The translations under genes and the position numbers were made by a program. From assembly GCF_000750005.1 (NCBI RefSeq), contig NZ_JPYA01000162.1:68556-132555 (forward strand): a stretch of DNA of 64,000 nt, in the 5' to 3' direction. The notes under the pieces were generated by a model. It was given only the letters and a program-made list of their open reading frames with translations, ran no database searches and had not been told where the DNA came from. The DNA is from Geobacillus icigianus (GTDB lineage: Bacteria > Bacillota > Bacilli > Bacillales > Anoxybacillaceae). How positions within the stretch are numbered: the stretch's first letter is position 1; the number at the start of each line of letters is the position of its first letter. Positions 1-64,000 of this stretch are shown here, piece by piece.

Positions 1-1042
1 GCCAAAGCGCATATGTAAAGATAGCAGCAAAGAACCCGTGCAGCAGGCGGGCGACCAAAAACGGCTGAAAGCGAATGTTCGCTTCGGCTAAAATGCTCGC
101 GACCTGCGCTTGAACGGAAAATCCGCCGAACGCGAGAATGAAGCTGACCGCCACCGCTTTTTCCAACAATGTCGCCCCGTCGGTTTCGCTGATCATCTGG
201 CTGCCGAGCGTAATTTCAAACAGGCCGGAAAACACCGGAATATCGAGCTTTTCCGGCAGCTGGACGAGGTGAAGCAGACGGCGGACGAGCGGAGCGAGCT
301 GCTCGGTGAAATGCATAACGTTCAACAGTTGATTGACAACGGAAAAGAGAATAATAAAACCGCCGATCATCAACAGCGTTTGCACAGACGAGCGCACCGC
401 ATCACCAAGCAGTTTGCCAAGCGGCTGTTCGTTTTTCACCCGCGTGCGGTGCAGCGTCCGCAAGGCATACGGCAGCGAGAACGGCCGGCGTCTGCTTTTT
501 GGCTGCCCCCGCTCCTTTCGGATGCCGTGAAAACGCATGATCAGCCCGACGGTGATGTTTCCTAAGTAATGCGAGGCGGCCAGCACGAAGCCAAGCTGCG
601 GGTTGTGGAAAAATCCGGCTGACACTGCGCCGAAAATGAACAGCGGATTCGATGAATTGGTAAACGAAGAGAGCCGCTCCGCCTCAATGGTGGACAGCTG
701 CTTTTCTTGGTATAACCGCGCCGTCAGCTTGGCCCCCGATGGGTAACCGGACGCCATGCCCATCGCCCAAGCGAATCCGCCGACTCCCGGGACGCGGAAC
801 AGCGGGCGCATGAGCGGCTCCAGCAAGACGCCGAGAAAGTTGACGACGCCAAAGCTGATGAGCAGCTCTGAGACGATAAAAAACGGCAAAAGCGATGGAA
901 ACACGACTTCCCACCACATCGTGAGGCCGCGGATGGACGCCTCAAGCGACTGTTTCGGGTAGCTAATGAGCGCAAACGCGAACAAGGTGGCAGCGGAAGC
1001 GAGCAGCGCCGTTTTCCCTTTTGTTCCCCAGTTTCGTTTCAA
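1..1042 (-). CDS. ylbJ: YlbJ, sporulation integral membrane protein (C-terminus outside window)
   Basis: The reading frame stays open on the minus strand from a TTG at 1042-1040 to the window edge (347 codons; YlbJ is usually about 400 residues), so only the C-terminus is missing. The protein begins MKRNWGTKGKTALLASA, has several hydrophobic membrane segments, and includes the stretch GGFAWAMGMASGYPSGAKL, typical of nucleoside-recognition (Gate)-like membrane proteins. A GGGGGGAG ribosome site precedes the TTG. In B. subtilis ylbJ is expressed in the mother cell during sporulation and is needed for normal spore formation; that role is taken from the family. It is divergent from ylbK, with about 130 bases between the two starts. 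Confidence 0.85.
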   Translation of the reverse strand, partial: MKRNWGTKGKTALLASAATLFAFALISYPKQSLEASIRGLTMWWEVVFPSLLPFFIVSELLISFGVVNFLGVLLEPLMRPLFRVPGVGGFAWAMGMASGYPSGAKLTARLYQEKQLSTIEAERLSSFTNSSNPLFIFGAVSAGFFHNPQLGFVLAASHYLGNITVGLIMRFHGIRKERGQPKSRRRPFSLPYALRTLHRTRVKNEQPLGKLLGDAVRSSVQTLLMIGGFIILFSVVNQLLNVMHFTEQLAPLVRRLLHLVQLPEKLDIPVFSGLFEITLGSQMISETDGATLLEKAVAVSFILAFGGFSVQAQVASILAEANIRFQPFLVARLLHGFFAAIFTYALW

Positions 1043-1175
1043 TGGTCTCCCCCCTTTTTTGCCGTGCAGCTTGGCGCGGTACAACCTCATATACCCTAAT
1101 ATACGAGCATAGGGGGACGTTTTAGACCATAAGATGGGAGCGGAGAATGCTGCGGCAGCAAAGGGGGGAGGAGGT

Positions 1176-1964
1176 ATGCCGCCGAAAATAGGCGTAGCGC
1201 TTGGGTCAGGGGGAGCGCGCGGGTTTGCGCACCTTGGGGTTTTGAACGTGTTGGAAGATGAACAAATTCCGATTTCCTATCTGGCCGGCAGCAGCATCGG
1301 GGCGCTTGTCGCTGTGTTGTACGCGAGCGGCCACGGCCTTCATCGCCTTTATCGGCTCGCCCAATCGTTTCGGCGCAACGATTTTCTTGATTGGACAGTG
1401 CCGAAAATGGGGTTGATCGCCGGGGAACGAATTACGCAGTTCATTCGGTTGCTGACGAAAGGGAAGCGGCTTGAGGAGCTCTCGCCGCCTGTGGCGGTGG
1501 TCGCCACCGACTTGCGGACGGGGGAAAAGGTCGTGTTTCGGGAAGGGGAAGCGGCGCGTGCGGTGCGGGCGAGCATTTCGATCCCCGGCATTTTTGTGCC
1601 GGCGGAAATGAACGGTCGGCTGCTGGTCGATGGCGGCGTTGTCGACCGCGTGCCGGTGTCGGTCGTCCGCGCGATGGGCGCCGACCTTGTGATCGCCGTT
1701 GATGTCGCTCCGCTGAACACGAACGCCGAAATCACGTCGATCGCGGATGTGATTTGGCAAAGTTTAGATATTTTACAAGCGGAACTCGTCATCCATCGCC
1801 AGCTTGCCTCGGACGTGATGATTCGTCCGCGTGTTGAATCGTACAGTTCCCAAGCGTTTACGGACATCAAAGAAATCATCGCCCGCGGAGAAGAGGAAGC
1901 GCGCAAGCAAATCGCTGCGATCCGCCGAGCGATGGAACAGTGGAAGGAGCCATCGTCACGATGA
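1176..1964 (+). CDS. ylbK: YlbK, patatin-like phospholipase (RssA/NTE family)
   Basis: This is a 262-residue patatin-fold serine hydrolase. The oxyanion loop LGSGGARGFAHLGV is near the N-terminus. The nucleophile elbow G-S-S-I-G places the catalytic serine at residue 40, and the catalytic aspartate is in the D-G-G motif at residue 152, so the Ser-Asp dyad is intact. I chose the ATG at 1176 because it follows AAGGGGGGAGGAGGT and gives the family N-terminus; an in-frame ATG at 1134 is possible but lacks that support. The physiological substrate is unknown. Its stop overlaps the ylbL start (ATGA), so the two genes are probably translationally coupled. Confidence 0.9.
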   Translation: MPPKIGVALGSGGARGFAHLGVLNVLEDEQIPISYLAGSSIGALVAVLYASGHGLHRLYRLAQSFRRNDFLDWTVPKMGLIAGERITQFIRLLTKGKRLEELSPPVAVVATDLRTGEKVVFREGEAARAVRASISIPGIFVPAEMNGRLLVDGGVVDRVPVSVVRAMGADLVIAVDVAPLNTNAEITSIADVIWQSLDILQAELVIHRQLASDVMIRPRVESYSSQAFTDIKEIIARGEEEARKQIAAIRRAMEQWKEPSSR

Positions 1965-2980
1965 AAAGACGAACGTATATCGTTGCTTTTGTTCTTGGCG
2001 TCGTCCTTACTTTTCTCCTCATTTTTATCAAATTGCCGTACTATGTGACGATGCCGGGAAGCGCGCAAAGTTTACGGCCGCTCGTGCACGTTGAGCACGG
2101 TGACCGCGATGCCGGCACGTTGATGTTGACGACGGTGCGGATGGGGCGGGCGAATGTGGCATCGTATTTGCTCGCCCATATCCGCCCGTTTTATGAGCTG
2201 TATCCGGCGGAGGAAATCAAGCAGGAAGGGGAGAGCGACAAAGACTATACGCTGCGCCAGCTTGAGCTCATGGAACAGGCGAAAGAAGCGGCGATCATCG
2301 TCGCCTATCGGCAGGCTGGGAAACCGGTGTCGTATCAACCGCGCGGCGCTTATGTCATGAGCGTTCTTTCCGATATGCCGGCCGCCGGGCGCTTGAAAAC
2401 CGGCGACCTCATCGTTGCTTTGGACGGAAAACCGCTCGCCACATCGGAGCAAATGGTCAGCTATCTCCGCGGAAAGAAGGCGGGCGACCGCGTTCGTGTC
2501 GCGTTCATCCGCGGCGGGAAGCGGCGGGAAGCCGAGATTGCTTTGCGGCCGTTTCCAGATCATCCCGATCAAGCCGGCCTTGGGGTGATGCCGGTGACCG
2601 AGTATGACATCCGTACCGATCCGCCCGTTCAGATCGATTCGGAACAAATCGGCGGCCCGTCGGCCGGGCTCATGTTTTCGTTGGAAATTTACAATCAGCT
2701 CGTTTCCGAAGACATCACGAAAGGTCATAAAATCGCCGGCACCGGAACGATCGATCTGAACGGAAACGTCGGCCCGATCGGCGGTGTTTCGCAAAAAGTG
2801 GTGGCCGCTGACCGCGAAGGGGCTGAAGTGTTTTTCGCGCCCAACGAACATGGGGCACCGGCATCCAATTACCGCGAGGCGCTGCGGACGGCGAAGCAAA
2901 TCGGGACGAAAATGAAAATCGTCCCGGTCGATACGTTTGATGATGCGATTCGTTATTTGCGCTCCATGCCGGAAAAATAA
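1961..2980 (+). CDS. ylbL: YlbL, membrane-anchored PDZ-Lon-type serine protease
   Basis: This 339-residue protein has one N-terminal membrane anchor (about residues 7-26), a central PDZ domain (about 115-200) and a C-terminal Lon-type (S16) peptidase domain. The catalytic dyad is visible: Ser234 in the G-G-P-S-A-G-L motif and Lys279 in V-S-Q-K-V-V. The ATG at 1961 overlaps the ylbK stop, with GGAAGGAG 11 bases upstream. In B. subtilis YlbL takes part in turnover of the DNA-damage division inhibitor YneA; applying that role here is inference. The last 28 bases overlap the 3' end of the convergent tmcAL gene. Confidence 0.92.
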
Positions 2981-4173
2981 ATGGGCGCTGTGGCGTATTC
3001 TTCCCGAAAAGCACGGCTCGCAAGCGGCTCGGGAAAAGCGGCGGCGTACGCGGCCGCCGCTCGTTTTTCCTGCTCGTAAAGCGGATCGCCGTTGAGCTTC
3101 GCGGCTTTGGCAACGAGCGGCAGCGCCAGCTGTTTTTTCACCTGCTGCAAGTAGCGGCGACCGGTTTCGCTCATGCCTAGCAGCCGAATGTACGTCGGGT
3201 CGGCCGCCTCGCTTTGCGCTTCTTTGGTGAAGTGGGTCAGCACATGGGTGCACAGACGCTGCAACCTTGTCCACGTGTAGCGCTTCGTTTTCACCGCAGC
3301 GATGAAAGCGGCAAACGTTTCCGCCGCGGCGATGCGCTGTTTCAGCCGATGTTCAATTCCTTCTTCGACTCCGGCGATGCGGCGCAAGTCGGCTTCTGTG
3401 GCCGTCAGCAGCCGGTATTTTAACAGCGGAAAGTACATTTCCCAATCATGCAAGCGGCCGTACGTCTCTTGATATTGGCGAAGCTGGTCGAGCGCGGCGG
3501 CCGGTACGTACGCAGCGACCGCTTCGAGCTGCCCGGTTTGCCGCAAAATTTTTCGCACGCTAGTGGCGCTGGCGATCGACGGGTGGGAAACCGATTCATC
3601 ATGGTAGCCGGCCGCGCGCCTTGGGATCGTGTGAGGCGTCATCGGCAATGCGTGTTGCCGGATGGCTTTCACGTAGGCAAAGCCAAGCACGTTGTTCGGC
3701 TTCGATAAATCGAGCGGAGCGGCGCCAAGCGCTTGCCACGCCGCGGCCGCGGCTCTCGGAAAGCTTTGTCCGCGCGCCAGCTCGGCGCGGACGAGGGAAT
3801 CGAATGGCTCCTGCTGCTCGCTCCATGTGTCGGCCGCCGATAAAAACGCGGCAATGTCCCCGGATTCGCTGCCGAAGCAAAGTTCCCGGCAGCCGATGGC
3901 GGCGAGCAGTCGAACGGCGCCTGAGGCGAACCGTTCCGCCGCTTGGACAGCGAAGGCGTACGGCAGCTCAATGACGATATCGATGCCGGAAGCGAGCGCC
4001 ATTTTCGTCCGCGCCCATTTGGAGACGATGGCCGGTTCGCCTCGCTGCAGGAAATTTCCGCTCATGACCGCGATCAAGCAATCCGCGTTCGTTTTTCGTC
4101 TCGTTTCTTGCAAATGGTGAAGATGACCGTTATGAAAGGGGTTGTATTCCACAATCACGCCAACGGCTTTCAC
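2953..4173 (-). CDS. tmcAL: TmcAL (YlbM), tRNA(Met) cytidine acetate ligase
   Basis: This 406-residue protein starts with a GTG at 4173. Its N-terminus has the nucleotidylyltransferase signature [13 protein letters not shown], followed by [14 protein letters not shown], diagnostic of the YlbM/TmcAL family. In B. subtilis the enzyme uses ATP and acetate to make N4-acetylcytidine at the wobble position of elongator tRNA(Met). AAAAGGAG precedes the GTG at good spacing. The C-terminal half is the family helical domain. It is transcribed toward ylbL, and the two 3' ends overlap by 28 bases. No separate terminator is visible for it. Confidence 0.93.
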
Positions 4174-4209
4174 GGTTTTCGCTCCTTTTCGTCAAGGCGA
4201 TAGTTTCTT

Positions 4210-4288
4210 TCGCGAACATGAAACAAATGCGAGCCATCTGTATTCATTTGTCCCCTTTTTTCTGTCGCGAACATAAAACAAATGCGAG
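4210..4288. repeat. Pair of 24-base direct repeats
   Basis: The copies are at 4210-4233 and 4265-4288. Both begin TCGCGAACAT and end AAACAAATGCGAG, with one difference (G/A) and a 55-base period. The spacing and conservation look like a repeated binding site or a small duplication. No known operator was recognised. Confidence 0.7.
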
Positions 4289-4323
4289 GCCGGACGTGTC
4301 CGGTCAGACCGCATCATGGGGTT

Positions 4324-4417
4324 CCATGCATTTAGTATAAAGCATGCAAGCGACTTCCAACGCCCGTCCTCCCCTTTCGCAAGAGGCGCTCCATGCATTT
4401 AGTATGAAGCATGCAAG
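4324..4417. repeat. Pair of 27-base direct repeats with inner symmetry
   Basis: The copies are at 4324-4350 and 4391-4417 (67-base period) and differ at one base. Each begins CCATGCATTTAGTAT and ends AAGCATGCAAG. TGCAT and ATGCA inside each unit form an inverted repeat, which gives an operator-like dyad. The function is unknown. Confidence 0.7.
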
Positions 4418-4701
4418 GGCATCGGTTCAACGGTTTTGTCCTTTTGCCTCCGTGGAAAAACAGCCGTTTTTTCGCCGGGCTTTTAGGGCGCATGGGGAGG
4501 GCGCCGTTTGGAAATGATGGAACTATGCGCCTCTGATTGGCGGGCGTCAAGAAAGAGGAGGGAAGCGTCCCGGTTCCGCCGCCGATGTTCGTTGACGAAC
4601 GAAAAGGGCAGGATGGTCAAGAGGTGTCGAGCGGAGAGAGTTCGCGTCCGCTGTTGCCTTCGCCATCGGCTTTCAACACCGATGGTTGTAAAGAAAAAAC
4701 A

Positions 4702-4730
4702 TTGACAAAAATAGAAACGAAACGTATAAT
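4702..4730 (+). promoter_or_regulatory. Consensus sigma-A promoter for ylbN-rpmF
   Basis: TTGACA at 4702-4707 and TATAAT at 4725-4730 are both perfect matches, separated by 17 bases. Transcription would start just upstream of the ylbN ribosome site. A strong vegetative promoter fits a ribosomal protein operon. Confidence 0.88.
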
Positions 4731-4758
4731 TTTATTCGTTGCCTTGAGGTGATAGTTG

Positions 4759-5301
4759 ATGAAATGGACGGTCCAACAACTTCGCCGTTTCCAACATAAG
4801 GAAATGGTGGTTGATGAGACGATCGATGTGTCTGATTTGAAACAAATCGACACATTGATTCGCGACATTTCGCCGGTGCGCGTCCAAGGGAAAGCGGATG
4901 TTGCTTCGACAAAGTTTACGTTTCATTTGACGCTGTCCGGGACGATGGTGCTGCCGTGCTCGCGGACGCTTGTTGATGTCCATTATCCGTTTTCCATTGA
5001 GACGACGGAGACGTTTTTTGCCGAGGGTGCCGGTTTGGCGGAAACGGATGACGATACCCATGTGTTGACCGGAGATACGGTGGACTTACATCCGATTATC
5101 CGTGAACTCATTTTACTGGAAATCCCATTGCAGCTCATCGCCGACAGCCCGGCGGCTGATGGAGCGCCGCAGCACGGAGAGGGCTGGGATGTCCTCACAG
5201 AGGACGAATGGGAGAAAGTCGTGCAAGAGCGCGAGGCGAACAAAGTGGATCCCCGCTTGGCGGGGCTGGCGAAATTTTTTGAGGAAAAACGGGAGAAATG
5301 A
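4759..5301 (+). CDS. ylbN: YlbN, YceD/DUF177 family protein
   Basis: This 180-residue soluble protein belongs to the DUF177 (YceD) family, which almost always sits directly upstream of rpmF, as here. The start is the ATG at 4759 (MKWTVQQLRRFQ), preceded by GAGGTGAT; a TTG immediately before it is less likely. Bacterial YceD proteins are linked to 23S rRNA or large-subunit accumulation, and plant homologues to 23S rRNA processing. The exact role in Bacillaceae is not settled. The C-terminal portion is charged. A 145-base gap separates it from rpmF, and both are probably transcribed from the promoter at 4702. Confidence 0.88.
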   Translation: MKWTVQQLRRFQHKEMVVDETIDVSDLKQIDTLIRDISPVRVQGKADVASTKFTFHLTLSGTMVLPCSRTLVDVHYPFSIETTETFFAEGAGLAETDDDTHVLTGDTVDLHPIIRELILLEIPLQLIADSPAADGAPQHGEGWDVLTEDEWEKVVQEREANKVDPRLAGLAKFFEEKREK

Positions 5302-5446
5302 TTAGGAGCGGCCTTGCCGGCTGAAGGCGCCGGAAGCGAGCGCTTCGGTCCGGCAGCTGCCTTGTTTGCCGGCAGGCGGTGTCCGGAAAGGGCGGCCGCC
5401 CGCTGGCATCGATATGCTGAATGCGCTCGACAAGGAGGTGGGAACG

Positions 5447-5620
5447 ATGGCAGTACCTTTTCGAAGAACATCGAAAACGAGAAAACGGCTGCGCCGTACA
5501 CACTTCAAGCTGCAAGTGCCGGGCATGGTGCAATGCCCAAACTGCGGTGAGTGGAAATTGGCGCACCGCGTCTGCAAAGCATGCGGAACGTACAAAGGAA
5601 GAGATGTCGTTAACAAATAA
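5447..5620 (+). CDS. rpmF: 50S ribosomal protein L32
   Basis: This 57-residue basic protein begins [19 protein letters not shown] and contains the L32 zinc ribbon: C-P-N-C, then C-K-A-C about 13 residues later. It therefore looks like the zinc-binding (C+) paralogue. The ATG at 5447 follows AAGGAGGTG with ideal spacing. The upstream in-frame extension is discarded because L32 proteins start at this methionine. A strong intrinsic terminator follows directly. Confidence 0.96.
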
Positions 5621-5638
5621 TGGCCGACATCTGACGAC

Positions 5639-5669
5639 AAGCTGTCCGATTATCGGACAGCTTTTTTTA
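5639..5669 (+). terminator. Intrinsic terminator after rpmF
   Basis: A perfect 9-base stem (GCTGTCCGA / TCGGACAGC) with a 3-base loop is followed by a run of T, at 5641-5668. Confidence 0.9.
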
Positions 5670-5766
5670 TTTCCGCCAAGCAGGAAATCGGTCGATGGCT
5701 GCCCAATTCATCAAGCGAAAAGGAAGAAAAGCAGCGAGGGATGCAAGCGAAAGGAGAGAAGCACCG

Positions 5767-6522
5767 ATGGAAGCGAAAATGGAATATGAGGCTGGCGTTG
5801 GCCTGTTTACGATTTGCCGGCCGGAAAAGCGCAATGCCATCAACTTTGCGGTGATGGAGGCGTTGGAAGAAGCGATGAAACGGGCGGCGGCCGATGAACA
5901 CGTCAAAGTGTTCGCCATAACGGGCGCCGGCGGCGAGGCGTTTTGCTCCGGCGGCGATTTACACGAGTTTGGGCATTTGCGTGGCGCGGAAGCAAAACAA
6001 ATGCTTACGCGCATGGGGGAGCTGCTGTACAAGTTGTTGACGTTTCCGAAACCGACGGTCGCCCTCGTCAACGGAACGGCGATCGGCGGCGGCTGCGAGC
6101 TGGCGACCGCTTGCGATATCCGTTTGGTCAAGGAAGGGAGCCGGATTGGATTTGTGCAAGGGCGGCTTGGCATCACTACCGGCTGGGGAGGGGCGTCGAT
6201 GTTGTTCGCCAAGCTTCCGTACGGACAGACGCTCGATGTATTGCTGCGCGCGGAGCTGATGACGGCTGAGGAGATGAAAGCGCGCGGTTGGACAGATGCC
6301 ATTGTGCCGGCCGAGTCGTGGCGCGAACAATGGCGTCAGCGGCTCGCGGTCTACACGGAGCGGCCGCTTGCTGTTTTACAGGCGTACAAAGCGACGGCTA
6401 ACGAAAAATGGCGAACGGCTTGGTTTCGTGAGCAGTTTTTCGCCGAGATCGACCGCTGTGCCGAACTGTGGGGATCTCGCGAACATGAACAGGCGCTGCG
6501 CGCTTTTTTGCACAAGAAGTAA
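5767..6522 (+). CDS. Enoyl-CoA hydratase/isomerase (crotonase) family protein
   Basis: This 251-residue crotonase-fold protein starts at the ATG at 5767, ten bases after AAAGGAG. The CoA/oxyanion motif GEAFCSGGDLHEF and the second oxyanion stretch NGTAIGGGCELATACD are present. The later motif GITTGWGGAS resembles the GWGG segment of ethylmalonyl-CoA decarboxylase-like proteins, so the true reaction may not be enoyl-CoA hydration. The substrate cannot be read from the sequence. The gene sits between rpmF and gerR, where B. subtilis has none, so it is probably an addition specific to this lineage. Confidence 0.85.
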   Translation: MEAKMEYEAGVGLFTICRPEKRNAINFAVMEALEEAMKRAAADEHVKVFAITGAGGEAFCSGGDLHEFGHLRGAEAKQMLTRMGELLYKLLTFPKPTVALVNGTAIGGGCELATACDIRLVKEGSRIGFVQGRLGITTGWGGASMLFAKLPYGQTLDVLLRAELMTAEEMKARGWTDAIVPAESWREQWRQRLAVYTERPLAVLQAYKATANEKWRTAWFREQFFAEIDRCAELWGSREHEQALRAFLHKK

Positions 6523-6595
6523 TTTTTCCTTCTACCGTTTCTAGCAGCCGCATACATATAATGACAAAGCGGTGATCAGGGGGAGGGGGAAGGAG

Positions 6596-7171
6596 ATGAC
6601 AGGCATCCGCCAAGACGCATGGACAAAGGAAGAAGATGAGCTGTTGGCCAAGGTCGTTCTTCAGTATATTCGCGAAGGCAACACCCAGCTGGAAGCGTTT
6701 GCTGAAGTGGGACGACGTTTGTCGCGGACGGCGGCGGCGTGCGGATTTCGGTGGAACTCGTGCGTCCGCAAGCAGTATAAAGAGGATATTGAACTAGCGA
6801 AGCAAGAGCGGAAAAGGCGAAAAAAAGAGGTGGCGGCGATCAAGGAAAGCGGGGGATGGGCGAAGGTGGAAGCGGAAGGGAAACAGCACTTGTCATGGCC
6901 GGACGTGCTGGCGTTTTTGCAGGCGGAGGAACAAAAGGCGCGCGAGGCCCGGCGGGCAGCGGACGAAAATCGGGCGCTGAAAAATGATATGGAGCAGCTC
7001 CAGCAAATGGTAACCAAGCTGCAAATGGAGAAAGAGGCGCTCGAAAAACAGTTGGCCGCTGTTCAAGAAGAGTATAAGACGTTGCTGGCGATTATGGAAC
7101 GGGCGCGTCAAATGGTGGCCGATCATGAGAAGCCGGGGCCGAACGAGGCGGATGGCGCCGGTGAAAGCTGA
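6596..7171 (+). CDS. gerR: GerR (YlbO), RsfA-family sporulation transcription factor
   Basis: This 191-residue regulator has an N-terminal Myb-like DNA-binding domain ([17 protein letters not shown], then [12 protein letters not shown]) and a long C-terminal coiled coil rich in Glu, Gln and Leu (about residues 105-180) for dimerisation. B. subtilis GerR (YlbO) is made in the mother cell under sigma-E and modulates sigma-E genes; the same role is inferred here. I chose the ATG at 6596, after GGGGGAAGGAG, over the in-frame GTG at 6572 because it gives the family N-terminus. A CATATAAT element at 6555-6562 resembles a sigma-E -10 sequence, but no good -35 was found. Confidence 0.9.
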
Positions 7172-7172
7172 A

Positions 7173-7199
7173 AAGCTGGCTGTTAGCCGGCTTTTTTTT
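7173..7199 (+). terminator. Intrinsic terminator after gerR
   Basis: AAGCTGGC pairs with GCCGGCTT (one G-T pair) around a 5-base loop, and a run of eight T follows. Confidence 0.85.
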
Positions 7200-7221
7200 C
7201 TTAACGGAACCAACAGATGTT

Positions 7222-7230
7222 TGCTACAAT
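7222..7230 (+). promoter_or_regulatory. Extended -10 promoter element before panE
   Basis: TGCTACAAT at 7222-7230 is an extended -10 element. No clear -35 lies 17 bases upstream. It is placed properly for transcription of the ketopantoate reductase gene. Confidence 0.45.
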
Positions 7231-7271
7231 AAGGCTAACGTCATATGCCAAGAAAGCGGGGGAGAGGAAGC

Positions 7272-8165
7272 TTGAAAATCGGGATTGTCGGCGGTGGAGC
7301 GGTCGGTCTGCTGCTCGCGGCTTACCTTGGACGCCACCATGAAGTGACGATATACACAAGACGCTTGGCGCAGGCCAAACAGTTGGCTGAGCAAGGAGTG
7401 GCGCTCGAAAAAGACGGGGAAACGACAACGGTGGCGGTCAGGGCGCGGCCGTTTGCCGACGCGGAGCTGAACGAGCCGCTCGTGTTCGTAGCGGTCAAAC
7501 AGTATGACCTTGATGCCATCTGGGCACGAGTCGACGCGTTTCGCCGCGTGCGCACCCTCGTGTTCGTGCAAAACGGCATGGGCCATCTTGATTCGCTTCC
7601 GTTGTTGGCCGGCCAAACGATTCTGGCTGGCGTCGTTGAACACGGGGCGTGGAAACGGGATGATCGCACAGTCGTACATACAGGCGTCGGCAAGTTGACG
7701 TTGGCAGTCCGCTTCGGCTCGATTGGCGATGTTCGCGAACTTCAGAGCGATGATCCTCATTTTCCGATCGAGTGGGCCGATGATTGGAAGCGCATGCTTG
7801 TCGACAAGCTTGTCGTCAATGCGGTTATCAACCCGCTCACGGCGCTTTTGCAAGTGAACAACGGTGCGCTCCTGGAGGTGGCTCCGTATCGCGAAATGAT
7901 GGTGCAGCTGTTTGATGAAGTGCGGCAGGCGCTGGCGCTTGCCGATGAGCAGCGGGCGTGGGAACGCATCGTTCACATCTGCCGAAAAACGGCGGACAAC
8001 TATTCGTCGATGTATATGGATTTGGCGCATGGACGTCGAACGGAAATTGACGCCATTTTAGGCTATGTGCTTCAACAAGGTGAAGCGCGCGGGGTGGCGC
8101 TGCCGCTTATTCGCTTTTTGTTTTGCGCCATCAAAGGGAAGGAAGGGAGGGAGGAGGATGGATGA
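7272..8165 (+). CDS. panE: 2-dehydropantoate 2-reductase (ketopantoate reductase; YlbQ-type)
   Basis: This 297-residue protein catalyses NADPH-dependent reduction of ketopantoate to pantoate in coenzyme A biosynthesis. An N-terminal Rossmann fold is marked by IGIVGGGAVGLLLAAYLG. The C-terminal helical domain carries the family lysine-containing stretch (DKLVVNAVINPLTAL) and the conserved SSMYMDLAHGRRTEID segment. The TTG at 7272 follows GGGGGAGAGGA and gives the family start; an in-frame ATG at 7245 would add nine residues. B. subtilis carries two such genes (panE and panG); position matches panE/ylbQ. Its last 8 bases overlap the next gene. Confidence 0.88.
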   Translation: MKIGIVGGGAVGLLLAAYLGRHHEVTIYTRRLAQAKQLAEQGVALEKDGETTTVAVRARPFADAELNEPLVFVAVKQYDLDAIWARVDAFRRVRTLVFVQNGMGHLDSLPLLAGQTILAGVVEHGAWKRDDRTVVHTGVGKLTLAVRFGSIGDVRELQSDDPHFPIEWADDWKRMLVDKLVVNAVINPLTALLQVNNGALLEVAPYREMMVQLFDEVRQALALADEQRAWERIVHICRKTADNYSSMYMDLAHGRRTEIDAILGYVLQQGEARGVALPLIRFLFCAIKGKEGREEDG

Positions 8166-8544
8166 GTGGCTTGCTTCAGCGTTGGCAACGTTTATTACCG
8201 CGCCGCTTTTGTTGTTTTTGCTCGTCTACGTTGGCGCGCGCCTGTTTGGCCGGCGCAAGCGGTCATCGTTTTACGCCGCCGTCAACGCGGCAACGGTGTT
8301 TTTCATCGCCGCTGTTTATTTTTTGCTGGCGGTCGTGTTTCATCGGTCGTACCTCGTTCCCCTTCTTCTCTTTTTGTTCGTTTTGCATGGATTGATCGCG
8401 CTCGGCTATTGGCGGAAACAAGGGGACTTCCGCCTGCGCGCGGTGTTTCGCTTATTTTGGCGGGCGAGCTTTCTTATTTTTGCCTCTCTTTACGCGGGGC
8501 TAATGGTTTATGGCATTGTCGTGCGCATTGCGGCCAGCCTTTAA
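8158..8544 (+). CDS. DUF3397 family small membrane protein
   Basis: This 128-residue protein has four strongly hydrophobic segments and little else, matching the DUF3397 family found beside bshC in Bacillaceae. The ATG at 8158 follows GGGAGGGAGGAGG and overlaps the end of panE. The function is unknown. The membrane topology and the close coupling to panE are all that can be read from the sequence. Confidence 0.75.
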   Translation: MDEWLASALATFITAPLLLFLLVYVGARLFGRRKRSSFYAAVNAATVFFIAAVYFLLAVVFHRSYLVPLLLFLFVLHGLIALGYWRKQGDFRLRAVFRLFWRASFLIFASLYAGLMVYGIVVRIAASL

Positions 8545-9084
8545 AAGAGGAAGGGGCGGCGCGCAGCTCGATCCGGATCTCCGGTGGCCGGCTAGCGAAG
8601 AGGCGGTTTCCGTCGTTCAGCGGGTTGGTGAAAAACTAGAATGGCGACGCAGGCGGATATAGACGTCTCTTTCCGTCTTCTAGGAGGGCGGTGAAAAACG
8701 ACTGCCACGAGCAAATCAGCGGCATCTCGCCAAAAAAGAAGGCTGATTTCGCTAAGTTTTTCTAACTGAGAAACAGATGGAATAGCACTATTTTGTACTA
8801 AATCACCGCCCCTCTAGGAGGGCGGTGAAAAACGGTCGTTTCTCTTGAGCAATGGGGAAACGTTTGAAAGGCGCTCTTGACGCGACAAGGCTTATCTGTT
8901 TGAGAAACGGGCTTGATCAGCGGCTTGCTCCCTTAAATCACCAGCCTTCTAGTGGATTGGTGAAAAACCGCTGTTTGCCCTGATTGGCGATGGAACGGGT
9001 GAACGTCGCTGTTTCCCCCGATCGATCAGGAGATGCGCGATATCCGAACGGCTGAGCATGGCTTTTTTCTCTTGGCGCCAAACG
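8545..9084. other. Gene-free region with diverged repeats
   Basis: No credible gene lies between the DUF3397 gene and the bshC promoter. The content is the repeat family described at 8615-8972. No protein-like frame with a ribosome site was found on either strand. Confidence 0.6.
8615..8972. repeat. Four copies of a GGTGAAAAAC element in about 130-base diverged units
   Basis: The element GGTGAAAAAC, mostly preceded by TCTAGnnGG, occurs near 8626, 8690, 8824 and 8959. The last three are about 135 bases apart. At two of them an upstream ATCACC creates a dyad: CACCGCCC pairs with GGGCGGTG around 8804-8827, and TCACCA pairs with TGGTGA around 8938-8962. The bodies between the elements share pieces such as GAGAAAC and AAATCACC, so this looks like an array of diverged repeat units. 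It is not a CRISPR: the period is too long and the repeats are not conserved. Confidence 0.65.
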
Positions 9085-9093
9085 TGCTATACT
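9085..9093 (+). promoter_or_regulatory. Extended -10 promoter for bshC
   Basis: TGCTATACT at 9085-9093 is an extended -10 element, 35 bases before the bshC start codon. No strong -35 box was seen. Confidence 0.5.
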
Positions 9094-9127
9094 CAGGAAA
9101 GAATACATAGAAAGGGAGTTTTGGGCC

Positions 9128-10756
9128 ATGGAAGTTCGCGATATTTCGCTGCCGGCAGCGACGAAGTTGGCCGCTGATTACATAACAGGTGCGTTTCCAG
9201 CTGAGCGGGGATTCGCCTATGCGCGGGTGGACGATGAGGCGTTCCGCCGGCGGTTGTCTTATTTGCAAGAAAAAACGTATGCTCGACGCCCGCTCGCCGA
9301 TTATTTGCGCGCCTACCATCGCCGGCTTGGGGCGGGAGCCAAGACGATGGGCAACATTGAACGATTGAGCGACGAGCGGAGCGTTGTCGTCGTCGGCGGG
9401 CAGCAAGCCGGGCTGTTGACCGGTCCGCTTTATACGATTTATAAAATCATCACGATCATCCGTTTGGCCAAAGAGCAAGAGGAAAAACTAGGTGTGCCGG
9501 TCGTCCCGCTGTTTTGGATCGCCGGCGAAGACCACGATATCGCCGAGATCAATCACGTTTACGTGGTGGAAGGGGGAGAAGTGAAAAAAGCCGTTTATCC
9601 GCACAAGGTCAATGATAGGCGGATGGCGGCCGATCTCCCGCTTGATCGGCGGCTGGCCGAAGAGTGGGTGGAGCGCGTCGTCAAAACGTACGGGGAAACA
9701 GACGTCACGAATGAACTGCTCTCCTTCCTTTTTTTCTGTCTCGATGGGGCGGCTACGTTTGTCGACTTTTTTGCCGCCATCGTGCTGCGTTTGTTCGCCG
9801 ATGAGGGACTGGTCGTTTTGAACGCCGGCGATGCCGCCGTGCGTCCGCTCGAACGCCGTTTTTTCGCCGAGCTTATCAACCGTCACCGGGACGTAACGTC
9901 CGCTGTGTTGGCTCAGCAAGAAGCGCTGCGCACGCTCGGGTATGCGCCGCTCATTGAAATAGGGCCTGATGCGGCCAATTTGTTTTATTACGACGGCCAT
10001 GAGCGCTCGCTGTTGCACTACGATGAACAAACCGGACGGTTTCGCACTAAAGCGGGGAATGTCGTCTGGACGAAGGAAGAGCTGCTCGTGCTCGCTGAAA
10101 CGAAGCCGGCCTGTTTCAGCAACAACGTCGTCACCCGCCCGCTAATGCAAGAATATTTGTTGCCGACGCTCGCGTTTGTCGCCGGGCCCGGCGAGATCGC
10201 TTATTGGGCGGAATTGAAGGAGGCGTTTCCGCTGTTCGGGATGGAAATGCCGCCGGTTGTGCCCCGGCTGCAAGCGACGATCGTCAGCCGTTCGCTGCAA
10301 ACGGACTTGGCCGATCTCGGCTTGGAAGCGGCTGACGTATTGCGCGGGCAGCTTGATGTGGTGAAGCAACAGTGGTTGAAACGAACGGCGGAAGCCCCGC
10401 TTTCGAGCGCGTTTGCCAAAGCGAAAGCGGAAGTGGAGGCGGCGCATCGGCCGTTGCGGGAGCTCGGGATGGCCATTGATCGCGGATTGGAGGGATTGAT
10501 GGCGAAAAATGCTGCCATCATCCAGGCGCAAATCGAGTTTCTTCAACAGGCGCTAGAGCGGGCGCTTTTGCGTAAACACGAAACCCAATGGCGGAAATTT
10601 TGGCGCGTGGAAACCGCGCTTCGGCCGCACGGCGCGCCGCAGGAGCGGATTTGGAACGTGTTTTACTATGTGAACCGTTACGGATTTGATTTTGTAGAAA
10701 AACTTTTGTCCATTCCTGCTCCGGAAAACGGAATGCATAAAATTGTATATATATAA
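9128..10756 (+). CDS. bshC: BshC (YllA), bacillithiol biosynthesis cysteine ligase
   Basis: This 542-residue protein matches BshC in length and in motifs such as VVVGGQQAGLLTGPLYTIYK and VPLFWIAGEDHDIAEINH. BshC adds cysteine to GlcN-malate, the last step of bacillithiol synthesis. A C-terminal coiled coil is visible around residues 430-490. The ATG at 9128 follows AAAGGGAG. It has its own promoter-like element upstream and a terminator downstream, so it is probably a single-gene unit. In B. subtilis mraZ comes next, but here there is no mraZ before rsmH. Confidence 0.93.
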   Translation: MEVRDISLPAATKLAADYITGAFPAERGFAYARVDDEAFRRRLSYLQEKTYARRPLADYLRAYHRRLGAGAKTMGNIERLSDERSVVVVGGQQAGLLTGPLYTIYKIITIIRLAKEQEEKLGVPVVPLFWIAGEDHDIAEINHVYVVEGGEVKKAVYPHKVNDRRMAADLPLDRRLAEEWVERVVKTYGETDVTNELLSFLFFCLDGAATFVDFFAAIVLRLFADEGLVVLNAGDAAVRPLERRFFAELINRHRDVTSAVLAQQEALRTLGYAPLIEIGPDAANLFYYDGHERSLLHYDEQTGRFRTKAGNVVWTKEELLVLAETKPACFSNNVVTRPLMQEYLLPTLAFVAGPGEIAYWAELKEAFPLFGMEMPPVVPRLQATIVSRSLQTDLADLGLEAADVLRGQLDVVKQQWLKRTAEAPLSSAFAKAKAEVEAAHRPLRELGMAIDRGLEGLMAKNAAIIQAQIEFLQQALERALLRKHETQWRKFWRVETALRPHGAPQERIWNVFYYVNRYGFDFVEKLLSIPAPENGMHKIVYI

Positions 10757-10786
10757 GGCTTTTTCAAAGAAAAAGTCGAAAAGAAA

Positions 10787-10815
10787 AATCCTGTTTCAAG
10801 CAGGATTTTTTTTTT
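10787..10815 (+). terminator. Intrinsic terminator after bshC
   Basis: AATCCTG and CAGGATT form a 7-base stem with a 7-base loop, followed by about ten T. Confidence 0.9.
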
Positions 10816-10971
10816 GTAAAAGGAATTGTAAAAAAACAACGTTTGTGTTTTGGAAATAAAAGTAAAGTCTGTCAGAACGGATAGCGCACTGCTCGTTTCC
10901 CCATCCGACAAAAAGAAACAAAAAGGGACGGTTTTTTACAAAAAAAGCTAAAATTTTGCTTCTGTTTGCGA

Positions 10972-10977
10972 TATAAT
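10972..10977 (+). promoter_or_regulatory. -10 element for the dcw cluster (rsmH)
   Basis: A perfect TATAAT is at 10972-10977, downstream of the bshC terminator and 58 bases before the rsmH GTG. No matching -35 was found, so the promoter is only a candidate. The 278-base gap from bshC to rsmH contains no mraZ. Confidence 0.45.
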
Positions 10978-11034
10978 AAGGGAGCGGCCCTTGGTGACGC
11001 CAAGGAGCCGGCAAGCAGCAAAGGTGGTGGACAT

Positions 11035-11967
11035 GTGTTTCGACATACAACAGTGTTGCTAAAAGAGGCGGTGGATGGGCTGAACGTTCGCCCGGACGGC
11101 GTTTATGTCGATTGTACGTTGGGCGGCGGCGGCCATAGCGAATATTTGCTCTCTCTTCTTTCAGAACGCGGCAAACTGTTTGCGTTTGACCAAGACGAAG
11201 CCGCCATTGCTCATGCGCGGAAACGGCTGGCCCGCTACGGCGAGCGAGTGCAGTTCGTGCACCGCAATTTCCGATTTTTGCGGGAAGAGCTTTCAGCGTT
11301 TGGCGTTCACTGTGTTGACGGCGTCCTTTTTGATTTAGGGGTTTCTTCGCCGCAGCTCGACGAACCGGAGCGCGGCTTCAGCTATCAGCATGATGCGCCG
11401 CTGGATATGCGGATGGATCGTACGCAGTCGCTGACGGCGGCGGAAATTGTCAATCGTTGGCCATATGAGGAACTCGTGCGCATTTTTTTTCGCTACGGCG
11501 AGGAAAAGTTTTCAAAGCAAGTGGCGCGCAAAATTGAAGAGGTGCGCCGCCAAAAGCCGATTGAAACAACCGGTGAACTCGTCGAGGTGATCAAGGCGGC
11601 CATCCCAGCACCGGCGCGCCGCAGCGGCGGGCATCCCGCCAAGCGCATTTTCCAGGCGCTTCGCATCGCGGTCAACGATGAACTCGAAGCGTTTCGCGAG
11701 GCGCTCGAGCAGGCGATTGAATTGCTAGCGCCGGGCGGCCGCGTGAGCGTCATTACGTTTCATTCCCTTGAAGACCGCATTTGCAAAGAAACGTTCAAAA
11801 AGGCGAGCGAGCGTCCGCCGCTTCCCCCGGGGCTTCCGGTTCTTCCCGAGGAAGGGCGGCCCGTGCTGAAAATCATTACGAAAAAGCCGATCGTTCCTTC
11901 GGAAAACGAGTTGGAGCAAAACCATCGCGCCCGCTCGGCCAAGCTTCGCATCGCTGAAAAACGATGA
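11035..11967 (+). CDS. rsmH: 16S rRNA (cytosine(1402)-N4)-methyltransferase
   Basis: This 310-residue enzyme N4-methylates C1402 of 16S rRNA using S-adenosylmethionine. The SAM-binding motif [16 protein letters not shown] and the family motif [14 protein letters not shown] are present, as is the C-terminal [18 protein letters not shown] block. The GTG at 11035 ([13 protein letters not shown]) follows AAAGGTGGTGG. Upstream in-frame codons are not family-like. It leads the division and cell-wall cluster, a place mraZ would normally take. Confidence 0.95.
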
Positions 11968-12100
11968 CCGATGCAAAGGCGCAGCGCCCAGTAGGGCAAC
12001 GGCCGGCAAGGGCAAAAGAAGGGACATCACATCGAACGGCCATGACCGCATGGCGGTTGGCCATACCGAACAAAACGAGTGGAGAAACAGGAGGGGAACA

Positions 12101-12460
12101 ATGGTGAACGATGCAGCTGTCAAAGTCGTGCGTGAACAAGGACGTCCGGCCGCGTCGCCGAGCCGGGCGCCGCGGCGGAAGCGGCGCTTTCGCCTGTCGC
12201 TTGCTGAAAAGCTGTTGTTTGTTTCGTTTTGCTTGTTTGTCGTTTATGTGGCTGTTCACATCGTGGCCAACCAAGTGCGCCTTTATGAGCTGAACCGGCA
12301 TGTCCAGCAGCTTGAAGCGACGATTGGCGAGCAGAAAAAAGCGAACAACGACTTGTACGTCGAGGTGCAGCGGCTGAGCGCGTACGAGCGCATTTTGCAA
12401 AAGGCGAAAGAGCTCGGTTTGTCGCTTGACGAAAACCGCGTGAAAGTTGTGCAGGAATGA
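12101..12460 (+). CDS. ftsL: Cell division protein FtsL
   Basis: This 119-residue bitopic protein has a basic cytoplasmic N-terminus, one membrane span (about residues 35-55) and an extracytoplasmic leucine-zipper-like coiled coil (about 58-100). FtsL with DivIC and DivIB forms the divisome subcomplex that activates septal wall synthesis. The ATG at 12101 follows CAGGAGGGG. Sequence conservation in this family is low, so identity rests on topology, size and position between rsmH and pbpB. Confidence 0.9.
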   Translation: MVNDAAVKVVREQGRPAASPSRAPRRKRRFRLSLAEKLLFVSFCLFVVYVAVHIVANQVRLYELNRHVQQLEATIGEQKKANNDLYVEVQRLSAYERILQKAKELGLSLDENRVKVVQE

Positions 12461-12466
12461 TGGCCG

Positions 12467-14674
12467 ATGGAAACAAAGAAGCATCGCAACACCCATCGGG
12501 GGGCATGGCTGTTGTTTTGCCTGTTCGGCTTGGCTTTCTCGCTCTTGTTTGCCCGCTTTATCCAGCTCGGATGGACCGGAAAAGCGGAAGGGCACCCGGT
12601 GGCGGAAATCGCCGAACAGCAGCGCAAGCAAACGCGGACGCTTGAGGCGAAGCGCGGCACGATTTTCGACCACAACGGCGGCATTTTGGCCCAAGACGTG
12701 CCTTCCTACACGCTTGTCGCGGTGTTGGATCCGAACATGACGACCGACCCGAACCATCCGCGCCATGTCGTTGATCCGGAAAAAACGGCGAAAAAGCTCG
12801 CTCCATTGCTCGGCATGGACGTCGAAAAGGTGAAGCGCATTTTAACGAAAAAGGCGAAGCAGGTAGAGTTCGGATCGTATGGCCGCAACATCAGCTTTGA
12901 GCTGAAGCGGAAAATTGAAGCGCTCGACCTGCCGGGCATCGCTTTCATCCGCGATACGACCCGGTTTTATCCGAACGGCACGTTCGCTTCGTATGTGGTC
13001 GGCTACGCGCAAAAAAACGAGCATAACGACACGGTCGGCCAAATGGGCATCGAAAAACAGCTTGACCGCTATTTGCGGGAAAAAGACGGCTATGTATCTT
13101 TCGACGGCGATGCGAACGGGTTTCGCCTTCCGGGGGGAAAGGAGCATATCGTCAAGCCGAACAACGGCGCGAATGTGTATTTAACGATCGATGAAAAAAT
13201 TCAAACGTTTTTGGAAGACGCTATGAACGGCGTTGAAAAACAATATAGGCCGAAAAAGATGATCGCCATTGTCGCCGATCCGAAAACGGGGAAAATTTTG
13301 GCTATGGCGACTCGCCCGAGCTTTGATCCTAACAAGCGCAACATCACCAACTTTTTCAATGACGCCATCTCCTATCCGTACGAACCGGGCTCGACGATGA
13401 AAGTGTTCACGCTCGCCGCAGCGATTAACGAAGGGGTGTACAACGGCAATGAAACGTTTCATTCAGGTTCTTATCGAGTCGGGCCGAATATCGTTCGTGA
13501 CCATAACGATGTCGGTTGGGGAACGATTACGTTCAATGAAGGAGTGCAGCGTTCCTCGAACGTCGCTTTCTCGATTTTGGTGAAAGAGAAGCTGGGAGAA
13601 GACCGGTTTTTGCAATACTTGCACCGCTTCCATTTCGATCAGAAAACCGGCATTGACTTGCCGAACGAGGCAGTCGGACAAATTCGCTACCGCTATCCGA
13701 TCGAACGGATCACGACGGGATTCGGCCAAGGGACATCGGTGACGCCGATTCAGCAAATCCAGGCGGCAACAGCGATCGCGAACGACGGGAAAATGATGAA
13801 GCCGTACGTCATTGAAAAAGTCGTCGATCCGGACAGCGGCAAAGTCCTCCTTGATCATGAGCCGACGGTGGTCGGCGAACCGATCACGGCGGAAACGGCG
13901 CGAAAAGTGCGGGACATTTTAGAGACGGTCGTCACGTCGGAACACGGCACCGGCCGTCCTTATCAAATCGAAGGCTACCGCGTCGCCGGCAAAACCGGGA
14001 CGGCGCAAATTCCGTCCGCCGCCGGCGGCTATTTGACCGGACGGGAAAACTACATTTTTTCCTTTTTAGGCATGGCGCCGGCCGATGACCCGAAGCTGCT
14101 CATGTATGTCGCCGTTCAACAGCCGCACCTCGATGTGACCGAAACCGGGGCGGCGCCGGTGTCGCAAATTTTTACAACGGTGATGAAAAGCAGCCTGCAA
14201 TATTTGCACATTCAACCGGTCGAAGAGAAGCGCACCGAAGAAAAGGCGGCGCAGCGGCCGCTCGATTCCTTCATCGGCCAGCCGGCGGAACTGGCCGCCA
14301 AACAGGTGAAAGAAAGCGGCTATGTCCCGGTCGTGATCGGTCGCGGCCGCTCCGTTGAAGACCAGCTGCCACAAGCCGGCGAGGACGTGCTCGTGGGCGA
14401 GCGAGTTGTGCTCAAGACGGATGGGACCGCCGCGATGCCGGATTTGCGCGGCTTTTCGCTTCGCGACGCCATGAAAGTGGCCCGCGTTCTCGGATTGCGG
14501 CCGAGCACCAAAGGAAGCGGCTACGTCATCAGCCAAAGTATTCGCCCGGGGGCGGAAGTGCGCAAAGGAGATTACTTGATCGTCGAGCTCGCTCCGCCGC
14601 GCCAGTGGGAGGAAGCGGCGGCGAGAAAGGCGAAGGAGGCAGCGGAACGAAAAGACGACGGCCCGCATGAATGA
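12467..14674 (+). CDS. pbpB: Penicillin-binding protein 2B (septal transpeptidase)
   Basis: This 735-residue class B PBP has an N-terminal membrane anchor (about 10-30), a dimerisation domain, a transpeptidase domain and a C-terminal PASTA region (about 600-710). All three penicillin-binding motifs are intact: STMK with Ser309, SSN at 363-365 and KTGT starting at Lys509. It is the divisome transpeptidase that cross-links septal peptidoglycan. The start is 6 bases after the ftsL stop. A second class B PBP, spoVD, follows. Confidence 0.95.
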   Translation: METKKHRNTHRGAWLLFCLFGLAFSLLFARFIQLGWTGKAEGHPVAEIAEQQRKQTRTLEAKRGTIFDHNGGILAQDVPSYTLVAVLDPNMTTDPNHPRHVVDPEKTAKKLAPLLGMDVEKVKRILTKKAKQVEFGSYGRNISFELKRKIEALDLPGIAFIRDTTRFYPNGTFASYVVGYAQKNEHNDTVGQMGIEKQLDRYLREKDGYVSFDGDANGFRLPGGKEHIVKPNNGANVYLTIDEKIQTFLEDAMNGVEKQYRPKKMIAIVADPKTGKILAMATRPSFDPNKRNITNFFNDAISYPYEPGSTMKVFTLAAAINEGVYNGNETFHSGSYRVGPNIVRDHNDVGWGTITFNEGVQRSSNVAFSILVKEKLGEDRFLQYLHRFHFDQKTGIDLPNEAVGQIRYRYPIERITTGFGQGTSVTPIQQIQAATAIANDGKMMKPYVIEKVVDPDSGKVLLDHEPTVVGEPITAETARKVRDILETVVTSEHGTGRPYQIEGYRVAGKTGTAQIPSAAGGYLTGRENYIFSFLGMAPADDPKLLMYVAVQQPHLDVTETGAAPVSQIFTTVMKSSLQYLHIQPVEEKRTEEKAAQRPLDSFIGQPAELAAKQVKESGYVPVVIGRGRSVEDQLPQAGEDVLVGERVVLKTDGTAAMPDLRGFSLRDAMKVARVLGLRPSTKGSGYVISQSIRPGAEVRKGDYLIVELAPPRQWEEAAARKAKEAAERKDDGPHE

Positions 14675-14705
14675 TTTTTTGCCGTTCTACAACGGGGCGT
14701 ACAAG

Positions 14706-14713
14706 CATATAGT
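14706..14713 (+). promoter_or_regulatory. Possible sigma-E -10 element before spoVD
   Basis: CATATAGT at 14706-14713 fits the CATAnAnT -10 pattern of sigma-E promoters and lies 34 bases before the spoVD ATG. The corresponding -35 region is poor. spoVD is a sigma-E gene in B. subtilis. Confidence 0.35.
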
Positions 14714-14746
14714 GGAACGAGCCCACGATAAAGGAGGTTCCGCCAT

Positions 14747-16666
14747 ATGCGCGTATCGTACGTGACCGTGCGCAAGCGGTTGACGATCGTCTTTTTGACC
14801 GGAATTTTGATTTTTGCGATTATCGATCTTCGTCTTGGCTACGTCCAATTTTGGCTCGGCGATCTGTTAGCGGAACGGGCGAAAGGGCTGTGGGGCAGGA
14901 ACATTCCGTTTGAGCCGAAGCGCGGCGAAATTTTGGATCGCAATGGCGTCCCGTTGGCGACCAACATGAGCGCGCCGACGGTGTACGTCATTCCCCGACA
15001 AGTGAAAAACCCAGCGCAGGCAGCGGAAAAATTGGCGCAGGCATTGGGGGGCTCCGTCGAATCGATCTATAAACAAATCACGCAACCAACATCGATCGTC
15101 CGTCTCAAAGAAGGGCGGAAAATTTCCAATGAAAAGGCGGCGGATGTGCGCGCTCTCGATCTCGACGGCGTGTATATTGCCGAAGACACGAAGCGCTATT
15201 ACCCGTTTGGCAGCTATTTGTCACATGTGCTCGGCTTCACCGGCATCGACAATCAAGGGCTCACCGGGCTTGAGCTGTATTATGATAAGGAGCTGAGCGG
15301 CGAGCGTGGATCGGTGCAGTTTTACTCCGATGCCAAAGGCCGGCGCATGCCCGACATGGCGGATGATTATACGCCGCCGACCGACGGCTTGAATTTGGTG
15401 TTGACGATCGATTCGCGCATTCAGACGATCGTCGAACGGGAGCTCGACATTGCGGAGGCGAAATACAATCCCGATGGCATCATTGCTATTGCCATGAACC
15501 CGAACACCGGCGAAGTTTTGGCGATGGCGAGCCGCCCGACTTTCGACCCGTCCAACTACCGCAACGTTCCGCCGGAAATTTACAACCGCAACTTGCCGAT
15601 TTGGAGTACATATGAACCGGGATCCACGTTCAAAATCATTACGCTGGCCGCGGCGCTGGAAGAGCACAAAGTGAACTTGCTGAAAGACCATTTCTTTGAT
15701 CCGGGGTATGCGAAAGTCGCCGGCGCTACGCTCCGTTGTTGGAAAAAAGGCGGCCACGGAGAGCAGACGTTTTTGGAAGTCGTGCAAAATTCGTGCAACC
15801 CAGGATTTGTCGAGTTGGGGGAACGGTTAGGGAAAGAGACGTTGTTTAAGTATATTAAGCAATTCGGGTTTGGCGAGAAAACCGGCATTGATTTGCAAGG
15901 GGAAGGAACGGGCATTTTATTTGATTTAAAACGAGTCGGGCCGGTGGAGCTGGCGACGACGGCGTTCGGCCAAGGGGTGTCGGTGACGCCGATTCAGCAG
16001 GTGGCCGCTGTATCGGCGGCGATCAACGGCGGCATTTTGTACACGCCATACGTCGCCAAGCAATGGGTTGACCCGGAGACGGGGGAAATCGTGCGCCGCA
16101 ATACCCCGAAGGCAAAACGGCGCGTCATTTCCGAGGAAACATCCAAACAAGTCCGGTACGCGCTTGAGAGCGTCGTCGCGCAAGGAACAGGGAAAAAGGC
16201 GTATGTCGAAGGCTACCGCGTCGGCGGGAAAACCGGAACGGCGCAGAAGGCGCAAGGCGGCCGCTATTTGCAAAACAATCATATCGTATCGTTCATCGGC
16301 TTTGCTCCGGCGGACGATCCGCAGCTCGTCGTCTACGTGGCGGTTGACAATCCGAAAGGGACCGTTCAGTTTGGCGGCACGGTGGCGGCGCCGATCGTAG
16401 GGAAAATCATGGAAGATAGCTTGCGCACGATCGGAGTGAAGCCGCGTCCGGATCAATTGGAAAAAGAGCGTGATTGGAACGAGCCGAAAGTGATTGAAGT
16501 GCCGAACTTGATCGGGTTGACAAAAAAAGATTTGCAAGAACAGCTTTTTGACTTAAAATTAGATGTTAGTGGCGAAGGGGATGTCGTGGTCGAACAATCT
16601 CCAGAGCCGGGAGCGAGAGTAAAAGAAGGCTCGACCATCCGCATTTATTTCGCAAAAGAACGGTAA
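14747..16666 (+). CDS. spoVD: SpoVD, sporulation-specific penicillin-binding protein
   Basis: This 639-residue class B PBP resembles B. subtilis SpoVD from its first residues ([12 protein letters not shown]). It has an N-terminal anchor, a dimerisation domain, a transpeptidase domain with STFK (Ser293), and a single C-terminal PASTA domain (about 573-636). SpoVD works with SpoVE in making the spore cortex peptidoglycan. The ATG at 14747 follows a strong AAAGGAGG. The duplication of pbpB and spoVD side by side is the normal Bacillus arrangement. Confidence 0.95.
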
Positions 16667-16677
16667 AGGGATCGGGC

Positions 16678-16726
16678 AAGGGGCGGCCGATGCGATGACA
16701 CGTCGGGTTGGCTGTGCCCCTTTTTC
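16678..16726 (+). terminator. Weak terminator-like hairpin after spoVD
   Basis: AAGGGGC (16678-16684) can pair with GCCCCTT (16716-16722), followed by a short T run. The 31-base loop makes this only a possible terminator. Confidence 0.35.
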
Positions 16727-16778
16727 CGCTGTCCGCATCGTTCGGCAGACGATTTCGATGGGAAAGGAATGGACCAAC

Positions 16779-18248
16779 ATGAAGCTGCTGACATTATTGT
16801 CCCGTTTGCCTAGTTTTTGGACGCATTGCGGGGGAAACCCGGATATCGTTGCGCTCGAAATGGATTCGCGCCGCGTCCAGCCTGGCTCTCTCTTTTTTTG
16901 CCTGAAGGGATTTACGGTTGACGGCCACGATTTTGCCGCTGAGGCGGCGGCGCGCGGCGCGGCGGCTATGGTCGCTGAGCGGCCGCTTCCGGTTGACGTT
17001 CCGGTCGTGGTCGTGCCGGATAGCCGGCGGGCGATGGCCATATTGGCGGATGCGTTTTATGGACAGCCGACCCATCGCCTTCATTTGGTGGGCGTGACGG
17101 GCACAAACGGCAAAACGACGACGACTTCGATCATTGAACAGATTGCCAGATACAACGGCAAAAAGACGGGGCTGATCGGCACGGTGCAGATCAAAATCGG
17201 CGACCGCTCTTATCCGTCGGTGAATACGACGCCGGAGTCGCTTATGCTGCAGCGCACGTTCAAACAAATGGTGGATGAAGGGGTCGAGTTCGCCGCGATG
17301 GAAGTATCGTCGCACGCGCTGCACCAAGGACGGGTGCACGGCTGCGACTATGATGTGGCCGTCTTTACGAATTTGACGCAAGACCATCTCGATTATCATG
17401 GGACGATGGAAGAGTATCGAAATGCCAAAGGGCTGTTGTTTGCCCAGCTCGGCAACCGCTATGACGAACAGCGCCCCAAATTTGCCGTTTTGAATCATGA
17501 CGATCCGGTTTCGCAATATTATAAACATATGACGGCAGCGCCGATCATCACTTACGGGATAAACGAAAAAAGCGATGTGACGGCGGAAGACATTCGCATG
17601 ACCCCAAGCGGAATGGTGTTTCGGCTTTGCACGCCGCATGGGGCGGCCGCGGTCGAAACGAAGCTCGTCGGGGCGTTCAATGTATATAATATTCTTGCCG
17701 CCGCTTCCGCTTGCCTCGCTTCCGGTTTTCCGCTGGAAGCGATCGCCGCTGCGCTCGCTGCTGTCGAGCCGGTACCGGGACGCTTTGAAACGGTTGATGA
17801 AGGGCAACCCTTTACGGTCATCGTCGATTACGCCCATACGCCGGACAGTCTAGAAAACGCCTTGAAAACGGTGCGCCAGTTTGCGAAGCGGAACGTCTAT
17901 GTCGTCATCGGCTGCGGCGGTGATCGTGACCGGTCGAAGCGGCCGCTGATGGCGCGGGCGGCGGTGCAATTCGCCGATCTAGCCATTTTCACTTCCGACA
18001 ATCCGCGTTCGGAAGACCCGAAGCAAATTTTGCGCGACATGGAAGCGGGAGTCGAGCCTAGCATGGGAGCGTATGTGACGATCTCCGACCGGAAAGAGGC
18101 GATTCGCTATGCGGTGCACAACGCCCAGGAAGGGGACGTTGTCCTGATCGCCGGCAAAGGGCATGAAACGTACCAAATCATCGGCGATGACGTGATTGAG
18201 TTTGACGATCGCGCCGTCGCCCGAATGGCGCTGAAGGAGAGAGGATGA
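16779..18248 (+). CDS. murE: MurE, UDP-MurNAc-tripeptide synthetase (meso-DAP adding)
   Basis: This 489-residue Mur ligase adds the third stem residue to UDP-MurNAc-L-Ala-D-Glu. The ATP loop [12 protein letters not shown] is around residues 107-119. DNPR at 407-410 is the motif that selects meso-diaminopimelate over lysine, so the wall is of the DAP type. The ATG at 16779 gives [13 protein letters not shown], the family start, after GGAAAGGA. The stop overlaps the next start (ATGA). Confidence 0.94.
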
Positions 18249-18700
18249 CGATGATCGCGTATACGATGGTGAAATCGGTGGCAACGGAGGCACGCGGAAT
18301 TGCCGATGAAACGATTCGCTTCCATGCCGTATTTGTCGATCCGACAAGACGAGTGAAAAAAGGATTGTTTGTGCCGCTCGAAAACGGGGCGGAAACGTTG
18401 AAACTGGCGATTGAACATGGCGCGATCGGCGCGTTTTGGCGGCTTGGCGACCCGCTGCCGCGCTACATTCCGAACCAGTTTCCGCTCTTTTTCGTCCCAT
18501 CGCCGCTGGAAGCGGCGGCCGCCCTGTTTGCGCGCTATGTGGAGCAGTCCGGCGCCGCCGGGGAAGCGGAGTTTTTCTTCACCCTTCCCGATGGCGCCTC
18601 AGTGGATGAGGACGTTCGCCGCCGGCTCGCCGACTTGCAGAAGCGGTGGCTGAACGTGCGGCCGGCTAAAGGATGTGAAGACGTATGCGAGAGCCAATGA
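18245..18700 (+). CDS. Short MurF N-domain-like protein without ligase domain
   Basis: This 151-residue protein lies exactly where murF sits in many dcw clusters, between murE and mraY. It overlaps murE by 4 bases and mraY by 16. The segment [14 protein letters not shown], then [12 protein letters not shown], then [19 protein letters not shown] resembles the uridine-nucleotide-binding N-domain of MurF (DSR..pGdLFvaL, A...GA.a). There is no ATP loop or ligase core. I infer a remnant or a separately retained N-domain. A functional MurF must then be encoded elsewhere. The resemblance is read by eye, so it is moderate. Confidence 0.55.
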
Positions 18701-19659
18701 TCATCATGGCCATGGCGGTTTCCTTTTTCGTCACCGTCATTTTGTCGCCGCTCGTAATCCCGTTTTTGCGCCGGTTGAAGTTTGGACAAAGCATTCGCGA
18801 AGAAGGGCCGAAGTCGCATCAAAAAAAATCAGGTACCCCAACGATGGGGGGAATCATGATTTTGGCGGCGATTGCGGTGACGACCGTATGGGTGGCGCCC
18901 CATTTCACCTCCGTATCCACAGGGACGTACTTATTGTTGTTCGTCACCATCGGCTATGGGGCGCTCGGTTTGCTCGATGATTTGATCAAAGTGGTGATGA
19001 AGCGGAACCTTGGCTTGACGAGCCGGCAAAAATTTATCGGCCAGCTCGTCATTGCGGCGGTCTTTTTTGCCGTTTACCGTCAAAGCGGATTTTCCACCGC
19101 GCTACATATTCCTGGCACCGATCGGTCGGTCGAGCTAGGTGTGGCTTATGGGGTGCTGCTGTTGTTCATGCTTGTCGGCAGCTCCAACGCCGTCAATTTG
19201 ACGGACGGGCTTGACGGACTGCTCGCAGGGACGGCGGCGATCGCTTTCGGAGCTTACGCGGTGCTGGCTTGGAATCAGGGGCAGTACGACATCGCTGTCT
19301 TTTGCGTGGCCGTTGTCGGGGCGGTGCTCGGCTTTTTGGTGTTTAATGCCCATCCCGCGAAAGTGTTCATGGGCGATACCGGTTCGCTGGCGCTTGGCGG
19401 CGCGATTGCGGCCGTTGCCGCTTTGACGAAACTGGAGCTATTGCTTGTCGTCATCGGCGGGGTGTTTGTCATTGAGACGCTGTCGGTCATCATTCAAGTC
19501 GCTTCGTTCAAAATGACCGGCAAGCGCGTGTTCCGCATGAGCCCGCTTCATCACCATTATGAGCTTGTCGGTTGGTCGGAATGGCGCATTGTCGTCACAT
19601 TTTGGACGGTCGGGCTGTTATTCGCCATGTTAGGAATTTATATCGAGGTGTGGATGTAA
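18685..19659 (+). CDS. mraY: MraY, phospho-MurNAc-pentapeptide translocase
   Basis: This 324-residue protein has about ten membrane spans and transfers phospho-MurNAc-pentapeptide to undecaprenyl phosphate, forming lipid I. The family motifs are present: GTPTMGG near the N-terminus, the aspartate pair in [20 protein letters not shown] in the middle, and [12 protein letters not shown] near the C-terminus. The start ATG at 18685 overlaps the end of the MurF-like gene by 16 bases. Confidence 0.96.
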
Positions 19660-21015
19660 TTGAAACCGACTCTGTCTTATCAACATCGTCGTGTGCTGGT
19701 CATTGGATTAGCGAAAAGCGGAGTGGCGGCGGCGCGGCTGCTTGTGGAGCTGGGCGCCGATGTGGTTGTCAATGACCAAAAGTCGCTTTCCGAAAATGCC
19801 GAGGCTCAAAAGTTGAAAGAGCTTGGCGTCCGCGTCGTTTGCGGCGGACACCCGCTCGAGCTGCTCGATGAGCCGTTTGATCTTGTCGTGAAAAACCCGG
19901 GCATTCCGTACACGAACCCGATGGTGAAACGGGCGTTGGAAAAAGGGCTGCCGGTTGTCACCGAAGTGGAGCTTGCCTACCACATTTCCGAAGGGCCGTT
20001 GATCGGCATCACCGGCTCGAATGGAAAAACGACGACGACGACGCTCATTTATGAAATGTTAAAAGCGGACGGAAAAGATCCGCTGCTTGCTGGCAACATC
20101 GGCCTTGTCGCCTGTGAAGTGGCGAGAGAGGCAAAGCCGGGACAATGGCTCGTCACCGAGCTGTCTTCGTTTCAGCTCGCCGGCATTGATCAGTTCCGGC
20201 CGGCCATTGCGGTATTGCTCAACATTTTTGACGCGCATTTGGATTATCATGGAACGAAAGAGGCGTACGTGGCGGCGAAGGCCAACATTTTCCGCAACCA
20301 GACGGAGCGCGATTACGCCGTCGTCAATGCCGATGATCCGATTGTGATGGCCGCCGCTTCGTCGATTCGGGCGCAAAAAGTGCTGTTTTCGGCGACGAAA
20401 CCTCTCGGCGAAGGAGCGTACGTTCAAGACGGCGCCGTCTATTGGAATGGCGAGCCCGTCATTCCGATCGCCGACATCGTCCTTCCAGGTCAGCACAATT
20501 TGGAGAATATCACCGCGGCGGTGGCGGCCGCCAAGTTGGCCGGCGCCAGCCATGAGGCGATCCGCCGGGTGCTGGCGACGTTTTCCGGCGTCAAACACCG
20601 CCTTCAGTATGTGGCCGAAGTCGCCGGCCGACGGTTTTACAACGACTCGAAGGCGACGAACATCTTGGCGACGCAAAAGGCGCTCTCGGCGTTCGCTGGC
20701 GAGCCGGTCGTTTTGCTCGCTGGCGGGCTTGACCGCGGCAATGAGTTTGATGATCTTCTCCCATATTTGCAACGGGTGAAGGCCGTTGTACTGTTCGGCC
20801 AGACGGCGGCCAAAATCGGTCGCATCGCCCAACAAGCGGGAATAGAAACGATCCGATATGTCGATAATGTGGAAAAAGCCGTCCCGGTTGCTTTCGAGCT
20901 TTCCGAACCGGGCGACGTCATTTTGCTCTCTCCGGCCTGCGCCAGCTGGGATCAATACAAAACTTTCGAGGAGAGAGGGGACATTTTTATCAACGCCGTG
21001 CATAAGTTGAAATAG
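19660..21015 (+). CDS. murD: MurD, UDP-MurNAc-L-alanine:D-glutamate ligase
   Basis: This 451-residue Mur ligase adds D-glutamate to UDP-MurNAc-L-Ala. The N-terminal Rossmann-like domain has [17 protein letters not shown], and the ATP loop [13 protein letters not shown] is around residue 115. Later conserved blocks include [22 protein letters not shown] and LLAGGLDRG. It starts with TTG at 19660, immediately after the mraY stop. A hairpin follows the gene. Confidence 0.95.
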
Positions 21016-21040
21016 AGGGAAAGGGACAGCCCTTTCCCTC
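21015..21040 (+). terminator. Hairpin after murD without a T tract
   Basis: GAGGGAAAGGG and CCCTTTCCCTC form a perfect 11-base stem with a 4-base loop, followed only by TAGTTT. It may reduce read-through or protect the upstream mRNA 3' end rather than terminate fully. Confidence 0.55.
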
Positions 21041-21068
21041 TAGTTTACAAAAATAGAGGTGTTGGGCA

Positions 21069-22169
21069 TTGCCGCGGAAAAGGTCTGCGCCGGATATTTT
21101 GCTCATTCTTTTAACGTTTTCGCTTCTGGCCATCGGGCTGATCATGGTGTACAGCGCGAGCGCCATTTGGGCGGAATACAAGTTCAATGATTCGTTTTTC
21201 TTTGCCAAGCGCCAGCTGTTGTTCGCAGGTATTGGCGTCATCGCGATGTTTTTTGTCATGAACATCGATTATTGGGTATGGCGCGACTGGTCGAAAGTGC
21301 TGCTTGGCGTTTGTTTTGTGCTGCTCGTTTTGGTGCTCATTCCCGGCATCGGCATGGTGCGCAACGGATCGCGCAGCTGGATCGGCGTCGGGGCGTTTTC
21401 CATTCAGCCGTCTGAGTTTACGAAGCTCGCCATGATCGCCTTTTTGGCCAAATATTTATCGGAAAACCAAAAAAAGATTCCTTCGTTCAAACAGGGACTG
21501 CTGCCGGCGCTGTTGCTCGTGTTTGCCGCGTTCGGCATGATTATGCTGCAGCCGGACTTGGGGACGGGAACGGTCATGGTCGGCACTTGTGTGACGATGA
21601 TTTTCGTCGCCGGCGCCCGCCTCAGCCATTTTGCCGGGCTCGGCATCTTGGGGCTCGCCGGGTTTGCCGCCCTTATTTTATCCGCGCCGTACCGGATCAA
21701 ACGAATTACGTCCTTTTTAAACCCGTGGGAGGACCCGCTCGGAAGCGGGTTTCAGATCATTCAGTCGCTGTATGCCATCGGGCCGGGCGGTTTGTTTGGT
21801 CTCGGGCTCGGGCAAAGCCGGCAAAAGTTTTTTTACTTGCCGGAGCCGCAAACGGATTTTATTTTCGCCATTTTGGCCGAGGAGCTCGGCTTTATCGGCG
21901 GCTCGCTCGTTCTATTGCTTTTTGCCCTTCTCCTCTGGCGCGGGGTGCGCATCGCTCTTGGTGCACCCGATTTGTACGGCAGCTTTTTGGCGCTTGGCAT
22001 CGTTTCGATGATCGCCATTCAAGTGATGATCAACATTGGCGTTGTGACCGGATTAATGCCCGTCACCGGCATCACCCTTCCGTTTTTGAGCTACGGCGGA
22101 TCATCGCTGACGCTCATGCTTATGGCCATCGGCGTGCTGCTGAACATCAGCCGGCATGCCCGCTATTAG
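21069..22169 (+). CDS. spoVE: SpoVE, SEDS-family glycan polymerase
   Basis: This 366-residue polytopic SEDS protein (FtsW/RodA/SpoVE family) polymerises lipid II with a partner class B PBP; SpoVE pairs with SpoVD in cortex synthesis. Conserved family blocks are GIGMVRNGSRSWIGVG, QPSEFTKLAMI, MLQPDLGTGTV and PFLSYGGSSL. Position after murD argues for SpoVE over FtsW, which is usually elsewhere in Bacillus. The TTG at 21069 is chosen. In B. subtilis murG and murB follow, but here the gene is followed by a terminator and then divIB. Confidence 0.92.
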   Translation: MPRKRSAPDILLILLTFSLLAIGLIMVYSASAIWAEYKFNDSFFFAKRQLLFAGIGVIAMFFVMNIDYWVWRDWSKVLLGVCFVLLVLVLIPGIGMVRNGSRSWIGVGAFSIQPSEFTKLAMIAFLAKYLSENQKKIPSFKQGLLPALLLVFAAFGMIMLQPDLGTGTVMVGTCVTMIFVAGARLSHFAGLGILGLAGFAALILSAPYRIKRITSFLNPWEDPLGSGFQIIQSLYAIGPGGLFGLGLGQSRQKFFYLPEPQTDFIFAILAEELGFIGGSLVLLLFALLLWRGVRIALGAPDLYGSFLALGIVSMIAIQVMINIGVVTGLMPVTGITLPFLSYGGSSLTLMLMAIGVLLNISRHARY

Positions 22170-22171
22170 GC

Positions 22172-22199
22172 AGGCGGCGAAGATCCGCCGCCTTTTTTG
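22172..22199 (+). terminator. Strong intrinsic terminator after spoVE
   Basis: AGGCGGCG / CGCCGCCT is a perfect 8-base stem with a 6-base loop, followed by six T. It splits the dcw cluster into two units. Confidence 0.9.
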
Positions 22200-22265
22200 T
22201 TCGCCCGCGCGTCGAACAGTGCCGGCAAATGCGGCAAAAACAGGCTCTCGCTCGCTTTTTGTTTG

Positions 22266-22274
22266 TGATATAAT
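22266..22274 (+). promoter_or_regulatory. Extended -10 promoter for divIB and downstream genes
   Basis: TGATATAAT at 22266-22274 is an extended -10 with a perfect TATAAT hexamer, about 95 bases before divIB and directly after the spoVE terminator. The -35 is weak. Confidence 0.6.
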
Positions 22275-22370
22275 GAAAACAAATGCAAAAAAACGGCATC
22301 GGCCTCATGGGGTGGGCCAACAGACCAACGGCGGAAAGCAGGGCGTTGGAGAAAGAAAGCGGGGAATGCG

Positions 22371-23156
22371 ATGGAAAAAGGAAAGGTCGTCGTCCTAGAG
22401 GATCGCGTGCCAAAGTTGAAAGAGCGGCGTCGTCAAAAAGCGAACCGCCGGCTGATTGCGTATTTGTTCTTCTTTTTTCTGGCCATCTTGTGCGTTCTTT
22501 ATTTCCAATCGCCGTTTAGCGCGGTCAGGCACATTGAAGTGAGCGGCAACCGCCATTTGTCAGATGAGCGCATCATCAGCCTAAGCGGTGTGACGAAGCG
22601 GACAAGCTTTTGGAAAGTGAAGGAACAACAGGTGGAAGCGAACATCGCCCGCCATCCGGAAGTGAAAGAGGTAACGGTCAAAAAGCGGCTGCCGCATACG
22701 CTTGTCATTCATGTCCGCGAATGGCGGCGGATCGCCTATGTATACGATCAGCAAACGTTTTTCCCCCTGCTCGAAAACGGGCGGCTGCTGAAGAAGGAAG
22801 GCGTCAAAACGGCGCCGACCGATGCGCCTGTTTTGGTCGGCTGGAAAAACGGCGACGCCATTGCCGAGATGACGGGACAACTGGCCGAACTGCCGGCCGC
22901 CGTGCTTGGCGCCATGTCGGAAATTCATTACAAGCCGACGAAGGAGTATGAAGACCGCGTCATCGTCTATATGAACGATGGCTATGAGGTGAGCGCGACG
23001 ATTCGGCGCTTTGCCGACAAGCTGGCGCATTATCCAGCGATTGTCGCCGCGCTGGACCGAAATGTCAAAGGAGTTATTCATTTGGAAGTCGGCAGCTACT
23101 TTGTTCCTTACGATCCGCCGAAAAAGGAGGATGACGATGAAGCGCCAAGCTCGTAG
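22371..23156 (+). CDS. divIB: Cell division protein DivIB (FtsQ)
   Basis: This 261-residue bitopic protein has a basic cytoplasmic N-terminus, one span (about residues 27-47), a POTRA domain starting SAVRHIEVSGNRHLSDE (about 50-118), a beta domain and a charged C-terminal tail (KKEDDDEAPSS). DivIB joins FtsL and DivIC in the divisome. The ATG at 22371 is preceded by GGGGAATGCG, a modest ribosome site. In B. subtilis murB lies directly upstream; here a promoter does. Confidence 0.94.
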   Translation: MEKGKVVVLEDRVPKLKERRRQKANRRLIAYLFFFFLAILCVLYFQSPFSAVRHIEVSGNRHLSDERIISLSGVTKRTSFWKVKEQQVEANIARHPEVKEVTVKKRLPHTLVIHVREWRRIAYVYDQQTFFPLLENGRLLKKEGVKTAPTDAPVLVGWKNGDAIAEMTGQLAELPAAVLGAMSEIHYKPTKEYEDRVIVYMNDGYEVSATIRRFADKLAHYPAIVAALDRNVKGVIHLEVGSYFVPYDPPKKEDDDEAPSS

Positions 23157-23841
23157 CCGCATCCTTCTGACGATCATTTGCTTTATTTTCGGTGCCATGC
23201 TCGGGTTTTCGTATCAGCACGCCAGCAAAGAAGCGTCCCGCCGCGGATGGAAGGACGGCGAGTGGAGCAAAGAGTATGAATATCGTTCGGCGCTTCTTTC
23301 TTTGCAAAAGGAAAACCGGTCGCTCAAGCAACAGCTTGTTCAAAAACAAGAGGAGCTGGCCGCATGGGAGAAAAAGCTTTCCAAGAAGCAGGAAAGCGAA
23401 GCTGGGTTGGCAGAGGAAGCGAAACAGCTGCGCATGTATATCGGAAAAGCGAGGGTGAAAGGGAAAGGCGTTGCAGTCACGCTTTCCGATTCCTCTTATA
23501 TCCCCTCTGAAGCGAGCGCTACCGATTACATCGTTCACGAACAGCACGTCTGGAGCGTCGTTCATGAGCTGTTCATCTCCGGTGCTGAAGCCGTTGCCAT
23601 TAACGGGCAGCGCATTTCCCATCGTTCGTACATCGTTTGCAACGGCCCCGTCATTGAAGTGGATGGGACGCCGCATGCGGCCCCGTTTGTCATTTCGGCG
23701 ATCGGCAATCCGGATGTGCTCGCCTCCGCGCTCGGACTCCCTGGCGGCGTTGTCGATCAGCTCGTTGAAGACCATGTCGATGTGAAAGTGGAAAAGCAAG
23801 AGGCGATCGTTCTTGATCCGATTTTTGCCCCCAAGCCATAA
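23137..23841 (+). CDS. ylxW: YlxW, DUF881 family protein
   Basis: This 234-residue protein has an N-terminal membrane anchor (about residues 5-22), a coiled coil (about 45-90) and a C-terminal DUF881 domain containing KGKGVAVTLSDS and INGQRISHRSYIVCNGPVI. The ATG at 23137 is 6 bases after AAAAAGGAGG; the ATG at 23131 is too close to the ribosome site. It overlaps divIB. The function is unknown in the family. It is paired with a second DUF881 gene, ylxX. Confidence 0.88.
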   Translation: MKRQARSRILLTIICFIFGAMLGFSYQHASKEASRRGWKDGEWSKEYEYRSALLSLQKENRSLKQQLVQKQEELAAWEKKLSKKQESEAGLAEEAKQLRMYIGKARVKGKGVAVTLSDSSYIPSEASATDYIVHEQHVWSVVHELFISGAEAVAINGQRISHRSYIVCNGPVIEVDGTPHAAPFVISAIGNPDVLASALGLPGGVVDQLVEDHVDVKVEKQEAIVLDPIFAPKP

Positions 23842-23860
23842 GGAAGGGTGGTGAAGCGCA

Positions 23861-24571
23861 TTGCACCCAAAAAGACAGCGGTATTTTGCCGGAGTCGCCG
23901 CCGTGTTTGGCATGATGATCGCGGTGGGGCTGCGCACGACGCTGCCTGCAGAAGGACGCGACACGCGCGACATTTGGCAGCTGCGCGCCGATTTGACGAA
24001 AGAGCAGAAACTAGAACAGCAGCTGCTTGACGAGCTTGAAAAGTATGAGGAGCGGCTGCGCTACTATCGACAAAAAGAGGCGACAGGCGGGGCAGAGGCG
24101 CTCGAGACGACCGTCGCCGAACTTCGCGAAGAGGCCGGGCTGACGGAAGCAAAAGGCCCCGGTGTTGTGCTGACGATCGCGCCGCTTGCCGGCTATGTTG
24201 GGCCGGTCGCGGCAACCGTGTCGCCGGAGCTGCTGCAACGGCTGGTCAACGAGTTGAATAAGTACGGAGCGAAAGAAATCGCCATCGGTGGGGAGCGGCT
24301 GACGAATGGGACGGCGATTCGCGACGTCAACGGCATCACCAAAGTCGGGCTCCGCCCCGTGGGGCTGCCCACCACCGTCAAAGTGATGGCCGATGATGTC
24401 GATAAGCTGTACAGCGGATTGTCTGTTTCCCCGATTCGCGATGACTTTGCCGTTGAAAATCTGGACTTGGCGATCTCTCCCCCTCAACCAACCGTTGTCC
24501 TTCCGCCTGCTTCCGCGCGGCCAAATGTCAAGTATATGGAAACGGTCAACGCCGGCAAGGAGGGGAAATAG
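23861..24571 (+). CDS. ylxX: YlxX, DUF881 family protein
   Basis: This 236-residue paralogue of YlxW starts with TTG at 23861, nine bases after GGAAGGGTGG. It has an N-terminal hydrophobic segment, a short coiled coil and the DUF881 core (KGPGVVLTIAPL, then AIGGERLTNGTAIRDVNG). The two DUF881 genes are adjacent in B. subtilis as well. No enzymatic motif is visible. The function is unknown. Confidence 0.87.
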   Translation: MHPKRQRYFAGVAAVFGMMIAVGLRTTLPAEGRDTRDIWQLRADLTKEQKLEQQLLDELEKYEERLRYYRQKEATGGAEALETTVAELREEAGLTEAKGPGVVLTIAPLAGYVGPVAATVSPELLQRLVNELNKYGAKEIAIGGERLTNGTAIRDVNGITKVGLRPVGLPTTVKVMADDVDKLYSGLSVSPIRDDFAVENLDLAISPPQPTVVLPPASARPNVKYMETVNAGKEGK

Positions 24572-24572
24572 G

Positions 24573-24935
24573 ATGTGGCTGCCGCTTCTTGGCTTGCTGC
24601 TTGGGTTTGCCATCGGCGTTCTTGCCGGCTGGGAAGTTCCCGATGCCTATTCCAGTTATTTATCGATTGCCATTTTGGCTGCCTTTGATACATTAATAGG
24701 AGGGTGGCGCGCCCATTTGCAGCAAACGTATGACGAAATGGTATTTATAACGGGATTTTTTTTCAACATTGTTCTTGCTGCAACTTTAACTTTTCTTGGG
24801 GTGCATCTTGGTGTAGACTTGTACTTAGCAGCCGTGTTTGCTTTCGGCGTTCGCCTTTTTCAGAACATGGCCATCATCCGCCGCCTTTGGCTTGCCGAGT
24901 GGGCGAAGCGGCGGCAAAATCGTGAAAAAAGTTAA
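24573..24935 (+). CDS. sbp: Sbp, DUF1290 small basic membrane protein
   Basis: This 120-residue protein matches Sbp of the ftsA-ftsZ locus. It has three hydrophobic segments, the conserved block FDTLIGGWRAHLQ, and a basic C-terminus. The ATG at 24573 follows GGAGGGGAAATAGG. Its function is unknown, but its position before ftsA is conserved. Confidence 0.88.
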   Translation: MWLPLLGLLLGFAIGVLAGWEVPDAYSSYLSIAILAAFDTLIGGWRAHLQQTYDEMVFITGFFFNIVLAATLTFLGVHLGVDLYLAAVFAFGVRLFQNMAIIRRLWLAEWAKRRQNREKS

Positions 24936-24942
24936 GCGAACG

Positions 24943-24972
24943 ACAGGGAAAGTCTTTTCGCGTGTTGAATTA
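24943..24972 (+). promoter_or_regulatory. Candidate sigma-H promoter for ftsA-ftsZ
   Basis: ACAGGGAAA at 24943-24951 matches the sigma-H -35 consensus RnAGGAwww at all but one position. GTTGAATTA at 24964-24972 matches the -10 consensus RnnGAATww, and the spacer is 12 bases. B. subtilis ftsAZ has a sigma-H promoter (p2) in the same place, which raises FtsZ at sporulation onset. Confidence 0.6.
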
Positions 24973-25111
24973 TTTATGAAAGAAAACGAGCAAACGAAAC
25001 AACCGTTCATAGATGAAAAGAGTGGGGAAATTTCAGCCGAAAAAGGAGGTGTCGCTGCTTACTGAAACGCCGGCCGGCACCGGCGCGTTTTTAGTAGGCA
25101 GATGCCAAAAG

Positions 25112-26380
25112 ATGAGCAGCAATGAGATCGTCGTGAGCTTAGATGTGGGAACATCGAGCGTCAAAGTCATCATCGGAGAAATGCTAGGAAGCTCCATCAA
25201 TATTATGGGAATTGGCAATGTCAAATCAGAAGGGCTGAAAAAAGGTGCGATTGTTGATATAGATAAAACGGTGCATTCCATCAAGCGCGCGGTCGAACAA
25301 GCGGAACGGATGGTCGGATTGTCGATTCGCCGCGTTATCGTCGGGGTGGCAGGAAGCCATATTCAGCTTCATGATTGCCATGGCATCGTGGCGGTGGCAA
25401 GCGAAAACCGTGAAATCAGCGATGAAGATGTCGCGCGCGTCATCGATGCGGCTCAAGTCGTCTCGATTCCCCCCGATCGGGAGATTATTGGCGTCGTTCC
25501 GCGCCAGTTTATCGTCGATGGACTGGACGGTATTCATGACCCGCGCGGCATGCTCGGCGTCCGTCTGGAAATGGAAGGGACTATGATCACTGGCGCGAAG
25601 ACCGTGTTACATAATCTTCTTCGCTGCGTGGAGCGAGCCGGCTTGGAGATCAGCGACATTTGCCTTCAGCCGCTAGCCGCCGGCTCGCTTGCGCTGTCCG
25701 ATGACGAGCGGCATTTGGGAGCGGCGTTGGTCGATCTTGGGGGCGGCTCGACAACGGTAGCCGTCTTTGAACAAGGGGCGCTTCAAGCCGTTTCCTCGCT
25801 GCCGGTCGGCGGCGAGCATATTACGAAAGATTTGGCGATCGGGTTGCGAACGACAACGGATGACGCGGAAAAAATCAAACTGAAGCACGGGCATGCGTGC
25901 TACGATTACGCTTCTGAAGAGGAAGTGTTCAGCGTCCCGATCATGGGCACGGATCAGCACCAACAGTTCAGTCAGCTCGAGATTGCTGACATTATTGAAG
26001 CGCGAGCGGAAGAAATGCTGCAAATGGTCCAGCAGGAAGTGCGCCGGCTCGGGTTTCGCGATCTTCCCGGCGGCTATGTGCTGACCGGCGGCGTGGCCAA
26101 TCTGCCGGGGCTGCTTGAATTGGCCCATATGGTGCTCGGGACAAGCGTTCGCGTTGCCATGCCAGACTATATCGGCGTGCGTGACCCGCAATATACGGTT
26201 GGCGTCGGGCTGCTCAAGTTCGCCTATCGGCAGGCGCAGCTGCAAGGGAAAGCGGTCCCGGCCGCTGCTGCCGCGGAGCCGGCGGACCGCCCCGCGCCGA
26301 AACAGCAGATGAAGCCCAAAAAGAAAGAGGACCATTTCGGAAGGAAAGTCAAACGATTTTTCGGTTCTTTCTTCGAATAG
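25112..26380 (+). CDS. ftsA: Cell division protein FtsA
   Basis: This actin-like ATPase tethers FtsZ to the membrane. From the ATG at 25112 the protein is 422 residues and begins MSSNEIVVSLDVGTSSVKV, the family start. Phosphate loops (LDVGTSSVKV, VDLGGGSTTVAVF) and the C-terminal membrane-targeting amphipathic helix (RKVKRFFGSFFE) are visible. The ribosome site before 25112 is weak, while a strong AAAAAGGAGGTG lies at 25040-25050; an in-frame start at 25013 would add 33 residues. I keep 25112 on homology. Confidence 0.92.
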   Translation: MSSNEIVVSLDVGTSSVKVIIGEMLGSSINIMGIGNVKSEGLKKGAIVDIDKTVHSIKRAVEQAERMVGLSIRRVIVGVAGSHIQLHDCHGIVAVASENREISDEDVARVIDAAQVVSIPPDREIIGVVPRQFIVDGLDGIHDPRGMLGVRLEMEGTMITGAKTVLHNLLRCVERAGLEISDICLQPLAAGSLALSDDERHLGAALVDLGGGSTTVAVFEQGALQAVSSLPVGGEHITKDLAIGLRTTTDDAEKIKLKHGHACYDYASEEEVFSVPIMGTDQHQQFSQLEIADIIEARAEEMLQMVQQEVRRLGFRDLPGGYVLTGGVANLPGLLELAHMVLGTSVRVAMPDYIGVRDPQYTVGVGLLKFAYRQAQLQGKAVPAAAAAEPADRPAPKQQMKPKKKEDHFGRKVKRFFGSFFE

Positions 26381-26406
26381 AGATTGAAATGTAGGAGGAT
26401 TCGGCA

Positions 26407-27534
26407 ATGTTGGAGTTTGAGACAACGGTTGATCAGTTGGCAACGATCAAGGTGATTGGGGTCGGGGGCGGCGGCAACAACGCCGTGAATCGAATGATTG
26501 AGCACGGGGTGCAAGGTGTCGAATTTATCGCAGTCAATACCGATGCGCAGGCGCTCAACTTGTCAAAAGCGCCGATCAAGCTGCAAATCGGGGCAAAGCT
26601 GACACGCGGCTTAGGTGCGGGGGCGAACCCGGAAGTGGGAAAAAAAGCGGCTGAGGAGAGCAAGGAGCAAATCGAAGAGGCGCTGCGCGGCGCCGACATG
26701 GTGTTTGTCACCGCCGGCATGGGCGGCGGCACGGGAACGGGAGCAGCGCCGGTCATCGCCCAAATCGCCCGTGAATTAGGGGCGCTGACGGTCGGTGTCG
26801 TGACCCGTCCGTTCACCTTTGAAGGGCGGAAACGCGCAACTCAAGCGGCCAGCGGCATCGCCGCCATGAAGGAAGCGGTCGACACGCTCATCGTCATCCC
26901 TAACGATCGGCTGCTCGAAATTGTGGACAAAAACACGCCGATGCTCGAGGCGTTCCGCGAAGCGGACAACGTATTGCGCCAAGGGGTGCAAGGCATATCC
27001 GACTTGATCGCCGTGCCGGGGCTCATCAACCTTGACTTCGCCGATGTGAAAACGATCATGTCCAATAAAGGCTCGGCATTGATGGGGATTGGCATCGCCA
27101 GCGGGGAAAACCGGGCGGCGGAGGCGGCGAAAAAGGCCATCTCCAGCCCGTTGCTCGAAACGTCCATCGATGGCGCGCAAGGGGTGCTCATGAACATCAC
27201 CGGCGGGATGAACTTGAGTTTGTATGAGGTGCAGGAAGCGGCCGATATCGTCGCTTCGGCGGCCGATCAGGAAGTGAACATGATCTTCGGTTCCGTGATT
27301 AACGAGAACTTAAAGGATGAAATCATCGTGACGGTCATCGCGACCGGATTCAACGAAAACGTCGCTTCGCAGTCGCGTCCGCCGCGCATCGGCACGGCAA
27401 CGAAGGCCGCGCCAGCACCGAAACGGGAAAAGCGCGACGAACCGGCGCAAGATTACGCGGCGCTCCGTTCGGGGCAAGCGGAAGACCCGCTCGATATTCC
27501 CGCCTTCTTGCGAAACCGCAACCGTCGCCGCTAG
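26407..27534 (+). CDS. ftsZ: Cell division GTPase FtsZ
   Basis: This 375-residue tubulin homologue polymerises into the Z-ring. The nucleotide loop [14 protein letters not shown] is at the N-terminus and the tubulin signature [11 protein letters not shown] is around residue 104. The synergy-loop region [11 protein letters not shown] is intact. A variable linker ends in the conserved tail [16 protein letters not shown], which binds FtsA and SepF. The ATG at 26407 follows TAGGAGGATT. Confidence 0.98.
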
Positions 27535-27996
27535 CAGCGGCCGCAGATAGTAGCAGCTGCGGACGGCAACGGACGACAGCAACCGCCTATAGCGATGAAA
27601 GAGAGGCTGACCCAAAAGGTTATCTCTCTTCAAGATTGGCGCAACGTATCGTGCGGCAGAAGCAGTCAGCCCGTATATATAGCAACGAAAGAGGGTGTCT
27701 CGATCCTTTCGGGACACCCTCGTTTTTTTTGCTTAGGTGTTGACGTGTGCTTGCCGCCTCTTGGCATCGGTGGGGAACGGACCGCAAGGGGGCGTGCGGC
27801 GGGCGCTTCTTTTCATTTGGCTGCCGCTTGTTTTAGCAAACACGGTCAGGCGGCCGCGCTCTTGGGTTTTTCGGCTTCTCTTTTCGTTCCCCTTGGCATG
27901 ATGCGACACGAAACGAAACGGCTCCTTGGCGCTTGCCGTTGATCTGCCGCGATTCCCTTCGCTTTGACAAAACATCCTTTTTTTCACGGCCACCGA
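27535..27996. other. Intergenic region between ftsZ and spoIIGA
   Basis: B. subtilis has bpr between ftsZ and spoIIGA; no protease gene is present here. The left part holds a 16-base direct repeat (27588-27603 and 27678-27693, TATAGCnAnGAAAGAG) and a strong terminator. From about 27732 to 27960 I see nothing convincing. Confidence 0.55.
27691..27731 (+). terminator. Strong intrinsic terminator downstream of ftsZ
   Basis: GAGGGTGTC and GACACCCTC form a long stem (27691-27721), followed by eight T. It lies about 160 bases after the ftsZ stop. Confidence 0.88.
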
Positions 27997-28030
27997 TTGA
28001 CAGACTTCCTGCTGGCAGGTGCTATATACT
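27997..28030 (+). promoter_or_regulatory. spoIIG promoter with 22-base spacer (Spo0A-dependent type)
   Basis: TTGACA at 27997-28002 and TATACT at 28025-28030 are near-perfect sigma-A hexamers, but 22 bases lie between them instead of 17. This is the hallmark of the B. subtilis spoIIG promoter, which needs Spo0A~P. A TTTGACA at 27963-27969 is one base from a Spo0A box (TTCGACA). Confidence 0.75.
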
Positions 28031-28072
28031 TGTTTCAGACAAAGCCGCTGGGGGCGGGGGAGGGCTTTTGTT

Positions 28073-28987
28073 TTGGTCGTCTATCTCGATGTCATTTGGC
28101 TGCTAAACGTTTGCTTTGACGCGCTGCTTCTGTGGCTGACGGCGCTTATGCTCAAGCGGCCGATCGTCTGGTGGCGATTGTTGGCCGGAGCGCTCATCGG
28201 CTCCATGCTCGTGGTGCTGTTATTCACCCCTGCTGCCGCCATCGCCCAACATCCGCTGAGCAAAATCGGCGTGTCGGTGCTGATTGTGCTCGCCGCTTTC
28301 GGTTTTAAGCGGCCGCGTTATTTGCTTGAAAACATGCTAGCGTTTTATTTTGCTACCTTCGCTGTCGGCGGCGGCATGCTGGCGGTCCATTACTTTTTCG
28401 CCCAGCATTGGTCGGTTCGGCAAGGGCTTCTTTTCATGCGCCAGCCCGGAGCGGGCGACCCGATCAGCTGGCTGTTTGTGATCGTCGGGTTTCCAGTTTT
28501 ATGGCTGTTTTCGCGCCGCCGTGTGGAAGCGATTCGCGAAAAAAAACTTCGGTTTGAGCATATCATCGACGTCACCGTCATCTGGGACGGGCGAACGCTC
28601 GCGCTCCGCGGCTTGATCGACAGCGGAAATCAGCTCGTCGATCCCCTGACGAAAACGCCGGTGATGGTGGTGGAGCGGGAAAAAGCGAAAGGGGTGCTGC
28701 CGGAAGACTTGCTCGTTTGCCTCGGCAGCCATGCGTCCTTAGACGCTCTTCCAGAACGATGGATGGACCGTCTTCGCCTCATCCCGTATCGCTCCGTTGG
28801 CAGCGGCCCGCAATGGATGATGGCCATTAAGCCGGATGGCGTAATGCTGCGGTATGAAAACGAGTGGCTGGAGGTGGCGCACGGGCTCGTCGCGCTCAGC
28901 ACGGAACCGTTGTCAGCCGATGGGGAGTATGACTGCATCGTCCATCCGAAAATGGTGCAGACGGGAAGGAACGTAACGGCTTCGTAG
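28073..28987 (+). CDS. spoIIGA: SpoIIGA, pro-sigma-E processing aspartic protease
   Basis: This 304-residue protein has five membrane spans in the N-terminal half and a C-terminal cytoplasmic aspartic protease domain. The catalytic aspartate is in LRGLIDSGNQLVDPLT. It cleaves the pro-sequence of sigma-E after a signal from SpoIIR. The TTG at 28073 (MVVYLDVIWLLN) gives the family N-terminus and follows GGGGGAGGG. It is transcribed from the 22-base-spacer promoter, with sigE 113 bases downstream. Confidence 0.93.
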   Translation: MVVYLDVIWLLNVCFDALLLWLTALMLKRPIVWWRLLAGALIGSMLVVLLFTPAAAIAQHPLSKIGVSVLIVLAAFGFKRPRYLLENMLAFYFATFAVGGGMLAVHYFFAQHWSVRQGLLFMRQPGAGDPISWLFVIVGFPVLWLFSRRRVEAIREKKLRFEHIIDVTVIWDGRTLALRGLIDSGNQLVDPLTKTPVMVVEREKAKGVLPEDLLVCLGSHASLDALPERWMDRLRLIPYRSVGSGPQWMMAIKPDGVMLRYENEWLEVAHGLVALSTEPLSADGEYDCIVHPKMVQTGRNVTAS

Positions 28988-29100
28988 GCGCTTCTTGGCC
29001 TGCCGGAGCGGTAGGCCGTGCTTAATGGGAAAAAACAGTCGGTTTCGTAGCTCGTTACTATATCATACTCGCTTTTGATGCGTTTAGAAGGGGGATTTTC

Positions 29101-29820
29101 ATGAAAAGATGGAAATTTCGTTTCATGTACTGGCTGTATAAGCTGCTGGCGAAAATCGGCCTGAAGGCGGATGAAATTTATTATATCGGCGGCAGTGAGG
29201 CGCTTCCCCCGCCGCTGACAAAAGAGGAGGAAGAGCAGCTGATCGCGCGGCTTGCCGCTGGCGATGAGACGGCCAGATCGCTGCTTATTGAGCGCAACTT
29301 GCGCCTCGTCGTTTACATCGCGCGCAAGTTTGAGAACACCGGCATTCACATTGAAGATTTGATCAGCATCGGAACGATCGGCCTCATCAAAGCGGTCAAC
29401 ACGTTCAACCCGGAGAAAAAGATCAAGCTGGCCACATACGCCTCCCGCTGCATTGAAAACGAAATTTTAATGTATTTGCGCCGCAACAATAAAGTGCGGG
29501 CCGAAGTATCGTTTGATGAGCCGTTGAATATCGATTGGGACGGCAATGAACTGCTGCTGTCCGATGTGCTTGGCACAGAAGACGACGTCATTACGAAAGA
29601 CTTGGAAGCGGACGTCGACCGGCGCCTGCTGCTCAACGCCTTGCGCCAGCTGAGCGATCGTGAGAAGCAAATTATGGAGCTGCGTTTTGGCCTGTCAGGC
29701 GGTGAAGAAAAAACGCAAAAAGATGTCGCTGATTTGCTCGGCATCTCGCAATCGTACATATCGCGGTTGGAGAAGCGGATCATTAAGCGGTTGCGCAAAG
29801 AATTTAATAAAATGATGTAG
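29101..29820 (+). CDS. sigE: Pro-sigma-E, mother-cell sporulation sigma factor
   Basis: This 239-residue sigma-70-family factor is nearly identical to B. subtilis SigE in region 2 ([36 protein letters not shown]) and region 4 ([25 protein letters not shown]). The N-terminal pro-sequence, an amphipathic basic helix of about 27 residues ahead of [13 protein letters not shown], is the part removed by SpoIIGA. The ATG at 29101 follows AGAAGGGGG. A terminator and then sigG follow. Confidence 0.97.
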
Positions 29821-29827
29821 ACAGGCG

Positions 29828-29853
29828 GCGGGGCGAGGCTTCGCCGCTTTTTC
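29828..29853 (+). terminator. Likely terminator after sigE
   Basis: GCGGGGCGA pairs with TCGCCGC with a bulge, around GGCT, followed by five T. Confidence 0.55.
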
Positions 29854-29870
29854 CATGTTGGACAGGCTGT

Positions 29871-29899
29871 GCATATTTTTCCCTCCCGAGGAGATACTG
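29871..29899 (+). promoter_or_regulatory. Candidate forespore (sigma-F/G) promoter for sigG
   Basis: GCATATT at 29871-29877 and GATACTG at 29893-29899, 15 bases apart, resemble the sigma-F/sigma-G pattern (GnATA, then CATnnTA). sigG is a forespore gene transcribed by sigma-F and later by itself in B. subtilis. Confidence 0.45.
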
Positions 29900-29939
29900 A
29901 AAACTGACGACTTAGCATCTCCTGATGGGAGGGAACAAC

Positions 29940-30719
29940 TTGACAAGGAACAAAGTCGAGATTTGCGGCGTAGATACTTCGAAGCTTCCCGTCCTCAAAA
30001 ACGAGGAAATGCGTGAACTGTTTCGGCGGATGCACGAAGGGGATTTAGAAGCGAGGGAAAAACTAGTCAACGGCAATTTACGCCTCGTGTTGAGCGTCAT
30101 TCAGCGCTTCAACAACCGCGGCGAGTTTGTAGATGATTTATTCCAAGTCGGCTGCATCGGACTTATGAAATCGATCGATAATTTTGACCTCAATCAAAAC
30201 GTGAAATTTTCCACCTATGCGGTTCCCATGATTATTGGCGAGATTCGCCGCTATTTGCGCGACAACAACCCGATCCGCGTCTCCCGCTCGCTGCGCGACA
30301 TCGCCTACAAAGCGTTGCAAGTGCGGGAGCGGCTCATGAGCGAGACGGCGAAAGAGCCTTCGACAGAAGAGATCGCGAAAGAGCTTGGCGTTGCCCATGA
30401 AGAAGTCGTTTTCGCCCTTGATGCCATTCAAGATCCGGTTTCATTGTTTGAGCCGATTTACAATGATGGCGGCGACCCGATTTACGTGATGGATCAGCTG
30501 AGCGACGAGCGCCACCGTGACAGCCAATGGATTGAAGAGATCGCCCTCAAGGAAGGGTTGCGGCGGCTGAATGAGCGGGAAAAAATGATCATTCGGAAAC
30601 GGTTTTTCCAAGGAAAAACGCAAATGGAAGTAGCCGAGGAAATCGGTATTTCCCAAGCGCAAGTGTCAAGGCTAGAAAAAGCGGCGATCCGGCAAATGAA
30701 CAAAAACATTCAAGTGTAA
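29940..30719 (+). CDS. sigG: Sigma-G, late forespore sigma factor
   Basis: This 259-residue sigma factor closely matches B. subtilis SigG (TRNKVEICGVDTSKLPVLKN at the start; FVDDLFQVGCIGLMKSIDNF in region 2; GKTQMEVAEEIGISQAQVSRLEKA in region 4). It directs late forespore genes. The TTG at 29940 follows GGGAGGG at correct spacing; the upstream in-frame ATG at 29925 overlaps the ribosome site and is rejected. The gene ends at a clean terminator. Confidence 0.97.
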   Translation: MTRNKVEICGVDTSKLPVLKNEEMRELFRRMHEGDLEAREKLVNGNLRLVLSVIQRFNNRGEFVDDLFQVGCIGLMKSIDNFDLNQNVKFSTYAVPMIIGEIRRYLRDNNPIRVSRSLRDIAYKALQVRERLMSETAKEPSTEEIAKELGVAHEEVVFALDAIQDPVSLFEPIYNDGGDPIYVMDQLSDERHRDSQWIEEIALKEGLRRLNEREKMIIRKRFFQGKTQMEVAEEIGISQAQVSRLEKAAIRQMNKNIQV

Positions 30720-30720
30720 C

Positions 30721-30742
30721 GGCTGCCTAGGCAGCCTTTTTT
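30721..30742 (+). terminator. Intrinsic terminator after sigG
   Basis: GGCTGCC-TA-GGCAGCC is a perfect palindrome followed by six T. Confidence 0.9.
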
Positions 30743-30814
30743 CTTTGGTACATAACCGTTCCGCGCCCGTCATATAGATGAAAGAGAGGGAAGAGGAAAG
30801 GCGGGGAAGAATCG

Positions 30815-31063
30815 ATGATGAGAATTTCCGAGTTTCAGACGAAAGATGTCGTCAATGTGGCCAACGGAAAAAAGCTTGGCAATATTGGCGATATTGACAT
30901 CGATTTAGATACGGGCAAAATTCGTTCGCTCATCATTCTAGGCGCCGGAAAAATGCTTGGGCTGTTCGGGCGCGAGGAAGCGATCGTCATTCCGTGGCAA
31001 AACATTGTCAAAATTGGTGCTGATGTCATTTTAGTTCGCCTTCACGATGCCGATGGGGGATGA
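30815..31063 (+). CDS. ylmC: YlmC/YmxH family PRC-barrel protein
   Basis: This 82-residue PRC-barrel protein contains GKKLGNIGDIDIDLDTGKI, typical of the YlmC/YmxH sporulation family. The start could be the ATG at 30815 or 30818, both after GGGGAAG. In B. subtilis ylmA precedes it, but here no ylmA or ylmB lies between sigG and ylmC. Its biochemical role is unknown; related proteins are sporulation-expressed. Confidence 0.88.
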   Translation: MMRISEFQTKDVVNVANGKKLGNIGDIDIDLDTGKIRSLIILGAGKMLGLFGREEAIVIPWQNIVKIGADVILVRLHDADGG

Positions 31064-31313
31064 ACAACACGCCCGCAGGCATGGGGGACGCGTCCGCGTG
31101 CCGGCCCGTTGTCCCCGCTTCGCCCGGCGTTTTGGGGTGCAATGTTGATAGGGCGGAGGGATCGGCACTCGGCTGCCGCAGCGCTACGTTTCGCGACATC
31201 ACCGGCAAGATTTCGACAAAATCACAAATAAAGGTTATCATCCGTCAACAAACTATGATAAAATAGGAAAAAAAGTGATGAAAAAACGACAAACAGGCGT
31301 GGAGTTGACGCGA

Positions 31314-32132
31314 ATGCCGGATGTGTTTCAACACGACTCCCACGGCTGGCTCCGCTGTACGGCACCCCCGTTTGCTGGGGCGGTCGTTGGGATGACGACA
31401 AAACAAGGAGGAGAAAGCAAAGGGGCGTTTGCCTCGCTCAATATGGGGCTGCATGTCGGCGACGAGCGCGCAGCTGTCGTCAACAATCGCCGCCGCCTCG
31501 GAGAATGGCTCGCTTTTCCGCTTGAGCATTGGGTGTGTTGCGAGCAGGTGCACGGTGCCGAGATTCAGAAAGTCACCAAACACGACCGCGGGAAAGGGAC
31601 CGATGATTGGGGCACCGCCATCCCGGGCGTTGACGGGCTGTACACAGCGGAACCGGGGGTGTTGTTGGCTCTTTGTTTCGCTGATTGCGTGCCCGTTTAC
31701 TTGGCGGCGCCGTCGGCGGGACTGGTCGGCCTTGTTCATGCCGGCTGGCGGGGAACGGCGCGCGGGATTGCCCCAAAGATGGTGCAGCATTGGCGGTACC
31801 AAGAACGGGTGGAGCCAGACGCCATGTATGTCGCCATTGGCCCCGCTATCGGTCCGTGCTGTTACACGGTCGATGATCGGGTGATCGCCGGTTTGCGCGC
31901 GACTCTTCCGAAGGATTGCCCGCTGCCATGGCGGGAAACAAGCCCTGGGCAATATGCCCTCGATCTCAAGGAAGCCAATCGGCTTCAGTTGCTCGCCGCC
32001 GGTGTTCCGAACAGCCAAATTTGGGTGTCCGAGCGCTGTACAAGCTGTGAGGAAACGCTGTTTTTTTCCCACCGCCGCGACCGTGGGACGACCGGAAGAA
32101 TGGTGGCGTTCATCGGCCGAAGGGAGGAATGA
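31314..32132 (+). CDS. ylmD: YlmD, multicopper-like laccase-domain (YfiH/LACC1) protein
   Basis: From the ATG at 31314 the protein is 272 residues ([15 protein letters not shown]). It has the YfiH-family metal site: a histidine in [10 protein letters not shown], the cysteine in CFADCVP and the histidine in [11 protein letters not shown]. Members of this family act on purine nucleosides or as polyphenol oxidases. An in-frame ATG at 31278 would add 12 residues and has AGGA upstream. I prefer 31314 because related Geobacillus sequences are remembered to start there. It overlaps the ylmE region. Confidence 0.88.
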
Positions 32133-32134
32133 TC

Positions 32135-32809
32135 ATGACGGTGCGCGACAACTTGGCTCTCATCCGCCGACAAGTGGAAGCGGCTTGCGCGCGCGTTGGC
32201 CGCAACCCGGCCGACGTACGCATCATCGCCGTCACGAAATATGTGGATGCGGCAAGGGCGCAAGAAGTGCTCCATGCTGGCATCGGCGACTTGGGTGAAA
32301 ACCGTTCCGAGCAGCTGCTCGAGAAATACGAAGCGCTCGGCAATCGGGCGACATGGCATTTTATCGGAACGCTTCAATCGCGCAAGGTGAAAGAGGTCAT
32401 CGACAAAGTCGATTACATTCATTCGCTCGATCGCCTGTCGCTCGCCAAAGAGATCGAGAAGCGGGCGGCGCGACCGGTGAAATGTTTTGTGCAGGTGAAC
32501 GTATCCGGCGAGGCGACAAAACACGGACTCGCTCCCGAGGAGACGATCCCGTTTATCGAGCAGCTTCGCTCGTTTTCCCGCATCGAGGTAGTCGGATTGA
32601 TGACGATGGCGCCGCACACCGATGACGAGGCGGTGCTGCGCTCCTGCTTCCGCCGTTTGCGGGCGCTGAAGGAGCGCGTTCAGGAGTTCGGCTGGGCTCA
32701 TGCGCCATGCACCGAGCTGTCGATGGGCATGTCGAACGATTACGTGATCGCGGTTGAGGAAGGAGCGACATGGATCCGCATCGGCAGCGCGCTAGTTGGA
32801 TCACTGTAG
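32135..32809 (+). CDS. ylmE: YlmE, YggS-type PLP homeostasis protein
   Basis: This 224-residue TIM-barrel protein binds pyridoxal phosphate through the lysine in IAVTKYVD. The block [15 protein letters not shown] and the C-terminal [26 protein letters not shown], which holds the phosphate-binding region, are present. The family balances PLP pools and has no known turnover. The ATG at 32135 lies 8 bases after GGGAGGA; an ATG at 32129 is too close. The gene starts 2 bases after the ylmD stop. Confidence 0.92.
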
Positions 32810-32821
32810 GAGGTGGATTCG

Positions 32822-33253
32822 GTGGGATTGATGAAAAAATTTCGTGATTATTTTTTAGAAGAAGATTACGAAGACTATGAAGAAGAGTACGAAGCGTCGC
32901 AGCCGGAAGAGGAAGCGCCGGCGCCGAAAGCGGCGAGCAAATCGAACGTTGTCAGCTTGCAAAGCGTGCAAAAATCGGCGAAAGTCGTGCTTGTCGAGCC
33001 GCGCGTGTATGCCGAGGCGCAGGAGATTGCCGACCATTTGAAAAGCCGGCGCGCCGTCATCGTGAATTTGCAGCGTATTCAGCACGAACAGGCGAAGCGG
33101 ATCGTCGACTTTTTAAGCGGCACCGTGTACGCCATTGGCGGCGACATTCAGCAAGTCGGCGCGAAAATTTTTTTATGCACGCCGGAAAATGTCGATGTCA
33201 GCGGTTCGATTTCGCTTGACAGTGAGGATGACAGACCGATGAAGAGGTGGTAG
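32822..33253 (+). CDS. sepF: SepF (YlmF), FtsZ-associated division protein
   Basis: This 143-residue protein has the N-terminal membrane-binding amphipathic helix ([15 protein letters not shown]), an acidic linker ([11 protein letters not shown]) and the C-terminal SepF domain ([38 protein letters not shown]). SepF bundles FtsZ and anchors it to the membrane. The GTG at 32822 follows AGGAGGTGG with correct spacing; the upstream in-frame GTG at 32813 overlaps that site. Confidence 0.94.
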
Positions 33254-33256
33254 CGC

Positions 33257-33529
33257 TTGGATTATGTGCTTACATTTTTGACGACGTTGATTCAAGTGTA
33301 TTCGTACGCCTTGATCATTTACATTTTGATGTCGTGGTTTCCGAATGCGCGCGACTCCCGGTTCGGTCAGCTGCTCGCTACCATTTGCGAGCCGTATTTA
33401 GAGCCGTTTCGACGCGTCATTCCGCCGCTTGGTATCATCGACATTTCACCGATCATCGCCTTTCTTGTCCTTGAGTTCGCCACGAGGGGGCTTTATGCCT
33501 TGTTTGACATTCTGCAAGCGCAAATTTAG
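33257..33529 (+). CDS. ylmG: YlmG, YGGT family membrane protein
   Basis: This 90-residue protein has two membrane segments and the YGGT-family motifs [10 protein letters not shown] and [15 protein letters not shown]. It starts with TTG at 33257 after GAGGTGG, three bases past the sepF stop. The family is linked to osmotic or division functions, but its role in Bacillus is unclear. Confidence 0.9.
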
Positions 33530-33679
33530 GGGCAGCGTTGGCGGCTGAACCGATCGGGTTGGCGGGGAGGGGCATCGCCCGCTCGTTGCATGGGCCGGAC
33601 GACGCTCCGTTCTTGCGTCGGTGTTGGAAGCGGAACGGACAATGTCTGTCTTTCGTTGAGGAAAGCAAGGTGAATTTTG

Positions 33680-34453
33680 ATGGAATGGTATCAGCATTTT
33701 CGCCAAGAGGAGCGCCCGTTCATCGATCAAGTGCTCGAGTGGAAGGAGATGGTGAGCCGCCAATACGCTCCGAAGCTGACCGATTTTCTCGATCCGCGCG
33801 AGCAGCAGATCGTGCAAAGCCTCATCGGCAGCGGCGGGGACGTGCGCGTTTCCTTTTTTGGCGGGGCTTCGTTTGCCGAACGCAAGCGCGGGCTGCTTTA
33901 TCCGCCTTATTTTGCCCCGGAGGAAAACGATTATGAGATCGCGCTTTTTGCCGTTCGTTATCCGGCGAAATTCGTCTCCCTCGGGCATCGCGATGTCCTC
34001 GGCGCGCTCATGTCGCTCGGATTGCGGCGGGGCAAATTTGGCGACGTCCTTGTTCAAGGTTCGGACATTCAATTTTTTGCCGCTGCCGAAGTCGCCGACT
34101 ACGTCCGTCTGCACATCGAAGCGATCGGCAAAGCTCCGGTGGCGTTGGAGCCGCTGCCGCTTTCCGCTGTCTTGCCGGTTGAAGAGCGATGGCAAGAAGG
34201 GACGGTGACCGTCTCTTCGCTTCGACTGGATGCGCTGCTTGCCCAGGCGTTCCGTCTCGCGCGCGAGAAAGCGCGGGCGTTGGTGGAAAACGGGCTTGTC
34301 AAAGTCAACTGGAAAGTGGTGGACAAGCCCGATTTTCTCTGCGGCCCAGGCGATGTATTGTCGGCGCGCGGGTTTGGCCGCTGCAAGCTAATGGCTGTGG
34401 AAGGGCCGACAAAGAAAGAGCGCTGGCTCGTGCGCATCGGTTGGCAAAAATAA
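33680..34453 (+). CDS. ylmH: YlmH, S4-domain RNA-binding ribosome rescue factor
   Basis: This 257-residue protein has the YlmH-type N-terminal domain and a C-terminal S4 RNA-binding domain (VSSLRLDALLAQAFRLAREKARALVENGLVKVNWK). In B. subtilis YlmH takes part in ribosome-associated quality control (nascent-chain rescue on split 50S subunits). The ATG at 33680 follows AAGGTGA. A 150-base gap separates it from ylmG. Confidence 0.92.
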   Translation: MEWYQHFRQEERPFIDQVLEWKEMVSRQYAPKLTDFLDPREQQIVQSLIGSGGDVRVSFFGGASFAERKRGLLYPPYFAPEENDYEIALFAVRYPAKFVSLGHRDVLGALMSLGLRRGKFGDVLVQGSDIQFFAAAEVADYVRLHIEAIGKAPVALEPLPLSAVLPVEERWQEGTVTVSSLRLDALLAQAFRLAREKARALVENGLVKVNWKVVDKPDFLCGPGDVLSARGFGRCKLMAVEGPTKKERWLVRIGWQK

Positions 34454-34528
34454 TCAAATGGCAGCAGGAAATCGGCAAACCTTGTCGAAGAAAGAAGAAA
34501 AGGAACGATGAAGACGGAGGTGGCCGCT

Positions 34529-35041
34529 GTGCCGTTAACGCCATTAGATATTCACAACAAGGAATTCAGCCGCGGGTTTCGCGGGTATGATGAGGATGAA
34601 GTGAACGAGTTTTTGGATCAAATCATTAAAGATTACGAAATGCTCATTCGCGAGAAAAAGCAGCTCGAAGATAAAGTAGCGGAGCTGACAGAGAAGCTGA
34701 ACTATTTTTCCAATATTGAGGAAACGCTAAACAAGTCGATTCTCGTCGCCCAAGAAGCGGCTGAGGAAGTCAAGCGAAACGCGCAAAAAGAGGCGAAGCT
34801 GATCATTAAGGAGGCGGAAAAAAACGCCGAGCGCATCATCAGCGATGCATTGGCGAAATCGCGGAAAATCGCCCTCGAGATCGAGGAGCTGAAGCGGCAG
34901 TCGAAAGTGTTCCGCGCCCGTTTCCGCATGTTGGTCGAGGCCCAGCTCGATATGATCAACAGCCGCGATTGGGACGAGCTGATGGAGTATGAAGCGCCGG
35001 ATTGGGAAGAAGGGGCGAAAGAACCGCTGTCACAGCCTTGA
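34529..35041 (+). CDS. divIVA: DivIVA, cell pole and septum curvature-sensing protein
   Basis: This 170-residue coiled-coil protein begins with the conserved lipid-binding domain (MPLTPLDIHNKEFSRGFRGY), followed by coiled coils (about 35-70 and 75-150). DivIVA marks poles and septa and recruits MinJ and RacA. The GTG at 34529 follows ACGGAGGTGG and gives the exact family N-terminus; the upstream ATG at 34508 would add seven non-conserved residues. A promoter overlaps its stop codon. Confidence 0.95.
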   Translation: MPLTPLDIHNKEFSRGFRGYDEDEVNEFLDQIIKDYEMLIREKKQLEDKVAELTEKLNYFSNIEETLNKSILVAQEAAEEVKRNAQKEAKLIIKEAEKNAERIISDALAKSRKIALEIEELKRQSKVFRARFRMLVEAQLDMINSRDWDELMEYEAPDWEEGAKEPLSQP

Positions 35042-35067
35042 CGAATCGAAGGCGTTTCCGCTATAAT
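35038..35067 (+). promoter_or_regulatory. Promoter overlapping the divIVA stop
   Basis: TTGACG at 35038-35043 and TATAAT at 35062-35067 are separated by 18 bases. Transcription would run through the tandem repeats toward the ileS leader, but a terminator at 35368-35404 lies between, so the target of this promoter is unclear. Confidence 0.6.
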
Positions 35068-35126
35068 AATTGGCAAAAAATCTCGCGGCTCGTTTGATCG
35101 CCGTTGAGGCACAGCTCTTCACGTTT

Positions 35127-35336
35127 CCATGAAAATGCCGAGCTGACGCGGATTTTCATCCCCGGGTGGAGGGCAGATCGCGCTGCCCATGGAACTTTTC
35201 CGTGAAAATGCCGCACTGGCGTGGGATTTTCATCCCCGGGTGGAGGGCAAACCATTGCCCATGGATCTTTTCCGTGAAAATGCCGCACGGACGCGGGATT
35301 TTCATCCCCGGGTGGAGGGCAAACCATTGCCCATGG
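35127..35336. repeat. Three tandem copies of a 72-73-base hairpin-forming repeat
   Basis: The copies contain GAAAATGCCG at 35131, 35204 and 35276, giving periods of 73 and 72. Each includes GGATTTTCATCCCCGGGTGG and GGGCA...TGCCC and ends near CCATGG. Within a unit GAAAAT pairs with ATTTTC, and in the later copies GGGCAA pairs with TTGCCC, so each unit can fold into two stems. The last two copies differ at only a few bases, so the amplification is recent. There is no coding logic. A 651-base stretch without a gene (35042-35692) holds these repeats, a terminator and the T-box leader. Confidence 0.85.
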
Positions 35337-35367
35337 GACGGTTCCGTTCTAAGTGATTGGCGAAATC

Positions 35368-35404
35368 GCCGCCTCAGCCGCCGTGGGAGGCGGTTGGCTT
35401 TTTT
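35368..35404 (+). terminator. Terminator between the tandem repeats and the T-box leader
   Basis: GCCGCCTC (35368-35375) pairs with GAGGCGGT (35387-35394), and a run of six T follows at 35399-35404. Confidence 0.7.
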
Positions 35405-35429
35405 CCGTTATGAATTGCGAATAACTATC

Positions 35430-35664
35430 GACGATGAAAGGGACAGTAGCTCTTGCACGACCGGTCGCAGCGAGCCGGGGATGGTGGAAGCCCGGCACTG
35501 GCGCAAGAGTGAACATCACCCTAGAGTTCCATGCCGAAACAACGAGTAGGACATGGCGCGTCATTCCCGTTACGAATGAAAAGTGGGCCTGTGCCTTTGC
35601 ATGGCCAAAAAGGGTGGTACCGCGAGACCGTTCTCGTCCCTTGCCGGGAGAGAACGGTTTTTTA
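35430..35664 (+). promoter_or_regulatory. T-box riboswitch leader of ileS (isoleucine specifier ATC)
   Basis: The conserved T-box core AGGGTGGTACCGCG is at 35611-35624. Stem I elements are upstream (GGACAGTAG, GATGGTGGAAGCCC). The specifier context GAAC-ATC-ACC puts ATC at 35515-35517, an isoleucine codon that fits the gene downstream. The terminator ACCGTTCTC / GAGAACGGT (35627-35658) is followed by T. Uncharged tRNA(Ile) would stabilise the antiterminator and switch ileS on. Confidence 0.93.
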
Positions 35665-35692
35665 TTTGATATTGTTCAAAGGAGGAGCAACG

Positions 35693-38467
35693 ATGGATTA
35701 CAAAGACACATTGCTCATGCCGAAAACCGAGTTTCCGATGCGCGGCAATTTGCCGAAGCGGGAACCGGAAATGCAAAAAAAATGGGAGGACATGGACATT
35801 TACCGGAAAGTGCAGGAGCGGACGAAAGGCCGGCCGCTGTTTGTCCTGCACGACGGCCCGCCGTACGCCAACGGCGACATTCATATCGGCCATGCGTTAA
35901 ACAAAATTTTAAAAGACATCATCGTCCGCTACAAATCGATGAACGGCTATTGCGCCCCGTACGTGCCGGGCTGGGATACGCATGGCTTGCCGATTGAAAC
36001 GGCGCTTACGAAACAAGGCGTCGATCGCAAATCGATGAGCGTCGCTGAGTTTCGCAAGCGGTGTGAGCAGTACGCGTATGAACAAATCGACAACCAGCGC
36101 CGGCAGTTCAAGCGGCTCGGGGTGCGCGGCGATTGGGACAACCCGTATATCACCCTCAAGCCGGAATACGAAGCCCAGCAAATGAAAGTGTTCGGCGAAA
36201 TGGCGAAAAAAGGGCTTATTTATAAAGGGCTCAAACCGGTGTACTGGTCCCCTTCGAGCGAATCGGCGCTCGCCGAAGCGGAAATCGAATACAAAGACAA
36301 ACGGTCGCCGTCAATTTATGTCGCGTTTCCGGTCAAAGACGGCAAAGGCGTGCTGGACGGCGACGTGCGGATCGTCATTTGGACGACGACGCCGTGGACG
36401 ATCCCGGCGAACTTGGCGATTGCCGTTCATCCAGAGTTGGACTACCATGTCATCGACGCCAACGGCCAGAAATACGTCGTCGCCGCCGCCTTGGCTGAAT
36501 CAGTGGCGAACGAAGTCGGCTGGGCGTCGTGGTCCGTCGTTAAAACCGTAAAAGGAAAAGAACTTGAGTACGTCGTCGCGAAACATCCGTTCTATGAGCG
36601 CGATTCGTTGGTCATCTGCGGCGAGCACGTCACGACCGACGCCGGCACCGGCTGCGTCCATACGGCGCCGGGCCACGGGGAAGACGACTTTGTCGTCGGG
36701 CAAAAATACGGGCTTCCGGTGCTCTGCCCGGTTGATGAGCGCGGCTACATGACCGAGGAAGCGCCCGGGTTTGCGGGTCTGTTTTATGAAGAAGCGAACA
36801 AGGCGATTACGCAAAAGCTCGAAGAAGTTGGAGCGCTCCTGAAGCTCGGCTTTATCACCCACTCGTATCCGCACGACTGGCGGACGAAGCAGCCGACGAT
36901 TTTCCGGGCGACGACGCAATGGTTTGCCTCGATTGATCAAATTCGCGGCCAGCTCCTTGACGCCATTAAGGAAACGAAATGGGTGCCAGAATGGGGCGAA
37001 ATCCGCATCCATAACATGGTGCGCGACCGCGGCGACTGGTGCATTTCCCGCCAGCGCGCCTGGGGGGTGCCGATTCCGGTCTTTTACGGTGAAAATGGCG
37101 AGCCGATCATCACCGATGAGACGATCGAGCATGTGTCAAACTTGTTCCGCCAATACGGCTCGAACGTTTGGTTTGAGCGCGAGGCGAAAGACTTATTGCC
37201 GGAAGGATTCACCCATCCGTCAAGCCCGAACGGCATCTTTACGAAAGAAACGGACATTATGGACGTCTGGTTTGACTCCGGCTCGTCGCATCAAGCGGTG
37301 CTCGTCGAGCGCGATGATTTGCAGCGTCCGGCTGATTTGTACTTGGAAGGGTCTGACCAATATCGCGGCTGGTTTAACTCGTCGTTGTCGACGGCGGTCG
37401 CCGTCACCGGCAAAGCACCGTATAAAGAGGTGTTAAGCCATGGCTTCGTTTTAGACGGCGAGGGGCGGAAAATGAGCAAATCGCTCGGCAACGTCGTCGT
37501 GCCGGCGAAAGTGATGGAACAATTTGGCGCCGACATTTTGCGCCTTTGGGTCGCCTCCGTTGACTATCAGGCCGACGTGCGCATTTCTGACCATATTTTG
37601 AAACAAGTGTCGGAAGTGTACCGGAAAATCCGCAACACGTTCCGGTTTATGCTCGGCAATTTGTTCGACTTCGATCCAAACCAAAACGCCGTGCCGGTTG
37701 GGGAGCTTGGCGAAGTCGACCGCTATATGCTGGCAAAGCTGAACAAGCTGATCGCCAAAGTGAAAAAAGCGTATGACAGCTACGATTTCGCCGCCGTCTA
37801 TCATGAGATGAACCATTTTTGCACGGTTGAGTTGAGCGCGTTCTATTTGGATATGGCAAAAGACATTTTGTACATTGAAGCGGCTGATTCGCGCGCCCGC
37901 CGCGCCGTGCAGACGGTGCTGTACGAGACGGTTGTCGCGTTGGCGAAGCTCATCGCCCCGATTTTGCCGCACACGGCCGATGAAGTGTGGGAGCATATCC
38001 CGAACCGGAGAGAAAACGTCGAAAGCGTCCAGCTCACCGACATGCCGGAGCCGATCGCCATCGATGGCGAAGAAGCGCTGTTGGCGAAATGGGATGCGTT
38101 TATGGATGTGCGCGATGATATTTTCAAAGCGCTCGAGAACGCCCGCAATGAAAAAGTGATCGGCAAATCGCTGACCGCCAGCGTCACGATCTATCCGAAA
38201 GACGAGGCGCGCAAGCTGTTGGCGTCGCTCGACGCTGATTTGCGCCAGCTCCTCATCGTCTCGGCCTTTTCGATCGCCGATGAGCCGTACGACGCCGCAC
38301 CGGCCGAAGCCGAACGGCTTACCCATGTGGCGGTCCTCGTTCGCCCGGCCGAAGGCGAGACGTGCGAGCGGTGCTGGACGGTGACGAAAGAAGTCGGCGC
38401 CGATCCATCGCATCCAACGCTTTGCCCGCGTTGTGCGCACATTGTGAACGAACATTATTCCGCGTAG
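35693..38467 (+). CDS. ileS: Isoleucyl-tRNA synthetase
   Basis: This 924-residue class I synthetase has HIGH (His64-His67) and KMSKS (593-597), an editing domain between them (with [13 protein letters not shown] and the [15 protein letters not shown] block), and a C-terminal zinc site: Cys891, Cys894, Cys911 and Cys914. The ATG at 35693 follows GGAGGAGCAAC and gives [20 protein letters not shown]. Expression is under the T-box leader. In B. subtilis ylyA and lspA follow; here a 10-kb island is inserted. Confidence 0.97.
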
Positions 38468-38471
38468 CGAA

Positions 38472-38513
38472 AAGCGGCAGGTTGCCTTGGGGCGGCCTTG
38501 CCGCTTGCTTTTG
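38472..38513 (+). terminator. Likely terminator after ileS
   Basis: AAGCGGCA (38472-38479) pairs with TGCCGCTT (38499-38506), followed by GCTTTT. The T tract is short. Confidence 0.5.
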
Positions 38514-38771
38514 GTGGAGGAAAAAAACCAAAACGATGGTGTAAAAAACGCAAAGGGATCAGGGGGGTTGTTTTTGTCAAGAAAAAGTGCAGAATGTTGC
38601 AGTGTATAAATTCAATTCTGTAGTTGAACCAATGCTGTCAAACTCCGTGTCGCATGAGCCTCCGTCGCATTTACTCCATCATCTTCGACCACACGTTTGC
38701 TTAAAATTATAAGGTTTATAGCTCAATTTTCCTATTATTTGTGAATATATTGTGAATTCCCATGTAAAAGG
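38514..38771. other. Left border of the accessory island, gene-poor
   Basis: About 260 bases lie between the ileS terminator and the island promoter. One short frame from the GTG at 38601 encodes about 36 residues beginning VYKFNSVVEPMLSNSV and ending in HLLHHLRPHVCLKL. It has no ribosome site and may be a fragment of a mobile-element gene; I do not recognise it. Base composition becomes AT-richer from about 38560. Confidence 0.4.
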
Positions 38772-38800
38772 TTGACATTTTCTTCTTCTTTTTTTATAAT
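38772..38800 (+). promoter_or_regulatory. Consensus sigma-A promoter of the island
   Basis: TTGACA at 38772-38777 and TATAAT at 38795-38800 are perfect hexamers with a 17-base spacer, 52 bases before the first large membrane gene. Confidence 0.85.
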
Positions 38801-38852
38801 GCCATTGAATTTTACAAACATTTCAAATTCATGATTAGAGAGGGCATTCCAT

Positions 38853-40721
38853 ATGAAATGGGTGTTCATTTCAAGAATGGCGTCCCGCTTAAAAGCAGAA
38901 GCTAGTTTCATATTCGTATTTTCTGGGGTTTTGATGTTTGTTTGCCTCAATCCCCATACCATCAATCCAGCGGAATGGATCTTATATACGAAATATTTGG
39001 TTCCGATTGGAATGGCCGTCTGGCTGCTCTTCAGCTTCCGTTTGCATGTTTCGTTGTTCACTTCGACTCCAATTCACTGGATCGCGATGAATGACATCAT
39101 GCCAACCCCGCAAAAGATCGTCTTCTGCCAAACTTTGATCGCATTTATTTGTTTTTTCGCTTGGCAACTGGCCTTGGCCGGGATCATCGCCGGTGCGGTG
39201 GCGGCCAACTATTCAGCGGGTTGGGATCTTTTCACTTTTCTGTTTCCATTGTATTTGATTCATTTTCTTCTACCATTTCTATGGGCGTGGATGATCGGAT
39301 TGTCCACAGGCGCTGTTTACGCCTATCATTCTTCGAAAAAAGCAATGTTGCTCGTTGGCGTGTTTGTTTTGTGGATCATCGTGCTGTTTTCTTTGGAATA
39401 TCGCAATCCATCCTTCTCCTTGTGGGGAAACCATCGTTGGCCTTACATTGACCCGTTATTCAGCCTAACCTTCCAAAAAGAACGCGTGCTGATCAAATTG
39501 GCGTATATTCTTTCTTCCATCGCCGTTTATGGCGTTTTTCGAAGCATGCGGCGATCCTTCGCGGGGCTTGCGGCTAGTGTGACTCTCGTTATTTTCGTAA
39601 CAATTTTCCTTCAACATGCACAATCAAAATTCCAGTTGGATGACATTCTGTTGGCAAACGACGTCAAACTCTATCAACAAATTAAACATCAGGCTCAGCC
39701 CAAGAACATCCCGTTGCATGGATATTGGAAAATCAAGGAGATCGAGGTGAATCCGAAATCCACGTATCCGATCAAAGCCACACTCTCTCTGCATCCGAAA
39801 GAACACACCGTTCGTTTTTCGATCAACGAGCAATTTCAAATCGATCATATCCAAGGCGGAGGGAAGCGTTTCCCCTTTCAACAACAAGGAAACGTTGTTC
39901 AGGTGCAGACCAACGGCGCCCCATCCATGACGATCTATTATCGGCATACGTTCGGCTCAACCTTTTATCCGTTGACATCGGGCGTCACGTTGTTGCCATT
40001 TGAAGCCAACTGGTATCCACAGTCCATGGATTCAACGCTTTACGATATCGACTCATCCGGAACGCTTCATTCCAATGTGGAAACGAAAACATGTACACGA
40101 GTCAACATGATTGTCGGAAAGGAAAAGTACCGTTGGCACGGGGACCATCTCCCTTGTCTCTCCGTGATCAATGGTCCTTACAAACAAATTCAAGTGCAAC
40201 ATACTCGTTTCCTTGTTTATAAACCATTTCTCACTACAACAAGAAATTATATGGAATTGAAGCATCAACTCGTTTCCATCCGCAATGAGCTATGCGACTT
40301 GTTTCCGAATCTTGCAAAGACAGATTATTGCACAAAAGAAGTCAAGAGCGTCTCAATCATCCCAAAAAGCATCAACACCACAAACCTTTCGCTGTACGAC
40401 AGCACGGTGGCTGACGGAAACTACACGTTTTATGTTGATCCGTTCTTGGACGTCAATGGCACTCCGGCAACCATACATATTCAGGAGTTGGCTGCGTTTT
40501 TCATCCCATACCGATTGTTCGAAAACGAACAGATCAGTCTCTTTGTCGGCTTGTATTTAATGGAAAAACTACATATTCCATCTATCGGATATGAAAACAG
40601 ATTAGCAGAAAAAGCCTCCATTAACTCAACAGCATGGGAACATTACAAGGCATTATCGATGAAAGAAAAAGAAAACATACTGATTCATCTAGTACAAGAA
40701 AGGGGGAAAGGAGACAGATGA
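38853..40721 (+). CDS. Island cassette 1: ABC-2-like membrane protein with M1-peptidase-like ectodomain
   Basis: This 622-residue protein has about six to seven membrane spans in the first 250 residues, arranged like an ABC-2 permease. An extracellular region follows whose first part (IKEIEVNPKSTYPIKATLSL ... FPFQQQGNVVQV ... LLPFEANWYPQ) resembles the beta-rich N-domain of M1 aminopeptidases. At the place where HExxH should be, the sequence reads Q-E-L-A-A (544-548), so both zinc histidines are lost. AGAGAGGG precedes the ATG at 38853. It is related to the genes at 41010 and 44922. Its own ATPase gene, directly downstream, is truncated. The function is unknown. Confidence 0.75.
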   Translation: MKWVFISRMASRLKAEASFIFVFSGVLMFVCLNPHTINPAEWILYTKYLVPIGMAVWLLFSFRLHVSLFTSTPIHWIAMNDIMPTPQKIVFCQTLIAFICFFAWQLALAGIIAGAVAANYSAGWDLFTFLFPLYLIHFLLPFLWAWMIGLSTGAVYAYHSSKKAMLLVGVFVLWIIVLFSLEYRNPSFSLWGNHRWPYIDPLFSLTFQKERVLIKLAYILSSIAVYGVFRSMRRSFAGLAASVTLVIFVTIFLQHAQSKFQLDDILLANDVKLYQQIKHQAQPKNIPLHGYWKIKEIEVNPKSTYPIKATLSLHPKEHTVRFSINEQFQIDHIQGGGKRFPFQQQGNVVQVQTNGAPSMTIYYRHTFGSTFYPLTSGVTLLPFEANWYPQSMDSTLYDIDSSGTLHSNVETKTCTRVNMIVGKEKYRWHGDHLPCLSVINGPYKQIQVQHTRFLVYKPFLTTTRNYMELKHQLVSIRNELCDLFPNLAKTDYCTKEVKSVSIIPKSINTTNLSLYDSTVADGNYTFYVDPFLDVNGTPATIHIQELAAFFIPYRLFENEQISLFVGLYLMEKLHIPSIGYENRLAEKASINSTAWEHYKALSMKEKENILIHLVQERGKGDR

Positions 40722-40792
40722 TGGAATTAAAAAACGTGACCATTAAGCACCATCGCCAACTTATTTTGCATCATTGTTCCGTCAATCAGTAA
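40718..40792 (+). pseudogene. Truncated ABC ATPase remnant of cassette 1
   Basis: The frame starts at ATG ATG (40718/40721), overlaps the stop of the large gene, follows GGAAAGGAGA, and encodes MMELKNVTIKHHRQLILHHC before stopping at 40790-40792. This is the first strand pair of an ABC ATPase (compare MIHISSVTKRIKKQIIL in cassette 2). The Walker A motif and everything after it are gone. The break runs directly into the peptide remnant that follows, which suggests one deletion removed the rest of cassette 1. Confidence 0.7.
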
Positions 40793-40896
40793 AAAAATCT
40801 TTTACAGCTGAGAATGGGGCTTTCTACTATGCTGAAGCATATACACAAGCCAATGCGACCTCTATTTATGGTGAAGCAAAAGTGACTGTGAATTAA
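40792..40896 (+). pseudogene. C-terminal remnant of a small protein, upstream of cassette 2
   Basis: An open stretch of 34 codons without a start encodes a fragment that includes SFTAENGAFYYAEAYTQAN and ends IYGEAKVTVN before a TAA at 40894-40896. It resembles the remnant at 44610-44810: both share the pattern FT...G..YY.....Q....S.YG..(V)TV and stop after a V-T-V/K-type end. A 12-base-stem hairpin follows, then cassette 2. I infer the 3' part of a small, probably exported protein gene whose start was deleted. The family was not recognised. Confidence 0.5.
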
Positions 40897-40917
40897 GTTT
40901 AGACTCTTCGTTTAACA

Positions 40918-40965
40918 AGCAAGCGAATGGTCAAAACGGTTCGCCGACATTCGCTTGCTCCCTTT
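40918..40965 (+). terminator. Hairpin between peptide remnant and cassette 2
   Basis: AGCAAGCGAATG (40918-40929) pairs perfectly with CATTCGCTTGCT (40948-40959), followed by CCCTTTT. This could be a terminator or attenuator separating the small gene from the transporter genes. Confidence 0.75.
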
Positions 40966-41009
40966 TATCGTTCATCGATACGACCTTGTTGAAAATGGAG
41001 TGACAGCTT

Positions 41010-43061
41010 ATGGCTTTGTTTGCTCGCCTATCGTGGTTTTATGCCAAACAGATGGGAAAAAGCATTCTCTATATGGGAACATACACGTTTTGGTTCATCA
41101 TGTTGATGATGCGTTTTCTCATTCGCCAGTACGATTCGTTTGGTAAGACGGATTATGGAAATTTTGTCGGAGAAATGACGCTAATCGTTCAAGCGGCCAT
41201 GCTGCTGTTTATGGTGTTTTTTTACAAGTTGTTCTCTGATGAATATCGATTTGGCGCCAATCTTTTGTTTGCCGGTTCATTGCGTATCACAGCGTTGAAA
41301 ATCGCCGCCTTGTTCGCCAATCACCTGTTGTTTCTTGCATTCTTCACCAGTCTGCAAGTTGTACTCGTATGGCAGTTTTATCGGACATGGAGCCTTCCCT
41401 TTTCTTCGTTGTATACTGAAACGGCATCGTATATCGCCGCATATTGGCTATCGCCACTTGTATTTGCCTTTTTTCTTGGTATTTTCACTGCACTATTGTT
41501 CGGGAAAAGCCGATTAAGCTTTGCTTGGATGGTGATCATTTGGCTGGCAATCGGCCCGGTGAATACCCAATTGTTTTCTCGTTATTTCCAGCGCCTCCCC
41601 TTTTCCGACGTCCGTAGTTTGTTCTACATCGGTCCGTTGAATATGGACGATGTATTTCGTGATGTTATTGGATACAACGTCAGCCTTCCGACGTATATGA
41701 AACTATTGTTTTGGATTCTAACCTCGATGATGGCGGTATGGGCCATTCTTTGGAAAACAGCCCGCACTACAAAGGAGAAAGCGGCCATTATCATAGGCGT
41801 TACTTTGCTTTTGGCGGGTGATGCTTGGGTGTTTCCGCATATTTGCACAGGAAGCAAACTGGTGTTTAGTTATGCTGATTTGGATCAAGAAAACGATTTC
41901 TATCGAACTCATAACCCAACCATTTCACCGAGCACATTGCGCTATTCGATTGAACGGTACGACATTCAGCTGGAGGCCAAAAATAGTGTACATGCCAAAG
42001 TGAAAGCGACCTTGCGACAAATTCAGGGCAACACACTGTCGTTTGTGCTTTACCATCATTTTTCTCTGAAACAAATCACTGATCAAACCGGAAAACAGTT
42101 GCCGTTTATTCAACAAGGGGATGTCATCACGGTCAAACGATCATCAAATCGCTTGACCGATGAATGGACATTTGAGTATCAAATGAACGATTCGGCACAA
42201 ATTCCCGTTTCACCGCGCTATTTGTTTTTGCCGAGCGACTTCAGCTGGTTGCCGACAAAAGCCGACCATGCACCGTTTGCCTTTGTGAACGTTCATTCCA
42301 GTCCGGCGCCTGTATCGATGCAACCGAGCCATCCGATCCACTATACGTTGTCATTTCATGGAACGGTGCCGTTTTATACGAATTTGCCGCTCCGGAGCGA
42401 CGGAATGTACGAAGGAGTTGTGTCCAGCGGCATTACAGCTATAGCGGGAATGTTTTTGAAAGAAAGGATCGGACCATGGCAGATCGTGTACCCCGCCGAT
42501 TGGTCCAATCTTGAGCAGGATTGGTCCGTCTTTGAACGTCACGTGCGACGCATTCACCACGACACCGTTCAGATGTTCGGCTTAAAAGGGGTAAAGTTGC
42601 CGACAAATATCGTGTTGCTCGCTCCCCATGGTGAACAACGGAGCGTATATAGAAGCGATCATTTGCTTCTTCAAATTGATACGCCATATTCCCTTCACTC
42701 CCAAGAAGGAACATTGATGTATTTGCCGGAAATTTTAACGGAAGGACTTCTTTGGAAGGAAACGCATTCATCGAGACAAAAAGAAGTGTTTCAAGCATTG
42801 CTGACAAGATGGTTCCAGCAACAATTGGCCCTTCCCTATTCCGGAGGAGATTTGACGTTTGATGTAGCTTTGTCAGTGGACTCTCCTGATGGGAAAACGG
42901 AGGAAGAGCTCAGGCAGCTGTTTGGGGAATATGAACGCTTATCGGATAGGAAAAAACAAAAATTTTTGGCTTTATGGTATAAACAAATCAAGGAAGGAGC
43001 AGACGATAGCTGGGAGAAAACCATCCAACTTATCCGCATGGTTCGGGAGGGACAGACATGA
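41010..43061 (+). CDS. Island cassette 2: ABC-2-like membrane protein with M1-peptidase-like ectodomain
   Basis: This 683-residue protein has about seven membrane spans in residues 1-270, followed by an ectodomain (about 290-683) that begins LRYSIERYDIQLEAKNSVHA and continues like an M1 aminopeptidase N-domain (LPFIQQGDVITVKRSS, then SDFSWLPTKADHAPF). The zinc motif HExxH is replaced by P-E-I-L-T (573-577), keeping only the glutamate. The ATG at 41010 follows TGGAGTGA. The stop overlaps the ATPase start (ATGA). With the next two genes it forms a complete transporter cassette. The substrate is unknown. Confidence 0.78.
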   Translation: MALFARLSWFYAKQMGKSILYMGTYTFWFIMLMMRFLIRQYDSFGKTDYGNFVGEMTLIVQAAMLLFMVFFYKLFSDEYRFGANLLFAGSLRITALKIAALFANHLLFLAFFTSLQVVLVWQFYRTWSLPFSSLYTETASYIAAYWLSPLVFAFFLGIFTALLFGKSRLSFAWMVIIWLAIGPVNTQLFSRYFQRLPFSDVRSLFYIGPLNMDDVFRDVIGYNVSLPTYMKLLFWILTSMMAVWAILWKTARTTKEKAAIIIGVTLLLAGDAWVFPHICTGSKLVFSYADLDQENDFYRTHNPTISPSTLRYSIERYDIQLEAKNSVHAKVKATLRQIQGNTLSFVLYHHFSLKQITDQTGKQLPFIQQGDVITVKRSSNRLTDEWTFEYQMNDSAQIPVSPRYLFLPSDFSWLPTKADHAPFAFVNVHSSPAPVSMQPSHPIHYTLSFHGTVPFYTNLPLRSDGMYEGVVSSGITAIAGMFLKERIGPWQIVYPADWSNLEQDWSVFERHVRRIHHDTVQMFGLKGVKLPTNIVLLAPHGEQRSVYRSDHLLLQIDTPYSLHSQEGTLMYLPEILTEGLLWKETHSSRQKEVFQALLTRWFQQQLALPYSGGDLTFDVALSVDSPDGKTEEELRQLFGEYERLSDRKKQKFLALWYKQIKEGADDSWEKTIQLIRMVREGQT

Positions 43062-43927
43062 TCCATATATCCAGCGTCACAAAACGAATCAAAAAACAAA
43101 TCATTTTATCCAATGTATCGCTTTGTATGGAAGGGATTTACGGGTTAGTTGGACCGAACGGAGCTGGCAAGACAACATTGATGAAAATCTTGGCTGGCTT
43201 GACACCCATGAATGATGGACAGGTGGCGATTGATGGACAAAGCTGTACCAAAGGAAAATATGTGAAAGCCCCTGAACGGATCGGTTATTTGCCGCAAGAT
43301 TTCATGGTCTATCCTAACATTACGGTCGAAGAAGCGCTTGACCATCTCGCCTTATTGCAAGGAATGATGGACAAACACAAACGGCACGCAGCCGTTGCTG
43401 AAGCCATTCAAAAAGTGAACTTGAACGGACACGAGACAAAAAAGATGTCTGAGCTGTCCGGCGGAATGCGGCGACGAGTGGGAATTGCTCATTTATTGAC
43501 GCGAAAGCCATCCATCTTGCTGTTTGATGAGCCGACCGCCGGCTTAGATATTGAAGAACGAATCCGGTTTCGCCATCTGCTCAAACAGCTTGGTTCCGAA
43601 CATACGATTGTTATTTCTTCCCATATTGTGGAAGATATTGAGTTTTTATGCACCAAAATCGGAATTTTAAAACAAGGGCAAGTGTTGTTTGAAGGCACGC
43701 CGTCTGAGCTGAAGTCCTGCGCAGAAGGCTTCGTGTGGGAATATTGCATACATCCCGAAGAATTGGATGACTTGATCGCAGCGAGAGAAGTGGTACAGCT
43801 TCTCGAAGAAGAAGATGGTATTCACGCACGAGTGTTCTCGCAAAATGAGGAAACAGGGGGGAGACGGGTCAAACCACGATTGATCGATGGCTATTTGGCT
43901 GTTGTCAGAAGAGGGGGATCAAGATGA
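43058..43927 (+). CDS. Island cassette 2: ABC transporter ATPase
   Basis: This 289-residue ABC ATPase has Walker A (GPNGAGKTTLMK, near residue 35), the Q-loop region YLPQDFMVYPN, the signature LSGGMRRRVGIAH and Walker B ILLFDEPTAGLD, all intact. It is of the single-domain type used with ABC-2 permeases in drug, bacteriocin and peptide export or immunity. Start and stop both overlap the flanking genes by 4 bases, so the three genes are translationally coupled. It is closely similar to the ATPase at 46924. Confidence 0.9.
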   Translation: MIHISSVTKRIKKQIILSNVSLCMEGIYGLVGPNGAGKTTLMKILAGLTPMNDGQVAIDGQSCTKGKYVKAPERIGYLPQDFMVYPNITVEEALDHLALLQGMMDKHKRHAAVAEAIQKVNLNGHETKKMSELSGGMRRRVGIAHLLTRKPSILLFDEPTAGLDIEERIRFRHLLKQLGSEHTIVISSHIVEDIEFLCTKIGILKQGQVLFEGTPSELKSCAEGFVWEYCIHPEELDDLIAAREVVQLLEEEDGIHARVFSQNEETGGRRVKPRLIDGYLAVVRRGGSR

Positions 43928-44583
43928 GAGCTTACATCGAATGGATAAGAGCCGCTTTTGTGTTTGACCGAAAAACAATGGGCGGAGCCTGTTTTGTTCC
44001 ACCAGTGATGTTCATCCTATCACTGTTGCTTATTTTGCTTGTCGCCCGCAAACCGTCAAGTATTTACGACAATGTGATAATCATCCAAGGGCTGTTCATC
44101 CCGTTTTCCGGCTGGCACTTGATTTATCGATTCGGTGAACTGTATGAAGACGGGGCGCAAGAGACGCTTATCCCTTATTATAGGCAATGGTTTGGGATTG
44201 ATATCGTACGTTATTCTTTCATCCATTTGTTAGGGGTCGCCATGCTAAGCGGGGCATTCATGTGGAGATATGGCATTACTTCTTTGTCTTTTTTGAATCT
44301 CATTCATTTCATTCTATTGACTTTCTTTTACCTATTTTTCAGCACTGCCTCCCTTGTTCTTACAAAAAACACGAATATCGCATTGACAATCATTTTTCTT
44401 TATACGGTGCTTGAAGTGGCCACATTAGGAACGTTCATGCCTTGGCCGCATATCTTTTTGTTCGAACCACCGGTTTGGGAACCGATGCTCATCAGCAAAT
44501 TCATCATGCTAACGCTGTCCATCTTTCTAGCAGCATTCATCACCATTGTATGGATCAGTAAGGGAGATCGGAAACCCCAATAA
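43924..44583 (+). CDS. Island cassette 2: small multi-pass permease subunit
   Basis: This 219-residue protein consists of six hydrophobic segments. It is clearly related to the 210-residue protein at 47783; both share the motif TFMPWPHIFLFEPPV / TFMPWPHLFLFQAPV near the fifth span and the block GWHLIYRF..LYEDGAQE / GWHLVFLYRHLYDEGAKE. It most likely forms the second membrane component with the large gene product. No family with a known function was recognised. Confidence 0.72.
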   Translation: MRAYIEWIRAAFVFDRKTMGGACFVPPVMFILSLLLILLVARKPSSIYDNVIIIQGLFIPFSGWHLIYRFGELYEDGAQETLIPYYRQWFGIDIVRYSFIHLLGVAMLSGAFMWRYGITSLSFLNLIHFILLTFFYLFFSTASLVLTKNTNIALTIIFLYTVLEVATLGTFMPWPHIFLFEPPVWEPMLISKFIMLTLSIFLAAFITIVWISKGDRKPQ

Positions 44584-44609
44584 AGGCTAACGTTTGGCCG
44601 CAAATAACC

Positions 44610-44810
44610 TCTTCTCCCCTAAAAGCGAGAGGCTATGCTTACAAATCGATTAATTGGTGGCCCGATAGCGTCGTCGCCTCCACCAACTGGCTCAATCCTA
44701 GGCAAGAAGAAACGCGCAATTTTACACAACGAAAAGGCGATAAATATTATGGCCAAATTGTGGGCCAAACGGTTGGTTCAAGCGGATACGTGACCATTAC
44801 GGTCAAATAA
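44610..44810 (+). pseudogene. C-terminal remnant of a small protein, upstream of cassette 3
   Basis: This frame has no usable start codon and is open from about 44562 to a TAA at 44808-44810. The likely native part includes GYAYKSINWWPDSVVASTNW, then NFTQRKGDKYYGQIVGQ and the end SGYVTITVK. The last 31 residues align with the remnant at 40792-40896. An aromatic, Ser/Thr-rich sequence with a beta-like end suggests an exported protein or bacteriocin-like product. It lies between the complete permease gene of cassette 2 and the large gene of cassette 3. Confidence 0.5.
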
Positions 44811-44836
44811 CGATGCCGAATCCGGATGATAAAGGA

Positions 44837-44884
44837 GTCAGGGATACGCGTAAAAAATAAAGCGGTCCCTGACCGCATTCTTCT
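44837..44884 (+). terminator. Hairpin between peptide remnant and cassette 3
   Basis: GTCAGGGA (44837-44844) pairs with TCCCTGAC (44866-44873), followed by a pyrimidine-rich tract (CTTCTTTTG). It is placed like the hairpin before cassette 2. Confidence 0.6.
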
Positions 44885-44921
44885 TTTGTCAACTTCTTGG
44901 AAAGAAAGCGGTTGATCGGCG

Positions 44922-46940
44922 ATGAGATGGAAATGGCTGTTTGTTTTTTATTGGAAACGATTGTTGAAAAGCAAGTTATACATTGGTGCTAGTTTCTCGT
45001 TTTTTCTTTTGCTGGCCGTACGGTTTACACTATTTTTTACCGATCCGTACAATATGGAGAGTTATGGGGATATCCCTCATGAAGTGTTCATGCTTGTTCA
45101 AATCGTTTCGCTCTTTTACATCGTGTGGTTCTACCTTCTCTATTCCAACGAACTTCGTTACGGCGTTTCGTCATGGTTCGCCGATGGCTACCGAATTTTG
45201 CTGGAGAAAATGAGCGCCTTGCTTGCGGTTCATGCGCTGTACCAAGGGATCATGCTGATGATGAGCTGCGGCGTTTTTTCAATCGTGTATCTCTTCGTTG
45301 GGGTGGAGCCTTCGGATCTGTATTTGTCGTTGCTTCGGTTTCTCGCCGTCTATCAGTTTGGACCGCTCGTGCTCACCGTCCTGTACGGCGTCATCATCGC
45401 ACTGCTGTTGGAAACGAAAAAGGTCAGTTTTTTCGCTATTTTGCTTGTGTGGATCCTGACCGGACCGATGACGACGGAGCTGTTCATCGATCTATCCAAA
45501 ACTGTTCATGCCCGCGACTGGGCGTCGTTGCTGTTTATCGGAAAACACGCGATTCAACGAGCATATGATTCCTACATCGGGTTTGAGGTCGACCGCGGCG
45601 GGGAATGGAAATGGGCCGCATGGTTTCTTTCCCTTGTCGGGTTGGCGTTGTTGTCGTCGATCCGCTTTACGCAGACGAGAAAGGAGCGAAACGCCGTCTT
45701 GAAAGCATTTCTCGTCTTCCCGTTTCTGATCGTCCTAACTGCCTACCATTCCTTGCAAACGAACACCAAGGCGTTCACTCGGGCCGATCAGACGACCGAA
45801 CTCGAGGAATACCGCCAGATGAAACAAGAGACGAACGCCGATTTGCGCTACCGTATCCAGTCGTATGACCTTTCCTTGCATGGATCGCGTGCGGTCGTGC
45901 GCGTGGCCTTGTCCCAGTTGGAAACGAACCGGCCCACGTTTCAACTGTACCATTTGTATCCGCTCCACTCGATTGAAGCGGACCATCAGCCCGTCAAGTT
46001 TACAAGAAACGGCGATCTCGTGACCGTGTGGCTGCCGAAACGCACCTCGACGCTCACGTTTTCGTATGAGATCGTCGATACGGCGCTCATCCCGTACACC
46101 AACGGCCGCATCGTCCTGTTGGCGGATCGAGCGTGGTATCCGAAAAGGAGGGCTTCGCACATGTATCGGACTTATGAATATCGGATGGCGGGGATGACAG
46201 TTTGGGATGGGGCGTTCACCGATCAATTCTTTCCGGACGAAACATATACGTTTACCTTAAACGTAGACGGCGATGTGCTGTTTTGCAATGTGCCAAAGCG
46301 GGGGACGGTTTACCGAGGGAAGGCGCAAGCGGTCACCTTGATCAAAGGGCAAGGGCATCAACTCGTCGATCAAGGATATGAGATCATCTACCCGGCCGAT
46401 TGGCCGCACATGGCGGAACGGGCGCCGACGGTCATCCGCCAGATGGAAAAAACATTCCGTCATGTACAACAAATCGCATCAACGGCGGTTTCATCGTTGC
46501 CGAACAAGATTGTCTTCTCTAGTTTCGGACTGTCCTCGTTTCTCGCACACGATCATCTTGTATATAACACAGATGACTTATATGGGATCGATCAATATAT
46601 TATGGAACAAAATTTTTACGAAAAAATACTTCGGCTTTCCGTACCGCCGAAAGGATCGCGGATCATGTACAACGAGTGGATTTCGCTGGCCACCCGCTGG
46701 TTGATGCAAAAAAATGACCTGCCGGTGATCGACTGGAGCTCCAAAAGTGAGTGGTTCGAGTCGCAACCTCAATCCGTGCAGAAGCAGATTGAATCAGTGT
46801 ATAGCGAGTTTCAGTCGCTTGACGTAGACCAAAAACAGCAATTATTACGGACATGGTATGAGAACATGGACGATGCTTGGACATGGGATCGCGTCATCGA
46901 GATAATGCAGGAGGTGAAAGGCGTTGGCGGTCGTCATTGA
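44922..46940 (+). CDS. Island cassette 3: ABC-2-like membrane protein with M1-peptidase-like ectodomain
   Basis: This 672-residue paralogue of the gene at 41010 has about seven membrane spans (residues 1-265) and an ectodomain beginning LRYRIQSYDLSLHGSRAVVR. The M1-like N-domain is recognisable (FTRNGDLVTVWLPKRTS; RIVLLADRAWYPKRRAS). The zinc site is lost: the equivalent of HExxH reads Y-E-K-I-L (566-570). The ATG at 44922 has only a weak ribosome site. Its base composition is GC-richer than cassettes 1 and 2, closer to the chromosome. The last 17 bases overlap the ATPase gene. Confidence 0.77.
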   Translation: MRWKWLFVFYWKRLLKSKLYIGASFSFFLLLAVRFTLFFTDPYNMESYGDIPHEVFMLVQIVSLFYIVWFYLLYSNELRYGVSSWFADGYRILLEKMSALLAVHALYQGIMLMMSCGVFSIVYLFVGVEPSDLYLSLLRFLAVYQFGPLVLTVLYGVIIALLLETKKVSFFAILLVWILTGPMTTELFIDLSKTVHARDWASLLFIGKHAIQRAYDSYIGFEVDRGGEWKWAAWFLSLVGLALLSSIRFTQTRKERNAVLKAFLVFPFLIVLTAYHSLQTNTKAFTRADQTTELEEYRQMKQETNADLRYRIQSYDLSLHGSRAVVRVALSQLETNRPTFQLYHLYPLHSIEADHQPVKFTRNGDLVTVWLPKRTSTLTFSYEIVDTALIPYTNGRIVLLADRAWYPKRRASHMYRTYEYRMAGMTVWDGAFTDQFFPDETYTFTLNVDGDVLFCNVPKRGTVYRGKAQAVTLIKGQGHQLVDQGYEIIYPADWPHMAERAPTVIRQMEKTFRHVQQIASTAVSSLPNKIVFSSFGLSSFLAHDHLVYNTDDLYGIDQYIMEQNFYEKILRLSVPPKGSRIMYNEWISLATRWLMQKNDLPVIDWSSKSEWFESQPQSVQKQIESVYSEFQSLDVDQKQQLLRTWYENMDDAWTWDRVIEIMQEVKGVGGRH

Positions 46941-47790
46941 AGGATTGACGAAAATCGTGAAAAAAAAGGCGATTTTATCGGATGTCTCCCTCACCCTCTC
47001 CGGCGTGTACGGCTTGCTGGGACCAAACGGCGCCGGCAAGACGACGTTGATGCGCATTGTGGCCGGCCTGTTGGAGTTCAATGCCGGACGGGTGTCGCTC
47101 GGAGACGAGCCGATCAGCACCGGCACGAGGGTGAAGCGGGTGAACGAGATCGGCTATTTGCCGCAAGAGTTTATGATGTACCCGGAGCTGACGATGTATG
47201 AAGTGCTTGAGCATCTCGCTGTCTTGCAAGGTGAACATCCCGTCGCCTGCCGACCTAAAATCGAGAAGGTCATCGAACAAGTCAACTTGTCTTCGCACAT
47301 CAACAAAAAAATGCGCGAGCTGTCCGGCGGCATGCGGCGGCGAGTGGGCATCGCCATGCTGTTGCTTCGGGAACCGTCCATCCTGCTGTTTGACGAGCCG
47401 ACGGCCGGGCTTGACATCCGCGAGCGCGTGCGGTTTCGCAATTTGTTGAAGCGGCTGGGCCATGACCATACGATCGTCATCTCTTCGCATCTTGTCGAGG
47501 ACATTGAATTTCTGTGCACCAAAATCGGAGTTTTGGACCGCGGCACGGTGCTGTTTGAAGGCAGCCCGGACGAGCTCAAGCAAAAAGCCGCTCCTTATAC
47601 GTATGAGTTGGACGTGCCATTTGCGGAGCTTGACTCGGTCATGGCCACCAACGAAGTCGTGCAAATGAGCGAAGAGCCTTCCCACGTCGTCGTGCGCGTC
47701 TTGTCCGAAGAGCCGATCGGTCGGCCTGTCGCCCCGCGGCTGATGGACGGATATTTGGCGTTATTGAAAGAGGCGGAAGCGCATGGATAA
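46924..47790 (+). CDS. Island cassette 3: ABC transporter ATPase
   Basis: This 288-residue ABC ATPase starts with TTG at 46924 after GGAGGTGAAA and has Walker A GPNGAGKTTLMR, LSGGMRRRVGIAM and ILLFDEPTAGLD. It is a close paralogue of the ATPase at 43058, including the stretch IGYLPQEFMMYPELTMYE. It is coupled to the upstream membrane gene (17-base overlap) and the downstream permease (8-base overlap). A complete cassette can therefore be made from 44922 to 48415. Confidence 0.9.
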   Translation: MAVVIEGLTKIVKKKAILSDVSLTLSGVYGLLGPNGAGKTTLMRIVAGLLEFNAGRVSLGDEPISTGTRVKRVNEIGYLPQEFMMYPELTMYEVLEHLAVLQGEHPVACRPKIEKVIEQVNLSSHINKKMRELSGGMRRRVGIAMLLLREPSILLFDEPTAGLDIRERVRFRNLLKRLGHDHTIVISSHLVEDIEFLCTKIGVLDRGTVLFEGSPDELKQKAAPYTYELDVPFAELDSVMATNEVVQMSEEPSHVVVRVLSEEPIGRPVAPRLMDGYLALLKEAEAHG

Positions 47791-48415
47791 AAAGACGATC
47801 GCCCATCATTTTTCCTTCGACCGCCGCTTGCTCGGCCGATTGTACTGGTTTCCGTTTCTCGTCTACGGGCTGTGCGTCGGGTTGATGGGGATCTTGTCCG
47901 CCCGCTCCGACGAACCGTTTTTGCCGTACACCGTCATCCAAGGCATCGCCGTGCCGATCGCCGGATGGCATCTCGTCTTTTTGTACCGCCATTTGTACGA
48001 CGAAGGGGCGAAAGAAGCGCTGTTATGGCATTACCGAAAAACGGTCGTCTTCGACTTGGTTCGCTATGCTGTTTTGCACGGGGGATGCATCGTTCTTCTT
48101 GTCGCGGCGGTCATATGGATTCATGGAACGATGTTTCTCACCGCACCCGTGTTGGTGCACCTGTTTCTGCTGTTTTCGTTTTACCAGTTGATTGGGCTTG
48201 CCTTGTTAGGCGTCTTTGGCAGCCTAGATATCGCCTTATCGGTCATCGCGGTCTATACCTTTATGGAAGTCGCAACGCAGGGAACATTCATGCCGTGGCC
48301 ACATCTGTTTTTGTTTCAAGCGCCGGTCGACTCATTGTCTCTCCTTCTCCCCATGATGTGGCTGGGGGTGGGCATCGTGATCGCCGCCATTTTGATTGGA
48401 CGGGAGTTTTGGTAA
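47783..48415 (+). CDS. Island cassette 3: small multi-pass permease subunit
   Basis: This 210-residue protein has six membrane spans and is a paralogue of the one at 43924 (shared TFMPWPHLFLFQ and GWHLVFLY). It overlaps the ATPase gene by 8 bases. It is the last gene of the island before lspA. The function is inferred only from context: the membrane part of an export or immunity transporter. Confidence 0.72.
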   Translation: MDKKTIAHHFSFDRRLLGRLYWFPFLVYGLCVGLMGILSARSDEPFLPYTVIQGIAVPIAGWHLVFLYRHLYDEGAKEALLWHYRKTVVFDLVRYAVLHGGCIVLLVAAVIWIHGTMFLTAPVLVHLFLLFSFYQLIGLALLGVFGSLDIALSVIAVYTFMEVATQGTFMPWPHLFLFQAPVDSLSLLLPMMWLGVGIVIAAILIGREFW

Positions 48416-48648
48416 ACGAATTGGAAGCCATCGGCTGAATGTGGGGATGAGGAGCTTCTATGGAACGATGTCGGTTCGTTTAGTGCACCCGGCCGCACAC
48501 TCCTCTTGTCGCTTCCATGGTCAGGAAGTGAGAAGTCGCTTCTCCTTATCATGGCTAATTGAGATGGCCGCCGTAAATCGAAAAAAGCTCTCTATAAAGT
48601 CTTGACTGACTCCTTTTTGCCGCTTCATTTGTTTGCCATGGCGAATTA
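48416..48648. other. Right border of the island, no gene seen
   Basis: This short stretch before lspA holds a small hairpin (GAGAAG/CTTCTC near 48530-48544). It has no credible gene and no further peptide remnant. Confidence 0.5.
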
Positions 48649-48657
48649 TGCTACAAT
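48649..48657 (+). promoter_or_regulatory. Extended -10 promoter for lspA
   Basis: TGCTACAAT at 48649-48657 is an extended -10 element 40 bases before the lspA start. The same nonamer stands before panE at 7222. A usable -35 was not found. Confidence 0.5.
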
Positions 48658-48697
48658 GCAAAAAGGATGAATGAGAAGGACAGGGGGATTTGGCACG

Positions 48698-49162
48698 GTG
48701 GCATACTATTGGCTTGCGGCGGCGGTCATCATCCTCGATCAATGGACGAAATGGCTTGTCGTCCGCTCTATGCGACTTGGGGAAAGCATCCCGATCATCG
48801 ACAACGTGCTCTACATTACGTCGCACCGCAATCGCGGAGCGGCATGGGGCATGCTGGAAGGGCAGTTTTGGCTCTTTTATTTGATTACGGTGATCGTCGT
48901 GGCGGCGATCGTGATTTACATCCGCCGCCTGAAGCCTTCCGAGCGCCTAGCCGGCGTGGGGCTTGGGCTGATGCTCGGCGGGGCGATCGGCAATTTTATC
49001 GACCGCGTATTCCGGAAAGAAGTGGTCGACTTTATTCATACGCACATCGGCACGTACAGCTTTCCGGTGTTCAATATCGCCGACTCGGCGCTGACGGTTG
49101 GCGTCATCTTGCTGTTTATTCATCTATTTTTTTTCGCGACACCAGAGAAAGGGAATGAGTAG
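48698..49162 (+). CDS. lspA: Lipoprotein signal peptidase (signal peptidase II)
   Basis: This 154-residue protein has four membrane spans and cleaves signal peptides of prolipoproteins at the lipobox. The two catalytic aspartates are Asp102 (in GNFIDRV) and Asp129 (in NIADSA), with [13 protein letters not shown] earlier. The GTG at 48698 follows AGGGGGA and gives the 154-residue length of B. subtilis LspA; the upstream ATG at 48671 is rejected for that reason. It is followed directly by rluD. Confidence 0.95.
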
Positions 49163-50077
49163 ATGGACACGATCACGTTTCACATCGAAGACGAATATGA
49201 CGGTGAGCGGATCGATAAAGTGATCGCGGCGCTGAATGATGAATGGTCGCGTTCGCAAGTGCAGCAATGGATCAAAAACGGGCTCGTGACGGTCAACGGC
49301 CGCACGGTGAAGGCGAATTACAAATGTGAAGCGGGTGACTCGGTCGCCATCTCGCCGCCCGAACCGGAGCCGATTCATGTGGAACCGGAGCCGATTCCGC
49401 TCGACATTTATTACGAGGACGAGGATGTCCTTGTCGTCAACAAACCGCGCGGCATGGTCGTCCACCCGGCGCCCGGGCATATGCGCGGCACGCTCGTGAA
49501 CGCTTTGCTCGCCCATTGCCGCGACCTATCCGGCATCAACGGCGTGCTGCGCCCCGGCATCGTCCACCGGATTGACAAAGATACATCGGGGCTGTTGATG
49601 GTGGCGAAAAATGATGCCGCCCATCGCTCGCTTGTTGAGCAGCTCGTCAACAAAACGGTGACGCGCCGCTACAAGGCGATCGTCCATGGCGTCATTCCGC
49701 ACGATTACGGCACGATCGACGCTCCTATCGGCCGCGACAAACGCGACCGAAAAAAAATGGCGGTCACCGAAGAAAACGGCAAAGAAGCCGTCACCCATTT
49801 CCGCGTGCTCGAGCGGTTTCGCCAGTATACGTATGTCGAATGCCAGCTGGAAACGGGACGGACGCATCAAATTCGCGTCCATATGAAATATATCGGCTAC
49901 CCGCTCGCCGGCGACCCGCAATACGGGCCGAAAAAGACGCTCCCGATCGACGGCCAGGCGCTTCATGCCGGGGTGCTTGGCTTCCATCACCCGCGCAGCG
50001 GCGACTATTTGGAATTTGAAGCGCCGTTGCCGCCGGAGTTTGCCGAGCTGCTCGAATGGCTGCGAAAAAACGATTGA
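49163..50077 (+). CDS. rluD: RluD-family 23S rRNA pseudouridine synthase (YlyB)
   Basis: This 304-residue protein has an N-terminal S4 RNA-binding domain (RIDKVIAALNDEWSRSQVQQWI) and a pseudouridine synthase domain. The catalytic aspartate is Asp138 in the HRIDKDTSGLL motif. The C-terminal block GRTHQIRVHMKYIGYPLAGDP is typical. It starts right after the lspA stop. The pyrR promoter overlaps its stop codon. Confidence 0.93.
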   Translation: MDTITFHIEDEYDGERIDKVIAALNDEWSRSQVQQWIKNGLVTVNGRTVKANYKCEAGDSVAISPPEPEPIHVEPEPIPLDIYYEDEDVLVVNKPRGMVVHPAPGHMRGTLVNALLAHCRDLSGINGVLRPGIVHRIDKDTSGLLMVAKNDAAHRSLVEQLVNKTVTRRYKAIVHGVIPHDYGTIDAPIGRDKRDRKKMAVTEENGKEAVTHFRVLERFRQYTYVECQLETGRTHQIRVHMKYIGYPLAGDPQYGPKKTLPIDGQALHAGVLGFHHPRSGDYLEFEAPLPPEFAELLEWLRKND

Positions 50078-50102
50078 CAAACGAACACGCTCCCTTTACA
50101 AT
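50074..50102 (+). promoter_or_regulatory. pyr operon promoter
   Basis: TTGACA at 50074-50079 and TACAAT at 50097-50102 with a 17-base spacer. The -35 overlaps the rluD stop codon. Confidence 0.82.
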
Positions 50103-50127
50103 GAGAACAGGTGAACAGGAACCTTTA

Positions 50128-50241
50128 AGTTCAGTCCTGTGAGGCTGAGAAGGGGTCGGATCAACAAGAGATAGGCAGCGTATGCCCGTTTTTTGAAACA
50201 GGATGGGCCGCACCCCCGCTTCGCAGGCGGGGGATTTTTTT
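50128..50241 (+). promoter_or_regulatory. PyrR-dependent attenuator 1 (upstream of pyrR)
   Basis: The PyrR-binding loop CAGTCCTGTGAGGCTG is at 50132-50147. The terminator CCCCCGC / GCGGGGG (50213-50233) is followed by seven T. With UMP or UTP bound, PyrR binds the anti-antiterminator loop and termination is favoured. Confidence 0.93.
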
Positions 50242-50313
50242 GTGCAAACAGGCAAACGCAAGCAAAACGTCATCGACCATTGGACGAAGCCGAGGGCTGG
50301 CGCCGATGCATGA

Positions 50314-50886
<573 letters not shown>

Positions 50887-50899
50887 CGCAAGCTCCCTT

Positions 50900-50993
50900 T
50901 TAAGCGCAGTCCCGCGAGGCTGCCAAAGGGGCGGAATGGTTTCGGCTGTTTCTGCACCCTCTTTGTGCCTGCGCGGGCCAAAGAGGTTTTTTT
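50900..50993 (+). promoter_or_regulatory. PyrR-dependent attenuator 2 (pyrR-pyrP)
   Basis: The PyrR-binding loop GCAGTCCCGCGAGGCTGC is at 50906-50923. The terminator CCTCTTTG / CAAAGAGG (50958-50986) ends in seven T. It governs read-through into pyrP. Confidence 0.93.
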
Positions 50994-51042
50994 GTGCACA
51001 CGAGAAGATACATTCGCTGATCAGGCGAAAGGAGCGAAGAAC

Positions 51043-52341
51043 ATGAACAAACCGGTGTTGGATATTCAAGAGCGCCCGACGGTCGGGCAATGGGTGACAT
51101 TAAGCTTGCAGCACTTGTTCGCGATGTTCGGGGCGACGATTTTGGTGCCGTATTTGGTCGGGTTGGATCCGTCGATCGCCTTGTTCACGAGCGGGCTTGG
51201 GACATTGGCGTTTTTGCTTATCACGAAATGGCAAGTGCCGGCGTATCTCGGTTCATCGTTCGCCTACATCGCGCCGATCATCGCCGCGAAAACGTCCGGC
51301 GGCCCGGGGGCGGCGATGATTGGCAGCTTCCTCGCCGGATTGGTGTACGGCATTGTCGCTCTCATCATTAAAAAAGCGGGCTACCGCTGGGTGATGAAAC
51401 TGTTGCCGCCCGTTGTCGTCGGCCCGGTCATCATCGTCATCGGCCTCGGCTTAGCCGGCACAGCGGTCGGGATGGCGATGAACGGCCCGGACGGCAAATA
51501 CAGTCTGCTCCACTTTTCCGTTGCATTGGTGACGCTTGCCGCCACGATCATTTGCTCGGTGCTGGCGCGCGGCATGTTGAGCCTGATTCCGGTGCTTGTC
51601 GGCATTGTCGTCGGCTATGTTTACGCCCTCGCCGTCGGACTGGTTGACTTGTCGAAAGTGGCGGCGGCAAAATGGTTTGAATGGCCGGATTTCCTCATCC
51701 CGTTTGTCGACTATCCGGTGCACGTCACGGCGCAGATCGTCATGCTCATGGTGCCGGTGGCGATCGTCACCTTGTCGGAGCACATCGGCCATCAGCTTGT
51801 GCTAAGCAAAGTCGTCGGCCGCGACCTCATCCAAAAGCCGGGGTTGCATCGCTCGATTTTAGGCGACGGCACGGCGACGATGATTTCCGCCTTGCTTGGC
51901 GGGCCGCCGAAAACGACGTACGGGGAAAACATCGGCGTGCTGGCCATCACAAGGGTGTACAGCGTCTATGTGCTGGCTGGCGCGGCGGTCATCGCGATCG
52001 CTTTCGGCTTCGTCGGCAAAATCACGGCGCTGATCAGCTCGATTCCGACGCCGGTCATGGGCGGCGTCTCGATCCTGCTGTTTGGCATCATCGCCTCGTC
52101 CGGCTTGCGCATGTTGGTCGACAGCCGCGTGGATTTCGGTGAAACGCGCAATTTAGTCATCGCCTCGGTCATCTTAGTGATCGGCATCGGCGGCGCGGTG
52201 CTCAAAATCAGCGAGAGCTTCCAAATCACAGGAATGGCGCTTTCAGCGATTGCCGGCGTCCTGCTCAATTTCGTGCTGCCGGGGCGGCCGTCAGCCGTGG
52301 AAAACATGTTTGAAGAAGAAAAAAACGACCATGTCGCTTAA
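51043..52341 (+). CDS. pyrP: PyrP, uracil permease
   Basis: This 432-residue polytopic transporter of the NCS2 family imports uracil. The QHLFAMFGATILVPYL block and the GGPPKTTYGENIGVLAITRVYS motif (carrying the substrate-binding glutamate) are intact, and there are about twelve to fourteen membrane spans. The ATG at 51043 follows GAAAGGAG. It lies between attenuators 2 and 3, so uracil uptake is controlled with de novo synthesis. Confidence 0.95.
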   Translation: MNKPVLDIQERPTVGQWVTLSLQHLFAMFGATILVPYLVGLDPSIALFTSGLGTLAFLLITKWQVPAYLGSSFAYIAPIIAAKTSGGPGAAMIGSFLAGLVYGIVALIIKKAGYRWVMKLLPPVVVGPVIIVIGLGLAGTAVGMAMNGPDGKYSLLHFSVALVTLAATIICSVLARGMLSLIPVLVGIVVGYVYALAVGLVDLSKVAAAKWFEWPDFLIPFVDYPVHVTAQIVMLMVPVAIVTLSEHIGHQLVLSKVVGRDLIQKPGLHRSILGDGTATMISALLGGPPKTTYGENIGVLAITRVYSVYVLAGAAVIAIAFGFVGKITALISSIPTPVMGGVSILLFGIIASSGLRMLVDSRVDFGETRNLVIASVILVIGIGGAVLKISESFQITGMALSAIAGVLLNFVLPGRPSAVENMFEEEKNDHVA

Positions 52342-52349
52342 TCGAACAG

Positions 52350-54674
<2,325 letters not shown>

Positions 54675-54675
54675 C

Positions 54676-55770
54676 ATGAAGCGGCAGCTAATTTTAGAAG
54701 ATGGTTCGTTTTTCGTTGGCGAAGCGTTTGGCAGCTTGAAAGACACGACCGGGGAAGTCGTGTTTAACACCGGCATGACCGGATACCAAGAAATTTTGAC
54801 CGATCCGTCGTATTGCGGACAAATCGTGACGATGACGTATCCGTTGATCGGCAACTACGGCATCAACCGCGATGACTTTGAAGCGATTCGCCCGTACGTG
54901 CACGGATTCATCGTGAAAGAGGCGTGCGTGAAGCCATCCAACTGGCGCGGCGAAATGACGCTTGATGACTATTTAAAAGAAAAAGACATCCCGGGGCTGG
55001 CCGGCATCGATACGCGCAAACTGACGCGCCTCATTCGCCAGTACGGAACGCTAAAAGGGATGATTTGCGGCTTGGACGTCCATCCGGCGGAAGCGGCGGC
55101 CCACCTGCGGGCGATGGAGTGGCCGCGCGACCAAGTGCGGCGCGTCTCGACGAAAAGCGCCTATCCGAGCCCGGGGCGCGGCGAGCGCGTGGTCTTGATC
55201 GATTTTGGAATGAAGCACGGCATTTTGCGCGAGCTGAACAAGCGCCATTGCGATGTCATCGTCTTGCCGTACAACGCCACCGTCGAAGAAGTATTAAGCT
55301 GGCATCCGGATGGGGTGATGCTCTCGAACGGCCCGGGCGACCCGAAAGACGTGCCGGAAGCGATCGATATGATTCGCGGGATTTTGGGCAAAGTGCCGCT
55401 CTTTGGCATTTGCCTCGGCCATCAGCTGTTTGCCTTGGCGTGCGGGGCGAATACGGAAAAATTGAAATTCGGCCATCGCGGCTCGAACCATCCGGTGAAA
55501 GATTTGCGCACCGGCAAAGTCGCCATCACAGCGCAAAACCACGGCTACGCTGTGACGCATGAGTCGCTCGCCGGCACCCGCCTGGAAGTGACGCATGTCG
55601 CCTTGAACGACGGCACAGTCGAAGGGCTGCGCCATCTCGATTTCCCGGCGTTTACGGTGCAATACCACCCGGAAGCGTCGCCGGGGCCGGAAGATGCCAA
55701 TCCGCTGTTTGACGAGTTTTTGGCGCTCATCCGCGAGTTCAACAAGAAAGGGGAAGTCATCCATGCCTAA
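54676..55770 (+). CDS. pyrAA: Carbamoyl-phosphate synthase, small (glutaminase) subunit, pyrimidine-specific
   Basis: This 364-residue protein has the N-terminal CarA domain ([13 protein letters not shown]) and a C-terminal class I glutamine amidotransferase domain with the nucleophile in [12 protein letters not shown] and the histidine-glutamate pair in [17 protein letters not shown]. The start is 2 bases after the pyrC stop. It supplies ammonia to the PyrAB subunit. Confidence 0.96.
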
Positions 55771-58700
55771 ACGCCGCGACATCGAAACGATTTTGGTCAT
55801 CGGCTCCGGCCCGATCGTCATCGGTCAGGCAGCCGAGTTTGACTATGCCGGGACGCAAGCGTGCCTCGCTTTGAAAGAAGAAGGCTATAAAGTCATTCTC
55901 GTCAACTCGAACCCGGCGACGATCATGACCGATACGGAAATCGCCGATAAAGTGTATATGGAACCGCTGACGCTTGAGTTTGTCGCCCGCATCATCCGCA
56001 AAGAGCGGCCGGATGCGATTTTGCCGACGCTCGGCGGCCAAACGGGCCTCAACTTGGCGGTTGAGCTCGCCAAGGCCGGCGTGCTTGAAGAGTGCGGCGT
56101 CGAAATTCTTGGCACGAAACTCGAGGCGATCGAAAAGGCGGAAGACCGTGAACAGTTCCGCGCCCTCATGAACGAGCTTGGTGAACCGGTGCCGGAGAGC
56201 GCCATTATTCACAGTCTGGAAGAGGCGTATGCGTTTGTCGAACAGATCGGCTATCCGGTCATCGTCCGCCCAGCGTTTACGCTCGGCGGCACGGGCGGCG
56301 GCATTTGCACGAACGAACAAGAACTGATCGACATCGTTTCGACCGGTTTGAAAATGAGCCCGGTGCACCAATGCTTGCTTGAGCGGAGCATCGCCGGCTA
56401 CAAAGAAATCGAGTATGAAGTGATGCGCGATGCCAACGACAACGCCATCGTCGTCTGCAACATGGAAAACATCGACCCGGTCGGCATCCATACCGGTGAC
56501 TCGATCGTCGTCGCCCCGAGCCAGACGTTAAGCGACCGCGAATACCAACTGCTTCGCAACGCGTCCTTGAACATCATCCGCGCCCTTGGCATCGAAGGCG
56601 GCTGCAATGTCCAGCTGGCGCTCGACCCGGACAGCTTCCGCTATTACGTCATCGAAGTGAACCCGCGCGTCAGCCGCTCGTCGGCGCTCGCTTCCAAAGC
56701 GACCGGATACCCGATCGCGAAACTGGCGGCGAAAATTGCTATCGGGCTGACGCTCGATGAGATGATCAACCCGGTCACTGGGAAAACGTACGCCTGCTTT
56801 GAGCCGGCGCTTGATTATGTCGTGACGAAAATTCCGCGCTTCCCGTTTGACAAATTCGAATCGGCGAACCGCCGCCTTGGCACGCAAATGAAGGCGACCG
56901 GCGAAGTGATGGCGATCGGCCGGACGTTTGAAGAATCGCTGTTAAAAGCGGTCCGTTCGCTCGAGATCGGCGTCCACCATCTCGCATTAAAAGAGGCGGA
57001 CACCGCCACCGACGACGTCATCGAGAAACGGATCCGCAAGGCGGGCGATGAACGGCTCTTTTACATCGCCGAAGCGCTCCGCCGCGGGGTGACGGTCGAC
57101 ACGTTGCATGAATGGAGCCAAATCGATCGCTTTTTCTTGCATAAAATCGAAACCATCATTGAGATGGAAACGGTCTTGAAAAACCGTCCGGGCGACCTTG
57201 ACGCGCTGAGGAAGGCGAAAGCGCTCGGCTTCTCGGACGCCGCCGTGGCGGCATTATGGAACAAAACGGAGCGCGACATTTACGCGCTGCGCCGCCAAGA
57301 AGGCATCGTGCCGGTGTACAAAATGGTCGATACGTGCGCGGCCGAGTTCACATCAGAAACGCCGTATTACTACAGCACGTATGAGGAAGAAAACGAGTCG
57401 ATCGTGACGGAAACACCGAGCGTCATCGTGCTCGGTTCGGGCCCGATCCGCATCGGCCAAGGGATCGAATTTGACTACGCCACCGTCCATTGCGTCTGGG
57501 CCATTAAGCAGGCCGGCTATGAGGCGATCATCATCAACAACAACCCGGAAACGGTCTCCACCGACTTCAGCACGTCGGACAAACTGTACTTCGAGCCGCT
57601 GACGGCCGAAGACGTGATGCATGTCATCGACCTTGAGAAGCCGGTCGGCGTCATCGTTCAGTTTGGCGGCCAGACGGCGATCAATTTGGCGGCCGAACTC
57701 GAGGCGCGCGGCGTCCGCTTGCTCGGGACGACGCTGGAGGATTTGGACCGCGCCGAAGACCGCGACAAATTTGAACAGGCGCTTTCCGAACTCGGCATTC
57801 CCAAACCGGCCGGCAAAACGGCCGTTTCGGTCGAAGAAGCGGTCGCCATCGCCGAAGAGATCGGCTATCCGGTGCTCGTCCGCCCGTCGTACGTGCTCGG
57901 CGGCCGGGCGATGGAGATTGTGTACAATCGTGAGGAGCTGCTCCATTACATGGAGCACGCCGTGCGCGTCAACCCGCAGCACCCGGTGCTCGTCGACCGC
58001 TACATCACCGGCAAGGAAGTCGAAGTCGACGCCATTTCCGACGGCGAGACGGTCGTCATCCCGGGCATTATGGAGCATATCGAACGGGCCGGCGTCCATT
58101 CCGGCGACTCGATCGCCGTCTACCCGCCGCAAACGTTAAGTGCCGAAGTGATCGATCAGATCGCGGATGACACGATCCGGCTGGCGCGCGGGCTGCGCAT
58201 CGTCGGGCTCTTAAACATCCAGTTCGTCGTCTCGGGAAGCGATGTCTACGTGTTGGAAGTAAACCCGCGTTCAAGCCGCACCGTGCCGTTTTTAAGCAAA
58301 ATCACCGGCGTGCCGATGGCCAACCTCGCCACCAAGGCCATTTTAGGGGCGAAGCTGGCCGAGATGGGCTATGAAACCGGCGTCCGCCCGGTCCGTCCAG
58401 GCGTGTACGTGAAAGTGCCGGTGTTCTCGTTTGCGAAATTGCGCAATGTCGACATTTCGCTCGGCCCGGAAATGAAATCGACCGGTGAAGTGATCGGCAA
58501 GGATGTGACGTTTGAAAAAGCGCTCTATAAAGGACTTGTCGCGTCTGGCATCCACATCCAGCCGCACGGGGCGGTGCTGTTGACGGTCGCGGACAAAGAC
58601 AAAGAAGAAGCGGTCGAGCTGGCCCGCCGCTTTGCGGACATCGGCTATCAGCTGCTGGCGACGAACGGCACGGCGGAAACGCTGAAAGCGGCCGGCATCC

Positions 58701-58956
58701 CGGTGACGGTCGTCAATAAAATCCATTCGGCGTCGCCGAACATTTTGGATGTCATCCGCCAAGGGAAGGCGCAAGTCGTCATCAACACGTTGACGAAAGG
58801 GAAACAGCCGGAAAGCGACGGCTTCCGCATCCGCCGCGAAGCGGTCGAAAACGGCATTCCGTGCTTGACGTCGCTCGATACCGCACGGGCGATGTTGCAA
58901 GTGCTCGAATCGATGACGTTCTCGACAACGGCGATGACGGAAGGGTTGGTGCGGTC

Positions 58957-58960
<4 letters not shown>
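55763..58960 (+). CDS. pyrAB: Carbamoyl-phosphate synthase, large subunit, pyrimidine-specific
   Basis: This 1065-residue protein has two homologous ATP-grasp halves ([19 protein letters not shown] and [18 protein letters not shown]) and a C-terminal allosteric MGS-like domain. The ATG at 55763 gives [14 protein letters not shown] and overlaps pyrAA by 8 bases. The length is usual for Bacillus pyrAB. The stop overlaps the pyrK start. Confidence 0.97.
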
Positions 58961-61355
<2,395 letters not shown>

Positions 61356-61359
<4 letters not shown>

Positions 61360-61979
61360 AATACGACATTGCCGCCCAACTGCTTGAAATAGGAGCGGTC
61401 GCTTTGCGGCCGAACGACCCGTTCACCTGGTCATCGGGCTTAAAAGCGCCGATTTATTGCGACAACCGCCTGACGCTCGCTTATTCGGACGTGCGCCGCC
61501 TAGTCGCCGACGGTCTCGCTGACCTCATCCGCACCCATTTTCCTGAAGCGGACCTCATCGCCGGCACAGCGACCGCCGGCATCCCGCACGCCGCGTGGGT
61601 GAGCGAGCGGCTTAGTTTGCCGATGTGCTACGTCCGCAGCCAAGCGAAAGCGCACGGAAAAGGGAAGCAAATCGAAGGCAAAGCCGAACCGGGCCAACGC
61701 GTCGTCGTCATCGAAGACTTAATCTCAACCGGCGGCAGCTCGCTCACGGCCGTGCGCGCCTTGAAAGACGCAGGCTGCGAGGTGCTTGGCGTCGCCGCCA
61801 TCTTCACGTACGGACTCGAAAAAGCGAAGCAGGCGTTTGCCGAAGCGAATGTGCCTGCCTACACCCTCACCGACTACGACACACTCATCGAAACGGCCGT
61901 CCGCCTTGGCACCGTCAGCGAACACGACCTAGCGACATTGCGGCAATGGCGGGAAAATCCGGAAAAGTGGGGGAAATAG
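61356..61979 (+). CDS. pyrE: Orotate phosphoribosyltransferase
   Basis: This 207-residue PRTase converts orotate to OMP. The PRPP-binding motif [16 protein letters not shown] is intact, with [14 protein letters not shown] near the N-terminus. The ATG at 61356 ([20 protein letters not shown]) follows CGGAGGAG and overlaps the pyrF stop. It is the last gene of the pyr operon and is followed by a terminator. Confidence 0.96.
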
Positions 61980-61991
61980 ACGAGAAGAAAG

Positions 61992-62023
61992 AAGCGCGGA
62001 CCAAAGGATGGTTCGCGCTTTTG
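61992..62023 (+). terminator. Terminator of the pyr operon
   Basis: AGCGCGGACC (61993-62002) pairs with GGTTCGCGCT (62010-62019, one G-T pair), followed by T. Confidence 0.8.
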
Positions 62024-62486
62024 TCATGTGTTATTGGCGAACGGGACTTCCGTCGCCTCCGATGATGACGGAAATGGCGATCGAACGGCCAAAGTCATTC
62101 GAACTAGCGATGACTTGATGACTATGGGAAGTACCCTGTTTGTCTCTTAGAGCATGGAAATTATTGTAATGAAAAATGCTCATCTGCAGTTTCTTCAAAA
62201 TACGGGGACCTTTATCAGCGGACAGAACCGACCTCTAAATAAGGGCAAACCTTTGCGACTCTAGGACTAGAGCCTCCCCCGAAGATCCTAGACATTCATC
62301 CTCGCTCCTAGATACACGCCACAAGTATACCTCATCGCCTCTCAGCCCTTCTGCATCAAGGACTGAGAGGCGATTTATTTGCCTAGTCACTGTCGAACTC
62401 GGGCAGGAGAAAGTAGCTGTATAAGCTCAGCTGTTCCTCGCTGATTAGTGAGCCCATTATTTAGGAAAAATAAAAGAGGTAATACC
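62024..62486. other. Gene-free region after the pyr operon
   Basis: No gene was found. A strong hairpin (CGCCTCTCAG / CTGAGAGGCG, about 62337-62373) lies downstream of the minus-strand DUF3888 gene and could end its transcript, although neither strand shows a good T tract. Confidence 0.55.
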
Positions 62487-62915
62487 CTATGTTTGTTTTT
62501 TTATCTTCTCTTCGATGTGCTTGTAATCAATAATACGAATTTTGTCAAAATCGATTTCAAGTGTTATTATATCAATTCCGTAAGGAGGGTTGTGAGCCCC
62601 TTTAAATGTTTCTACATGAATTTTGAGTAAGAATTTATAACGACTCCCGGGTTCTAAATTTTTAATCTCTAATATTTTAGGCTTCCACCACTGAATTCCA
62701 GATGGTTTTCCATAATAATCCTGCACTGCTTTGGTTATATAAGGCGTTAAGAAGTAAATGGAAAGGTCCTCTAAATCATTTTTATTAACCACTAATGCCG
62801 TTGTTGACTCTGTTTCATCAATTTTTGATTTGGCGACAATTTTAGTCCCGACGCCATACATTCCGAATAATATGATTAAAAAGAGGGACATTACTCCTAT
62901 AAATTTCCTGTTCAT
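62487..62915 (-). CDS. DUF3888 family exported protein
   Basis: This 142-residue protein has an N-terminal hydrophobic signal or anchor (FIGVMSLFLIILFGMYGVG) and a domain with DLSIYFLTPYITKAVQDYYG and VETFKGAHNPPYGIDIITLEI, matching the DUF3888 family of small Bacillus secreted proteins. The ATG at 62915 follows AGGAGGAATTC. The function is unknown. The AT-rich composition contrasts with the pyr genes, which suggests acquisition. Confidence 0.8.
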   Translation of the reverse strand: MNRKFIGVMSLFLIILFGMYGVGTKIVAKSKIDETESTTALVVNKNDLEDLSIYFLTPYITKAVQDYYGKPSGIQWWKPKILEIKNLEPGSRYKFLLKIHVETFKGAHNPPYGIDIITLEIDFDKIRIIDYKHIEEKIKKQT

Positions 62916-62980
62916 ATTTGAATTCCTCCTTTTATTGTCGTGATCAAACTATATTTTGCAGATATTCAGTCAAAATAATC

Positions 62981-63217
62981 ATGAAATTTCCGATTAAAAT
63001 GGTTTATTTTATGGGTGGAGGGCTTGTTCAAATTATATATAATGGTAGTGATGAGTGGCTATTGCTAATGGCGACCATACATGGCATTTCTGGGGCTCGA
63101 CTCTTGTCATTCAATTACAGGAGTTTGGTAAACCATGAAATCACATTGGTAGGGTCTGAAAAATACACTGAAGTATATTCAAGTCTTTACTATACTGTAG
63201 ATGAGCAAATTCGCTAA
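62981..63217 (+). CDS. Hypothetical small protein (doubtful)
   Basis: An open frame of 78 codons begins MKFPIKMVYFMGGGLVQIIY and ends YYTVDEQIR. It has no ribosome site. It may be a gene fragment between DUF3888 and the transposase remnant. I do not recognise it. The surrounding stretch from 62916 to 63265 shows nothing else. Confidence 0.2.
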   Translation: MKFPIKMVYFMGGGLVQIIYNGSDEWLLLMATIHGISGARLLSFNYRSLVNHEITLVGSEKYTEVYSSLYYTVDEQIR

Positions 63218-63265
63218 CATAAATTTACAACTATATAGATGCACCTTGAAAACTTAACTTCTCGA

Positions 63266-64000
63266 TTACGCTGCACACCTCAGGCGTTGCAGCACTTCCT
63301 CGGGGCGTTCATGGATGTATTCCACCAACCGGGCAATGGCTTGAGTGATATCGTTTCGATCGTTGTGAAGCACATTGGCGATGACGGTGTCTTTCCGCCA
63401 TTTCCACAAGCGTTCGATCGGGTTCCGTTGCGGAGAATACGGAGGAAGAGAAATGAAGTGAACACGGTCCTTCTTCCTGCAAACACGCTCTCACCATTTT
63501 GGCATGATGAATTCGGGCGTTATCCAGCACCAAGACGATGAGACGGTTCGGGGCTCCTTTCGCCAACGTGTCGGTCGGCCGGGTCCAAGAAAGCCCTTTT
63601 CAATGCAAGAGTTTTCGCAAGGCTTCGCGGGAAATGGAGATGCCATAACGGTGGTGCACATAGGATTGAAGGATCTTCGTATTCCACGCCGAAGCGATGT
63701 CCCAGTCCAGCTCCGCAGGGGTCGTGGTCAACACGAGTTGTTTGATCTCTTTCTGCTGTTTTTCAGTGAGAAACGGCTCCCGCAAAGGGGCAACATCCCG
63801 ATGAAGCAGGAGTTCAAGCCCGCCTTCGTTAAACAGCGGCACATAATGGGAAACGGTTTGGCGGCACGCATGAACCATGGAAGCAACCTCTTTGCCCAAC
63901 GATCCTTCCATGACTAGGCGGACGGCCATCACGCGTTGGCGGAGAGGAGCGTTTTTGATCTTCCGTTCCTGCTTGCGGAGTTTCCGGGGCGTCCATTCGA
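63266..64000 (-). pseudogene. IS630-family transposase remnant (runs off the right edge)
   Basis: Read on the minus strand from 64000, the frame encodes WTPRKLRKQERK and an HTH region to 63600. A TGA then interrupts (LLH-stop-KGLSWTRPTDTLAK, most simply a CGA to TGA change). The frame continues to VLVLDNARIHHAK (the second catalytic aspartate). About 100 residues with the first aspartate are missing between TLAKG and APNRL. A +1 shift after QEEG is needed to reach SLPPYSPQRNPIERLWKW (third acidic residue) and the end at 63266. The element is dead. Confidence 0.85.

Follow-up and report, generated by a model that had tools for sequence, protein, structure and literature searches.

What is a 10.1-kb block of transporter genes doing between ileS and lspA, at a site where nine of 14 genomes of the genus have a gap of only 82 to 87 bp and no insertion? 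The block lies in a 64,000-nucleotide stretch, called the window throughout, of a Geobacillus genome of 3.46 Mb. The original prediction, drawn from the letters alone, placed three large proteins of 622, 683 and 672 aa here, with an ATPase gene and a small permease gene behind two of the three large genes, and the open reading frames (ORFs) of the window bear this out: seven of them lie between ileS and lspA exactly as it located them. Its description of the island as a triplication is right as to the three large paralogues, but the triplication is not clean, because remnants of three further genes that are intact in relatives are also present. These are short frames between the cassettes that resemble gene remnants and were identified by searches in relatives. 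The features are as follows (positions in the window).

38498..38506, no strand: left 9-bp direct repeat TTGCCGCTT, island border, inside a terminator-like stem of ileS
38772..38800, + strand: sigma-70 consensus promoter before big1, TTGACA-17-TATAAT, 12/12 matches with a 17-nt spacer; a consensus match only
38853..40721, + strand: big1, 622-aa membrane protein related to big2 and big3, first gene of the putative older operon; from ORF and homology
40718..40792, + strand: 5' remnant of the degenerate ATPase gene NBD1, with a stop after about 24 codons
40783..40896, + strand: 3' remnant of secreted peptide A, signal peptide and N-terminal part gone
41010..43061, + strand: big2, 683 aa, relative of big3; ABC-2 permease/pseudo-M1 by homology
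43058..43927, + strand: atp2, ABC ATPase, 289 aa; Walker A, LSGG, Walker B
43924..44583, + strand: perm2, small membrane protein, 219 aa, presumed second permease half; no Pfam or NCBIfam family match
44622..44810, + strand: 3' remnant of secreted peptide B, about the first 70 codons missing
44922..46940, + strand: big3, 672 aa; ABC-2 permease (1-250) and pseudo-M1 ectodomain (about 300-672) by structure model
46924..47790, + strand: atp3, ABC ATPase, 288 aa; Pfam/NCBIfam match, motifs in alignment
47783..48415, + strand: perm3, small membrane protein, 210 aa, presumed second permease half; no Pfam or NCBIfam family match
48617..48625, no strand: right copy of the 9-bp repeat TTGCCGCTT, making the insert 38507-48625

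The gene lspA follows perm3, at 48671. The repeat occurs only twice between 38400 and 48700. Of the nine empty sites, seven contain the exact 9-mer once, while two match it over the first 8 bases. Elsewhere in the genus, all or part of the island stands between ileS and lspA in G006, in G010, where a contig break intervenes, and in G011, and G013 keeps a 0.9-kb remnant there; all four hold further copies at other genome positions. In G009 the site is empty, yet an island is present elsewhere in the genome. Together with the plasmid-borne matches described below, the nine empty sites point to horizontal spread. A phage origin was considered and rejected, with big3 unmatched among 50,697 phage records. 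Promoter-like sites are about as frequent as in shuffles (13 found and 12.9 expected), the one before big1 being the sole 12/12 site.

By sequence, the three large proteins are old, distant paralogues; identity to the 672-aa protein is 25% for the 683-aa protein and 17% for the 622-aa protein. The structure model of big3 (pLDDT 90) joins an ABC-2 permease of the NosY fold to an M1-aminopeptidase fold over residues about 300-672, so that the M1-like ectodomain which the original prediction had proposed for structural checking was indeed found. The HExxH zinc motif is absent from all three large proteins of the window and from all 53 database proteins longer than 550 aa. None of the large proteins matched a Pfam or NCBIfam family above cut-off, in line with the earlier remark that no family with an assigned function could be recognized. 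The two ATPases are ordinary ABC ATPases, scoring 114.8 and 105.3 bits against PF00005, with the Walker A, LSGG signature and Walker B motifs of an ABC nucleotide-binding domain visible in both. A defence system was also considered and set aside; PADLOC matched the two ATPases only.

What the window has lost can be read from its relatives. In many of them a Sec-type secreted protein of ~130 aa is encoded just upstream of the large gene. This associated gene was missed by the original prediction, which had taken the ectodomain for a binding module in an exporter, immunity pump or envelope system and which is supported in part. The peptide model shows a signal region followed by an eight-stranded β-sandwich (pLDDT about 95 over residues 32-130); signal peptides, also in the linkage counts below, were called by a hydropathy rule in a script, not by SignalP. 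In L038, L045, L087, L089 and L124 the operon runs big1, an ATPase-like gene, one or two peptide genes, big3, ATPase and small permease, although in L045 the contig ends inside the ATPase and the big1 match is interrupted. The peptides scanned matched no Pfam or NCBIfam family above cut-off and found no related PDB sequence (best E 1.4), on which grounds a known bacteriocin was rejected; by sequence, no named family covers either the large protein or the peptide. Peptide B (P0060) had no match in plasmid records, and diverged secreted-type genes do occur at plasmid loci.

Measured against L034, about 830 bp are missing at a junction in 40783-40787; this deletion fused the first two remnants (40718-40896) and took most of NBD1 together with the 5' portion of peptide A. 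The remaining part of peptide A is 97% identical over 34 aa to peptide A of relatives. Intact counterparts of NBD1 are ORFs of 207 to 239 aa (L033, L034, L038, L045, L087, L089 and L124), and in the five that were aligned (L034, L038, L045, L087 and L089) Walker A reads AKNHIRTD or a similar string instead of GPNGAGKT, and glutamine replaces the Walker B glutamate. That both this ATPase and big1 are conserved in the five loci suggests that they may form a non-hydrolyzing companion complex. In the window, big1 persists without an intact degenerate ATPase. The loss of peptide B is older, since the sequence at its truncation junction is common to the window, G009 and G011. Comparison with relatives is consistent with an older operon of big1, degenerate ATPase, peptide B, big3, ATPase and permease, into which a second module (peptide A, big2, ATPase and permease) would have entered, severing the start of peptide B; the later deletion would then have wrecked the degenerate ATPase and peptide A. 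Elsewhere, seven retained large genes of the class-level sample described next have no intact secreted-type ORF upstream. A peptide remnant is clear at L139, likely at L132 and about ten residues long at L130; none is visible by eye at L125, L127, L129 and L131.

The linkage between peptide and large gene was put to three tests. In a class-level sample picked on large-protein score alone (17 of the 18 places above 165 bits, leaving out G730:C132), a small secreted-type ORF lay less than 400 bp upstream of 10 of the 17 large genes but of only 1 of 47 control ORFs (Fisher p 1.2e-6). A second set asked for an ORF of 80 to 200 aa with a signal-like N terminus within 400 bp upstream and gave 20 of 38 large genes compared to 9 of 219 other ORFs of the same loci, three of the 38 being from the window itself and several being near-identical Geobacillus copies; the count is 19 of 37 when L116, which was brought in via the peptide search, is removed. 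Some large-gene starts in both sets were placed by hand, which also applies to the spacing of 31 to 194 bp between the peptide, where present, and the large gene. Across 15 loci, distances between peptides covary with those between large proteins (Mantel r 0.875, p 0.0001), more closely than those of peptide and ATPase (r 0.818) or of large protein and ATPase (r 0.748). Starting instead from the peptide, its profile found 27 places in 16 of 397 genomes: 17 intact genes, 8 truncated or damaged ones and 2 weak matches (G054, G251) set aside as probable chance. A large-protein gene follows 15 of the 17 intact genes and a broken one the other two. The large gene is full length in 14 of the 17, once through a tandem second peptide, and in G120 it is a 507-aa family member (hhalign probability 98.3, E 1.2e-14). 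The exceptions, a large gene lacking its permease half in G025:C2 and one kept only to about residue 321 in G013, count against a strict toxin-immunity rule.

The transporters themselves are under purifying selection, with dN/dS of 0.07 to 0.26 where it could be computed; for G015 two comparisons were not computable and two more had saturated dS, and the table omits atp3 of G011, whose frame contains an internal stop. For big3 the ratio is 0.22 against G011 and 0.25 against G009. Because both genomes have the same truncation of peptide B, what preserves big3 seems, from these sequences, not to be its own peptide, provided that recombination did not spread the truncated segment.

We therefore favor, somewhat more than we doubt, a reading of the island as what remains of secreted bacteriocin-like proteins and their dedicated ABC immunity pumps, in which the pseudo-peptidase ectodomain would bind the cognate protein and which would here be orphaned. 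The argument draws on a protein that secretes itself, a dedicated transporter, a peptidase-fold ectodomain without the catalytic motif, a scattered occurrence that includes plasmids, and transporter genes that outlast their peptides. Each cassette would supply the immunity side of a bacteriocin-like pair. In relatives where the pair is complete, the small protein would be exported by Sec, as its signal sequence implies, fold as the modeled β-sandwich and act on competing bacteria. Fold and gene order suggest that the permease half of the large protein, the small permease and the ATPase assemble into an ABC-2 transporter, whose extracellular M1-like domain, lacking its zinc motif, could bind the cognate secreted protein. 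ATP-driven movement may then take the peptide off the membrane or the target, allowing the producer to survive. In the window, resistance could be what has kept the transporters under selection. The sequences and models show the gene complement with its remnants, the linkage, the folds as modeled, the site of insertion and the purifying selection, whereas killing of bacteria, binding of the peptide and transport are inferred.

Alternatively, the cassettes could form an envelope or signaling system in which the secreted protein is a ligand or an extracellular subunit and nothing is killed. Pairs resembling an extracytoplasmic function (ECF) sigma factor and its anti-sigma factor stand beside some cassettes, as in envelope stress systems, and the tight covariation of peptide and large protein would fit a subunit equally well. 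However, many transporters whose frames are open, and which are under selection where tested, have only a truncated peptide or none beside them, and this a required subunit would not allow; the sporadic, partly plasmid-borne distribution also speaks against a system of this kind, which we consider unlikely. Improbable, too, is a dedicated exporter that secretes or releases the small protein. Adjoining genes and the ABC-2 architecture would suit it, but the peptide carries its own Sec-type signal sequence, so its export needs no ABC transporter, and the transporters persist where the peptide is gone. We give an equally low chance to a general detoxification pump directed at the peptide antibiotics of others, with the neighboring peptide as decoy, sensor or passenger. 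Such a pump would account for the 13 of the 38 large genes in the second set that are non-Geobacillus loci with no upstream peptide, among them L085 and L086, where a sigma/anti-sigma-like pair takes the peptide's place, but not for a peptide that, where present, covaries with the large protein from a position so close upstream. An active M1 peptidase that degrades the peptide outside the cell would explain the M1 fold over residues about 300-672, but with HExxH missing from every large protein inspected, in the window (3/3) and in the database (53/53), it is very improbable.

For an orphaned bacteriocin immunity locus, the nearest parallel, by analogy, is the lactococcin 972 type (lactococcin 972, streptococcin B). 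Operons of this type are described in PMC11796350 as comprising a β-sandwich bacteriocin thought to be secreted by Sec and then two genes presumed to serve immunity and transport, the latter function being called unverified there. Strains lacking a functional peptide also exist according to that account, and producers inhibit them (PMC11796350), so the parallel supports the layout but not the step to orphan immunity. In relatives of the window, a secreted β-sandwich protein, a membrane protein and an ATPase likewise share an operon, which in the window is not intact; compared to lactococcin 972 operons, the cassettes add a small permease, and the large protein is a NosY-like ABC-2 permease with a pseudo-M1 domain. 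Pfam and NCBIfam include models for the lactococcin 972 peptide and membrane protein. No named family model matches the island peptides or large proteins above cut-off, so that sequence does not place them in that family, and the window ATPases score 121.9 and 108.5 bits against TIGR03608 (L_ocin_972_ABC), whose cut-off is 254.85. Lactococcin 972 was absent among the 50 matches listed for each peptide fold search, which is no evidence of a difference.

Other likenesses are more partial. LanFEG transporters have two unlike membrane proteins per ATPase, as do the window cassettes, and we know of no LanFEG-type transporter with a large ectodomain. Against the LanFEG/gallidermin model TIGR03740, the window ATPases reach 144.3 and 139.4 bits, far below its cut-off of 309.75, and, unlike the LanFEG context, the peptide next to the large gene matches no lantibiotic model. 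The NosY chains matched by big3 are 246 to 269 residues long and so lack an M1 domain, and the Nos complex (NosY/NosDFY) works with nitrous oxide reductase, as the title of 7qba states. Compared to M1 aminopeptidases (aminopeptidase N, LTA4 hydrolase, D. radiodurans M1), big3 lacks HExxH, is fused to a permease and shares 8-13% identity over the aligned part. Geobacillin 26, a large bacteriocin of Geobacillus (PMC13176240, PMC8868475), was set aside on the description of Geo26 alone, a 245-aa protein with an α-helical core in a paper whose main text nowhere contains "ABC transporter" (PMC13176240). Literature searches found no paper on an ABC-2 permease with an M1 aminopeptidase, including in a bacteriocin context, none on phospholipase A2 with a Bacillus bacteriocin and an ECF sigma factor, and none of relevance on GK1141.

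More broadly, we put forward, tentatively and with more doubt than conviction, that secreted antibacterial β-sandwich proteins form a family across Bacilli, each matched by a dedicated ABC transporter that would use its dead M1-peptidase ectodomain as the specific immunity receptor, sometimes joined by a partner toxin resembling phospholipase A2 and by an ECF sigma factor, while many genomes would keep the transporters alone as resistance genes. This β-sandwich family is absent from the family libraries and did not turn up in the literature searches. The proposal gives an unnamed membrane-protein family a directly testable role and could make scattered "ABC transporter permease" annotations useful as pointers to unrecognized secreted proteins. 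If true, bacteriocin immunity built on a peptidase fold reused as a transporter receptor would be unusual, and the secreted proteins of thermophiles, if antibacterial, might find practical use.

At E 1e-10, with the two best candidates scored per genome, the large-protein profile hit 42 of the 397 genomes sampled at order level and 32 of the 398 sampled at class level, tallies from sets that overlap in genomes and that include weak matches to frames of 701 to 848 aa; four such loci that were opened (L101-L104) have a different gene order. A single-pattern contig scan gave at least 9 loci. Large-protein matches occurred in 10 plasmid records, one of them conjugative and with an upstream secreted-type gene. 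Among six plasmid loci opened, a small secreted-type gene lies immediately upstream in L119, L122 and L123 and between the large gene and the ATPase in L120; none is annotated in L118 and L121, a weak observation given that the PLSDB gene tables are incomplete. Sigma/anti-sigma-like pairs adjoin the cassette in L042, L043, L048/L085, L086, L094, L095, L099, L100 and plasmid L123, with the domains (PF04542/PF08281, PF13791/PF13800) confirmed by Pfam for L048 and L095 only. Some loci also encode a Cys-rich protein with a CCxxHDxCY motif that is weakly phospholipase-A2-like, below the Pfam cut-off.

The window's own genome carries a second cassette at another place (locus L046, G000:C32:1-4472), in which all four frames are open (4/4), encoding the secreted peptide, the large protein, the ATPase and the small permease. 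Elsewhere, two peptide genes stand in tandem upstream of a single large gene (L136:4575-5281, L089:7826-8696 and, in genome G021, C3:390944-391759), and one copy of the G021 pair contains a stop codon. Directly 3' of big1, the 622-residue large protein gene, a degenerate ABC ATPase is conserved at the five aligned loci (L034, at 15233-15856, L038, L045, L087 and L089); in these the Walker A lysine is absent and Gln replaces the catalytic Glu.

Additional genes accompany the cassettes at several loci. An ECF sigma factor and anti-sigma-like pair lies beside those at L042, L043, L048, L086, L094, L095, L099, L100 and L123, and is also present at cassettes with no detected peptide; Pfam confirmed the domains at L048 and L095 only, and the pair on plasmid locus L123 is taken from annotation. 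Loci L042, L043, L044, L088, L094, L095, L119, L120 and L122 encode, besides the peptide-transporter cassette, a Cys-rich protein that starts with a long leader and bears a CCxxHDxCY motif at its C-terminal end. Its likeness to phospholipase A2 is weak (top Pfam E value 0.0067, at L088, under the cut-off), and it is possibly a partner toxin.

A distant relative of the large protein (735 to 752 aa) occurs in four other Bacillales genomes (L101-L104). The gene order there is unlike that of the cassette: ATPase genes flank the relative, together with one sigma-factor-like and one further small gene.

Outside the island, the window holds regulatory elements expected at their positions:

35425-35644, T-box leader before ileS
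50892-50993, PyrR binding site, pyr region
52348-52476, PyrR binding site, pyr region

Upstream of the T-box, at 35061-35549, a peptide-level motif, HFHGK...GDENP, recurs in overlapping open reading frames, a pattern that suggests a short DNA repeat.
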